This document shows positions 1-42,390 of a DNA stretch of 42,390 nt, one piece after another (positions within the stretch are counted from its first letter, which is position 1; each line of letters opens with the position of its first letter). A model generated the notes under the pieces. It had not been told where the DNA came from. It made no database searches and saw only the letters and a program-made list of their open reading frames with translations. Source of the DNA: a virus; IMG/VR virus record IMGVR_UViG_3300034683_000161, positions 1 to 42,390 of that record, one strand, 5' to 3'. Position numbers and translations under genes: made by a program.

Positions 1-1845
1 GAATTAGAAGATATCCCCAGATTCTGCAAAACAAAACTGATCAAATACATCGTCGATCTTAAAGATGTAGATCGGTCAAAATCAGAGAAAGAACATCAAG
101 AAGAGTGTACAAAACTCAGAGTGGAAGTAGACCACAAAGAAAACATTCTGAGTGAAAAACATCGTACACTCGGAAATATTCAAAATGATATCGAGATCTA
201 TACAAAACACATGGAAGAACTGGATTCGTCTGTATCCGCAGAAGACATTGAGAAAGAACTCAAATTTCTAATGTCGCAAACCTACGATATCGATGATAGA
301 TATCCTGCAATTCCAATCGAACAACTCGATCGTGCTACAGATGCAGTAAATCGACTAATTCAATACGTTGGACAATTCCGTGAACTTAATCTCAAACTTA
401 TAGTAGACACACAAAAACTACGTGCTCTGAATGAAAAATATGCGTTATACGCAGATAGAATCAGAGAACTTGGAGGGAACCTCACGAGAGCTAAAACTGC
501 ACTCGATGAGTATATCAAAGAAAGAGATGAACTGATACTCACTGTTCCGTGTGATAGAGATGTGCGCAGCTCTTGTGATCTGTACAGAACATACGGTACA
601 CGCAGATCATCTATCGAAGAAAAGATTCGTTGTATGGAAAAATCTATCGCTGAATATTCCAAGCAAATCGAAACACTCGATAAACGACAAGCTAATCTCT
701 GGGAAATTCTTGATCCTTATTCTAGAGGACATGAATTGATAGTTTCCATTGTAAGAGAACTTACCACAATAGCGGCATTCGAATGGTTCTCAGTCGAACA
801 AGTGGCACTGAAACTTAAAGAATCTCCCGATATGTTTATTCGGTACTATACAGAAAGTATCCGAATGGCACCGAGGTATCATCAAAAGAAACTTGACACC
901 GAACGATGTGAGTACTTGAGAGAAAAGCTAAAGTCACTAATTTCTACAGGACTACCATCAATAGATTTTGTGAAGCAACTCATTACTACACAAAAAGAAA
1001 AACAGAATGTGGTTCTTACTGAAATCGCTGAATTGCAAAATGAACTGGATCAGATGACTACGGATCTACAAAATGAGTCTCGATTCTTACAGATTTCATG
1101 TCTACTTGAGGAGTGTCAGACTCGTATCGATTACGAATTACAATCGAGAATTCTGAATGCAAATTTAGAGTTCTGCTGTACTTGTATCGAACAAGTAAAA
1201 AGACAGATCGATACTTTAAATACTTCTCTCAGAGAAATCGATGTTGCGCTGAAAGATCAAACAGGTCTTTTAGCAAGATTGAAAGACACAGAAGAAACCA
1301 TAGCAGAAATAACAAAAAGAAAAGCTGATCTTGAACTTGTGGCTAAAGGGATATCTCCATATTCTGGATTCCCTCACAAACACATGATCGATTTTACCAA
1401 TCTGCTCATTCACAACGTCAATTGCGTCGTCTCTCAGGTGTGGAGTTACCAAATGAATATTGTACCTCTCACCTACGATGATCAATTTGACTGCACCTTC
1501 GAAGTTATGGTAGACAACGTCAAAGTACCTGACCTTAGTTCGCTAAGCAAGGCGCAACAAGCAATGATGAATATTGCTTGGACGTTGGCATTTGTGATAG
1601 GAAAGAAACTTACTGACTATCCACTTTTCCTTGACGAGTGTGATGAAGGTTTCGATCCTGCTCACAAACAAAGTCTATTGGAGTGGTTAAAATCCATTCC
1701 TGAACAGAATCTCGTGAGTCAGTTGTGGATGGTACATCATGAAGCCATTCTTTACGACGGATTCGCAGATAGTGAAGTTCTCTGTCTTAAAGATGGAAAC
1801 ATACTTAAGCCAGAAAAAATGAACAATCATGCATCAATCCAGTAA
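1..1845 (+). CDS. SbcC/gp46-like recombination ATPase, C-terminal part
   Basis: The reading frame is open from the first base of the window, so the gene starts upstream and only about 614 C-terminal residues are seen. Most of this is charged, heptad-like sequence expected of a long coiled coil. The last 130 residues look like the C-terminal half of an ABC-type ATPase head: a degenerate signature motif (LSKAQQ, near 1540), a Walker B/D-loop (PLFLDECDEGFD, 1621-1656) and an H-loop-like VHH (near 1735). This is the layout of SbcC, Rad50 and T4 gp46, which work with an SbcD/gp47 nuclease in recombination and end processing. A GTG at 121 could be taken as a start, but the open frame and lack of a good ribosome site argue against it. 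The Walker A half and the nuclease partner would lie outside the window. Confidence 0.8.
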   Translation, partial: ELEDIPRFCKTKLIKYIVDLKDVDRSKSEKEHQEECTKLRVEVDHKENILSEKHRTLGNIQNDIEIYTKHMEELDSSVSAEDIEKELKFLMSQTYDIDDRYPAIPIEQLDRATDAVNRLIQYVGQFRELNLKLIVDTQKLRALNEKYALYADRIRELGGNLTRAKTALDEYIKERDELILTVPCDRDVRSSCDLYRTYGTRRSSIEEKIRCMEKSIAEYSKQIETLDKRQANLWEILDPYSRGHELIVSIVRELTTIAAFEWFSVEQVALKLKESPDMFIRYYTESIRMAPRYHQKKLDTERCEYLREKLKSLISTGLPSIDFVKQLITTQKEKQNVVLTEIAELQNELDQMTTDLQNESRFLQISCLLEECQTRIDYELQSRILNANLEFCCTCIEQVKRQIDTLNTSLREIDVALKDQTGLLARLKDTEETIAEITKRKADLELVAKGISPYSGFPHKHMIDFTNLLIHNVNCVVSQVWSYQMNIVPLTYDDQFDCTFEVMVDNVKVPDLSSLSKAQQAMMNIAWTLAFVIGKKLTDYPLFLDECDEGFDPAHKQSLLEWLKSIPEQNLVSQLWMVHHEAILYDGFADSEVLCLKDGNILKPEKMNNHASIQ

Positions 1846-1848
1846 GTA

Positions 1849-1876
1849 GGAGAGGGAGCCATGCGGCTCCCTCTCC
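1849..1876. terminator. Hairpin between convergent genes
   Basis: Perfect 12-bp stem (GGAGAGGGAGCC) with an ATGC loop. It lies 3 bases after the stop of the ATPase gene and 7 bases from the stop of the opposing gene, so it can serve both strands. No U-tract follows on either side. Confidence 0.75.
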
Positions 1877-1883
1877 ATACCCA

Positions 1884-2360
1884 CTATGCGTCACAGTGTA
1901 CCAGACGGGTAATGACCGTCGGATGGTCAGTCAGCGGGGAAAGCTCCCGCTTTGTCAGTTCCGGATCAATGTCCGGAAGCTCGAATGTGTTCTTGAACCA
2001 CTCAGGACCGAATTTACCTTCAGCAATCCGATCCGTGGTGGTGATATCTTTGATCCTTCCATCCGTATGGAGGATGTGCGTGTACTGTGCCCGTCTGGCA
2101 CCTTTACGGTACCGAATAGCGATGTTATTTTCGCTAATGGAATACACAATACTCGAGTCCGACGGATCTTCACTGTCAGACAATTCGATCCGTATGGTGG
2201 TCGACTGCTTCTTCATCGTCAGAATCTTGTCGATCCTGATCGATTCATTGAGGACTCCTTTTGCGAAGTCCGTCAGATTGTTCTTGAGGATTTGAAACCA
2301 CCTACGCGCGAGCAGAGCATCGATGATCGCGTAGCGGTTTTCTGCATTGTCCGCAGCCAT
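1884..2360 (-). CDS. Hypothetical protein, 158 aa
   Basis: I do not recognise this protein. The ATG at 2360 is chosen because AGGAAAGGAG lies just upstream; an in-frame ATG at 2381 falls inside the upstream hairpin and is less likely. The product is charged and soluble, with a mixed alpha/beta look and no signal peptide or membrane segment. Its stop abuts the hairpin at 1849-1876. It is the last of a row of short minus-strand genes (2414-2659, 2688-3077), each with its own strong ribosome site. Confidence 0.8.
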   Translation of the reverse strand: MAADNAENRYAIIDALLARRWFQILKNNLTDFAKGVLNESIRIDKILTMKKQSTTIRIELSDSEDPSDSSIVYSISENNIAIRYRKGARRAQYTHILHTDGRIKDITTTDRIAEGKFGPEWFKNTFELPDIDPELTKRELSPLTDHPTVITRLVHCDA

Positions 2361-2371
2361 ATATGACTCCT

Positions 2372-2399
2372 TTCCTACCATGAGGTAGGATGGTAGGAA
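2372..2399 (-). terminator. Hairpin after the 81-aa gene
   Basis: 10-bp perfect stem (TTCCTACCAT/ATGGTAGGAA) with an 8-base loop, 14 bases beyond the stop at 2414. Its distal arm runs up to the ribosome site of the next gene, so the fold could also affect that gene's translation. Confidence 0.55.
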
Positions 2400-2413
2400 G
2401 AAGGAGGCATCAC

Positions 2414-2659
2414 CTACTTTCGTCGTTTGATGGTGACGCCCTTCATCTCGTTTTTCTGTTTTTCCGCAAGAGCAGCGAACGGATTCGCTCCCTGGAAGAA
2501 TTCCATGCGCTGTTCTTCCTTTTGCCGTTCTTTCTCTTTCTGCGCACGAGCCAACCGCCGATCTTCCGACGTGACGGTAGGTGCTTCACTGTAGTCCTTG
2601 AAAACCTCAGACAGGTCCGTATCTCGTCCGAGATTCGGTACCTTATTCTGTTTCGCCAT
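2414..2659 (-). CDS. Small hypothetical protein, 81 aa
   Basis: Function not recognised. The start at 2659 (MAKQNK...) is preceded by a strong AAGGAGG site at good spacing; an ATG 25 codons upstream has no such site. The middle is a very charged helix rich in Arg, Lys, Glu and Gln, and the tail is basic (KRRK). That composition would suit a small nucleic-acid- or protein-binding helix, but this is only composition. Confidence 0.7.
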   Translation of the reverse strand: MAKQNKVPNLGRDTDLSEVFKDYSEAPTVTSEDRRLARAQKEKERQKEEQRMEFFQGANPFAALAEKQKNEMKGVTIKRRK

Positions 2660-2687
2660 GGTTATCCTCCTTGACGAGCAGATAGAG

Positions 2688-3077
2688 TTAAGAAAGAGTG
2701 AAGAGTTCCCGAAGTTTTTCTGCTTCGGGTACATGTCGAACGATCTGATCGATCACCGGCCTCGGGGAATCGTCACCCAATACCACAGTCATCTTCTTGC
2801 GGTACTCGATCGTTTTTATGAGACGATCACCCATGGTCACGCGAAGACTGACCGTGGGGAGCTTGGGATTCACTTCGAGAATTGTCGCCATGACAATACC
2901 ACCAGAGGTACTGCTGACGACGATTTTGCAGGAAGAGTTCTTCTTCCTGCTTTTGTTGTAGTTCGAGGTGATGATTACGTTGCTGCTTTTCCGCTCCGCA
3001 TCACGAGCGACTTCATCAAGCTTCGCGATGAAACGAAGCGACGCATCGACGTGATCGGTGAGGGAAAGACTGGACAC
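2688..3077 (-). CDS. Hypothetical protein, 129 aa (GTG start)
   Basis: Function not recognised. It starts with GTG at 3077 behind AAAGGAG. The first 50 residues are basic and helical, followed by a beta-rich stretch. Upstream lies a leader with an ATATATTAC element (3151-3159) shared with the metallopeptidase and MYG1 genes, so it probably belongs to the same expression class. No membrane segment or catalytic motif is visible. Confidence 0.75.
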   Translation of the reverse strand: MSSLSLTDHVDASLRFIAKLDEVARDAERKSSNVIITSNYNKSRKKNSSCKIVVSSTSGGIVMATILEVNPKLPTVSLRVTMGDRLIKTIEYRKKMTVVLGDDSPRPVIDQIVRHVPEAEKLRELFTLS

Positions 3078-3150
3078 GTGAGTTCTCCTTTCGATTAAAC
3101 GTTGGTGTGTTGTGCATGGTGGAGTTTATATAACGATCCACCTCACACAA

Positions 3151-3159
3151 GTAATATAT
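3151..3159 (-). promoter_or_regulatory. ATATATTAC promoter-like element
   Basis: ATATATTAC on the minus strand, 73 bases before the GTG at 3077. The same 9-mer precedes the genes starting at 12871 and 30469. It contains TATATTAC, reported as the core of phiKZ early promoters. The rest of the leader to about 3260 is AT-rich with a 6-bp inverted repeat (GGTGGA/TCCACC) and no gene. Confidence 0.55.
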
Positions 3160-3264
3160 ATTTGTATCATATGTGAATAGCACTGATCCAGTTCGCCCCA
3201 TTTCTGAATCAGTAGAGTGGATCCCACATCAACTCTAAGCTGGACACTCCTTTCCTCCACAGTC

Positions 3265-3295
3265 AGACGGAGCAGGGGTCGGCCCTGCTCCGTCT
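3265..3295 (-). terminator. Hairpin after the 185-aa gene
   Basis: 13-bp perfect stem (AGACGGAGCAGGG) with a 5-base loop, 23 bases beyond the stop at 3319. It separates the 3319-4166 gene pair from the next leader. No U-tract. Confidence 0.7.
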
Positions 3296-3318
3296 TGATT
3301 GGATCTATGCTGCATGTT

Positions 3319-3876
3319 CTAATCAGCAGATTCCGCTTCAGAATACGACAGCGATCCTTCTCGTTGCATTCTCACGTAATCGTGAACGAGTTCACCCACA
3401 TGAAATTCCTTCACGATTCGTTCGGGATTGAGAAAGCGTTTATCTTCATTGAAGAGGTCTTCTTTCTTTCCCCAAACCAGTACGAACCGAGTAACTGTAT
3501 CTGGTTCATCCTCCACCGTGTAGAATACGTAGCCAGTACCGAGGTCCATCAGGCATGCGTTGATGGTCGCCACAGTGCTATGGAAACTCGGGTATTCGAA
3601 TGCCCCACGGTCCGTCGCGTTGTAGTACGTGTGCGGGAGAATGGCGGACTTGGACCCTAAGGCCAGCATCTCGCCACCGAACCGATGTACCAGCCAGGAC
3701 AAGAACCTGGTCACTATCGCGACGGCGATGTGATCGTACTGTTCACGCTGAAGCTTGATCTTTTCGTCGGGTACCTTATGCTGATTGATCACTTTTTCTT
3801 CCTTCTGTTGGGAGTGTTCACCATCGAGTACGTCAAGACCTATGAAATCGTCAGGGCTGAACACGTTTCCGCTCAT
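3319..3876 (-). CDS. Hypothetical protein, 185 aa
   Basis: Not recognised. The ATG at 3876 has a good GAGGAGGG site. The stop of the upstream gene overlaps this start as ATGA, so the two are co-transcribed and probably translationally coupled. The first 40 residues are charged and polar; residues 45-150 look like a compact alpha/beta domain (a hydrophobic helix around AVAIVTRFLSWLV, then a strand-rich part). No catalytic motif seen. Confidence 0.8.
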   Translation of the reverse strand: MSGNVFSPDDFIGLDVLDGEHSQQKEEKVINQHKVPDEKIKLQREQYDHIAVAIVTRFLSWLVHRFGGEMLALGSKSAILPHTYYNATDRGAFEYPSFHSTVATINACLMDLGTGYVFYTVEDEPDTVTRFVLVWGKKEDLFNEDKRFLNPERIVKEFHVGELVHDYVRMQREGSLSYSEAESAD

Positions 3877-4166
3877 GCTGATCCCTCCTCTGGATCGAAT
3901 AATATTGGATAATCTCGTCCGGTTATCAGTTTGAAATATTCTTCAGGATATAAATGCGGCAGGATTCTTTTTTCGAAAATTTCTTTGTCTGTAGCATTTG
4001 GATGCTTGTCACGATACGGCGTGGTGGGGTACTTCAAAAATATCTCATTGTACGTGACAGAAACATTTTCAAATCCGTGCTCTGGACAAAATTTTTCGAG
4101 TTTTATTCCATCTACGCGATATGCCGCGATTATGAATTCTCGAATATCCATGTATTTCTCAGACAC
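3873..4166 (-). CDS. Hypothetical protein, 97 aa (GTG start)
   Basis: Not recognised. It begins with GTG at 4166 behind AAAGGAGGTGA, a near-perfect match to the 16S tail and strong enough to explain the non-ATG start. It overlaps the downstream gene by ATGA. The protein is small and soluble, rich in aromatic residues and proline, with a single Cys and no CxxC pair. It is the first gene after the structured RNA region. Confidence 0.8.
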   Translation of the reverse strand: MSEKYMDIREFIIAAYRVDGIKLEKFCPEHGFENVSVTYNEIFLKYPTTPYRDKHPNATDKEIFEKRILPHLYPEEYFKLITGRDYPILFDPEEGSA

Positions 4167-4216
4167 AGTCTATCACCTCCTTTAAACAAAAAAGATCATT
4201 TCAACATAAAGACATA

Positions 4217-4251
4217 GGGACGCCAGGAGCTTGTAGGCTCCTGGCGTTCCC
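4217..4251. terminator. Hairpin at one edge of the structured RNA region
   Basis: 14-bp stem with one bulged base and a TTGTAG loop. On the minus strand it could end a transcript coming from the RNA region; on the plus strand it could be the first helix of that RNA. On the minus side a short T-run appears about 25 bases later, too far for a classic terminator. Confidence 0.6.
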
Positions 4252-5321
4252 ATCGTAAGGCTCTCTTTCGTTTCCCGTGGTAAGTGCATGACCTACGAGA
4301 CGGACGATGTATTCCACCACGATTGCCATCGGGGCGGTTGTATTCAAATCGTCTCGTAGGGGTTTCTCCTGCCGGAGCTTAACCGATGGCCACCCCATCG
4401 TGCTGATCGGCGGAGAACCCATAGTCGTTTGCACCACCACCAATGTGCGGCCGGGCCATCACGGTACCGGCGGCTTCTACCCCAAACGTTTCTCCCATCG
4501 TCAGGACGTTCAGGGTAATAGGTGTGATGTAGCTGATGTAGCTGTAGACCATGGCGTTCCGGATTTTCCTCCTGTGTCCGAATTCACACCTTAGGTAGCA
4601 CCCGTCTTTTGGCGATTGTCCGGGTACCAATACATTTTACCCAACCCATTGTTCATCACCAGTCGATCACGAGTCGCTAAACTCGGTCACGTCCAGCAAT
4701 ATACTAAACAGGTCAAGCCCAAGTCAGCGCATCTTTCTCTAGATAGTCTAAGATAACTTTGTATCTATTTTCTATCCCTGGTCTATGGTGCGAGTAATGC
4801 CCAGTGAGAAAGTAGCGATACGCGCTTCATCAGTTCGCCGGTCGTGTTTATACCCACAGTCCAGCGCGTCCTTGGGTCCTCCGTCAGGGATTATCCCTAC
4901 GCAGAGAGTTTCGGTGAGCTACTGCGAACCAGATTGACGCCCACCAATACGCGCACCCCAGCGGCGGCACGTCGTCGCGGACGGGGCACGAAACCGCACC
5001 TGAAACGGCCAGATCGCCCGAAGTGTGGGCAGGGCCAATGGTGCGGTAAGTGAGCTGGGAGGGTTATCGAATACCGCGATCGTTGAGGACATCCTAACCG
5101 GGTAAGCCTGCCGAGAAGTTCTCGTTGCACGCTAGTCACCAGTCAAGTCCACCGAACTACGCATTCTCCGTGCACTGCACTGGATGCGCACGCAATACCC
5201 GATTACCCTCTCCAGCAATTTGTTTGCCGGGAAAGAATCGATCATTCTTTCGACACCGTCGAGGATCGAAACTCTCCCGGCGCGATACGGATAAGTTGGA
5301 CCGAATCCGCACCGAAATATT
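4252..5321. ncRNA. Candidate giant structured RNA, about 1.1 kb
   Basis: No credible gene is present, yet helices follow one another through the region. Examples, as paired arms: 4292-4302/4350-4360 (11 bp, perfect), enclosing 4319-4327/4333-4341; 4361-4374/4408-4419 with two bulged U, enclosing 4384-4389/4395-4400; 4520-4527/4584-4591; 4670-4674/4681-4685; 4733-4739/4806-4812 enclosing 4740-4745/4762-4767; 4820-4826/4863-4869; 4900-4904/4922-4926; 4961-4966/4973-4978; 4993-5000/5040-5047 with 5007-5010/5033-5036 and 5016-5019/5027-5030 nested inside; 5226-5232/5275-5281 closing a junction with 5233-5238/5244-5249 and 5250-5254/5258-5262. Strand is uncertain: G-U pairs favour plus in several helices (4961-4978, 4319-4341) and minus in two (5226-5281, 4993-5047). 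Base composition is more GC-rich than the neighbours. Size and ornate folding recall the GOLLD and ROOL classes of phage RNAs, but I cannot match it to either. Confidence 0.7.
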
Positions 5322-5352
5322 GACGACCAGTAGGTAGGAGCTACTGGTCGTC
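5322..5352. terminator. Hairpin at the other edge of the RNA region
   Basis: 12-bp perfect stem (GACGACCAGTAG) with a 7-base loop. It could end the 213-aa gene (stop at 5411) on the minus strand, end the structured RNA on the plus strand, or both. No U-tract. Confidence 0.7.
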
Positions 5353-5410
5353 GTAGCACAGAGTCGAGGTTGAGCCTGTGCATGTTTGGCGAAGCGTTCT
5401 GCCTATGGCA

Positions 5411-6052
5411 TTACGCCGACATGTATTTCTTGACAATTCCTTCGGCGAGTGGGGACTCGTAGAATTCCCAGAAGAGATGAACCATGAGATACATTGCGTA
5501 TACCTCACGAGACAACACTCCCTGCTCACCATGATCGACGACCGTCCCGACATCTTTGATCGGGACGTAGAGCGCGGTCAGTACTTCGACGTCGTCATCG
5601 TCTTCGACCGCTACGCATGGAACATAGGTACCGAGAGAAGTCGCATGCTTCTCGATGTGCCACAAGACCAGACCGACCAGTTGGTCGTATTCTTCCTGGC
5701 TCATGCCGACGTTACCCGAGTGATCAATCCCACCATTCATTGCGCTGAGGTACGTAGCATTGATCGCGATGGTGATCAGATTTCTGGTGTTGTTTCTGAT
5801 CACGCGAATCACGTCAATGGTCGGAACCTTGTCGATATCGGTCATCCGATATTCACCGATTCCTTTTTCGGAATCGCGGAGAAGTTCCGATTTCCAGGTC
5901 GACGGAACCACAGATCCTTCAGGGATCTGGAGTTCTTCGAATTTGCTGGAAACTTCCCGTCTGGCCAATTCCGTACAAAAGACTTTGAGTATTGCTTCGG
6001 CAGTCTCAAGATCTTTCACCGGAAGGATCGAAATCCAGTCAGGGTATTGCAC
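5411..6052 (-). CDS. Hypothetical protein, 213 aa (GTG start)
   Basis: Not recognised. I choose the GTG at 6052 because GGAGGT lies 5 bases upstream; a GTG at 6070 is possible but would place that site inside the gene. The protein is acidic, soluble and mixed alpha/beta, with a run of four Asp near residue 155 and no catalytic motif I can name. Upstream, a near match to the ATATATTAC element (TATATAAC, 6106-6113) fits the accessory-gene class. The hairpin at 5322-5352 lies 58 bases past the stop, an unusually long gap here. Confidence 0.8.
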   Translation of the reverse strand: MQYPDWISILPVKDLETAEAILKVFCTELARREVSSKFEELQIPEGSVVPSTWKSELLRDSEKGIGEYRMTDIDKVPTIDVIRVIRNNTRNLITIAINATYLSAMNGGIDHSGNVGMSQEEYDQLVGLVLWHIEKHATSLGTYVPCVAVEDDDDVEVLTALYVPIKDVGTVVDHGEQGVLSREVYAMYLMVHLFWEFYESPLAEGIVKKYMSA

Positions 6053-6105
6053 AGATACCTCCAAATACACAACGTTGCGAAAAGTTTTAACCGGTCATCA
6101 CAGTA

Positions 6106-6113
6106 GTTATATA
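6106..6113 (-). promoter_or_regulatory. TATATAAC, near match to the ATATATTAC element
   Basis: One base from TATATTAC, 53 bases before the GTG at 6052, within the same distance range as the exact copies. It lies in the 125-bp divergent spacer between the minus gene and the plus gene at 6178. Confidence 0.35.
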
Positions 6114-6147
6114 TAATCGAAAATTTCATGGAAATTGAAAATACGCC

Positions 6148-6155
6148 ATTCTATG
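6148..6155 (+). promoter_or_regulatory. ATTCTATG promoter-like element
   Basis: ATTCTATG on the plus strand, 22 bases before the ATG at 6178. The identical 8-mer precedes the terminase, the 882-aa virion gene and the protease operon. The motif resembles the TATG late element reported for phiKZ. Confidence 0.5.
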
Positions 6156-6177
6156 CATACCCCAAAGGGAGGTTATC

Positions 6178-6999
6178 ATGCACAGTGCAATCGAAGCATG
6201 TTTCAGAGAAATAGATCGATCCATACCAATCGAAATTCTTCAGAGAGCATTCCCTCTACTTCCAGGACAATCTCTCGATGATGCAATCCATACTGAAGTA
6301 ATCGGCGCACACGTGCTTCCTGATTGCAACCTCATGGGTGGGCGTAAGAAAGATATCGTACTTGATTCCAGATGGATCGAATTGGCTGAAACACCTGAGC
6401 CATTCGTTTATGGAAATACGCAGTCGTATACTCTCTATCGCATTCCTGCGGAAGCTAGAGAATTTCGTCCTATTTCAAAAGTCATAGGAGTGCGGTATCC
6501 ATACGCACTCAATGATGGACTCCAGACCCCAACCTATGGACTCAGTCTGGCTGGTGCAGGAACTACCATGGACGGTCTTTCCTCCCAGATTCTGAACTCG
6601 CATACCTTCGGAAACAAAATGGTTCTCCCGACGCCTATTCTTAAGTCTGGAGATATCGTACAACTTACTCCGAATAACGTATCACATATTCAGAATGTAT
6701 GGGTACTCGAATGTCGTCTTTATTACGACGAAGAGTTTACCAATCTGAATGAACAAGCGATAATGACCCTCATGCATCTCGTACGCACTGCAGTCGAGAT
6801 GTACATCTACAATAAGTTGATCATCAAGACGGATATGGCATTTCTGTCTGGTGGTCAGCAACTCGGAAAGATGAAAGAAATCATCGAGAGTTACTCAGAC
6901 CGAAGAGAGCTGTACTTTCAGTTACTGAAACAGTTCAATGGTGCTGCCATCATTCTGGATCCGGAAAAGCGTAGAGCACGTATCCGCGATGCTCTCTAG
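6178..6999 (+). CDS. Probable virion protein, 273 aa
   Basis: No family is recognised with certainty. The ATG follows GGGAGG at good spacing. The protein is soluble, without signal peptide; its middle is beta-rich and glycine-containing (residues 100-180), followed by an alpha-helical end (residues 195-273). An ATTCTATG element of the type found before terminase and tail genes lies just upstream, which is my main reason for a structural role (head, neck or tail). It is followed after 9 bases by the ParB-like gene, so the two form one operon ended by the hairpin at 7413-7442. Confidence 0.8.
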   Translation: MHSAIEACFREIDRSIPIEILQRAFPLLPGQSLDDAIHTEVIGAHVLPDCNLMGGRKKDIVLDSRWIELAETPEPFVYGNTQSYTLYRIPAEAREFRPISKVIGVRYPYALNDGLQTPTYGLSLAGAGTTMDGLSSQILNSHTFGNKMVLPTPILKSGDIVQLTPNNVSHIQNVWVLECRLYYDEEFTNLNEQAIMTLMHLVRTAVEMYIYNKLIIKTDMAFLSGGQQLGKMKEIIESYSDRRELYFQLLKQFNGAAIILDPEKRRARIRDAL

Positions 7000-7008
7000 G
7001 AGATACAG

Positions 7009-7404
7009 ATGAAACACATTAAAAAACTTCTCGAAGATCCTGACAACTTCACTCCTCCCGAATATACCAGACAGAAACACTCCTACGAAGGAAAAATCTG
7101 GTATGTGGAAAATCTTGTCGATCTTGCGAAAGATCTTCCCGTATTTGAAAAACCAGTAGAAGAACTTCGAGCACTTGCTCTTTCTGTGAAATACCCAGGA
7201 ATGACTGAAGGGACGTATCTTGATTTTGCGTACCATGCCGCAGTTGCATCTAATGCGGATCTCAGTTATCCCATCATTCTTGCGGAAGATGGTCGAATCA
7301 TGGATGGTCACCACCGGGTGATCAAAGCTCTGATGGAAAAAAAGAAAACCATCAAGGTGGTTCAATTTACCATCGATCCAGAACCGGATGATTTTGTAGA
7401 ATAG
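7009..7404 (+). CDS. ParB/Srx-fold protein, 131 aa
   Basis: The second half (residues 86-120) carries YPIILAEDGRIMDGHHRV, the hallmark of the ParB N-terminal-like/sulfiredoxin fold, with the DGHHR box at residues 99-103. Family members bind nucleotides (CTP or ATP), and some act as nucleases. There is no helix-turn-helix DNA-binding domain after it, so this is not a full partition protein. The first 80 residues are helical and unknown. It is co-transcribed with the 273-aa gene upstream. Substrate and role are not evident; a nuclease or nucleotide-dependent switch is possible. Confidence 0.8.
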   Translation: MKHIKKLLEDPDNFTPPEYTRQKHSYEGKIWYVENLVDLAKDLPVFEKPVEELRALALSVKYPGMTEGTYLDFAYHAAVASNADLSYPIILAEDGRIMDGHHRVIKALMEKKKTIKVVQFTIDPEPDDFVE

Positions 7405-7412
7405 CATTCCAT

Positions 7413-7442
7413 CAGGAGAGGGACCAGCTGGTCCCTCTCCTG
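7413..7442. terminator. Hairpin between convergent genes
   Basis: 13-bp perfect stem (CAGGAGAGGGACC) around AGCT, 8 bases from either stop codon (7404 and 7451). Symmetric, so it can act on both strands. No U-tract. Confidence 0.75.
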
Positions 7443-7450
7443 TAATGCGT

Positions 7451-7942
7451 CTACTGCGTCGCGAGTTGTTCGAACAATATCAGCTCCGGATGACATACCC
7501 CGTAACTACACTTGCACGGAATAAGATCATAGGATCGATCAGACCGGTTCGATTTATTCTTAAACGGTGCGTGACACGACACTGAATCATCGATTGCGAT
7601 GTATCCAGTTATTCCTTCACCTTGATGTCGTGCCATCCACTCGTAGATTCCAAGATATCTCGTCTTGCTGGTAGCCATTTTCGTGGAGATCTTCCAGTCA
7701 GGATGGCTGATATCCAGAAATCTTTTCTTGAGATCTTCGTCTTCTGGTTCGATCCAGTCCCACGGATCATCATGGATAATCCGGGTACTGATCAATACCA
7801 CTCGAACATCGTGAGTTTCACAAATCGTCAGGAAATTCGCAACTATGTTGCGATTATATCCCAACGAAATGTCTTCATGATACTTCTCTGCACGATGGGT
7901 CACAAACACCCCATCGATGTCTAGGAATACGATCTTTGTCAT
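7451..7942 (-). CDS. HAD-superfamily phosphatase, 163 aa
   Basis: The N-terminus FLDIDGV (residues 6-12) is the HAD motif I, with nucleophile Asp8 and acid/base Asp10. Motif II is seen at LIST (about residues 50-53) and a motif IV-like AIDDS near residue 117. The small size and absence of a large cap resemble the HAD phosphatases of nucleic-acid repair modules, such as the phosphatase half of T4 polynucleotide kinase, but no kinase domain is present. A 3'-phosphate or nucleotide substrate is an inference. Its ATG overlaps the stop of the upstream 266-aa gene as ATGA, so the two are coupled. Three Cys in a short span (CKCSYGVC) near the C-terminus are unusual and might bind metal. Confidence 0.85.
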   Translation of the reverse strand: MTKIVFLDIDGVFVTHRAEKYHEDISLGYNRNIVANFLTICETHDVRVVLISTRIIHDDPWDWIEPEDEDLKKRFLDISHPDWKISTKMATSKTRYLGIYEWMARHQGEGITGYIAIDDSVSCHAPFKNKSNRSDRSYDLIPCKCSYGVCHPELILFEQLATQ

Positions 7943-8739
7943 TTTTCTCTCCTGTTTGCTAGTACGTCAAAGTATTCATCAAGTCCATCATCTTGATTGC
8001 GCAGTTTACTGTGATCGTTGGATGTGATGAGATAATGCACAAGTCCATCGTTAGTTTCCACGTACCGGATCGATACTTTGGATTCAGTTGCGAGTTCGAT
8101 GAACTCTACAGCAAGCATCCGCTCCAAATCGTTCTGTGTCATGAACGTAGGTTTGGTAATCTCATCAGATTCTTTTGTTTTACGAAAGAATAATAGAGAT
8201 CCTCCTTTGAGATTATCACCAGGAGAAGCCACGTTCATTCTGGCTAATGTCAATCGAATTTCAGCTGGTATCCCTGCTTCTGCTGCAGCATCCAGACGTG
8301 CCCGAATATTGTCAATAGGATGCACCGCAGTGAATGCATACGGGAAGTATTCTGGTAAAACTCGAGCAACCTCTTCTTCGCACAAATACAATATCTGTTG
8401 AACCGTATCCGTCGGGAGAAGATCTCTTCCGAGCTCATTTCGCCACGCGTACCACGCAAGTGCATCCGTCTGAGGATATACCTGCAGTACAACTACAGCC
8501 GCACATACTTCACCAATTTCGTGCTGGATTATTACTGGAAAAATCAATTTCCATGCATCTCCCGCTACGCTCATGATAGAATCTATCATGTGCTGTGGGA
8601 AATACTGCAAAAGATCATTCAACTTCGCATAATCCAAACATGCGGACATGTTGCTTTCTCGATATTGTCTGCTCCACACTTTATTCTTCTTGTATGGAAC
8701 ATGTACCTTCGTCATTACACCAAGTTTTGTCAGAGTCAT
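7939..8739 (-). CDS. Hypothetical protein, 266 aa
   Basis: Not recognised. The ATG at 8739 follows AAAGGAG. No membrane segment, signal peptide or catalytic box is evident; the middle (residues 60-150) is rich in hydrophobic helices with many aromatic residues, and the C-terminal third is charged. It is the first gene of a two-gene operon with the HAD phosphatase, so a joint role with that enzyme is plausible. The spacer upstream to the next gene is only a hairpin, so the promoter must lie further up or readthrough occurs. Confidence 0.8.
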   Translation of the reverse strand: MTLTKLGVMTKVHVPYKKNKVWSRQYRESNMSACLDYAKLNDLLQYFPQHMIDSIMSVAGDAWKLIFPVIIQHEIGEVCAAVVVLQVYPQTDALAWYAWRNELGRDLLPTDTVQQILYLCEEEVARVLPEYFPYAFTAVHPIDNIRARLDAAAEAGIPAEIRLTLARMNVASPGDNLKGGSLLFFRKTKESDEITKPTFMTQNDLERMLAVEFIELATESKVSIRYVETNDGLVHYLITSNDHSKLRNQDDGLDEYFDVLANRREK

Positions 8740-8755
8740 GACATATCTCCTTTTT

Positions 8756-8781
8756 CAGAGAGGGACCGTAGTCCCTCCCTG
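8756..8781 (-). terminator. Hairpin after the 416-aa gene
   Basis: Stem of about 11 bp with a CGTA-type loop, 10 bases past the stop at 8792. One pair is A-C on the plus strand but G-U on the minus strand, which supports minus-strand RNA as the folded form. Confidence 0.7.
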
Positions 8782-8791
8782 ATGGATTTCC

Positions 8792-10042
8792 CTACAGATA
8801 ATTGAACGAACGTATCATGAGATACAAAATGATCGCAATCGTGATCGATGCGTTCGTCGCATCTCTTTTTGATTCTCCGCACGATAGTACGAAGTTGTAG
8901 ATACTACGTTTGATCACCCAGACATCTTCATTTGCTATTCTCGAGCTAGTGTAGATGTTTGAGACTTTTTGCAGAATTTCAAACTTTGAATTCATATTGA
9001 CTCTATCGAGATAACAGAGTCGATACGTCTTCTGAAGAAGCTCGGTCACGATGAGACCTACACCAATGTAGTATTCTTCTTCACCGCGAGGTTTCTTCTT
9101 TGCATAAAACTCACCAGATTCCATTTGGAGTTTTCCAAGATCTGCGAATATGGTAAGAATTCTCTTTAGAGCATCTTCTTGTACATGAGGGGATTTTTTG
9201 CAGATCGCGTAAATGAGTTCATTATCGATGAGTCGGTTCACATTCTGACAATCGACAAGCATAGACGTAATCATAACGTCCATCACATTGGAAGAAGAAG
9301 ATATGACTTTTTCTCCATCGATCGTATCCACATGACCGTAGGATCCGATTGCTTCTCCTTCTTCCTTTGCGCGATAGTAGAGCTCAGCAATGAGTCTGAT
9401 TTTACTGCGCAATCTGGTCTGTGTATCCGTGATTACGTAGTTGATTTTCTTATCATCGTTGTAGCTCTGGAGAGTATCAAAGTGGATCGACTTTGGGTCG
9501 AGTAGATCGACACATTGTGCCTCGATAGCACCTTTCCAGGTTTTATATTGTACGATGTCGAATTTATTGGAAAGTCCATTGATGACTTTCTCCATGGTAC
9601 CTTGATCCGCACCATGCTTAAATGAGTTCGACACAATCGACGTGAAGAATCTGTAGTGCATGAGCTTGAAGAGTGCCAGAGTACCTCGTTCGATATCTAC
9701 TTTATTCAGATTCGAATTCAGGATTCTGTGAACTAGCCATATGGTCACCTGATTGAATGGATCATTGAGAACCACCCAACTATCATCGATGACTTCAACT
9801 TCTCGTACTACCGCTTTAATCGCATCTTCAGGAATATTGATTACAGAAAAGAAAAGATCACGATCGATCTGGGTGAACTTGATCCCCACTACACCAAGAA
9901 ATGGTGAATTAAGAGCGAGTCCATTATTTCCCTTAGTTTCAAAGAATCTGCAGAATCTATCGATACCGTCGATATATTCTTTCGTAATCGATACATTCGC
10001 TTCAGGGATCGATACAAATCCTTGTCTGAGATCCTGTGCCAT
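8792..10042 (-). CDS. Hypothetical protein, 416 aa, possibly virion-associated
   Basis: No family recognised. The ATG at 10042 follows TAGGAG. The protein is mostly helical, with long charged stretches, and ends in a hydrophobic segment (ITIAIILYLMIRSF) that could be one membrane-associated helix or a buried core helix. The leader carries an ATGCTATG element 29 bases upstream, similar to the motif before terminase and tail genes; together with its size this suggests a late, possibly virion, product. It forms a single-gene unit between a complex leader (10072-10320) and its own hairpin. Confidence 0.8.
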   Translation of the reverse strand: MAQDLRQGFVSIPEANVSITKEYIDGIDRFCRFFETKGNNGLALNSPFLGVVGIKFTQIDRDLFFSVINIPEDAIKAVVREVEVIDDSWVVLNDPFNQVTIWLVHRILNSNLNKVDIERGTLALFKLMHYRFFTSIVSNSFKHGADQGTMEKVINGLSNKFDIVQYKTWKGAIEAQCVDLLDPKSIHFDTLQSYNDDKKINYVITDTQTRLRSKIRLIAELYYRAKEEGEAIGSYGHVDTIDGEKVISSSSNVMDVMITSMLVDCQNVNRLIDNELIYAICKKSPHVQEDALKRILTIFADLGKLQMESGEFYAKKKPRGEEEYYIGVGLIVTELLQKTYRLCYLDRVNMNSKFEILQKVSNIYTSSRIANEDVWVIKRSIYNFVLSCGESKRDATNASITIAIILYLMIRSFNYL

Positions 10043-10071
10043 GGTATTTACTCCTAAGTAGGATAACTGTC

Positions 10072-10079
10072 CATAGCAT
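10072..10079 (-). promoter_or_regulatory. ATGCTATG promoter-like element
   Basis: ATGCTATG on the minus strand, 29 bases before the ATG at 10042; two bases differ from ATTNTATG at non-core positions, and the TATG core and spacing are kept. Confidence 0.35.
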
Positions 10080-10141
10080 CTTGCATATATACACTGTATG
10101 TATTTTTTTACATGTACTATCTATTAAATGCAAAAACATTT

Positions 10142-10176
10142 CTTCTCTTTTGAGAAGGGAGGCAGACGAAGTCTGC
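10142..10176 (-). promoter_or_regulatory. Two leader hairpins upstream of the 416-aa gene
   Basis: Two adjacent 6-bp hairpins, 10142-10157 (CTTCTC, 4-base loop) and 10162-10176 (GCAGAC, 3-base loop). On the minus strand the first is followed after a few bases by TTTTT, the only hairpin here with a U-run close behind, so it could be an attenuator. Confidence 0.4.
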
Positions 10177-10189
10177 ATGTGTGTGAGAC

Positions 10190-10241
10190 ACTTCCTTATT
10201 TTGTATTTGATATCTGTAGATAACTTCCTTATTTGGTATTT
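10190..10241. repeat. Two direct 19-bp repeats in the leader
   Basis: Two copies of ACTTCCTTATTTNGTATTT, at 10190-10208 and 10223-10241, with 18 of 19 bases identical and a 33-bp period, about three helical turns. This would suit a dimeric or side-by-side protein site. No gene lies in 10043-10389. Confidence 0.5.
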
Positions 10242-10262
10242 AAAGAAGAGAGAAGAGATAAA

Positions 10263-10287
10263 CGAGAGTTCACACCATGAACTCTCG
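10263..10287. other. 10-bp inverted repeat
   Basis: CGAGAGTTCA/TGAACTCTCG with a 5-base loop, perfect. It sits between the hairpin at 10325-10359 and the direct repeats, so it may be a second terminator or an operator. Confidence 0.45.
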
Positions 10288-10324
10288 AATAAGAATTACA
10301 AAACAAATGAAGTGATACGAATTA

Positions 10325-10359
10325 TAGGAGGGAGAGCTCTGAGGGCTCTCTCCCTCCTA
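10325..10359 (-). terminator. Hairpin after the 76-aa gene
   Basis: 12-bp perfect stem (TAGGAGGGAGAG), 30 bases past the stop at 10390. No U-tract. It ends the acetyltransferase operon. Confidence 0.65.
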
Positions 10360-10389
10360 GATATCGTCAAGATCCCGTTCTTCGATGGG

Positions 10390-10620
10390 TTAGAACCCCA
10401 GATGGTCATCACCATCGGTGATCGTGTAACAGCCATGCTTTTTCAAGGACCTGTACTGAATCAGTGTTTCCTTGAAGAATTCACCGAAAAAGTCAGGATC
10501 CACACGCACCATCGATATCTGTGCGTAGATTTTGAGGAGCGATGCATAGATCTTCTCGTTGTTCCGGTGTTTATACCAGAACGCTTCCGAAGGACGTCTG
10601 CTGAGTATTTCGGTACTCAC
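10390..10620 (-). CDS. Small hypothetical protein, 76 aa (GTG start)
   Basis: Not recognised. The GTG at 10620 lies 26 bases after the stop of the acetyltransferase gene, with only a weak CAGGT site, so translation may depend on the upstream gene. The sequence is protein-like: two predicted helices rich in aromatic and basic residues, then a short charged tail. The hairpin past its stop, placed as for other genes here, supports it as a real operon end. Confidence 0.6.
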   Translation of the reverse strand: MSTEILSRRPSEAFWYKHRNNEKIYASLLKIYAQISMVRVDPDFFGEFFKETLIQYRSLKKHGCYTITDGDDHLGF

Positions 10621-10646
10621 CTGATACCTGAGCCAGACGATGATCT

Positions 10647-11519
10647 CTACAAGAGTACCTTATGGTACTTGAGACACAGCGTGAGGAGAGGGACGGGCAT
10701 GTCCGCGTCTTGTTGTTCACGTTCGTACGCGAACGCCATCTTGGCGTAGAGGTTGCGTGCAGGTATATTGTCTTCCCGAACATGTACAACGATATCCTTG
10801 GTATAAGTCCGTCGGATTTCTTCGAGCAACCCTTGCGCGTAGCCTTTCCTTCGTTGATCTTCCACAGTGAAGAGATTGGTCACAAAGACGTGATCTTCGT
10901 GAACGTAGAGTTCGCAACGAGTCGTCCACGAATCCGGACCGAGACAGAACGACGCTTCGTGATGAATGTCGAGATCCGCCATCACTGCGAAATTGAACTT
11001 CGGAAATTCTGGAGTAACCAGCTCCGGTTTCTTTTCTTTGAGATCGATCACGGAGAGCCCGAGATTTCCGATGATTTGATCAGCGAAAGGCGCTACCATG
11101 TCTGCGCACTTTCTGGTGCTGATCATTCTCTTGTGAATATGGCAGATTTCACGCAGTACCACGTAGCAGAGTGCATGAATGCTGACTTGATTGCATTCAC
11201 GAAACTTCTGCGCTAGACGCTGACGTGCGATTTGGATCTTCCACTTGGGAAGATCTTTCGTCCGATATTCTTCAATCGGTTCGATGACATTTCTGGAAGA
11301 CTTCGGAAGATTGACCCGAACCTTTTCTTTGAAGTAGGTACCGTTCAGAGCATCCGCGATGGTGCCAATCATGGGAAGAGCCATACTTCTCGGGATGTAT
11401 GCGCTCGGAGTATCCAGAGCAGGCTGGTTCAGATTCTTGAATCCCCAGAGTATGGGATTTTCGCAGAGGAAGTCAGGATCGGAATTCATCTTCTCTTTGA
11501 TACGGTCGATATTTTCCAT
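10647..11519 (-). CDS. GNAT-family N-acetyltransferase, 290 aa
   Basis: Residues 175-270 form a GNAT domain: beta strands around residues 201-218, then the acetyl-CoA-binding motif A QRRKGYAQGLL (residues 222-232) and motif B DNIPARNLYAKMAF (residues 250-263). The enzyme would move an acetyl group from acetyl-CoA to an amine of an unknown substrate. The first 170 residues are not part of the usual fold and are mostly helical; they may choose the substrate or bind a partner. The ribosome site is modest. Phage acetyltransferases can alter host RNA polymerase, tRNA or toxins; nothing here picks one of these. Confidence 0.85.
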   Translation of the reverse strand: MENIDRIKEKMNSDPDFLCENPILWGFKNLNQPALDTPSAYIPRSMALPMIGTIADALNGTYFKEKVRVNLPKSSRNVIEPIEEYRTKDLPKWKIQIARQRLAQKFRECNQVSIHALCYVVLREICHIHKRMISTRKCADMVAPFADQIIGNLGLSVIDLKEKKPELVTPEFPKFNFAVMADLDIHHEASFCLGPDSWTTRCELYVHEDHVFVTNLFTVEDQRRKGYAQGLLEEIRRTYTKDIVVHVREDNIPARNLYAKMAFAYEREQQDADMPVPLLTLCLKYHKVLL

Positions 11520-11588
11520 GTGACTATACCTGTCCTTTTACAGGTTGTGGGTTGATGACTACATTGATTCGTTTCGCTATGCAAAAAA

Positions 11589-11596
11589 ATAATGTA
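11589..11596 (-). promoter_or_regulatory. TACATTAT, weak match to the ATATATTAC element
   Basis: Two mismatches to TATATTAC, 69 bases before the acetyltransferase start, in an AT-rich patch with a run of seven A. It is listed because position and strand agree with the better copies. Confidence 0.25.
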
Positions 11597-11612
11597 TATC
11601 TGAATGCGAATT

Positions 11613-11644
11613 GAGAGGGAGCCCCCATCTAGGGGCTCCCTCTC
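11613..11644 (-). terminator. Hairpin after the first metallopeptidase gene
   Basis: 13-bp perfect stem (GAGAGGGAGCCCC) with a 6-base loop, one base past the stop at 11646. No U-tract. Confidence 0.75.
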
Positions 11645-11645
11645 G

Positions 11646-12224
11646 CTATTCCTCGATATTCGAAGGTTCAAGCATCTGGTGAATTGCGACGATCCGTGCC
11701 TTGATATTCTCAAGTCTGCTGTAGTTCGAAAGAAACAGCAGCATACCTTCTGCGCACCCATATGTTACACAGAACTCATCTGCTTCCATCTCGAACTTCA
11801 AGTTGGTCCGATGGAGAGCGGGATTCTGTAAGTGGCCACGTCTGATGTGACCAATTTCGTGCACTATCGCTGCAGTTTGGATGCGCTCATCAGCAAAACA
11901 TAGCGCAGTGTTGTGCACGATGATCCCAATGTGCTCATCGGTATCATACACGTACGCTATCACCGAACAGGCATTGGGAGCACCGACAACACCAGTGATC
12001 ATTTTCACCACGGTATTATCCATGTACACCCGAATGTCACCGATGTCGGCCTGCCTGCTCTTTTCCGACCGTGTGTTGACCATGCAGTTCACCATGATGC
12101 GCAGCCAGAAGATCATGAATGCAGTGTACTTACTATTCCGTTGCCAGTATTCTGTTCGTGCTGCACGATATGCATCAGCCAAGATGGAATTGAGCATGTT
12201 CCATTTGTATTTGAGAATATTCAT
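11646..12224 (-). CDS. HExxH zinc metallopeptidase-like protein, 192 aa
   Basis: Residues 122-126 are HEIGH, the zincin motif with two zinc-binding His and the catalytic Glu. The third ligand is probably Glu147 in EMEADE, the ExxxD arrangement of gluzincins such as M48 and the minigluzincins. Length (192 aa) suits a minimal soluble peptidase without pro-domain. Residues 30-50 are hydrophobic and may contact a membrane. A second protein with the same two motifs lies directly upstream (12368-12871). It has its own leader with a TACATTAC element and its own terminator, so it is expressed separately. Target unknown: phage or host protein processing are both possible. Confidence 0.8.
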   Translation of the reverse strand: MNILKYKWNMLNSILADAYRAARTEYWQRNSKYTAFMIFWLRIMVNCMVNTRSEKSRQADIGDIRVYMDNTVVKMITGVVGAPNACSVIAYVYDTDEHIGIIVHNTALCFADERIQTAAIVHEIGHIRRGHLQNPALHRTNLKFEMEADEFCVTYGCAEGMLLFLSNYSRLENIKARIVAIHQMLEPSNIEE

Positions 12225-12269
12225 GATAGACTCCGTTTGAGTTACTTGATTTGATTGGTCTTCAAATTA

Positions 12270-12277
12270 GTAATGTA
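12270..12277 (-). promoter_or_regulatory. TACATTAC, near match to the ATATATTAC element
   Basis: One mismatch to TATATTAC, 45 bases before the ATG at 12224, at the spacing of the exact copies. Confidence 0.45.
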
Positions 12278-12310
12278 TAAACAAAACTAATTGAACAGCA
12301 TAATCATACC

Positions 12311-12340
12311 ACGATACGGGACTTAATTGTCCCGTATCGT
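12311..12340 (-). terminator. Hairpin after the second metallopeptidase gene
   Basis: 12-bp perfect stem (ACGATACGGGAC) with a TTAATT loop, 27 bases past the stop at 12368. No U-tract on the minus side. Confidence 0.7.
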
Positions 12341-12367
12341 TTATATTTTTGTTGATCGTGATGACCT

Positions 12368-12871
12368 CTACACGAGATACGATTTCATCTCTTTTGCTCT
12401 GCATTTAATTTCATCGTCTTGTGGTAACTTCATCAAGAACATCCACATTCCGTGAGCATGCCCTCGTTCTGCTGCCCAAAGATCAGCTTCAAATTCGTAG
12501 ATACTCGAAGTGAAGTAATCGTCTTTGACGATGTGATGAAATATCACGTGGGCTTTCTCGTGCTCTGTTACTGCAGTCTGTACACATGGCGTAAGCTTGA
12601 GAAATTCTGAGTTCACATACATTGAAAATGTAGCATAGCCGTCAATTATCGCAGAACCAATACTCGCACATGGCACGGACCAAAATCCAGTAGTGAAAAA
12701 CACAAGAAGATTACTTTTATATATTCTAAGTCCTTCGTGATCTACTGCGATTGGTGTGCAATATTTCGGAATGTAGCGGAAGAGAAGTGTACACCCACAC
12801 CAGCGGATTATAGTAAATATGAGACTACCTATCGCCTTCAACAAATTCTTTGTATCTTCAGTATATGACAT
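12368..12871 (-). CDS. HExxH metallopeptidase-like protein with N-terminal membrane segment, 167 aa
   Basis: HEKAH at residues 104-108 and EFEAD at 126-130 match the zinc-binding and third-ligand motifs of the neighbouring 192-aa protein, with nearly the same spacing, so the two are paralogues. Unlike its neighbour, this one has a clear hydrophobic segment at residues 12-32 (LIFTIIRWCGCTLLF) and another hydrophobic patch near 52-65, pointing to a membrane anchor. A strong AAGGAG site precedes the ATG. An exact ATATATTAC element lies 40 bases upstream. The pair could be a soluble and a membrane-bound form acting on different targets. Confidence 0.75.
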   Translation of the reverse strand: MSYTEDTKNLLKAIGSLIFTIIRWCGCTLLFRYIPKYCTPIAVDHEGLRIYKSNLLVFFTTGFWSVPCASIGSAIIDGYATFSMYVNSEFLKLTPCVQTAVTEHEKAHVIFHHIVKDDYFTSSIYEFEADLWAAERGHAHGMWMFLMKLPQDDEIKCRAKEMKSYLV

Positions 12872-12911
12872 GGGAGTTCTCCTTGGTTATAGAAGTAATA
12901 TTCTCTATTGT

Positions 12912-12920
12912 GTAATATAT
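12912..12920 (-). promoter_or_regulatory. ATATATTAC promoter-like element
   Basis: Exact 9-mer, 40 bases before the ATG at 12871, located between the terminase terminator and this gene. Confidence 0.55.
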
Positions 12921-12930
12921 GTGTCAGTAG

Positions 12931-12961
12931 TACATGGGGACCCATCATGGGTCCCCATGTA
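12931..12961 (-). terminator. Hairpin after the terminase gene
   Basis: 14-bp perfect stem (TACATGGGGACCCA) with a 3-base loop, one base past the terminase stop. No U-tract. Confidence 0.8.
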
Positions 12962-12962
12962 T

Positions 12963-15080
12963 TTAGAACCGCAGCATTCGTAGTGTTTGGCGCATCAGTG
13001 ATGGATCGACTCTACTCACTTTACCTGCGGCATCTTCTGCTCGTATTACCTGAACTTCCGAATCATCCTCGTCTCCCTCAACGAGAGATTCAAGATAAGT
13101 CAGTTCACGGATGTACGAACTTCTAACTGCAGGGTATGTGGTATTTCGAATTTCTTTCTTGATTTCTGATATGCGATTGCGCAATTCCGTTTGTGCTTTT
13201 CTATCATCCGGATTGACTTTTTCCCCACTGCTATTTACACCAGAAAGGAAATCGTTCTTATCTAGTTTGTAGTATTGGAGATTCCTACCGAAATGAACGA
13301 ACCAGCATGCCAGAAGATAGGCGATGACCATATCGTCATGTCCACCATTCGAATGGTCAATGCGGTCATTCTTCAGACGAAGTTGTGAAAGTTCCGCAAT
13401 CAGTGTCAAGTCATGAATACGAGTAGCATTGAGCTCCACTGTCTTCATGAGCGTAGTTTTGTACAAAGTGTTTCTCGAATTCTCACCTTTTCCTGCAGTG
13501 ACGTATCCGAGATACTTCTTGTCTGCACCAAGCTCAGCATCGCTTGAAGAGACATCTACTGTATTGTACGGAGCAACTCCACGGTTCTGGAATACTTCAT
13601 TGTAGATTCTAGTCCATGGGTTAATTCCAGCTCTACGAAGAATACCGCAGATGATACTGAGGATTATTGATCCAGTACTCTTTCTTTCAGGAACAAGAAA
13701 CAAGTTGTCGTGTTTTACCATGTACTCACCAAGGAACGTTGCGAATCTGACGAGGTCGGATTCGTTGCATCTGGCAGTACAGACAACCGAAAGATCTGAT
13801 GGATCTACCATGCAAAGAGTGGTAAAGTCACGTCCGATGTTTTCGGATGTATCTAGTCCCATAATGAGCGGTCTACGATAGATCTTACTGTTGATAACGA
13901 CAGCAGGATCTTGATACCATCTGAAAGCATAGCCTCCATTGATCTCAGTTTTCACTGGTTCCATCTGTGAAGATTTGATTCGCTCGAGTGTCTGTACAGG
14001 GATGATACTCCCGATGACACCAGCTTGTCTCATGTTGAGATAATCTCGAGCGATTTCTTCTGGAGTACCACCAGTACGAGCTGATGTTTCTTTGAACCAC
14101 TGATGTGACTTATCGAGCTGCAAATACGAGAAAACGGCATACACCATCTTGTTGGTAGAATGGCGTTCAACTAGACTATGCAGTTCTTCTCTATTTTTGC
14201 AATCGTAGATCTGTTCAGTGAATACCATCGACTTTTCGATGAGACTCAAAGCAAACTGAGTTTCAGGTGAATTGAGCTTGCCGGCAGTCGAAGTCAGGAT
14301 GTTACTGTGCGGTAAACCAAGTTCCTTGGCCTGACCTGCAGCGGTGGTAGTTGCAGAAACTGCTGATGGATATGAAAGATTGATGTATCTAAAATATTCC
14401 GTTTCGTCCCAGTGCTGACAAGGAGTAGACATACCACGTCCGAGTTTCTCGGCGCTGAATGTATCACCTTGTGCAGTGAATGTCTGATACTGGTTATTGA
14501 GGGCATCATACGACAGACCTTCTTTACGCTCAGTATCTTTGAGCTTATTTCTCAAAAGAAGATACTGAGGAAGACCATTTCGTATATCTTTGAGTCGTTT
14601 GACGTTTTCCTGAACAAGGTCATTGTCTTTGGTAAGCATGGCTATGTTGAACTGAGTAGCCATGAAATACATTACCCAAGAAATGATTGCTTGGGTAGAC
14701 ATCGTCTTACCGCACTGGCGTGCCATAACGAGATAGACATCTATGTTGTTAAGGAATAACCACGTAAGAGCCAGGTTTCCTCTACTGAGTTCATAGGTAA
14801 TGTTTTTACCTGCAGCAGGAATGCGAATTACTTCTCTCAGATAGTACCAAGGATTCAATTTGCACTCAAGTGCGATACGTCCAGCAAGTTCTTCTGAGTT
14901 ATCTTTTAGATCGTGAGGATCGTATTTTGCTATATCTTTTTGTATGATGGACATGAAGAACATGTTGTTCTGTATACCCATCTTCTTAAGAATCGCATGT
15001 TGTTTGATAAACGACATGTTCTTTGTCGCGGTGTGAATACTTGCACCTTGTAGTGCGAAATCTTCTGCGAACAAGATCAT
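12963..15080 (-). CDS. terL: Terminase large subunit, 705 aa
   Basis: The packaging motor and DNA-cutting enzyme. The ATPase half has a Walker A box ARQCGKT (residues 120-126) and a Walker B-like HWDETEY (223-229). The nuclease half has the RNase H-like acidic residues: PLIMGLDTS (about 404-412) and GHDDMVIAY near residue 596. Its length is typical of giant-phage terminases (phiKZ gp25 is similar in size). No small subunit is visible next to it. An ATTCTATG element lies 30 bases upstream and a 14-bp hairpin directly after the stop, so it is a single-gene late unit. The ribosome site (AGGG) is weak. Confidence 0.93.
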   Translation of the reverse strand: MILFAEDFALQGASIHTATKNMSFIKQHAILKKMGIQNNMFFMSIIQKDIAKYDPHDLKDNSEELAGRIALECKLNPWYYLREVIRIPAAGKNITYELSRGNLALTWLFLNNIDVYLVMARQCGKTMSTQAIISWVMYFMATQFNIAMLTKDNDLVQENVKRLKDIRNGLPQYLLLRNKLKDTERKEGLSYDALNNQYQTFTAQGDTFSAEKLGRGMSTPCQHWDETEYFRYINLSYPSAVSATTTAAGQAKELGLPHSNILTSTAGKLNSPETQFALSLIEKSMVFTEQIYDCKNREELHSLVERHSTNKMVYAVFSYLQLDKSHQWFKETSARTGGTPEEIARDYLNMRQAGVIGSIIPVQTLERIKSSQMEPVKTEINGGYAFRWYQDPAVVINSKIYRRPLIMGLDTSENIGRDFTTLCMVDPSDLSVVCTARCNESDLVRFATFLGEYMVKHDNLFLVPERKSTGSIILSIICGILRRAGINPWTRIYNEVFQNRGVAPYNTVDVSSSDAELGADKKYLGYVTAGKGENSRNTLYKTTLMKTVELNATRIHDLTLIAELSQLRLKNDRIDHSNGGHDDMVIAYLLACWFVHFGRNLQYYKLDKNDFLSGVNSSGEKVNPDDRKAQTELRNRISEIKKEIRNTTYPAVRSSYIRELTYLESLVEGDEDDSEVQVIRAEDAAGKVSRVDPSLMRQTLRMLRF

Positions 15081-15110
15081 AAATGTACCCTATTTTCAAA
15101 ATTTGTGATT

Positions 15111-15118
15111 CATAGAAT
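15111..15118 (-). promoter_or_regulatory. ATTCTATG promoter-like element (terminase)
   Basis: Exact ATTCTATG on the minus strand, 30 bases before the terminase ATG and just after the upstream unit's hairpin. Confidence 0.55.
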
Positions 15119-15130
15119 ACAGCCAACGTG

Positions 15131-15164
15131 ATACAGAGGAGACCCACGTGGGGCTCCTCTGTAT
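15131..15164 (-). terminator. Hairpin after the protease operon
   Basis: Stem of 14 pairs with one mismatch (arms start ATACAGAGGAG), loop ACGT, 10 bases past the stop at 15175. No U-tract. Confidence 0.75.
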
Positions 15165-15174
15165 ATGATTTCGC

Positions 15175-15882
15175 TTATTTGTGGACGTCAGCGTGACGAT
15201 AGAACTTAAGAACGCTACTCGAGAGGAAGTGTTCCATATCTTCTTTCGAGTAAAGCCCGATCTCGACTCCGCGACGGAAGATGCATTCGTAGATAGGACC
15301 AAGGTAAGACGAACTCCCTGTGACCATATCGACGACACCTTCGAGGGCGAGCCCACCGTAGATGGAAACAACACGTTCGTGACCGAACATCCAAACGACA
15401 GTTTCAGCAAAGCTACATCTACTCGTCGCATGCGTGATGACTTTGCCTTTGCATTCGGACATCGCAGTCAGAACAGAACTGAGCGTAGGAATGACCCACC
15501 ACCCACCGACGTTTGAGCTCAGGATGATCTCGATCGTGTTCTCTTCCGTCATCTGTGCAAGGAATGTGCACAGTCTGTTCTGGAAGTAACTGAGTTCAAG
15601 TCTGTTCACAGGAGAGATGTAGATCCTGAAGTTCTTCCCATCCGTGGAATGCACGTTGAGCTTCATGGATTCTTCCTGGTATCGTCTGGCGCCATTGTCA
15701 TCACACTCGTTACAATTGAGAGCTCTGACAATAGCATTTGCGGAAAGAGCACCTTCACCATCCGGCGGCTTTCTTTCGCTGTATCCCAGTTTGTGAACGG
15801 GATGATGAATGGGAGTACGCATGACTTGGCTCATGCTTTCGAGTCCACCATAGATGAGACTGTCTTCAGTATCGAACACCAT
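15175..15882 (-). CDS. Catalytically dead ClpP-like protein (pseudoprotease), 235 aa
   Basis: Residues 115-185 align without gaps to the active ClpP-like protein encoded next door (shared CKG-VIT, C-x-x-A, W-x-x-GH). In that alignment the catalytic Ser157 of the neighbour becomes Phe158 here, and the catalytic His180 becomes Glu181. The protein therefore keeps the ClpP/crotonase fold but should not cleave peptides. By analogy with ClpR subunits it may form mixed rings with the active copy or act as a scaffold; this is inference. The N-terminal 90 residues differ and hold a possible metal site (CNEC). It is the last of four co-transcribed genes, 11 bases after its active paralogue. Confidence 0.8.
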   Translation of the reverse strand: MVFDTEDSLIYGGLESMSQVMRTPIHHPVHKLGYSERKPPDGEGALSANAIVRALNCNECDDNGARRYQEESMKLNVHSTDGKNFRIYISPVNRLELSYFQNRLCTFLAQMTEENTIEIILSSNVGGWWVIPTLSSVLTAMSECKGKVITHATSRCSFAETVVWMFGHERVVSIYGGLALEGVVDMVTGSSSYLGPIYECIFRRGVEIGLYSKEDMEHFLSSSVLKFYRHADVHK

Positions 15883-15893
15883 CGTGGTTCTCC

Positions 15894-16658
15894 TTATGCA
15901 GCCTGAGCCGCTTCGTATGCCGCGACTCGCTTCTGCATTTCTTCAGAAGAGATCCACACGGTTTGATTCGGTTCACGACAAATACGGTCGAGCTCTTCTT
16001 GTGTGATGTGACCCTTCTTCATGGAAATCGTCAAGAATACGGATTTCACGAATCCGACCTGTTCTTCCGCTTCCTGCTGGATCATGACTGAGTTACCCCA
16101 CGAGAAGTGACTCGACATGTGGTACATGAAAAGAGCCATAGGTCCACAAAGGCACTTATGTCCAGCAGACCAGATCAATGATCCGGCTGAAGCACATTGA
16201 CCAACTGCACGAGTGATCACGAGACCTTTGCAATTCACAATCATCGTAGCGATAGTTGCACCAGTTGAAATGAGACCACCTGGTGAGTCGATAACGATTT
16301 CGATCACATCACCTTCTTGCATGCTCCGAAGAGTTTCAAGAAGAATGAAATATTCTTCGATAGTCTCGATTCCGGATACGATCAATGATCGGTAGTACTT
16401 CTTTCCTTCCGATTCATTGACGAGGTATACTGGGCAGTAAGGGAGCTTCTTGATATCCATCGAAGGATTGGGAAGGAGACCCCCACTAGGTTCTTCAGTG
16501 GAATCGAGATTTTCGAAACCCACGGAAAGCGACTCGGTACCAACACTGTCAATCGGAGTACTTTCCATGGTCAACAGACGAAGTTTTCCGGATGAAAGCA
16601 TTCTCTGGTCATGATTGCTTTCAGTCTGATCGTTGAAGAATTTGGAAATTCCGCGCAT
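15894..16658 (-). CDS. ClpP-like serine protease, 254 aa
   Basis: The ClpP/crotonase fold is clear: DSPGG at residues 124-128 (oxyanion-hole glycine loop), CASAGS with the nucleophile Ser157, and MYHM with His180. Such proteases in phages often process capsid or scaffold proteins. The first 70 residues are polar and low in complexity and may be a removable or flexible arm. It lies 5 bases downstream of the T4-type prohead protease gene and 11 bases upstream of its own inactive paralogue, so three protease-fold proteins are made from one transcript. Whether it acts on the virion, on the phage proteome or on host proteins is not shown by the sequence. Confidence 0.88.
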   Translation of the reverse strand: MRGISKFFNDQTESNHDQRMLSSGKLRLLTMESTPIDSVGTESLSVGFENLDSTEEPSGGLLPNPSMDIKKLPYCPVYLVNESEGKKYYRSLIVSGIETIEEYFILLETLRSMQEGDVIEIVIDSPGGLISTGATIATMIVNCKGLVITRAVGQCASAGSLIWSAGHKCLCGPMALFMYHMSSHFSWGNSVMIQQEAEEQVGFVKSVFLTISMKKGHITQEELDRICREPNQTVWISSEEMQKRVAAYEAAQAA

Positions 16659-16663
16659 GTCGA

Positions 16664-17524
16664 TTACCCCTTTCGTCCGGTACGAAGCATCACATGCATC
16701 GCCGAACGCTTGGTGCCCTTATCATCGTAGTAGGTACCAGTACCAGTACGATACGCATTCATTCGAATGCCCTTTATTTCGACTTCCTTGATTCCGAAAA
16801 GATCGGAGAGTTCCTGATCGGACCACGACTCAAGTCCGACGAGTTTCCCTTCGTTTGTAAAGATCTGATCGGGACGAATCTCGACACAGAACCCATTTTC
16901 GAAATACTCACGACCAGTACTGAACGATTCCTTCGCAGGAGCGTACCACTTGGATGCTTCCCGGTATCCAGGCATCAGTACGTAGTCGAACGTCACTAGA
17001 CGCTTGACTGTCCGGTAAAGTCGCTTATTCGCGGGGTCGGGTTTTTGTGTCATGAGACACCGCAGAGAGAATGTGGTATTCTCCATGGGGTTCAGAAGAG
17101 AATCTTCGAGAAGTTTCCCGTAAGGACCGGAAGGACGAATCTTTCCGTACAGAGGAATCCCTCTTTCGGTTCTTTCACCAGTCCAGATCTTTCGGATGTG
17201 ATGGGATACACGATCCTGATTCACTTCTGCAATTCTGTTCAGAGAAGAATCTTCGGAAGGATGTCCGTATTCCCCACGAAGGTTTCCTTCTGTGATCGTC
17301 ATGTTGAAGACGGTCGAAGGTTCATTGATTTCGTGCAGAAGACTCGGAACGTCGTAGTACGCATTGTTCCGTGATGTGGCATCAAGCATTGCGAGAACCA
17401 CATCGTAGTATCCGTTATCGTCAGGACGAAGAGCTTTCAGCTGTTTTCCGTCAAGGTTATCAAGAACCTGAACGGAGAAAAACACTTTGTTGGTAGGAAC
17501 GAGAGAAGAGGCGGAAATGGTCAT
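16664..17524 (-). CDS. Prohead core protease, T4 gp21-like, 286 aa
   Basis: The motifs of this family are present: GEYGHP with catalytic His88 (residues 84-89), then TFSLRC with the nucleophile Ser153, preceded by the typical SGPYGKLLEDSL segment. The enzyme sits in the prohead core and cleaves scaffold, capsid and inner proteins during maturation; phiKZ gp175 has this role in giant phages. The ATG follows CAGGAG. It is the second gene of a four-gene operon, with the 226-aa gene before it and the ClpP-like pair after it. C-terminal residues beyond 230 may form the self-cleaved tail. Confidence 0.85.
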   Translation of the reverse strand: MTISASSLVPTNKVFFSVQVLDNLDGKQLKALRPDDNGYYDVVLAMLDATSRNNAYYDVPSLLHEINEPSTVFNMTITEGNLRGEYGHPSEDSSLNRIAEVNQDRVSHHIRKIWTGERTERGIPLYGKIRPSGPYGKLLEDSLLNPMENTTFSLRCLMTQKPDPANKRLYRTVKRLVTFDYVLMPGYREASKWYAPAKESFSTGREYFENGFCVEIRPDQIFTNEGKLVGLESWSDQELSDLFGIKEVEIKGIRMNAYRTGTGTYYDDKGTKRSAMHVMLRTGRKG

Positions 17525-17542
17525 TGATATTCTCCTGAAAAG

Positions 17543-18223
17543 TTAAGTACGCAGAAGATCTTCGATTTCACTGCGTTCAGTTGCTTGATTGACGATTGCT
17601 GCGTTAGTACCATCGGACATATACGCACCAATCAGTTTGGTGGTTGTGCTGTCTGTACCGTACGTGACGGAATTAAGCCCAACAAATGCAGGATTTTTCT
17701 TCATTGTTGAGTTGCGATATTTGATATTGAGATCATCAGGATCTCGAAAGAGATGCGCATAAATCATCTCAAAAATCGCATGGTTTGTACGCAAGTTCGC
17801 ATCGCAGATCTGTGCAGCTTTGTCGAACATGAATGCGGTCGATTCGTAGTCCATAAATTTGGGAAGATTCCCAAGACCAAGAAATTCGACAAACATGTTG
17901 TAAGTGATTCGACTTCGCCGAAGAACCACTCTATCTGTCATGAAAATGTCACCAGTCTGAAACTCTGCGATCAGTATGTCCTGATCGTTTTCTACCATTT
18001 TGTAGGTACGCGATGGTTTCATCGCGATAAGTGCAGGAAGCAAAAATCCATGCTGGACTTTATCGTCAATGACTATCTCGAAGATGGCCAAAGTCTTTAC
18101 ATCTTCTTGAACGGAGAGTAGTGAGTAGTTTTCATACCTTCGTGGTATTTTAACAATCATCTTCTTTCCGGTAAAGATGAATGTGTTTTCGTGTTTCTTG
18201 AAATACTGCATGATGCTTTTCAT
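17543..18223 (-). CDS. Probable virion or assembly protein, 226 aa
   Basis: Not recognised. I choose the ATG at 18223 because AGGTGGG lies at good spacing and an ATTCTATG element is 30 bases upstream, the usual distance here; an ATG at 18256 would lie at the promoter motif. The N-terminal half is beta-rich and the rest helical; no membrane segment. It opens the operon that encodes the prohead protease and ClpP pair, so a role in head assembly is likely by context only. Confidence 0.75.
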   Translation of the reverse strand: MKSIMQYFKKHENTFIFTGKKMIVKIPRRYENYSLLSVQEDVKTLAIFEIVIDDKVQHGFLLPALIAMKPSRTYKMVENDQDILIAEFQTGDIFMTDRVVLRRSRITYNMFVEFLGLGNLPKFMDYESTAFMFDKAAQICDANLRTNHAIFEMIYAHLFRDPDDLNIKYRNSTMKKNPAFVGLNSVTYGTDSTTTKLIGAYMSDGTNAAIVNQATERSEIEDLLRT

Positions 18224-18253
18224 ACGAAACCCACCTAGAGAAAAGGTCGTTTG

Positions 18254-18261
18254 CATAGAAT
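18254..18261 (-). promoter_or_regulatory. ATTCTATG promoter-like element (protease operon)
   Basis: Exact ATTCTATG, 30 bases before the chosen ATG at 18223. It decides the start of that gene. Confidence 0.55.
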
Positions 18262-18266
18262 AGGAA

Positions 18267-18300
18267 ATCGTGGGGTCCTCTTACGAGGAAACCCCACGAT
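18267..18300 (-). terminator. Hairpin after the 418-aa virion gene
   Basis: Stem of 14 pairs (outer arm ATCGTGGGGT) with a 2-base bulge, 8 bases past the stop at 18309. No U-tract. Confidence 0.7.
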
Positions 18301-18308
18301 TGATATTT

Positions 18309-19565
18309 TTACAACTTCATGATTTTGACCATAGCGAAATCTCCACCTTCCGTGGATTTCAGATACGGTTCAATGTGATGGCATTGAACTTTCTCCATAG
18401 CAAGAGCCTTTGTACTCTGGGTGTTTGTATCTATCTCGTGGATGAGCGGTGATGGTGAGTGATAGATCTCCGTGATCGATTCGTACTCGTTCTTTGTGTA
18501 ATCGAAGAACGATTGTGTCAGTCTATCGAACAGAAGTCCATCTGATACCAATCCGGAGTCGACCTCACCTGCAAATTTTTGCAATGATGTTTCGTGGACC
18601 CAAATCGATGGCTCTTTAACTATAACAAAGAATGCCCCGAAATGTTTAGGGCTCTTCATCGTATTGAGTAGATAGTCTTCGATCGCTTGTGCTTCGAATG
18701 TATAAGAATCTTCAAGATAGTTCTCCACATTGACTGCATACTTCAGTAGACTTGTACCGATGTGGAGTATGTGCGGAGAAAGAATAAGAGATCTCTTAGT
18801 CACAGGAATTACATGTCTCGGAAAGAACATAGAGTACCCGATGACTGGGAAAACCGTGGAGTTGGAAAGATCCACAGATTGAGGAAGAATTACTTCGAGA
18901 TCCACGTTGACGTCAGGAGAATTCAACCGATTCCGATAATTGATCTGACAATCGGAGAATGGGACAATATCGATTCCCCCAAGTTCACTGAAGTCGAGTA
19001 GTACGACACTTGGGTGTCTGAGTTCTGTACTTGATGAAAAAAATTTCGCACCATCAGGTACGAGCATCTCTTCATTGAACATCTTCGGTCTCGTCACAAG
19101 ACCATTGATGAAACATAGTGAATTATTCAGATCGATTCTTTGTTCTGTTCCTTTGGGAGTGATCACGAGATCGGGAAGTTCATCACGTCTGATTCTGACA
19201 TTTCGATCTTCGGGTGCAGCTATTCGTGTATATCCTACAGTAAAGTCATCAGTCGTCAGTGGATTGATTGCCCTTACTGCATATTTCGGATTTTCGAGAT
19301 TCGGAATTTCGATTGTGTATGAATCAACCATGACTTCGGTCAGATGCTGCATGACTTCAGCCCACGTTGAGCACTGACCGATGATCGTTTCAGAGAGAAG
19401 ATGCGAGAGATTCACTGTAACTACGGTGGAATCAATTTTCTGAACATCCATGTAGAAATAGGTGTTCAGCGTGTGATGTTCTTTTACTGCAGTAAGTTCA
19501 GTATCTGGATACTTTTCAGTAGAAAGAACTTTTCCCTGTTTCTTGTAGAGTGCGACGATATCCAT
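18309..19565 (-). CDS. Probable virion structural protein, 418 aa
   Basis: No named family. The protein is rich in beta-strand-like segments and Asn/Asp/Ser, soluble, without signal peptide: the look of a tail or baseplate component. The ATG follows GAAGGAG. It lies among large genes of the same kind and strand, between terminase and sheath, and is bounded by hairpins on both sides, so it is a single-gene unit. A variant promoter motif (TTCTTATG) is 34 bases upstream. Confidence 0.8.
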   Translation of the reverse strand: MDIVALYKKQGKVLSTEKYPDTELTAVKEHHTLNTYFYMDVQKIDSTVVTVNLSHLLSETIIGQCSTWAEVMQHLTEVMVDSYTIEIPNLENPKYAVRAINPLTTDDFTVGYTRIAAPEDRNVRIRRDELPDLVITPKGTEQRIDLNNSLCFINGLVTRPKMFNEEMLVPDGAKFFSSSTELRHPSVVLLDFSELGGIDIVPFSDCQINYRNRLNSPDVNVDLEVILPQSVDLSNSTVFPVIGYSMFFPRHVIPVTKRSLILSPHILHIGTSLLKYAVNVENYLEDSYTFEAQAIEDYLLNTMKSPKHFGAFFVIVKEPSIWVHETSLQKFAGEVDSGLVSDGLLFDRLTQSFFDYTKNEYESITEIYHSPSPLIHEIDTNTQSTKALAMEKVQCHHIEPYLKSTEGGDFAMVKIMKL

Positions 19566-19599
19566 GAAGAATCTCCTTCGTTATTTCCGGTATAACTAG

Positions 19600-19607
19600 C
19601 ATAAGAA
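19600..19607 (-). promoter_or_regulatory. TTCTTATG promoter-like element
   Basis: Variant of ATTNTATG, 34 bases before the ATG at 19565. It overlaps the base of the hairpin that ends the upstream unit by one base. Confidence 0.35.
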
Positions 19608-19638
19608 GATCTGCCCTCCGGTTAGGGAGGGCAGATCT
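19607..19638 (-). terminator. Hairpin after the 561-aa virion gene
   Basis: 13-bp perfect stem (AGATCTGCCCTCC), loop of 6, 6 bases past the stop at 19645. No U-tract. Confidence 0.75.
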
Positions 19639-19644
19639 CTAGTT

Positions 19645-21330
19645 CTACGGGTTGTTTTCTGTGTTGTATCCTGATGCACTGAGATGTACGTCGACAGGTA
19701 CCCCGTAAAGGATCTGGAATTGACCACTGAGTTCACGAAGAAACTCGACGATCAACTGTCCGCCAACGTATTGGTTGGGAAGTCCTTGAGTAAGGATATT
19801 CCACGACTGTGCATACTGCTCGATCGGAATCGGATTGGTGATCACGATTGCGAGATTGTCAGCACTTCTGACCGTGAAGTGAGTCGGTGCAACAGGACCC
19901 ATTTCAATATCAGGATCATACGGAGGAGTCGCAGCGGTGTAGTACGCCTCGACGAATGCTTCCTTGTTGAGGAATCTTGACGTCGGAATGTAGTACACTT
20001 CCAAATCGTCATCGTAGTGAATCACAGGCCGACGCATGTCACTCGATTCCACTCCGTACGTAAGAGGAGCGTCAGTACTATCCTTGATGGTGTACCGTTG
20101 GAACTCACTGTACGTTTTGAAATTGAGAATCACGTTCTGTCTATAGAGGACAGATGCTTCTGCTCCGAAGATCTGGGAAAGATCGACTTCGAAAAGAACA
20201 GATTGGGGATTGTTGAATATTCCACCATCGAAACTCGAGATGATCGTGGTGTACTGAGTCACATCGTAGATCTTGTCTCGACGATCCGAGTATGCGATGA
20301 ACCTGAGCATGTACTTGTTGGTGGTCGGATTCCATTGCGGAATAACCGATACCTTGATTCCGTCCATACTCTTATTCGCAATGACTGTGACCCATTTTTC
20401 AGTAGTCACAAATCTGGACTTTCCTGATTGTTCCTGCAGAGGGGATACCTGATTTCGTCCAAGGAACTTCTTGATGAGAATCTTCTGTCGCTGTCCTGGA
20501 AAGGATGCTACGAAGTCATCGAGTCCGTAGACGAAACATGAGATATTGTCGATGGTGATGTCATCGGTAGCCCCAGTCGAATAGATGAGTCTTGGGGATA
20601 TCACCAATTGACTGGTAGGCTGTCTCTGGTGGATGTAGAAATCGGATCCGAGCATCTGGTTCGCAGTTGCGTCAAATCCAGTCACGATATCTGTGTTCGA
20701 CAGAAGGTCGTTCCAAGGAATTCCACGCTTCACGAAAAGCGTGAGTTCGACCATCAGAAGTCCGGCGTTGTCGTGTACCTCAAGAGTAACTGTTTCTCCG
20801 TCTTGAAGAGTACTCAGGGTATGACAATTCGTGCATTTTTTGACTGGACTTCCAGGTGTGATGGAAGTGAGTGGAATTCGATCTCCCTTGTACGATTCAT
20901 TCGAATCGATGTACAGAGAAATGAATTCTTTCTTTCCTTCTGAATTCAATCTCGAGAGTCTGTACTCTGCAAGAGCAGAACCGAAAAGCATCAAGTTCCC
21001 ACTGATTGTAAGTTCAGTGGGACTTACTCGATCATCGTAGTACAGCATGAACTTATCGTTACCGTACGAGATGATTTTGATTTCTTCGTCTGTAGTCGTC
21101 TTGACGATTCTAGCTGGAGCCAGCGTAGACTTCAGTGTCTCCGAATCAACAGAAATGACAGTGTAAATCGCCATTCCGTCATCGTCGTCAAATACGCATG
21201 CACCCACTTTCGGAATGACATGAGCCATCCCATCACTCGGAGCTCCATCACGGTCAGGATCATAGATCTGACTGCGAAGACACGAGTCGGGCCTTTGGTC
21301 TGTGAGGAGGTAGAGAGGGGTGCTACCCAT
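19645..21330 (-). CDS. Probable virion structural protein, 561 aa
   Basis: No named family. Beta-rich, with repeated strand-turn patterns, many Asp/Asn/Thr and one isolated CTNC pair near residue 170 that might bind metal. The start overlaps the end of the upstream 882-aa gene by 8 bases, with the ribosome site (GGGAG) inside that gene, so the two are coupled and probably work in one structure. Located between terminase and tail sheath. A tail or baseplate role is likely by context; I cannot say which. Confidence 0.8.
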   Translation of the reverse strand: MGSTPLYLLTDQRPDSCLRSQIYDPDRDGAPSDGMAHVIPKVGACVFDDDDGMAIYTVISVDSETLKSTLAPARIVKTTTDEEIKIISYGNDKFMLYYDDRVSPTELTISGNLMLFGSALAEYRLSRLNSEGKKEFISLYIDSNESYKGDRIPLTSITPGSPVKKCTNCHTLSTLQDGETVTLEVHDNAGLLMVELTLFVKRGIPWNDLLSNTDIVTGFDATANQMLGSDFYIHQRQPTSQLVISPRLIYSTGATDDITIDNISCFVYGLDDFVASFPGQRQKILIKKFLGRNQVSPLQEQSGKSRFVTTEKWVTVIANKSMDGIKVSVIPQWNPTTNKYMLRFIAYSDRRDKIYDVTQYTTIISSFDGGIFNNPQSVLFEVDLSQIFGAEASVLYRQNVILNFKTYSEFQRYTIKDSTDAPLTYGVESSDMRRPVIHYDDDLEVYYIPTSRFLNKEAFVEAYYTAATPPYDPDIEMGPVAPTHFTVRSADNLAIVITNPIPIEQYAQSWNILTQGLPNQYVGGQLIVEFLRELSGQFQILYGVPVDVHLSASGYNTENNP

Positions 21331-23971
21331 AGAACAGTTCTCCCGAGGTTACGTCATCTTCCGGCATTACGGAATTGATGAATGCCTGGAGGAGACGGTA
21401 AGTGTTTGGATCCGGCACCACGATTTGTTTGTAGTGCGGGAAAGTATCCACAAAGTTAAGATCGTATTTTCTTTGCATGACAAGGCAGCATGCCGCAACA
21501 TAGTCATACGAAGAAAATTGAGTCCTCATTCTTTCGAGATCTGGATCAAGTCCGATACCCTTAAGAGTACCATTAACGATGTCTCTGATGATCATCACCG
21601 TGTACGGGCTAAAGCACCGATGAGAATGAGGCATCACTATGATGTCCGGGTAAACAGGTTGTTTCCCATAGAAGTACTCATTCAGAATCTCAAGACGAGC
21701 AAGATCGTCATTCGGATGATAATTGGACAAGAATGCATGTATGACGTAGGGAACAGTCGTCGCAATTTCGAAAGGAGCGCCATCCCGATATTTGTCTTCG
21801 GGAAGTTCGATGTAGTTTCCTCGATCAGTTGGTGCTTCTTCGTAGAGTCCATCTACATGCATCATAGTCATTTCAGGAAACAGCAGGGCAAGTTCGGATT
21901 CCGATGCTGCCATGTTGTTTACTGTATATCCTTCCACCATGTTTTCTTCATTCGCACTCGTAACAATCCACTCAAGGTAGTTGTTCGAGGTATCGAAGTA
22001 TTCTAGGTTTTGAATGATCAGCTGTTTTATCGAGGTCCTCAATGAGGTATCCTTGAATTCCTGAACAGTATAATCGATTCCTTCGATCAAGTACTTTCCG
22101 TTCAGATACACTTTGGTGTGTGCGTCATTCCAGATAGGTACTGTGTATCCACCATCTCGAACCCCGACATTGAGAAGTTCTACGATGGGGTTACCCGCGA
22201 TGATGTCGGAATCGATGTAATTATCTCCGTGATATACACAGAATCGATTCTGGAGAATGAATGATCTTCCGTACATTCTCGGACCAAAGACCAATCTCAC
22301 TCCAGTGGTATCAGAAAACTTAACGATATCTCCTACGTATTCGGTAAGTTCCCTGTAAGATTTGTCGGATACTACATCAATCCCTTTGACAGGATCAGTG
22401 ATAGTGAATTCTTCAAGAACGATGAAGTCGGAATATGGAAGAATGATCGATGATGCTTCAGCAGTAGGACTGATTTTGTAACAGGTATTTATCCCGTCAA
22501 CAAAAAATTCAACTGTCAGTTTATCACCAGCAGTAAATCCAACTACTTCATCAAACCCGATTTCGACTTCATACGTGCCTACATCAATAGATGTAACTTG
22601 ATCCTCACGAATCTTTTTTCCGTTCTTGTAACATACCGGATATACCGATACACCACCAAACAGATAAGGTTTCGTGAATCTCAAGGATCCATCGAAGTAT
22701 GCGGTAATGTCGCTGTGTATGACCTTCTTACACAGAAGTGCCATGGTGTGGTAGTATCCGAGACTTTCGATGTACTGCCACATGTTCGATGCTGTGATGA
22801 TGTTTGGTACATCGAACATCATTCGCACATATTCGCTCTTTTCAAGATTGGATGCTTTCCAGAAATCCAATTTATCACTTACTCTACCAAGCAAATGCTG
22901 CACAATGGTAGCATCATCACAAGTGTAGAGAAGATCAATGTAATTCTTATCGCGAATGAGAATGTTGTCTTTATCGTGCTTTCTGTATACAACACGAATT
23001 GCAATTTCTTGTGTTTCAAGGTAATCCCTGAAGTCATCGAGGATGTATACAGGAATCGATATATCGTTGTGAGTTATTTGATCCACACTTCTTGTTGCGC
23101 ACCGGTGAAGGTAGAGTCCTTTACCCATCGTACCATCAGAATTCATCACTCTGACATGAATATCTGCGGTATTGTGGGTATAAACGATATTGTCGGGATT
23201 CAGTTCTTTTGGTGTATGAACGATGAGTTTAAGAAGGTTATCGCGTTCGCTAAGAAACGTGACGTTCTTCGTAAGGTCAGTAAGATCGACCGTAAACGAC
23301 AAAAGCTCATTCTCATCGTGAATGACGTCGACAAATGAATTCAAAGGAATTGCATCGAGCCCTTTGAATTCTGTCTCGTATCCATTCACGTAGAGGGTAG
23401 TGTGATTTTTGTCGTGAGGACACGACTGAATGAATTCTTGAATTCTTCGTCTCACGATATATGAGTCATCCTGACTCGGAATCGTGAATGATCCGATTGT
23501 GACTTTGTCATTCTTGTCACTATCGAAATACATGGTGAGACGAATGTTCTTCATTTCTGTGTACGGTACAGCCTTACTCGCAGTGGACTTTGCTATTGCG
23601 AGAAGATACTGATCATCCGCACGTCGGATAAAGGTCTTTGAGAATGCCATCATCTTTCCAGTGAGATGATAGACCCTCATCAACATGTTGTAATCATTGC
23701 AAAGTTCAGTACATGACAACCACGTGTCTGGTACTGATCTTGCAAGATATGTATACATCAATGTATTTGGGATCGCATACACGAAGTACGGATCTGTCAG
23801 AGTAGGAAGATCGTATTGTCTTCCTTGAAAAAGAATTGTACCATTGACCGATCGCTCTTGAAGGAGTCTCGGTACAATATTCGCACGAAGTTCGCTTTCT
23901 GGTTCATTCCAGATTTTGTCAAAGCAAAATTCGTTGAGAGCGTTAAGAAGAATCGGTTCAAGATTCGACAT
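21323..23971 (-). CDS. Large virion structural protein, 882 aa
   Basis: No named family. It is one of the longest genes in the window. The chain is long, beta-rich and aromatic, with a helical first 150 residues, and no enzyme motif is seen. The ATG at 23971 is chosen because GGAG precedes it and an ATTCTATG element lies 32 bases upstream; an ATG four codons earlier (23983) has no ribosome site. First gene of a two-gene unit with the 561-aa protein. A large tail or baseplate protein is the most likely reading. Confidence 0.8.
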   Translation of the reverse strand: MSNLEPILLNALNEFCFDKIWNEPESELRANIVPRLLQERSVNGTILFQGRQYDLPTLTDPYFVYAIPNTLMYTYLARSVPDTWLSCTELCNDYNMLMRVYHLTGKMMAFSKTFIRRADDQYLLAIAKSTASKAVPYTEMKNIRLTMYFDSDKNDKVTIGSFTIPSQDDSYIVRRRIQEFIQSCPHDKNHTTLYVNGYETEFKGLDAIPLNSFVDVIHDENELLSFTVDLTDLTKNVTFLSERDNLLKLIVHTPKELNPDNIVYTHNTADIHVRVMNSDGTMGKGLYLHRCATRSVDQITHNDISIPVYILDDFRDYLETQEIAIRVVYRKHDKDNILIRDKNYIDLLYTCDDATIVQHLLGRVSDKLDFWKASNLEKSEYVRMMFDVPNIITASNMWQYIESLGYYHTMALLCKKVIHSDITAYFDGSLRFTKPYLFGGVSVYPVCYKNGKKIREDQVTSIDVGTYEVEIGFDEVVGFTAGDKLTVEFFVDGINTCYKISPTAEASSIILPYSDFIVLEEFTITDPVKGIDVVSDKSYRELTEYVGDIVKFSDTTGVRLVFGPRMYGRSFILQNRFCVYHGDNYIDSDIIAGNPIVELLNVGVRDGGYTVPIWNDAHTKVYLNGKYLIEGIDYTVQEFKDTSLRTSIKQLIIQNLEYFDTSNNYLEWIVTSANEENMVEGYTVNNMAASESELALLFPEMTMMHVDGLYEEAPTDRGNYIELPEDKYRDGAPFEIATTVPYVIHAFLSNYHPNDDLARLEILNEYFYGKQPVYPDIIVMPHSHRCFSPYTVMIIRDIVNGTLKGIGLDPDLERMRTQFSSYDYVAACCLVMQRKYDLNFVDTFPHYKQIVVPDPNTYRLLQAFINSVMPEDDVTSGELFYG

Positions 23972-24003
23972 GCCGAACTCCATAGTCTGTTCTGGTGCTA
24001 GGG

Positions 24004-24011
24004 CATAGAAT
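24004..24011 (-). promoter_or_regulatory. ATTCTATG promoter-like element (882-aa gene)
   Basis: Exact ATTCTATG, 32 bases before the ATG at 23971. A second, ATGTATGC-type copy lies at 24023-24030. Confidence 0.5.
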
Positions 24012-24040
24012 AAGTCGAATTAGCATACATTTAAAGGATA

Positions 24041-24070
24041 CGTATGGGAGGGCACTTGCCCTCCCATACG
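24041..24070 (-). terminator. Hairpin after the 346-aa gene
   Basis: 13- to 14-bp perfect stem (CGTATGGGAGGGC) with a very small loop, 12 bases past the stop at 24083. No U-tract. Confidence 0.75.
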
Positions 24071-24082
24071 CTCACTGAAAGA

Positions 24083-25123
24083 CTATCGATTTTCAAAAAG
24101 CTGACGACAAGTCAGAAGTCCACCGATGAATGCCTGTCCATCCCGACCGATGAGTTTGTGCTGCTTGAGCTGACTGGTAATTGCTCCAGCACGATACCCA
24201 TCGAGAGCTCTCAGGATGAGACTGAGCCAGTATGGTGGATATTCGAATGCAAGTTGTGTAGACATGATCTCTGTCGTAGGGCCAAGCGATGAGCAGCTTC
24301 TGTAGAACTTACCTACATTGAACTTATTCATCCTTTCAGGTCCGAATTCTGCACAGAGTTCGCACGTCGTTGCGAGTGACAGAATGTTGTTGGAAGTAGA
24401 TGCTGCACGTTTTGCGATATCATCGAGCTCGCGATGAGTACCGAGAAATGTGCATCTCTTATAGAGATCAGGCATCGCAGGATCTTCATCTCTGCGAGCG
24501 AGTCTTTGTGACATGTAAAGTGCAAAGAGCATCGCGATAGTCTGCATTTCCTGAGCATTCAGGTTTTCCATACGTGCAATGACTGACGCGATAGGAAGGC
24601 AGTACGATTGAATGAGATATACAGCAAGCTGAGGAGTCAGCCAACCGTCTTGTACGGCATACGACCGAACAAACATCCCACGGACGTACATGCTATGTAG
24701 TTCATTGATATCTGATACAGATGCGCCTCTGCCTGGCTCAACTTTTATGAGTTCAGCAACATTGGCGAGAATTTTGTTTTTCAGCTCGTAGTACGCATCG
24801 AGTACGTGTGCGTCGTGATTTCCCTTCAGGTCGATTGTGATGTTCGTCCATCCAAGAAGATCAGGAAGATTGAGTCTCGGTTCTCCTTTCGTGACGATAG
24901 GAAGAACTGTTGCGAATTCATCGAGAAACTTCGTCTCGACGAGACGTTCGAACAATCTATTCGTACCAGTGGCCATTGTCGGTCGCTGAGAAAATACTTG
25001 TACCAACTGTCCATGAGGAATGACGACATTCCTGTTGGTGGCAAGAAACTTTACCACCTGCTGGACTTGTCCCTTCAGTCCTGCGGTATGTGCCAGTTGA
25101 GTATCGAGAAGGGTTTTAAGCAT
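24083..25123 (-). CDS. Probable virion protein, 346 aa
   Basis: Not recognised. The protein is almost wholly helical and rich in Leu and Ala, unlike the beta-rich neighbours, with no membrane segment of convincing length. The ATG follows GGAG, with an ATTGTATG element 34 bases upstream. It is transcribed divergently from the sheath gene across a 111-bp spacer. The context (directly next to sheath and tube) suggests a tail or head-completion role. Confidence 0.8.
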   Translation of the reverse strand: MLKTLLDTQLAHTAGLKGQVQQVVKFLATNRNVVIPHGQLVQVFSQRPTMATGTNRLFERLVETKFLDEFATVLPIVTKGEPRLNLPDLLGWTNITIDLKGNHDAHVLDAYYELKNKILANVAELIKVEPGRGASVSDINELHSMYVRGMFVRSYAVQDGWLTPQLAVYLIQSYCLPIASVIARMENLNAQEMQTIAMLFALYMSQRLARRDEDPAMPDLYKRCTFLGTHRELDDIAKRAASTSNNILSLATTCELCAEFGPERMNKFNVGKFYRSCSSLGPTTEIMSTQLAFEYPPYWLSLILRALDGYRAGAITSQLKQHKLIGRDGQAFIGGLLTCRQLFENR

Positions 25124-25157
25124 GTCCTAAGTTCTCCGTTGAGTGATGGACTTTAAG

Positions 25158-25165
25158 CATACAAT
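25158..25165 (-). promoter_or_regulatory. ATTGTATG promoter-like element
   Basis: ATTGTATG on the minus strand, 34 bases before the ATG at 25123, inside the divergent spacer shared with the sheath gene. Confidence 0.5.
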
Positions 25166-25193
25166 AGCAAAAAGATCCTAAATATTAACGGAA

Positions 25194-25201
25194 ATTTTAT
25201 A
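25194..25201 (+). promoter_or_regulatory. ATTTTATA, near match to the ATTNTATG element (sheath)
   Basis: One mismatch to ATTNTATG, 33 bases before the sheath ATG at 25235. Listed for its matching distance. Confidence 0.3.
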
Positions 25202-25234
25202 GGAACCCAACCGTGTCCTGAAAGGAGTCAAATC

Positions 25235-27253
25235 ATGGCCAACTTTTTCAAGCAGTTCACGTATCCTCACAGCACGACTCGCGTAAAGGACGAATCCATA
25301 CGCGAAGTCGCTCGTGAGATCGTGCTTCCTCTTCATCGCCCGATCTTTCCGATCCGTGCAGCGAAGGGGAAAGTCAATGAAATCGTGTGGGTGAACGGAG
25401 ACGAAGCGATCGATTACTTCGGCGACGCCACCTTCGACACGTACGGACCCTACTTCCGTCGGGAACAGGTGTTCCTGCAGGGTGCCGTGTTCCCCAACCA
25501 GGCATGCTTTTGCGTGCGTCTGGCCGATCCCGATGCAGAAGCTGCAACGTTCGTGCTGGAAGCACACGTCACCGAAGGTGTCGAGATTCAGCAGTACGAA
25601 CGTGATGCCAATGGCGGTTACGTGTACGACTCTCAGAGTCGTCCGATTCCCAAACTTGACGGCAGTAACAACCCCATCAAGGAACCAGGTGTGACCATCC
25701 GTCACGTGGTTCGTCCGATGGCCTCCACGGAAAAGCTGACCACCATTCAGCCGAAGACGGTTGAAGCTGGTGGTGTTACCACAGTCATCTATCCGCTGGC
25801 TGCTGGTATCTACACTTCCGTGGGTGATGCTGGTAACCGTGCTGGTTTCCGGTTCTACTACGATCTGCTTGCGCAGGACGAAGATGTACTCGAAGCCACC
25901 AAGTCGCTCATCTTCTCGTTCTCCGCATACGAGAAGCCGTACGATTCGGACATCGCCGCAGTGCTGCGCGACCGTTACCAGAACTCTGTCGTGAGCTTCG
26001 TGATGAAGCCTGACCAGGTCGACAAGAGATCTTCTCGTCGTATCTCTGCGAAGGACATTCTCAAGAACAACTACGTCACGACTGGTGTCGGCAACACGCA
26101 GGTATCCTCTCTGCCGTTCTCGATTCACTTCTACGCCGACAATTTCAAGATCATCGGCGAACTCGTGAAGACGTATGAAACCAATTCTGCCGACATCACT
26201 GATGGTTGGATGGCTGACATCCTGTCATGTGTCGACCAGAATGGTAATCCGTACCACCACACTGTGCTGGATATCTCTGGATCTGACTATGCCCTGATGT
26301 CGGAAATCTCCACGCACTACTTCTCTGGTGGCGACGATGGTGATCTGACTGACGAGAAGTTCGAAGAGCTGTATCGTCAGTTCCTGTCCATGGATCTCAT
26401 CCCGGAAGTTCAGGATTACGCACGCTATCCTATCACTCACCTCTACGACGTCGGATACTCCTTCGACACGAAGATGGCTGCAGCGAAGTGGATGGCGAAC
26501 CACGATCACTCGAAGTACGTGTGGGCGTGTCAGGATGATGGCGATCTGTTCACCATGGAACAAGCTGTCTCTGCTGGTCAGGCGATTCGCACTCGTGCGG
26601 CCATGACTCCTGAATCCGAATTCTGGGGTACTGGCGCCTGTCGTGGCGACATCTTTGCTCAGTCGGATTACCTGAACGACTCGACCGTGAACTTCCCGAT
26701 CCCTGCCACGTATTGGATCTGCATGAAGAGATCCATGTACCACAACACGACCTACATCAAGGGTGAACCCAAGGGTGAAGGTAACCACGAAGTTACCATC
26801 TTCCAGGGCAGTGGCTGGGTGCCGTACACTCCAGGACAGAAGCAGCTTCTGTGGGAGAACGGTCTCAACTACTACGAAGTCAAGAACATGGTAGAGTTCT
26901 TCTACGCGGATCTTCGTTCGATCTACAAGGAAGACTCTTCGCTTCTGTCGAACGTCATGTTCACTGACGTCGTGGTTTACTCGAAGTACATCACGGACAA
27001 GATCTGGGCAAAGTACGCTGGCGTGGAAAAGCCTCTGGAATCCCTGTACAGCTCCGTGAAGGATAGCATGGAAGCCGAACTCTACAAGACGTTCGGTCAG
27101 AAGTACAGGTTCGTCGTGACTGTCTACAAGGCTACGGACGAGCAGGAAGCGGTGACCACGTACCACATCCGTACGGAAATCTACGGTCCCGATCCGGCGC
27201 GTTGTGCCATCAACGATCTGATCGTGCGCCCTGAATCTGCGGCGAACAGCTAG
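25235..27253 (+). CDS. Contractile tail sheath protein, 672 aa
   Basis: Called from length, position and pairing: a 672-aa protein followed after 20 bases by a 283-aa protein is the sheath-tube order of phiKZ-type phages (gp29, gp30). The chain shows a mixed alpha/beta C-terminal domain ending in strand-rich sequence (TTYHIRTEIYGPDP), as sheath proteins do; no short diagnostic motif exists. A strong AAAGGAG site precedes the ATG. Codon choice is strikingly different from the neighbours: C-ending and other frequent codons dominate, as expected of an abundant protein. Confidence 0.75.
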   Translation: MANFFKQFTYPHSTTRVKDESIREVAREIVLPLHRPIFPIRAAKGKVNEIVWVNGDEAIDYFGDATFDTYGPYFRREQVFLQGAVFPNQACFCVRLADPDAEAATFVLEAHVTEGVEIQQYERDANGGYVYDSQSRPIPKLDGSNNPIKEPGVTIRHVVRPMASTEKLTTIQPKTVEAGGVTTVIYPLAAGIYTSVGDAGNRAGFRFYYDLLAQDEDVLEATKSLIFSFSAYEKPYDSDIAAVLRDRYQNSVVSFVMKPDQVDKRSSRRISAKDILKNNYVTTGVGNTQVSSLPFSIHFYADNFKIIGELVKTYETNSADITDGWMADILSCVDQNGNPYHHTVLDISGSDYALMSEISTHYFSGGDDGDLTDEKFEELYRQFLSMDLIPEVQDYARYPITHLYDVGYSFDTKMAAAKWMANHDHSKYVWACQDDGDLFTMEQAVSAGQAIRTRAAMTPESEFWGTGACRGDIFAQSDYLNDSTVNFPIPATYWICMKRSMYHNTTYIKGEPKGEGNHEVTIFQGSGWVPYTPGQKQLLWENGLNYYEVKNMVEFFYADLRSIYKEDSSLLSNVMFTDVVVYSKYITDKIWAKYAGVEKPLESLYSSVKDSMEAELYKTFGQKYRFVVTVYKATDEQEAVTTYHIRTEIYGPDPARCAINDLIVRPESAANS

Positions 27254-27273
27254 AAAGGTGAGAGGTAACTTCC

Positions 27274-28125
27274 ATGAATGATGCTCTCCTGTTCAATCAG
27301 GCCGCGACGATTGGCGGATCGACCTTCGGGGCTTACGCCAACATCGCTGAGGGTGCACAAAACGGTCTCGGTCCACACATCCTCAAAATGGATGCGGCAT
27401 CGCCGCTGATCTTCAACAACGCAATCATCGTGATGCTGTCTGGTCCCGGTATGTGGAACCAGTATCCTGAAGCCCTGCAGGCGCTGAAGGCCATCTGGGA
27501 ACGACACGCCAGAAGCTGGTCGGGTATCGACTTCGGATACACGCTCGACTTCCATGATCAGAACAACTCGAATGACGGTCAGCAGCTTTCCATGCCGACC
27601 AGCTCGAAGCGTACCCCTGTCAACCCGCAGATGACGAGCCCTGAGCTTGCCGGTAACCTGGTGTGGAACCTCCACTATAAGTGGATCTGCGACATCCAGA
27701 ATCCCGACACTCAGGCTTCTCAGCTGTCTTCGCAGTTCGGTGATGACGAAGTCCCGCAGTGGATTCTCTCCACCATCTCTGCGTCGATTCTGATCATTCA
27801 GCCTGACCCGACCATGATCCCTGATCGTATCATTGATGCTGCGGTCATCACGAACATGATGCCCACTGAAACGGGCAACATCGGGTGGAAGAAGGACATC
27901 GGTTCGAGTGGTGAATCTCCGGAACGTCAGATCACCTACAAGGGTCTGATTCAGCACAACCAGAATACTCGCGAACTTGGTCGTCTCGTCATGCGTGCGC
28001 AGCAGATGCACAAGCCTGACTGGACTCGTGCGACCACTTTCGCTGGCGTCGACTCTTCGCTTTCTCAGCTCGGTCTTGAGAAGGAAGTTCAGGATGCTCT
28101 CCGTGACTTCCAGATCATGACGTAG
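27274..28125 (+). CDS. Tail tube protein, 283 aa
   Basis: Second gene of the sheath operon, 20 bases downstream, with an AGAGG site. Size and position match the tube protein (phiKZ gp30), which builds the inner channel wrapped by the sheath. It shares the special codon choice of the sheath gene, which fits a second highly abundant product. The sequence has a compact alpha/beta look with a Gln/Asn/Ser-rich middle. The call rests on context; no unique motif is visible. Confidence 0.7.
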   Translation: MNDALLFNQAATIGGSTFGAYANIAEGAQNGLGPHILKMDAASPLIFNNAIIVMLSGPGMWNQYPEALQALKAIWERHARSWSGIDFGYTLDFHDQNNSNDGQQLSMPTSSKRTPVNPQMTSPELAGNLVWNLHYKWICDIQNPDTQASQLSSQFGDDEVPQWILSTISASILIIQPDPTMIPDRIIDAAVITNMMPTETGNIGWKKDIGSSGESPERQITYKGLIQHNQNTRELGRLVMRAQQMHKPDWTRATTFAGVDSSLSQLGLEKEVQDALRDFQIMT

Positions 28126-28154
28126 AAAAAAGAAAGCCTTCAGGACTACGGTTA

Positions 28155-28188
28155 AGAGGACAGGGACCCACGTGGGTCCCTGTCCTCT
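28155..28188. terminator. Hairpin between tube gene and opposing operon
   Basis: Perfect 16-bp inverted repeat (AGAGGACAGGGACCCA) with only CG between the arms, so effectively a 14-bp stem. It lies 29 bases after the tube stop and 17 from the opposing stop at 28206. Serves both strands; no U-tract. Confidence 0.8.
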
Positions 28189-28205
28189 GTACCTACATCG
28201 ATTTC

Positions 28206-28634
28206 TTATTCTTTATACTGACTGAGTTCGTTTGGGTACATGAATAAGATATCGAGAGACTGTGCGTATTTTGCTGATAGCCCTAATGGACCTAATTCAG
28301 GATATCCTTGATCTTTGCGATGGAATTCGATTCTTTTCCATTCACTACCAGCCCACTGATGTACTACACCCACGGGGTCACCGTAAGTACCGTTTTCGTC
28401 AGTTATGCATACGAGTATATTCTGTCGATTTTCTTCAGGAATCGCGTCACGTGCGGCGATATCTGCGACGTAGCGAATGAAATGCGTGTGTAGTAATTTG
28501 GTGTCAGTGGACATCTCATTTACGCCTGCGTAATGATTCTTGAACCACTCGTACGATAATGGTTCTGGTTCTTTCCGAATATTTTCCTGGGACTTCGTAT
28601 CGCCGTGATCATTGGGAAGTTCGAAAGGATGCAT
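28206..28634 (-). CDS. Hypothetical protein, 142 aa
   Basis: Not recognised. The ATG at 28634 follows AGAAAGGG; a longer frame to 28745 overlaps the upstream gene and has no ribosome site. The protein is soluble, with a Pro/Glu/His-rich first third and a compact rest with Trp-containing strands. It lies 17 bases after the 237-aa gene and is co-transcribed with it. Confidence 0.75.
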   Translation of the reverse strand: MHPFELPNDHGDTKSQENIRKEPEPLSYEWFKNHYAGVNEMSTDTKLLHTHFIRYVADIAARDAIPEENRQNILVCITDENGTYGDPVGVVHQWAGSEWKRIEFHRKDQGYPELGPLGLSAKYAQSLDILFMYPNELSQYKE

Positions 28635-28651
28635 ATATTTCCCTTTCTGGA

Positions 28652-29365
28652 TTACAGAGTGATTATATCCATTTTCTGAGGATATGGGGTATCCGAAGTA
28701 AACACGTGATGGCGATGGTGAGGGATAAGATCCACTACGAACCACATCACATCGTCGTCATTGTGCACAGGAAGCATATCAAATTGTTTTGTACGAGAGT
28801 CTTCAAAAGTGAGTCGTGCTACAAATTTTGGATCAATCAGTCGTGAGTAATTTGACGATCTTTTGGATATGCGCAGGAACAATACGTCGTTTATGACTTC
28901 TACATCCGCGACATCGTCCCAGTCTCCGACAATCTGAATATTCTTTTGTTTGTTACGACAAGATCTATCTTTAGTGTACACGATACTTTCAGAATGAAAT
29001 GCATCTTCTGCACACATGCTGAAAGTTAAAAATGGGTCAAGTATTTTTCCTCGAAAAGGAGATTTTACTCTCAATGATTCGATATAGTTGAGTATGATTT
29101 CCTGTGCAGACATGAGTGCATACACATCGCTGATTTTTGCGATGGAAAGTACATTTGTCGTACTTGACAGACCACCAAAGAATGCGGTTGTCATTTTGAT
29201 GGTTTCATCAAGAAAGTCGATCTGAAGTACGGCATGTACATCATTTTTGATCGTCAGGGAATTTGGATTAGAATAGTTCCACGAAGTATTCATGAACCAC
29301 TGGTTCTGATATTTCCTAGGAAAATAACACGCAATGATATCGCGCAAAGCTTTAGAAAAAATCAT
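28652..29365 (-). CDS. Hypothetical protein, 237 aa
   Basis: Not recognised. The ATG follows AAGGAG. Soluble, beta-rich, with a cluster of His near the C-terminus (HHRHH) that could be a metal site or only charge. First of two co-transcribed genes. Its upstream spacer (29366-29419) is filled by the terminator of the MYG1-like gene, so no separate promoter can be seen. Confidence 0.75.
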   Translation of the reverse strand: MIFSKALRDIIACYFPRKYQNQWFMNTSWNYSNPNSLTIKNDVHAVLQIDFLDETIKMTTAFFGGLSSTTNVLSIAKISDVYALMSAQEIILNYIESLRVKSPFRGKILDPFLTFSMCAEDAFHSESIVYTKDRSCRNKQKNIQIVGDWDDVADVEVINDVLFLRISKRSSNYSRLIDPKFVARLTFEDSRTKQFDMLPVHNDDDVMWFVVDLIPHHRHHVFTSDTPYPQKMDIITL

Positions 29366-29384
29366 AACTACTCTCCTTTATTTG

Positions 29385-29412
29385 TGGGGAGCATCCGTTA
29401 AGATGCTCCCCA
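29385..29412 (-). terminator. Hairpin after the MYG1-like gene
   Basis: 11-bp perfect stem (TGGGGAGCATC) with a 6-base loop, 7 bases past the stop at 29420. No U-tract. Confidence 0.7.
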
Positions 29413-29419
29413 TTGTTGT

Positions 29420-30469
29420 CTATTGATCCTGATGATTGATGATGTACTTCGCGATAGCGATAGCACCTTCCTTGGATTTTGCGGCTCCAAGGAAACCGTT
29501 GCCGTGAACAAACACGGCATCGTTGACATTCGTGAGTTCTTGAAGATCGATCCCAGTCTTCCCGTAAAGATGCTCGGGAATGGGATATCTGTGCCGACGA
29601 CGAGTGCCGTCTTTCATTGTCGGGGAGAATCTGTCAGAGTCCGCTATTTTGTTGAAATAGGGACTCTGAAACATCCAGGATTCATCAGCTGATGATGGGA
29701 ATACCACCATCTTAACTGCTTTGGTTTCCTGAGGATGTTTGGTGAAAATAGGGCTCCATGGAAGGTACATGTCAAGTACCAGGATCCCATCACTCGGAAG
29801 ATTCTTCACTTTGTCGAGAATGTCGAATTTTGCGAGATGTACCGAATACCCACGAAGGATCTCCCGATAGAGATACTTTTTCGCATAAGTCAGAGCATCT
29901 TCAAATGCATTGACTTGAAGCCCGAGTGCTTCTTCTGCGGAAGTAGGATTCAGTGCTTGTATGTACGACGATGCAGATGGAACACGGTATGCCCCAGTAT
30001 CAAGATAGTACAAACGATTTTCGCCATTGTCGTGCGCATCGATAGGTGCAACGAGTGTACGAGTAATCGTTTCGTGAATCATATCGACACCGTCAGCATC
30101 GATCGGATCATGTCCGAGGGGACTGAATGCAGTATCGACTACTTTCTTGATGGCGGACTTTCCGTAATGTTCCCAGACGAGACCGAACCCAGATTTCTTA
30201 GGGCCCCGTTCATACCTGGCAGAATTCGGTGAGGTATGACGCACGTCGAAGTCATTTTGATGGTGGTCGAAGTCCCCGGTATCCGGATCGTATTTCCCAC
30301 CGACATCAATCCGAAAATCCAGCTCTTTGAGAAGATCCGGATCTCTGGTTCGCACGATTCGGATATTCGGATTCAGGAAAAGCAGAGTAGCGATGCTGAA
30401 GACCTCGTCTGCATGCATCACTCCATTGTGGGTTCCGACTGATATGTCGTCACCAAGAATCGATTTCAT
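29420..30469 (-). CDS. MYG1-family (UPF0160) metal-dependent hydrolase-like protein, 349 aa
   Basis: Residues 10-75 carry the family signature: VGTHNGVMHADEVFSIA near the start, then RTRDPDLL and FDHHQNDF, which place His and Asp residues like the DHH phosphoesterases. The eukaryotic MYG1 protein acts as a 3'-5' RNA exonuclease; bacterial members are little known. Length (349 aa) matches full-length family members. I choose the ATG at 30469 behind GAGGGG rather than the one at 30499, which has no ribosome site. A single-gene unit with an exact ATATATTAC element 58 bases upstream, so probably early. RNA processing or nucleotide salvage are the likely roles. Confidence 0.82.
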   Translation of the reverse strand: MKSILGDDISVGTHNGVMHADEVFSIATLLFLNPNIRIVRTRDPDLLKELDFRIDVGGKYDPDTGDFDHHQNDFDVRHTSPNSARYERGPKKSGFGLVWEHYGKSAIKKVVDTAFSPLGHDPIDADGVDMIHETITRTLVAPIDAHDNGENRLYYLDTGAYRVPSASSYIQALNPTSAEEALGLQVNAFEDALTYAKKYLYREILRGYSVHLAKFDILDKVKNLPSDGILVLDMYLPWSPIFTKHPQETKAVKMVVFPSSADESWMFQSPYFNKIADSDRFSPTMKDGTRRRHRYPIPEHLYGKTGIDLQELTNVNDAVFVHGNGFLGAAKSKEGAIAIAKYIINHQDQ

Positions 30470-30527
30470 GATTCTACCCCTCAGTTGGAGTTCTTCCATT
30501 TTGATTTAAATATAGTCGTTCTGTGTA

Positions 30528-30536
30528 GTAATATAT
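30528..30536 (-). promoter_or_regulatory. ATATATTAC promoter-like element (MYG1 gene)
   Basis: Exact 9-mer on the minus strand, 58 bases before the ATG at 30469, between the portal gene's hairpin and this gene. Confidence 0.55.
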
Positions 30537-30560
30537 ACTTTCAAAATACATCAATACATG

Positions 30561-30600
30561 TACCTAGATGAGGAGCCCACGAGGGGCTCCTCATCAGGTA
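30561..30600 (-). terminator. Hairpin after the portal gene
   Basis: 12-bp perfect stem (GATGAGGAGCCC), extended by 5 more pairs beyond a single bulged base (TACCT/AGGTA). It ends 10 bases past the portal stop at 30611. No U-tract. Confidence 0.8.
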
Positions 30601-30610
30601 TTTCATTCGT

Positions 30611-33298
30611 CTACCAGGTATAGTCAGAACTCGAAGACGAATCATCAGTGGATACCGATGTATCTGTACCGTCTCCACCAGTTTCATCTCCTTCAGTTTC
30701 GGTAGCGGTAGTTGTTGCCACCTTATCTTTGAGGAGATGTTGCTTAAGGTTACGAAGACTCTGGTACATCTTCGAAATCTTGAGCTTATTGGAGACCATG
30801 TATTCTTCCCATGAAGGAGCATCGAACACGCTGTTGAGACCGAGAGAGGTCGCAAGCTCTTTGGTCATCTCTGCAGTCACAGCGGACTTGAATACTGTGA
30901 GAGTCTCAGTGAGATCAGAATCTCCTGCGACGATTTCGTTCGGGAGGATCGCATTCACGTAATCTCCGATGACGCGAATGTAATCACCGAATATTTCAGA
31001 TTGTGCCTTATCTGGAGCAATGTTCGGTGCAGGGAGTTCGACAGTGAGATGCTTGATGATCTCCTGTACCTTCGCCACGATCTGATCTTGATTGAGTTCC
31101 GATCGACCACCATCTGCAGAAGTATTCGGAACAGTTTCCAGATCTGGATTGTCAGGATCAGGAGAGTTCTGAATATTGTCGGCAGTTTTCTTGGTTGCAC
31201 CCTTCACGATTTCGTAGAGTTTTTTCCGAAGTACTGGAGAGAATCTGACTACTGTACGGCAGTACTTTGCTGTGTGCTCGCACAGTGTACCAGCAAGAGT
31301 TCGGCAGTCATTCGCGAAGAAGAGGTTGGTAGTAGCGACCGACTTCGCGTATTCTGCTTGACTCGTTTCGTTCATTACGGAATACGGAGGACCAAGATGC
31401 GTCACGATTCCGTTGGTGATCTGTTCCAGAAGATCAGTGTCGGCCTTTGGAACTTGTGATTGAGTATCCTGAGCTTCAATCTCAAATCCAGGAGCATTTG
31501 TACCCTTCAACTTGATAGTCATGCTCTGGTTATTGATACTTGATGCGATTCTCGACGGATCGTTGGTGAGATCAAGACCGTACTTTTCAACAACACCCTG
31601 CCGAATTTCATCAAGAATTCCTTCGGGGTTTGTTTCTTCTTCGTCCACTGTGACCGTGATGTCTTTGCGCGCAACTGAGTTACGCATTGCTGCCATCATG
31701 TTCGCAATGACGATAGTAGTCTTCACAGAAAGAAGATACATGATGTCTTCGAGACGAGACTTTCCTGTACCATCTTTCCGGTAATCGAATGCAACGTATG
31801 TGATCAATTCCTCGGGAACGAATACGAGAGACGTTCTTTTCTTTTCGAGGAGTCTGTAAAACATACACGCTGCAATGTTGTTGTATGCACCGAGGTCAAC
31901 TTCAGTAAGACCAAGTCCATTGAGTCGCTTTTTCAAGGATACATCAAGGATATAGTCAAATACACGAGAGATCGCGTTTTGCTGAAGATCCCAAGGAGAT
32001 CCGAATTGACGGAAAGAATTGATGAAGTCCGATTTGACCCCACTGGCAGTAGGACGAGACCCATACATAGCAGCATAGTTAGCAGCCACCTGAGAACTCG
32101 TCGCATTGCCCATGTACGTCATCAGATACTTCGACGCTTCGACCGGATGACCGAAGGCATCGATAAGGACGAAGTAACCGAGCTTTTCCGTCGTAGATCC
32201 TGGGATGCAAATCGGGATAACAGATTCAGAAGGAAGCTCCAGACAGTACGCATGAGATTTGTTCTCTATGCCTTCGTCGATGTAAGGCGAAAGGTCTATG
32301 ATCGGAGATTCGTTGGATTGAGATAGTGCTCTCTGATCTTGTTTGGTGTTTTGTTCATAGAGCTTGATAAGATCCTTACCAAGCTTATTCTTTCCGTAGT
32401 TTCGAATCATCTTTCCGAAACGAAGAACTTCAGGGTTCTCACTGAGATGAAGCGTATCACCTTCTTCGAGTTCGGTGATAATGCGTGCAGTTATTGCTTC
32501 GAGTCCCGCACTATCTTCAAGTCTAGCTTCGAGCCCTTCCGCTTTGACGAATTGTTCTACTCCAAAAAGCAGATCTTTATCTACTTTTCGAGATTCTTCT
32601 GGTTTCGATTTGTCGAGTACCTTCAAGAAAGATTCTTGACCTGGACGGGTATTTCTACCATAAATGTCTTTCTTGAGAAGTTCTGCGTACTTATCGGGAT
32701 TGATGTATTGATGAAGATTTTCTTTTCCTGGCTGTGCTTCAGCATTCCCCACGATAGTTGCGAGGGTTCCTTCAGGAAGAGTGAAAACGACTGCAGCACC
32801 TGAACGGAATAGCGCTTCTGCAGCCCATTTTTCCATCTTCTTACCAAGATGGTATTCTTTGGCAAAAAATTCAGAAAGAAGTTTGGTTACTTCATCATAC
32901 GTCGACTCGTCGAGTCCATCGTAGTCTCCAAGATTGATCGTAGGGTCAATTGACTGGAGATCGTTCGGAGACATGATCGATGATACGAGAATACTTTCAG
33001 CTTTTCTGATTTCAGGGCAGAGTGCACGAATGCGTTCAATGTCCTGCACCTGCGAAACCATGTATTCGTGGGATGGTCTCAGGTATGATATGAGTTGGGC
33101 TGGATCGATGCCTCGGGATATTCTGTTCGGAGGAGGAACATGAGCACGGCTGGCGAGAATCTGAAATTCTGTCGGACTGTGCTTTTTTCTCACATCTGAA
33201 CTTTTGGGTACTGTGGAAACCACGGGACTTGTTGTTTTGCTCTTACCGAGGCCAAGTCCACGCAAAAATTTCGTGATGGAACTGTTTGTTCCGTCCAT
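30611..33298 (-). CDS. Portal protein, 895 aa
   Basis: The portal is the dodecameric ring through which DNA enters the head. The call rests on length typical of giant-phage portals (phiKZ gp129 is about 880 aa), the early segment EIRKAESILVSSIMSPND (residues 96-113), which is characteristic of such portals, a helical middle of the stem/wing type, and an acidic, low-complexity tail (Thr/Glu/Asp/Ser-rich, last 45 residues). Ribosome site GGAGG. Transcribed divergently from the next gene with only 28 bases between the two start codons. No promoter motif of either class is visible within 60 bases upstream. Confidence 0.75.
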   Translation of the reverse strand: MDGTNSSITKFLRGLGLGKSKTTSPVVSTVPKSSDVRKKHSPTEFQILASRAHVPPPNRISRGIDPAQLISYLRPSHEYMVSQVQDIERIRALCPEIRKAESILVSSIMSPNDLQSIDPTINLGDYDGLDESTYDEVTKLLSEFFAKEYHLGKKMEKWAAEALFRSGAAVVFTLPEGTLATIVGNAEAQPGKENLHQYINPDKYAELLKKDIYGRNTRPGQESFLKVLDKSKPEESRKVDKDLLFGVEQFVKAEGLEARLEDSAGLEAITARIITELEEGDTLHLSENPEVLRFGKMIRNYGKNKLGKDLIKLYEQNTKQDQRALSQSNESPIIDLSPYIDEGIENKSHAYCLELPSESVIPICIPGSTTEKLGYFVLIDAFGHPVEASKYLMTYMGNATSSQVAANYAAMYGSRPTASGVKSDFINSFRQFGSPWDLQQNAISRVFDYILDVSLKKRLNGLGLTEVDLGAYNNIAACMFYRLLEKKRTSLVFVPEELITYVAFDYRKDGTGKSRLEDIMYLLSVKTTIVIANMMAAMRNSVARKDITVTVDEEETNPEGILDEIRQGVVEKYGLDLTNDPSRIASSINNQSMTIKLKGTNAPGFEIEAQDTQSQVPKADTDLLEQITNGIVTHLGPPYSVMNETSQAEYAKSVATTNLFFANDCRTLAGTLCEHTAKYCRTVVRFSPVLRKKLYEIVKGATKKTADNIQNSPDPDNPDLETVPNTSADGGRSELNQDQIVAKVQEIIKHLTVELPAPNIAPDKAQSEIFGDYIRVIGDYVNAILPNEIVAGDSDLTETLTVFKSAVTAEMTKELATSLGLNSVFDAPSWEEYMVSNKLKISKMYQSLRNLKQHLLKDKVATTTATETEGDETGGDGTDTSVSTDDSSSSSDYTW

Positions 33299-33326
33299 CA
33301 GTTCTATCCTCCGTGAGGTTATTCGT

Positions 33327-35546
33327 ATGGTCGAATATGACGTCTATCGCAAAGAGATACTGGACTTTCTTCAGACAGTCACAGTAAAGTTCGATCTCTT
33401 CGCTGACGTGATGGCGAATCGAATGCTCAACGAGCTCGGTATCGTCATTGAAAAACCGAAAGACAATCCTTACTACATGAACTTGTGTGGACAGTATAGT
33501 CCACTTGATACCGAAATGTATGTAACGTCTGTTGAAACTGGAGAACAAGTTCTCTTCAGTACAGACCTCAAAGAAACTCACCCGAAAACATTTGCACTGT
33601 TCAAAGTTCCTAGCAAAGAATTTGAAACTCTTTGTCAGACGTATCCTGAACAGGTAGGACTCATAAAATCGATCGTATATCCTGTAGAAAATATCGAAAC
33701 GGTTATTTCTGCAGGAAATTTCACAGTTCTTACATGTGACGCTAATCTCCTTCATACAAATGAAAGAGAAAGTCTTCTTGAGGCACTTGACAAGACATTA
33801 AGATACATCCATACCAGATGGTATATCGCTGACTACAACTACGAGGAGTATTATCCAGTAACATTTATGGGACTAGTCTGGGCAATTCTTCCTCAGACTC
33901 TACTGGATCAGAGGATTCGAAATATCCGAACTCCTCAGGTTCACCCTATGCATATCTGGGAATACTTGTCGTCGAAGGGACTTCGCGCATACAAAGATAT
34001 ACTTAACGACAGGCAAGCCCTCTTTCTCTATAGGAATATGGAGTATATACTCCAAAATAAGGGTACAAAACGTACTTTGGAGATCCTGGCAGAGAATTTG
34101 CTTAAGGATCTTCAGGTCAAGCTCGTCGGTAAAACCATACTTGAACAAAATGTGACTCGTGCAGATGAGTGCATCAAAGTTCCCGAATTTCTTTCGGATG
34201 ATGTCGTCAACTACGAATCAAATGAAGCGCTCAACGAATCTTCATTTGAAACTATGAGCCAGATTCTTTATCGAATCAATCTGGAAGGATTGTATCCAAA
34301 TCTTACCAATGAGGAGATTCAGGACAAAGAGCTCATGTTTGGACAGACGAGAATAAATGTCATTCCGACGAGACTACTCGAACTCGAAAAAGCTATTCTC
34401 GATACAAGATACGAGAAGCTTCTTCTGTCGTTCCTGTTCGACACACTCGTGTATCAGTGGAGTCTTGGTAATATAAATTACCGAATTCAATTCACTGATG
34501 CAAATGTCAATATTCCGGTAGATCTTTCATTCGAAGAAGCTCTGGCTCTTTTCCAATATATTCACAGTAAAGAATCTGGTTATGATCTCACTACTCTGCC
34601 AGTCATAGCCACAATCAGAAATGCGTATGTTACGACAAAACCAAATATATCCACAATTGATAACAAAATCTTCGTGGATGAACTCAAATACCGATTGGAC
34701 ACCATTGTAGATGTCGAGCGAGTGATCAAAGAGATCCCATACAACTCGACACCTTATGACTCCAAATCTGATTTTGTCGAAAAGGTTTCCGAACAGTTCA
34801 ATGTTCTGATTGCTCATATCGAGCGACTCAGAACGAGCGGCAACCTCATTTATCATGTCGGTATGAATCATCTCTACAAATACTTGACAGTAAATCAGGA
34901 AATCGCGATCAATCTCGTCGATTATCCGAATTACCAAGTATGGATAGATTCTACCCCGAAGATCTCACAACTCATCGCAGCATACGAGAAGCTTCCCAAT
35001 AAGAAACTTTTCTATGTGGATTTGTGTGATTCTATCTTAAGAGAGATGGTTCCTACAGAGGACCCAATCTTTGAGCAATATACTGCGTTCAATAAGGATA
35101 AGTCTGCACTGTACACAGGACTCAAGAACTTGTTCATTCAGCTTTGTAGCTACAGACTGACCTTCTTGGAAACAGATCGAACTACTCTCACATTTATCAC
35201 TCCCCCTCACCTCATAATCGCACCAGGTAGAGGAGAAGAAAAATCAGGGACATACATTCCTGAAGTTGGTTCTGAGATTTACGTCGACGGATACGATCAG
35301 GACGAGATAGATCTTTCCAATCTCGATGGAATTGATCTTCTTCAAACTAATCAATCCGATTTGGTTAAGCAAGAAATTCCTTCCGATATCTTGCTTTCTG
35401 TTGAGGTTACCAGAGAAATGGGAACCATCGTAGATCGGAAGGGTGTCGAAATCGTCAATATCTCTAAGTTCCAAGAAAGAACGACTACTGCTCTTGGAAT
35501 TGGAGTAACCGAATACGGATTCACTACGCCACTTGAAGGAGTGTAA
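33327..35546 (+). CDS. Large virion structural protein, 739 aa, probably baseplate or tail
   Basis: No named family. The ATG at 33327 lies behind GAGG; the frame is open further upstream to 33204 but that part overlaps the portal gene and lacks a ribosome site. The protein is long, mixed alpha/beta, with no membrane segment or enzyme motif. A segment around residues 245-265 (NKGTKRTLEILAENLL) looks like a conserved helical core. It is followed by a 278-aa virion-type gene 6 bases later, an operon. Position beside the portal is shared with structural genes of phiKZ-type phages. Confidence 0.75.
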   Translation: MVEYDVYRKEILDFLQTVTVKFDLFADVMANRMLNELGIVIEKPKDNPYYMNLCGQYSPLDTEMYVTSVETGEQVLFSTDLKETHPKTFALFKVPSKEFETLCQTYPEQVGLIKSIVYPVENIETVISAGNFTVLTCDANLLHTNERESLLEALDKTLRYIHTRWYIADYNYEEYYPVTFMGLVWAILPQTLLDQRIRNIRTPQVHPMHIWEYLSSKGLRAYKDILNDRQALFLYRNMEYILQNKGTKRTLEILAENLLKDLQVKLVGKTILEQNVTRADECIKVPEFLSDDVVNYESNEALNESSFETMSQILYRINLEGLYPNLTNEEIQDKELMFGQTRINVIPTRLLELEKAILDTRYEKLLLSFLFDTLVYQWSLGNINYRIQFTDANVNIPVDLSFEEALALFQYIHSKESGYDLTTLPVIATIRNAYVTTKPNISTIDNKIFVDELKYRLDTIVDVERVIKEIPYNSTPYDSKSDFVEKVSEQFNVLIAHIERLRTSGNLIYHVGMNHLYKYLTVNQEIAINLVDYPNYQVWIDSTPKISQLIAAYEKLPNKKLFYVDLCDSILREMVPTEDPIFEQYTAFNKDKSALYTGLKNLFIQLCSYRLTFLETDRTTLTFITPPHLIIAPGRGEEKSGTYIPEVGSEIYVDGYDQDEIDLSNLDGIDLLQTNQSDLVKQEIPSDILLSVEVTREMGTIVDRKGVEIVNISKFQERTTTALGIGVTEYGFTTPLEGV

Positions 35547-35552
35547 GGAACC

Positions 35553-36389
35553 ATGGCGACCAGCAAAAAGATCATTGAACATGTCGTGAAAACTGCGCTT
35601 GCCGCTGAACTGGATATCTCTACTCGAGTACCTGTCCAGTTCGACGTGAAGAACAATACCACGCTGAACTACAAATACCAAAACTACCACGACATCGTTC
35701 CTGCGAAGTTTCCTCTGATTCAATTCTTCGGACTCGGTATTCGCGGGTTCAAGAACATCGACGATGGGTTCCTTGCTGCTCCGTACATTCCGGAGAACAG
35801 AGAAAATGATCTTTACTATCCGATCCCTCTTCGGTGCGTGAAGATCGACGAAGATCTTTCTTCGGCAGATCGCGCACTCTATCGCATGCGCGTGCGTAAG
35901 GACATCAATGGTGTACCGCACTATTGTTACTACCTGAAGAAGATGACTGTACTTGATACCAAAGTTCAGGTCACTCAGACCAATCCCCTCACTGGGGCAC
36001 AAGAACCGTACACGTACAGTGCTGCTGATCTGACCCCCACACCCAATGCTTCTACCACTTCTGGTGAGCAATCTTCGACTGCCAGTAAGGTGAATGTGGG
36101 TATTCATATCGGGCTTGAGTATTTCGGGTGGGAAGTACTCGAAGCAGTGAATGCCATGTTCGATGGCGACATGCGCTACGCCAAGATCAGTGAAATCGGG
36201 ATCTATTCTGGTCACGATATGGAAGTCGCAGGAACTGACGCTTCTAACGTCGAGATCAGATACATGGAATCGATTTACACTCAGCTGAACTACAAGATCA
36301 CGAACATTGGCAGTGCCGTCACTTCTGAAGGGTACGTTGGTGGACGTGAGTTTCTTCTGGGTAACGGAGATCTTTTGCTTCTGTCGTAA
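35553..36389 (+). CDS. Probable virion structural protein, 278 aa
   Basis: Not recognised. The ATG follows a good GGAG/AAGGA site 6 bases after the upstream stop. The chain is strand-rich, with a flexible Thr/Ser/Pro-rich loop at residues 155-175 (linker-like) and a C-terminal beta segment. Codon choice is intermediate between the sheath genes and the rest. Co-transcribed with the 739-aa protein, so a shared particle is likely. Confidence 0.75.
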   Translation: MATSKKIIEHVVKTALAAELDISTRVPVQFDVKNNTTLNYKYQNYHDIVPAKFPLIQFFGLGIRGFKNIDDGFLAAPYIPENRENDLYYPIPLRCVKIDEDLSSADRALYRMRVRKDINGVPHYCYYLKKMTVLDTKVQVTQTNPLTGAQEPYTYSAADLTPTPNASTTSGEQSSTASKVNVGIHIGLEYFGWEVLEAVNAMFDGDMRYAKISEIGIYSGHDMEVAGTDASNVEIRYMESIYTQLNYKITNIGSAVTSEGYVGGREFLLGNGDLLLLS

Positions 36390-36402
36390 TACGCCAAACA
36401 TA

Positions 36403-36435
36403 CATGAGGATGGAGCCTTGAGCTCCATCCTCATG
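36403..36435. terminator. Hairpin between the 278-aa gene and a decayed gene
   Basis: 14-bp perfect stem (CATGAGGATGGAGC) with a 5-base loop, 13 bases after the plus-strand stop and 11 bases from the stop of the minus-strand remnant. Its placement shows it once served a minus gene too. Confidence 0.8.
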
Positions 36436-36446
36436 AGTAATCTACG

Positions 36447-36578
36447 TTATGCGATTTTCACTGCGTAACATCCAGTCAATCCCATGTACATGTCATCACC
36501 AGATGCAGATTCCCACATTCGACCCTGGATAAGAATCGAATTGGCACCTTCAGATACGGTAAGAAGTATCAGAATTCT
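36447..36578 (-). pseudogene. C-terminal remnant of a surface-type protein, 43 codons
   Basis: A minus-strand frame of 43 residues ends in ...GCYAVKIA and a TAA at 36447. It is cut off upstream by an in-frame TAA (36579-36581), and no start codon with a ribosome site opens it. The sequence is protein-like (LTVSEGANSILIQGRM) and resembles the end of the neighbouring 246-aa protein (SLMEGDNYLTVKGQV): both have EG-x-N-(4)-x-G in the same place before the C-terminus. It sits 11 bases from a unit-end hairpin, as a real gene would. I read it as what is left of an older fibre or surface gene after replacement. Very short, so only moderately sure. Confidence 0.5.
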
Positions 36579-36616
36579 TTATATATAGCGACATAATGCG
36601 TAGCCCCTGCCGTGTG

Positions 36617-36638
36617 TAGATTGTATGAGTACAATCTA
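36617..36638. promoter_or_regulatory. 9-bp inverted repeat overlapping an ATTGTATG element
   Basis: TAGATTGTA/TACAATCTA with a TGAG loop, perfect. The left arm and loop contain ATTGTATG (36620-36627), 34 bases before the ATG at 36662, the usual spacing of the late-type motif. The palindrome around it could be an operator or an RNA hairpin in the leader. Confidence 0.5.
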
Positions 36639-36661
36639 TACCCCATTTTGGAGATTTTACG

Positions 36662-37402
36662 ATGGCTCTATTTGTCAAAGCTCAAGATAACACTTACGAC
36701 AAATGTAACGCATATGTGAAAACTCCTACCGGATGGAAAGAGATAAAAAACATATACGTTAAAACTCTCACTGGGTGGAAACCAATCTGGACGTATATAT
36801 GGAAAATGGATGTATGGAGTGCATGTTCGGCACCATGCGGCGGTGGAACACAAATAAGAACCGTCACATGTGTTCGTAATGATAATGTGACAAAACAAGA
36901 TATATTCTGCTCACATCTTGGTAATAAACCAATTGTTATGCAGGTATGTAATACACAAAGCTGTGCACCAACTGAATTGTATTTTGTATGGAGTTCAGAT
37001 GGATATGGTTATGGTGTATGGACTAGTATTAAAACGGCACAAACAAAATTTATAGTAGATGAATCAGGAGTATACGAAATTTCTGCATTTATAGATGTCG
37101 TGTGGCGACAAACAGGACATAGATCGATCTATTGGAAAATTCAGAATGAACTCAACACTCAGTTACTCAGCTGTAGTGCAGTGTATAATTCTGCTCCATC
37201 TTGCGGATATTATCTTGCGTCAGTTGGGTCTGATGGAGGACGCCCTTTACGAACTCTTAAGAAAACAATACCGTATGCGATAATAACTAAGTCACTGATG
37301 GAAGGTGATAATTATCTTACGGTGAAAGGACAAGTATCTATGGGGGATAAAGATACTATCCGTTTACTTATCAGAGATGTGTCAGTAAGAAAAATTACAT
37401 AA
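36662..37402 (+). CDS. Thrombospondin type 1 domain surface protein, 246 aa
   Basis: Residues 50-101 match the thrombospondin type 1 repeat: W52, then CSAPCGGGTQIRTVTC, and six Cys (55, 59, 70, 83, 96, 101) in the order and spacing that form three disulfides in animal proteins. Before it, residues 18-42 hold two copies of a YVKTxTGWK unit, a short repeat seen in phage fibre and receptor-binding proteins. After it comes a beta-rich domain of about 140 residues with C-terminal similarity to the adjacent gene remnant. No signal peptide. The gene is much more AT-rich than its neighbours, suggesting recent arrival. Late-type motif upstream. Probable role: host-surface attachment on the virion. Disulfides in a protein made in the cytoplasm are a puzzle. 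Confidence 0.8.
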   Translation: MALFVKAQDNTYDKCNAYVKTPTGWKEIKNIYVKTLTGWKPIWTYIWKMDVWSACSAPCGGGTQIRTVTCVRNDNVTKQDIFCSHLGNKPIVMQVCNTQSCAPTELYFVWSSDGYGYGVWTSIKTAQTKFIVDESGVYEISAFIDVVWRQTGHRSIYWKIQNELNTQLLSCSAVYNSAPSCGYYLASVGSDGGRPLRTLKKTIPYAIITKSLMEGDNYLTVKGQVSMGDKDTIRLLIRDVSVRKIT

Positions 37403-37417
37403 GAAACAAAAAGGTGT

Positions 37418-37447
37418 GGAGATGGGGGCCCGAAGGCCCCCATCTCC
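37418..37447. terminator. Hairpin between convergent genes
   Basis: 13-bp perfect stem (GGAGATGGGGGCC). The loop is CGAA on plus and UUCG on minus, the latter closed by C-G as in the very stable UUCG tetraloop. It lies 15 bases past the plus stop and 12 from the ligase stop. Confidence 0.8.
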
Positions 37448-37459
37448 TGATGTGTTTGA

Positions 37460-39526
37460 TTATGTCATGTACGGTTGAAGGTCCTTTCCAAGGATGATCT
37501 TGACACCACGAGCCTCTGCCGATTCGAGAGTTTGTGCACTGGGGTTTTCTCCTACGATCAGGATGTCCAACTTAGTGATGGAGGAAGTCGGGATCGCCCC
37601 TAACTTCACCAGTTTCTCCATCACAGTCGATCGAGGTTCCTCAAGGGATCCCGTTATACGGACTCTCTTACCGGACAACGGGGAGTCTGTCGTCACCGAC
37701 ACAGGCGATGTGTATTCAAGGTCCAGACCGTACCCTGAAAGCTTCGAGGCCCATTCGTGGGCCTTGAAGTAGGTGACTATGCCGTCTGCCGTGATTTCTC
37801 CGACAGAAGGAACAGTGATAAGCTCATCGATTGTTGCGTTCTGCAATTTCTCGAGAGATCCGAAGTGCTCAGCCAGAAGCTTAGCAGTCGTAGCACCGAC
37901 TCCGGGGATGGCCAGAACTCTGATGATATCGGGAAGTTTGGCTCCACCCATTCTTCTCCGAATTGTCGTCAGAAGTTTCTCTGCTCTTCCTTTCCTGACA
38001 CCGACATCCTCAAGATCGGCGACAGTCAAGTCGAAGAAGCTCGTCAGATCTGTCAAGCGCCCCCGCTTATACAGTTCATGAACGAGTACTTCCCCGAATC
38101 CCTGAAGGTCTAAACCTGCACGGGATGCGACGAACGTAAGATACCAGCCCCTACCTGCAGGACACAGAGTAGGGTTACCGCAAAACACTCCAACCTTTCC
38201 CTCTGGTCGTACGGTCGGTTCTCCGCACATGGGACATGTCGAAGGAAGCTTAAACGGTACAGAATCATTCGGACGCTTCGAGTGATCGACACTCACGACT
38301 TTCGGAATCACATCACCCGATCGCTCGATCGTGATTGTGTCGCCTATCCTTAAGTCGAGTTTGTCTATGACGTCTTGATTGTGTAGAGTAGCTCTCGTGA
38401 TGGAAACACCACCGAGTCTGATGGGAGGATATACCTCAACTACGGGAGTCAGAATCCCAGTTCTACCGACTTGAACGATGATGTCTGTTACGACGGACGT
38501 TCCCCTCTCTGGAGGAAACTTAATCGCTCGTGCGAATCTCGGTGCTTTGTGTGTGAATCCGAGCTTGTCTTGCAGCTCGTACGAGTCCAGTCGGAACACC
38601 ACCCCATCGATGGAGTATGCCCGATCAGGACTATGCCGGATTTTCTCCATTTGGAGATAGAAGTTCTTGAGTTCTTCGATGCCTGTGACAGACATACTGA
38701 ACACGAAATCAAATCCCATTTTGACTACAGTTTCCCATAGATCATCGTAGGACGTGATCCCGTATCTGTTACCCATGGACATGTCGTCCATTCCGTACGC
38801 CACGAATCGGATGCATTTTTCAGCGATCTCGATTTTGTGGTTTTTCGTACGCAGATAGGCAGATGCCATATGTCTCGGAGATGCCATCGTTTGGTAACCG
38901 AGATTCGAGAGATCTTGGTTGATCTTCTCGAATGTCTCGATGTCTACAACAGCTTCTCCTCTTACTACAATTGTATCGTAGGTTCCTCTCGGGTAGTTCC
39001 CGATGAATTCAGGTACGTCTAGAAGGTCTTTGACGTACTGTGTGACATCTTCCCCGTATTCGCCATTTCCTCTGGTGACGACCTGGTTTAGTTCAAACAG
39101 ATCGATGTTTACCGGAGTTGTAGCGACACGTGTGTAGATCACCTCAAGAGCAGCTCCATCGAGCTTTTCATTGGCAACCATTCTTACTGTAGACGGATCA
39201 ATTCCGTTCTTTCGGAGAAACTCGAAATATTCTTCGAGCTCATCGGTGTTATAGATGTTATCAAGGCTATACATCCTCGTGGGATGTTTTACCTTGATGG
39301 CGTCTTCAGTTATATCTTCGTTTACCTTTTCTGTAGGTGATGAATCACTTACATACTCAGGATAGGCATCTTCCAGTGCTCGTAGTTCCCTGACGAGCAT
39401 GTCGTATTCATAATCCGGCATGATCGGATCATGGTAGATATAGTAGGCATCATTGGCCATCTCTATCTTACGACGTAAGGTAGTAATTTGATTTTCTATA
39501 TCCTTCATCTTCCCCTCGCTAGGCAT
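37460..39526 (-). CDS. ligA: NAD-dependent DNA ligase, 688 aa
   Basis: Seals nicks with NAD as cofactor. All domains are present in order: domain Ia (residues 10-75), adenylation domain with the KLDG motif and AMP-accepting Lys121, OB fold (about 320-400), a four-Cys zinc finger starting CPMCGEP, helix-hairpin-helix repeats (about 500-590), and a BRCT domain (about 610-688). Length is that of cellular LigA (about 670), so nothing is missing. The first ATG (39526) follows AGAAGGA. Most phages use ATP-dependent ligases, so a full-length LigA is notable. Upstream lies a 265-base non-coding region with a structured RNA candidate. Confidence 0.95.
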   Translation of the reverse strand: MPSEGKMKDIENQITTLRRKIEMANDAYYIYHDPIMPDYEYDMLVRELRALEDAYPEYVSDSSPTEKVNEDITEDAIKVKHPTRMYSLDNIYNTDELEEYFEFLRKNGIDPSTVRMVANEKLDGAALEVIYTRVATTPVNIDLFELNQVVTRGNGEYGEDVTQYVKDLLDVPEFIGNYPRGTYDTIVVRGEAVVDIETFEKINQDLSNLGYQTMASPRHMASAYLRTKNHKIEIAEKCIRFVAYGMDDMSMGNRYGITSYDDLWETVVKMGFDFVFSMSVTGIEELKNFYLQMEKIRHSPDRAYSIDGVVFRLDSYELQDKLGFTHKAPRFARAIKFPPERGTSVVTDIIVQVGRTGILTPVVEVYPPIRLGGVSITRATLHNQDVIDKLDLRIGDTITIERSGDVIPKVVSVDHSKRPNDSVPFKLPSTCPMCGEPTVRPEGKVGVFCGNPTLCPAGRGWYLTFVASRAGLDLQGFGEVLVHELYKRGRLTDLTSFFDLTVADLEDVGVRKGRAEKLLTTIRRRMGGAKLPDIIRVLAIPGVGATTAKLLAEHFGSLEKLQNATIDELITVPSVGEITADGIVTYFKAHEWASKLSGYGLDLEYTSPVSVTTDSPLSGKRVRITGSLEEPRSTVMEKLVKLGAIPTSSITKLDILIVGENPSAQTLESAEARGVKIILGKDLQPYMT

Positions 39527-39601
39527 AAGTTCCTTCTGTTATAAAGTAACCACGCCTAGTCAAATTTGATGTAATGGAAAAGAAAAATCTGCGGCACAAA
39601 T

Positions 39602-39740
39602 TCTGGAAACTGCCAGGAAAAAGACCACCTTAACACCCTAAGGATATCCGAAGATACCTCAAAGTGAAAAGACGATCTTCTTCCCGGCAGTCGTCCGACT
39701 GTACCTGGAATGACGCTATGCGGTATCCACCGCACGAGAT
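39602..39740 (-). ncRNA. Candidate structured RNA or leader upstream of the ligase
   Basis: The 265-base spacer 39527-39791 has no gene. On the minus strand, 39676-39690 pairs with 39610-39624 over 15 continuous base pairs, two of them G-U (CUGCCGGGAAGAAGA with UCUUUUUCCUGGCAG). On the plus strand these two pairs become A-C mismatches, so minus is the likely sense. Inside lie a hairpin GGUAUC-UUCG-GAUAUC (39643-39658) with the very stable UUCG loop and a neighbouring one (39628-39643). Before it lie 39719-39734 (6 bp) and an alternative 5-bp hairpin at 39688-39701. It could be a ligase leader, a processed small RNA or a terminator substitute, since no standard hairpin follows the upstream gene. 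No known riboswitch is recognised. Confidence 0.55.
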
Positions 39741-39791
39741 CGAAGGAATATGACTCAATAGAGAACCATCCGGAACTCTATCTGTGAATTA

Positions 39792-40100
39792 CTAGTTACT
39801 GGGTCTCGAGTAGATGATTCTCTCGCAGACCGGACAATTGGCCATAGGCTCAGTGCGGGTCTTGTACGATAGGCTTACTTCTGTTCCTACCGAACACGCA
39901 TGTTTGTTCAGTTCAGACAGAAGACTTTCTGATGGAATGACCATACACTGCACGTCTTTGATATCGAAGTTTTTCGGAGAGACCCGAATTTCGATGTTGA
40001 GTGAACCCTCTTGGGTGAGCAAAATAACATCTTCCTGAGTAGCTTTGGCAAGCGGCAGGAACTCATGGCGCAATTTGTCAGTAATGATGGAATTACTCAC
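39792..40100 (-). CDS. Hypothetical protein, 102 aa, with CxxC (GTG start; paralogue of neighbour)
   Basis: The GTG at 40100 follows AAAGGAG and overlaps the end of the upstream gene by 8 bases. The protein resembles that upstream neighbour: both have a TQ-(E/T)-(D/E)-V segment, a strand-rich middle and a matching (V/T)-x-L-x-Y-x-(V/K)-x-(S/T)-R end, so they look like tandem paralogues. This copy adds a C-terminal CPVC pair that could be half a zinc site. Function unknown. Confidence 0.7.
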   Translation of the reverse strand: MSNSIITDKLRHEFLPLAKATQEDVILLTQEGSLNIEIRVSPKNFDIKDVQCMVIPSESLLSELNKHACSVGTEVSLSYKTRTEPMANCPVCERIIYSRPSN

Positions 40101-40476
40101 ATCTATTCTCCTTTTCAGTGGATTGATATTTCGATTGTTCAAGCTGACTTCTTGGTTGTTCTTGAAGTAGGCTAACAGAAAGATAACTTTTAACTGCATC
40201 GCTGCAGTAGAAAGAATCTTCATTCTCTCTTCGTGATGTCACTGTGTAGTACAATGTCACACGTTCTCGCAAATCTGCGGAAAGATTTGTCAGCAACTCT
40301 TCGAGTTTTGCGGGAGGTGTCGCATCGAGTACCAGATGTTCTTCCATGTACTCAGTCGGAAAGACCGTCACTTGTGTACGGATTCCCCGGTATGTCGATA
40401 CTAACGCAACTTCGGTTTGCGTTGTGTTCGCAAACTCTGCAAGTTTTTGCATCAGAAAATCAGGGATCACTAACAT
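40093..40476 (-). CDS. Hypothetical protein, 127 aa (paralogue of neighbour)
   Basis: The ATG at 40476 follows TTGGAG; a longer frame to 40521 runs through the upstream hairpin and is rejected. The protein is small, acidic and alpha/beta. It is similar along its middle to the 102-aa protein encoded next, with which it overlaps by 8 bases. Its tail (after residue 95) is Gln/Ser/Glu-rich and lacks the CPVC pair, though a FYC motif occurs near residue 90. Function unknown; a heterodimer with its paralogue is plausible. Confidence 0.75.
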   Translation of the reverse strand: MLVIPDFLMQKLAEFANTTQTEVALVSTYRGIRTQVTVFPTEYMEEHLVLDATPPAKLEELLTNLSADLRERVTLYYTVTSRRENEDSFYCSDAVKSYLSVSLLQEQPRSQLEQSKYQSTEKENRCE

Positions 40477-40490
40477 GCATACTCCAAATA

Positions 40491-40518
40491 CAGAGAGGGA
40501 GCACTGGCTCCCTCTCTG
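40491..40518 (-). terminator. Hairpin after the 509-aa gene
   Basis: 12-bp perfect stem (CAGAGAGGGAGC) with an ACTG loop, 18 bases past the stop at 40537. No U-tract. Confidence 0.75.
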
Positions 40519-40536
40519 CAATGATTTTCTTGTACG

Positions 40537-42066
40537 CTAGAGCGTGTAGACGATGGATCCATTGACCATGTTGGAAATCTGGGCAGACCAGGTGATCTTC
40601 CCGCGCTCGTTGACCCCACCGAAATTCATGAGAGGCAGAGGGATCTTGGCGTCAAGCATTTGCTTGTCCAGATGCGTCTTGAACATCTCGTCCACCACGG
40701 TGTGCACAGGGCACGTGGCTTGATTCACGGGGATCTCGGTATTCTTCGCAGCGGTGATGATCTTCGCAGCTTCCACATTGGAGAACACCGCAGTCTGTCT
40801 CGTAACCGCGACAGCCCAATTTTCATTGAGTTCGCGGACGATCTGTTTGCGAGCTTCGTTCGGCGCGATATAGTAATCACGCAGCATGTATTTTCCGCAC
40901 ACGATCGGGAGCTGGTTGATCGATGCGAGAACCCCGAAGTTTTCATCGGATGGATCGATGAGTACCTGACTGTCACCCTTGTACCCGATGGAGGCGACAA
41001 AGGCGGAGCGTATGAGCTGCCAGATGTACGACTCGATACCATCGACCGCCATGTACTCACGAAGAGACGATGACGATTTGTCGGTGAACTCGAAAAGATT
41101 GGACAGTTCCTTGATGGTGGGGAACGCGATGGGATTGGATGGCAGACGCATGTATGTGCGCAGATATCTGTTCACCATGGTCAGAGTTCTCTGTTCGATG
41201 AACTCCTTATGCGATGCACCGTTCATCGTGGCGATGACGTACATGAACAGATCAGAGAGACTGTTCGCGACATTCATCTTCTCACGAAGAATCTCGACTA
41301 CCTGTCTGGCCTGCATCGCAGAACCTTGGATTCGTGCGCATTCGACCCTGGGGTAGGAAATTGTGATGCACCACTTCGGCGTAGCCGTGATCATCGGGAG
41401 AGATGCTTTCACCGTACTGAATGCATGAGCCGCGTCATTGCACGGGTTATCCAGCAGCACGTTTGCGAAAGTCATCACCCCAGCATGAGATTCGATGACA
41501 CCAGACCGCATCACAGTACAAAGTTCACTCTGTACCGGAGTTTGATCAAGGCGGATCGACAGGGACTTACTGTATGCCCCATTGTCGGTAGGATATTTGG
41601 CAAGCGCAGATTGCCTTACGCTACCGTGATCCTGTGTATTGCTTGATTGATTCTGTGCAGCTTTTGCCGCACGATCTTTGGCTTTGGCTTCGAATGCGTT
41701 GATGGTCGATCCACTGCTACTGTCGTCTTGTCTGTGGATCGATGTATTCAACCTGGTACCGCGAGTCCTGCGGTCTTCAGGTGGAGCGAGCATTTCTTCG
41801 ATGATCGAGGCTATGCAGTCGATTGCACGTCGTTCATCGATGAGTGACCGAGAACGATGATCGAAGCTTTTCTTGATGATGAAGCCCATCAAGTCTTGAT
41901 CCAGTTCGAATTCCCGGATGATATCGTTTTCGACTGTGCGTGGCAGACGAAGATCCGCAAATACTTCGTTGAGCAGATCGTGCATGATGATGTCGACCAG
42001 ACGCCGATATTCCACAGGGGACAGCTGGTAAGATCTATCACTGACACCCCGATCATACAACCCCAT
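40537..42066 (-). CDS. Hypothetical protein, 509 aa
   Basis: Not recognised. The ATG follows GAGGGG 16 bases after the upstream stop. Residues 1-90 are helical and acidic; residues 95-150 are a flexible Ser/Arg/Ala/Gln-rich linker; residues 160-509 form a large domain with many helices and no clear enzyme motif. No membrane segment. Two-domain layout with a linker would fit a virion or DNA-associated protein. It is co-transcribed with the gene that runs off the window. Confidence 0.75.
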   Translation of the reverse strand: MGLYDRGVSDRSYQLSPVEYRRLVDIIMHDLLNEVFADLRLPRTVENDIIREFELDQDLMGFIIKKSFDHRSRSLIDERRAIDCIASIIEEMLAPPEDRRTRGTRLNTSIHRQDDSSSGSTINAFEAKAKDRAAKAAQNQSSNTQDHGSVRQSALAKYPTDNGAYSKSLSIRLDQTPVQSELCTVMRSGVIESHAGVMTFANVLLDNPCNDAAHAFSTVKASLPMITATPKWCITISYPRVECARIQGSAMQARQVVEILREKMNVANSLSDLFMYVIATMNGASHKEFIEQRTLTMVNRYLRTYMRLPSNPIAFPTIKELSNLFEFTDKSSSSLREYMAVDGIESYIWQLIRSAFVASIGYKGDSQVLIDPSDENFGVLASINQLPIVCGKYMLRDYYIAPNEARKQIVRELNENWAVAVTRQTAVFSNVEAAKIITAAKNTEIPVNQATCPVHTVVDEMFKTHLDKQMLDAKIPLPLMNFGGVNERGKITWSAQISNMVNGSIVYTL

Positions 42067-42082
42067 CGGTATTCCCCTCTAG

Positions 42083-42390
42083 TTATTTGGTTACCAGGTA
42101 TTCAGCCATGATCTCCTGGATGTAATGCCCGTAATCCTCAACGATGATCGTGCCATTTTCTTGGATAGGGAGGAACATGTTGATGGTCCCTGCCGTATCT
42201 GGGTGAGTGTGGCTCACTTCACCATAAGACTCCACATAAAGCCAGCTCGGATGATACTTGTGTTCCGGACTGGTCATGTGGTTGGTATTCTTCGACTTCT
42301 TCCCACCACCAGTATTCGAGGCGCTATGCGTAGCACGCATTTTTCTGCCACCGACCGTGATGAGCCAGTTGTCGTGATACCGTGCAGGGT
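42083..42390 (-). CDS. Hypothetical protein, C-terminal part (start outside the window)
   Basis: The frame is open through the last base of the window: DNWLITVGGRKM precedes the ATG at 42340, without a stop, so the gene very likely begins beyond the edge. 102 residues are visible. They contain Gly/Ser/Asn/Lys-rich sequence (GGGKKSKN), then a strand-rich end with several His and Tyr. No family recognised. First visible gene of an operon with the 509-aa protein. Confidence 0.65.
   Translation of the reverse strand, partial: PARYHDNWLITVGGRKMRATHSASNTGGGKKSKNTNHMTSPEHKYHPSWLYVESYGEVSHTHPDTAGTINMFLPIQENGTIIVEDYGHYIQEIMAEYLVTK

Follow-up and report, generated by a model that had tools for sequence, protein, structure and literature searches.

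The spacer at positions 4167-5410 of the window (the whole stretch of 42,390 bases that was analysed, IMG/VR virus record IMGVR_UViG_3300034683_000161) was found to contain a region (4217-5352) that is noncoding for most of its length, biased towards the minus strand in its folding and endowed, on that strand, with an exceptionally well-defined 5′ fold. The unusual structure consists of a 5′ domain of approximately 390 nt and of a 3′ junction, and falls short of the full 1.1 kb, about half of which is unexceptionally folded by the standard of this genome. We tentatively favour the view that, in a phiKZ-like jumbo phage, the region forms part of a minus-strand operon, as a structured stretch that is specific to this lineage and for the most part untranslated. 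A first-pass annotation, made from the sequence alone, had described it as a giant, ornate RNA without genes, which could be a member of the GOLLD or ROOL classes or a class of its own. The present analysis supports an RNA of the minus strand that is structured and mostly untranslated, but neither membership of those two classes nor structure over the full length.

The large terminase subunit (12963-15080, minus strand) is 33-34% identical to those of phiKZ and of jumbo phages of Erwinia and Vibrio, and identity reaches 41-50% with those of metagenomic relatives, values by which the contig is assigned, as a genome fragment, to the phiKZ-like jumbo phages. With its 1244 nt, the spacer is the longest of the contig (the runner-up measures 347 nt), and its GC content (0.54 versus 0.43 in the other intergenic DNA and 0.457 over the contig) confirms the enrichment over the surroundings that had been noticed initially. 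Codon periodicity is absent, the SNR being 1.2 and 0.9 for the two halves (range 0.9-1.3) as compared with 2-10 in most other windows; no long open frame with such periodicity was found in the region, and comparison in all six frames revealed similarity to no protein.

The description of the region as being without genes holds as far as recognisable long genes are concerned, but it is insecure in the 3′ third, where a small orphan gene or a decayed gene is a real possibility. A candidate gene for a 57-residue protein (4379-4552, minus strand, ATG start) uses codons much as genes do: its score, 0.115 per codon (−0.005 to 0.226 for the contig's real genes), exceeds the 99.9th percentile of the null distribution (−0.16 ± 0.076 for shuffled sequences), although the frame was chosen as the best of many. 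The neighbouring minus-strand frame over 4200-4400 also scores high, so that two coding-like minus frames are found within 4200-4552. An AGGAGG sequence precedes the ATG of the candidate gene by 15 nt, too far for a typical start; its product has no homologues in Pfam, in phages or in the relatives, and the AlphaFold model obtained for it is poor (pLDDT 59).

All the helices that had been named initially were recovered, among them the 11-bp perfect pair 4292-4302/4350-4360 and the three-layer hairpin at 4993-5047, the latter with pair probabilities of 0.94-0.98 on the minus strand. At 5226-5281 the GCCGGGA/TCCCGGC closure is present, but the minus-strand fold is that of one stem with nested helices rather than of a junction holding two hairpins. 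Seven perfect arms of at least 8 bp were counted in the region, as compared with a mean of 0.7 and a maximum of 3 in shuffled sequences. The whole region folds better than its shuffles (z of −10.5 on the minus and −5.0 on the plus strand; −6.7 and −2.5, respectively, without the bounding hairpins), but the rest of the contig does likewise. In the same test on 530-nt windows, mostly coding, the mean z was −3.5 (minus) and −3.2 (plus) in a contig-wide control that covers 118 of 158 tasks, and the two halves of the region ranked 4th and 18th of 59 windows on the minus strand. The mean local z over 120 nt is −1.05/−1.23 here versus −0.6 in the phiKZ region tested. Thus, a folding energy below that of shuffled sequence is a property of this genome and is not special in itself, and the folding z-score was ruled out as proof of a special RNA.

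Folding below shuffled extends to coding regions across the whole window, and at the locus L009:10914-11330 an open frame of 138 aa appears, by eye, to be crowded with perfect hairpins. The two strongest local structures of the contig, both on the minus strand, lie elsewhere, namely at 39592-39705 (z −10.1), which is intergenic, and at 28139-28286 (z −8.9), which surrounds a gene-end hairpin.

More discriminating information came from the comparison of the two strands and from the definition of the fold. The initial description had named no strand; the folding data favour the minus one, since the energy difference between minus and plus is −33 kcal/mol for one half and −24 kcal/mol for the other, ranking 1 and 3 of 59 towards minus. 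Positional entropy and the share of bases with a pairing probability above 0.9 were determined for 1,052 windows, each of 330 nt, in a grid covering the two strands. Of these, 5041-5370 on the minus strand ranked first by both measures (lowest entropy and highest fraction paired), as opposed to ranks 358 and 198 for the same interval on the plus strand; the overlapping window 4961-5290 (minus) ranked 12 by entropy and 4 by fraction paired. The probability that the top-ranked fold falls inside the region by chance is approximately 3% (1136/42390).

On the minus strand, this best-defined 5′ domain (5384-4993) is predicted to comprise four structural elements: a hairpin (5314-5283), a nested stem (5281-5226), a long arm with a three-way junction (5216-5054) and the three-layer hairpin (5047-4993). 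The middle segment (4992-4441) has ordinary structure, with entropy ranks of 194-757 of 1052 for window starts 4401-4801 and an ordinary fold also within 4561-4880. It is followed by a predicted three-way junction at 4440-4277 that includes the 11-bp pair; with ranks of 49 and 66 of 1052 for 4241-4570 (minus), the 3′ part is moderately well defined. Structure is therefore concentrated in 5384-4993 and, to a lesser extent, in 4440-4217.

The neighbourhood of the region suggests how such a stretch might be expressed. On its upstream side lies an orphan gene of the minus strand (5411-6070; 219 aa, codon score 0.168 per codon, weak PHROG match with E=0.0015), and the next gene on the same strand (3873-4166; 97 aa) has a GTG start and a AAAGGAGGTGA ribosome site. 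The two strong hairpins that had been proposed to bound the region do exist, one of 12 bp and without a U-tract after the 5411-6070 gene (5322-5352, minus) and one of 14 bp that closes the region (4217-4250, minus), but hairpins of the same kind are found at gene ends throughout the contig: 23 have arms of at least 11 bp, 18 of them intergenic, and U-tracts are absent. The 4217-4250 hairpin is thus of the gene-end type, yet no long protein gene ends there. At the 18 intergenic sites an early-promoter motif is often found within approximately 110 nt downstream, an arrangement that would suit a role of the gene-end hairpins as terminators for the phage polymerase.

The promoter motif in question, TATATTAC-N4-GTGA, is common to the relatives G002 and G007 and agrees with those of phiKZ and 201phi2-1 (PMC7058600); AT-rich motifs of this type have been reviewed as early promoters (PMC7598289). 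With a PWM built from 31 sites of the two relatives, the best matches in the contig are all on the minus strand (3158, 12277, 6113, 12919, 11596 and 30535). The third best (6086-6113, PWM score 17.1), an early-promoter-like TATATAAC-N4-GTGA motif, lies in front of the 5411-6070 gene and is oriented towards the region. The scan from 5411 to 4217 gave no match starting inside the region, so that its RNA would derive from read-through or from another promoter class; on the plus strand no strong match is directed into it.

We infer the following course. Transcription would most likely start at the early promoter near 6113 and cross the 5411-6070 gene together with its end hairpin, and read-through (or an unrecognised promoter) would yield an RNA of approximately 1.1 kb. 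This RNA would open with the compact domain of approximately 390 nt (5384-4993), continue with a loosely folded middle, probably carry the 57-aa mini-gene (4552-4379), which may be translated, and end, before the 3873-4166 gene is reached, in the hairpin 4250-4217. As to function, the 5′ domain is probably a stable RNA element that acts in cis, on RNA stability or on control of the downstream genes, or serves as a small RNP scaffold. Taken together, the position in the longest, GC-rich spacer, the absence of 3-periodicity, the minus-strand bias and the top-ranked 5′ fold argue for such an operon stretch, as do the 6113 promoter, the closing gene-end hairpin and the codon usage of 4552-4379. 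It is weakened by the lack of a promoter motif between the 5352 hairpin and the region and of a homologue, by the chance placement of the fold estimated above and by the 15-nt AGGAGG-ATG spacing. The TATATTAC-N4-GTG promoter motif and the one-strand operon of small orphan genes are as in the early units of the phiKZ/201phi2-1 type, from which the window differs in its 1.2-kb, mostly untranslated stretch, absent at the syntenic place of its closest syntenic relative, L165.

That relative (46% identity in the 6178-6999 protein and 50-51% in the terminase segment and in the 7009-7404 protein) fills the corresponding interval with small genes, leaving a gap of just 443 nt there. This arrangement would also be expected if the spacer had arisen from decayed accessory genes and had merely the hairpin richness of its background, with no RNA function, an explanation that we consider unlikely. 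The low folding energies contig-wide and the coding-like codon scores in two minus frames speak for it, but it does not lead one to expect the exceptional 5′ fold and the strand bias, and the six-frame comparison gave no trace of former proteins.

Comparative evidence was sought by several routes. By blastn, the region showed no similarity to phages or plasmids, nor to the DNA of related phages, of which a set of 39 records and then one of 42 was compared; a covariance model built from the one sequence of the 5216-5054 arm did not match in the related phage records either. Three exact patterns of the region (17-20-mers) gave nothing beyond chance in IMG/VR, and with an 18-mer two bacterial contigs of GTDB were matched over approximately 22 nt only, at chance level. 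The proteins encoded at 5411-6070 and 3319-3876, used as bait, brought up no relatives. None of these searches brought up a homologue in which compensating changes would show, and relatives closer than L165 may exist.

The same searches bear on the more far-reaching proposal that the region is an autonomous giant noncoding RNA, made during infection and working in the manner of GOLLD or ROOL as a multimerizing scaffold or cage, which we regard as rather unlikely. GOLLD and ROOL, whose role is unknown, are phage-linked RNAs that assemble into cages made of RNA alone and are often located close to tRNA islands (PMC12286853). The size of the region, its multi-way junctions and its bias towards the minus strand would be in keeping with such an RNA, as would its raised GC content and an end hairpin of its own. 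The region would resemble GOLLD (RF02032) in its length (many GOLLD members exceed 800 nt), as a large structured RNA of a phage, and in its unknown role, and ROOL (RF03087) as a large structured RNA of the phage/prophage kind with multi-way junctions. It differs from the former in the lack of a model match, of a tRNA island and of a conserved 3′ domain identifiable from a single sequence, and from the latter in the lack of a model match and of a tRNA island at the region, the ROOL representative env-120 having 659 nt.

When the region was compared with all Rfam covariance models, nothing relevant emerged even at E<=10, leaving membership of either class unsupported. The GOLLD model was negative in the contig and in 39 related records, as was the ROOL model, for which no positive control matched. 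No Rfam family and no tRNA was found across the 42 kb, so that phage tRNA genes of the kind that accompany GOLLD are missing nearby; the contig being a fragment, they may lie beyond its ends. Group I and group II introns, tmRNA, RNase P and riboswitches were likewise considered, and Rfam finds none in the region. Besides these negative results and the absence of a homologue or of covariation, the ordinary folding of the middle (approximately 550 nt) and the failure to find a promoter of its own stand against autonomy. A new class of giant ornate RNA is possible but unproven, given that the searches gave no homologue in which to look for compensating changes and that roughly half of the 1.1 kb folds no better than is usual for this genome.

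In the 238-kb relative G007, a different stretch (L013:18849-20093) combines a perfect early promoter, tRNA-Pro, approximately 1 kb of structured sequence, a terminator hairpin with a U-tail and tRNA-Gln. The structured part (L013:18925-19998) has a GOLLD-like arrangement, between two tRNA genes with a promoter before and a terminator behind, and no Rfam match. Its existence lends some plausibility to an autonomous RNA in this phage group, but it is dissimilar to the region and, with no detectable sequence similarity, was rejected as its homologue. The G007 stretch is the better candidate for a GOLLD/ROOL-like way of working. That the hairpins of the region act instead as cruciforms in a DNA element (a replication origin, or a packaging or recombination site) is very improbable, given that the palindromes and the location in the contig's longest spacer are offset by a fold that is asymmetric between the strands, by GC-rich rather than AT-rich composition and by the absence of a repeat array on reading the sequence by eye.

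Returning to the operon stretch that we favour, the region is one sequence for which no relatives were found, and its value is that of a lead. It is conceivable, if improbable, that phiKZ-like jumbo phages have several unrelated classes of approximately 1-kb ornate RNAs, exemplified by the region and by G007, that are made early and are functionally equivalent to GOLLD and ROOL. If these phages did make unrelated large structured RNAs early, such RNAs would arise repeatedly in phages, and culturable phiKZ-like relatives would become test systems.

Other RNA features were met in the related records. A phage tmRNA (Rfam RF00023, 100 bits) is present in a jumbo phage relative (G005, L134:12880-13309). 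Inspection by eye points to group I introns in the relatives G002 and G007; L130:8400-10700 and L111:8080-9220, too, look like group I introns on such inspection alone, one of them around a tRNA-Pro. In Vibrio phage BONAISHI (L006:20072-22455), a gene for a Ro60/TROVE protein has an upstream gap of 765 nt that could hold a Y-like RNA. Finally, a 3.4-kb stretch with no ORF above 64 aa occurs in G041 (L172:9353-12813), and also in L012, with hairpin repeats of 40 nt and long inverted repeats at its boundaries, and 2.1 kb of the L172 stretch recur at 99.95% in a second contig.
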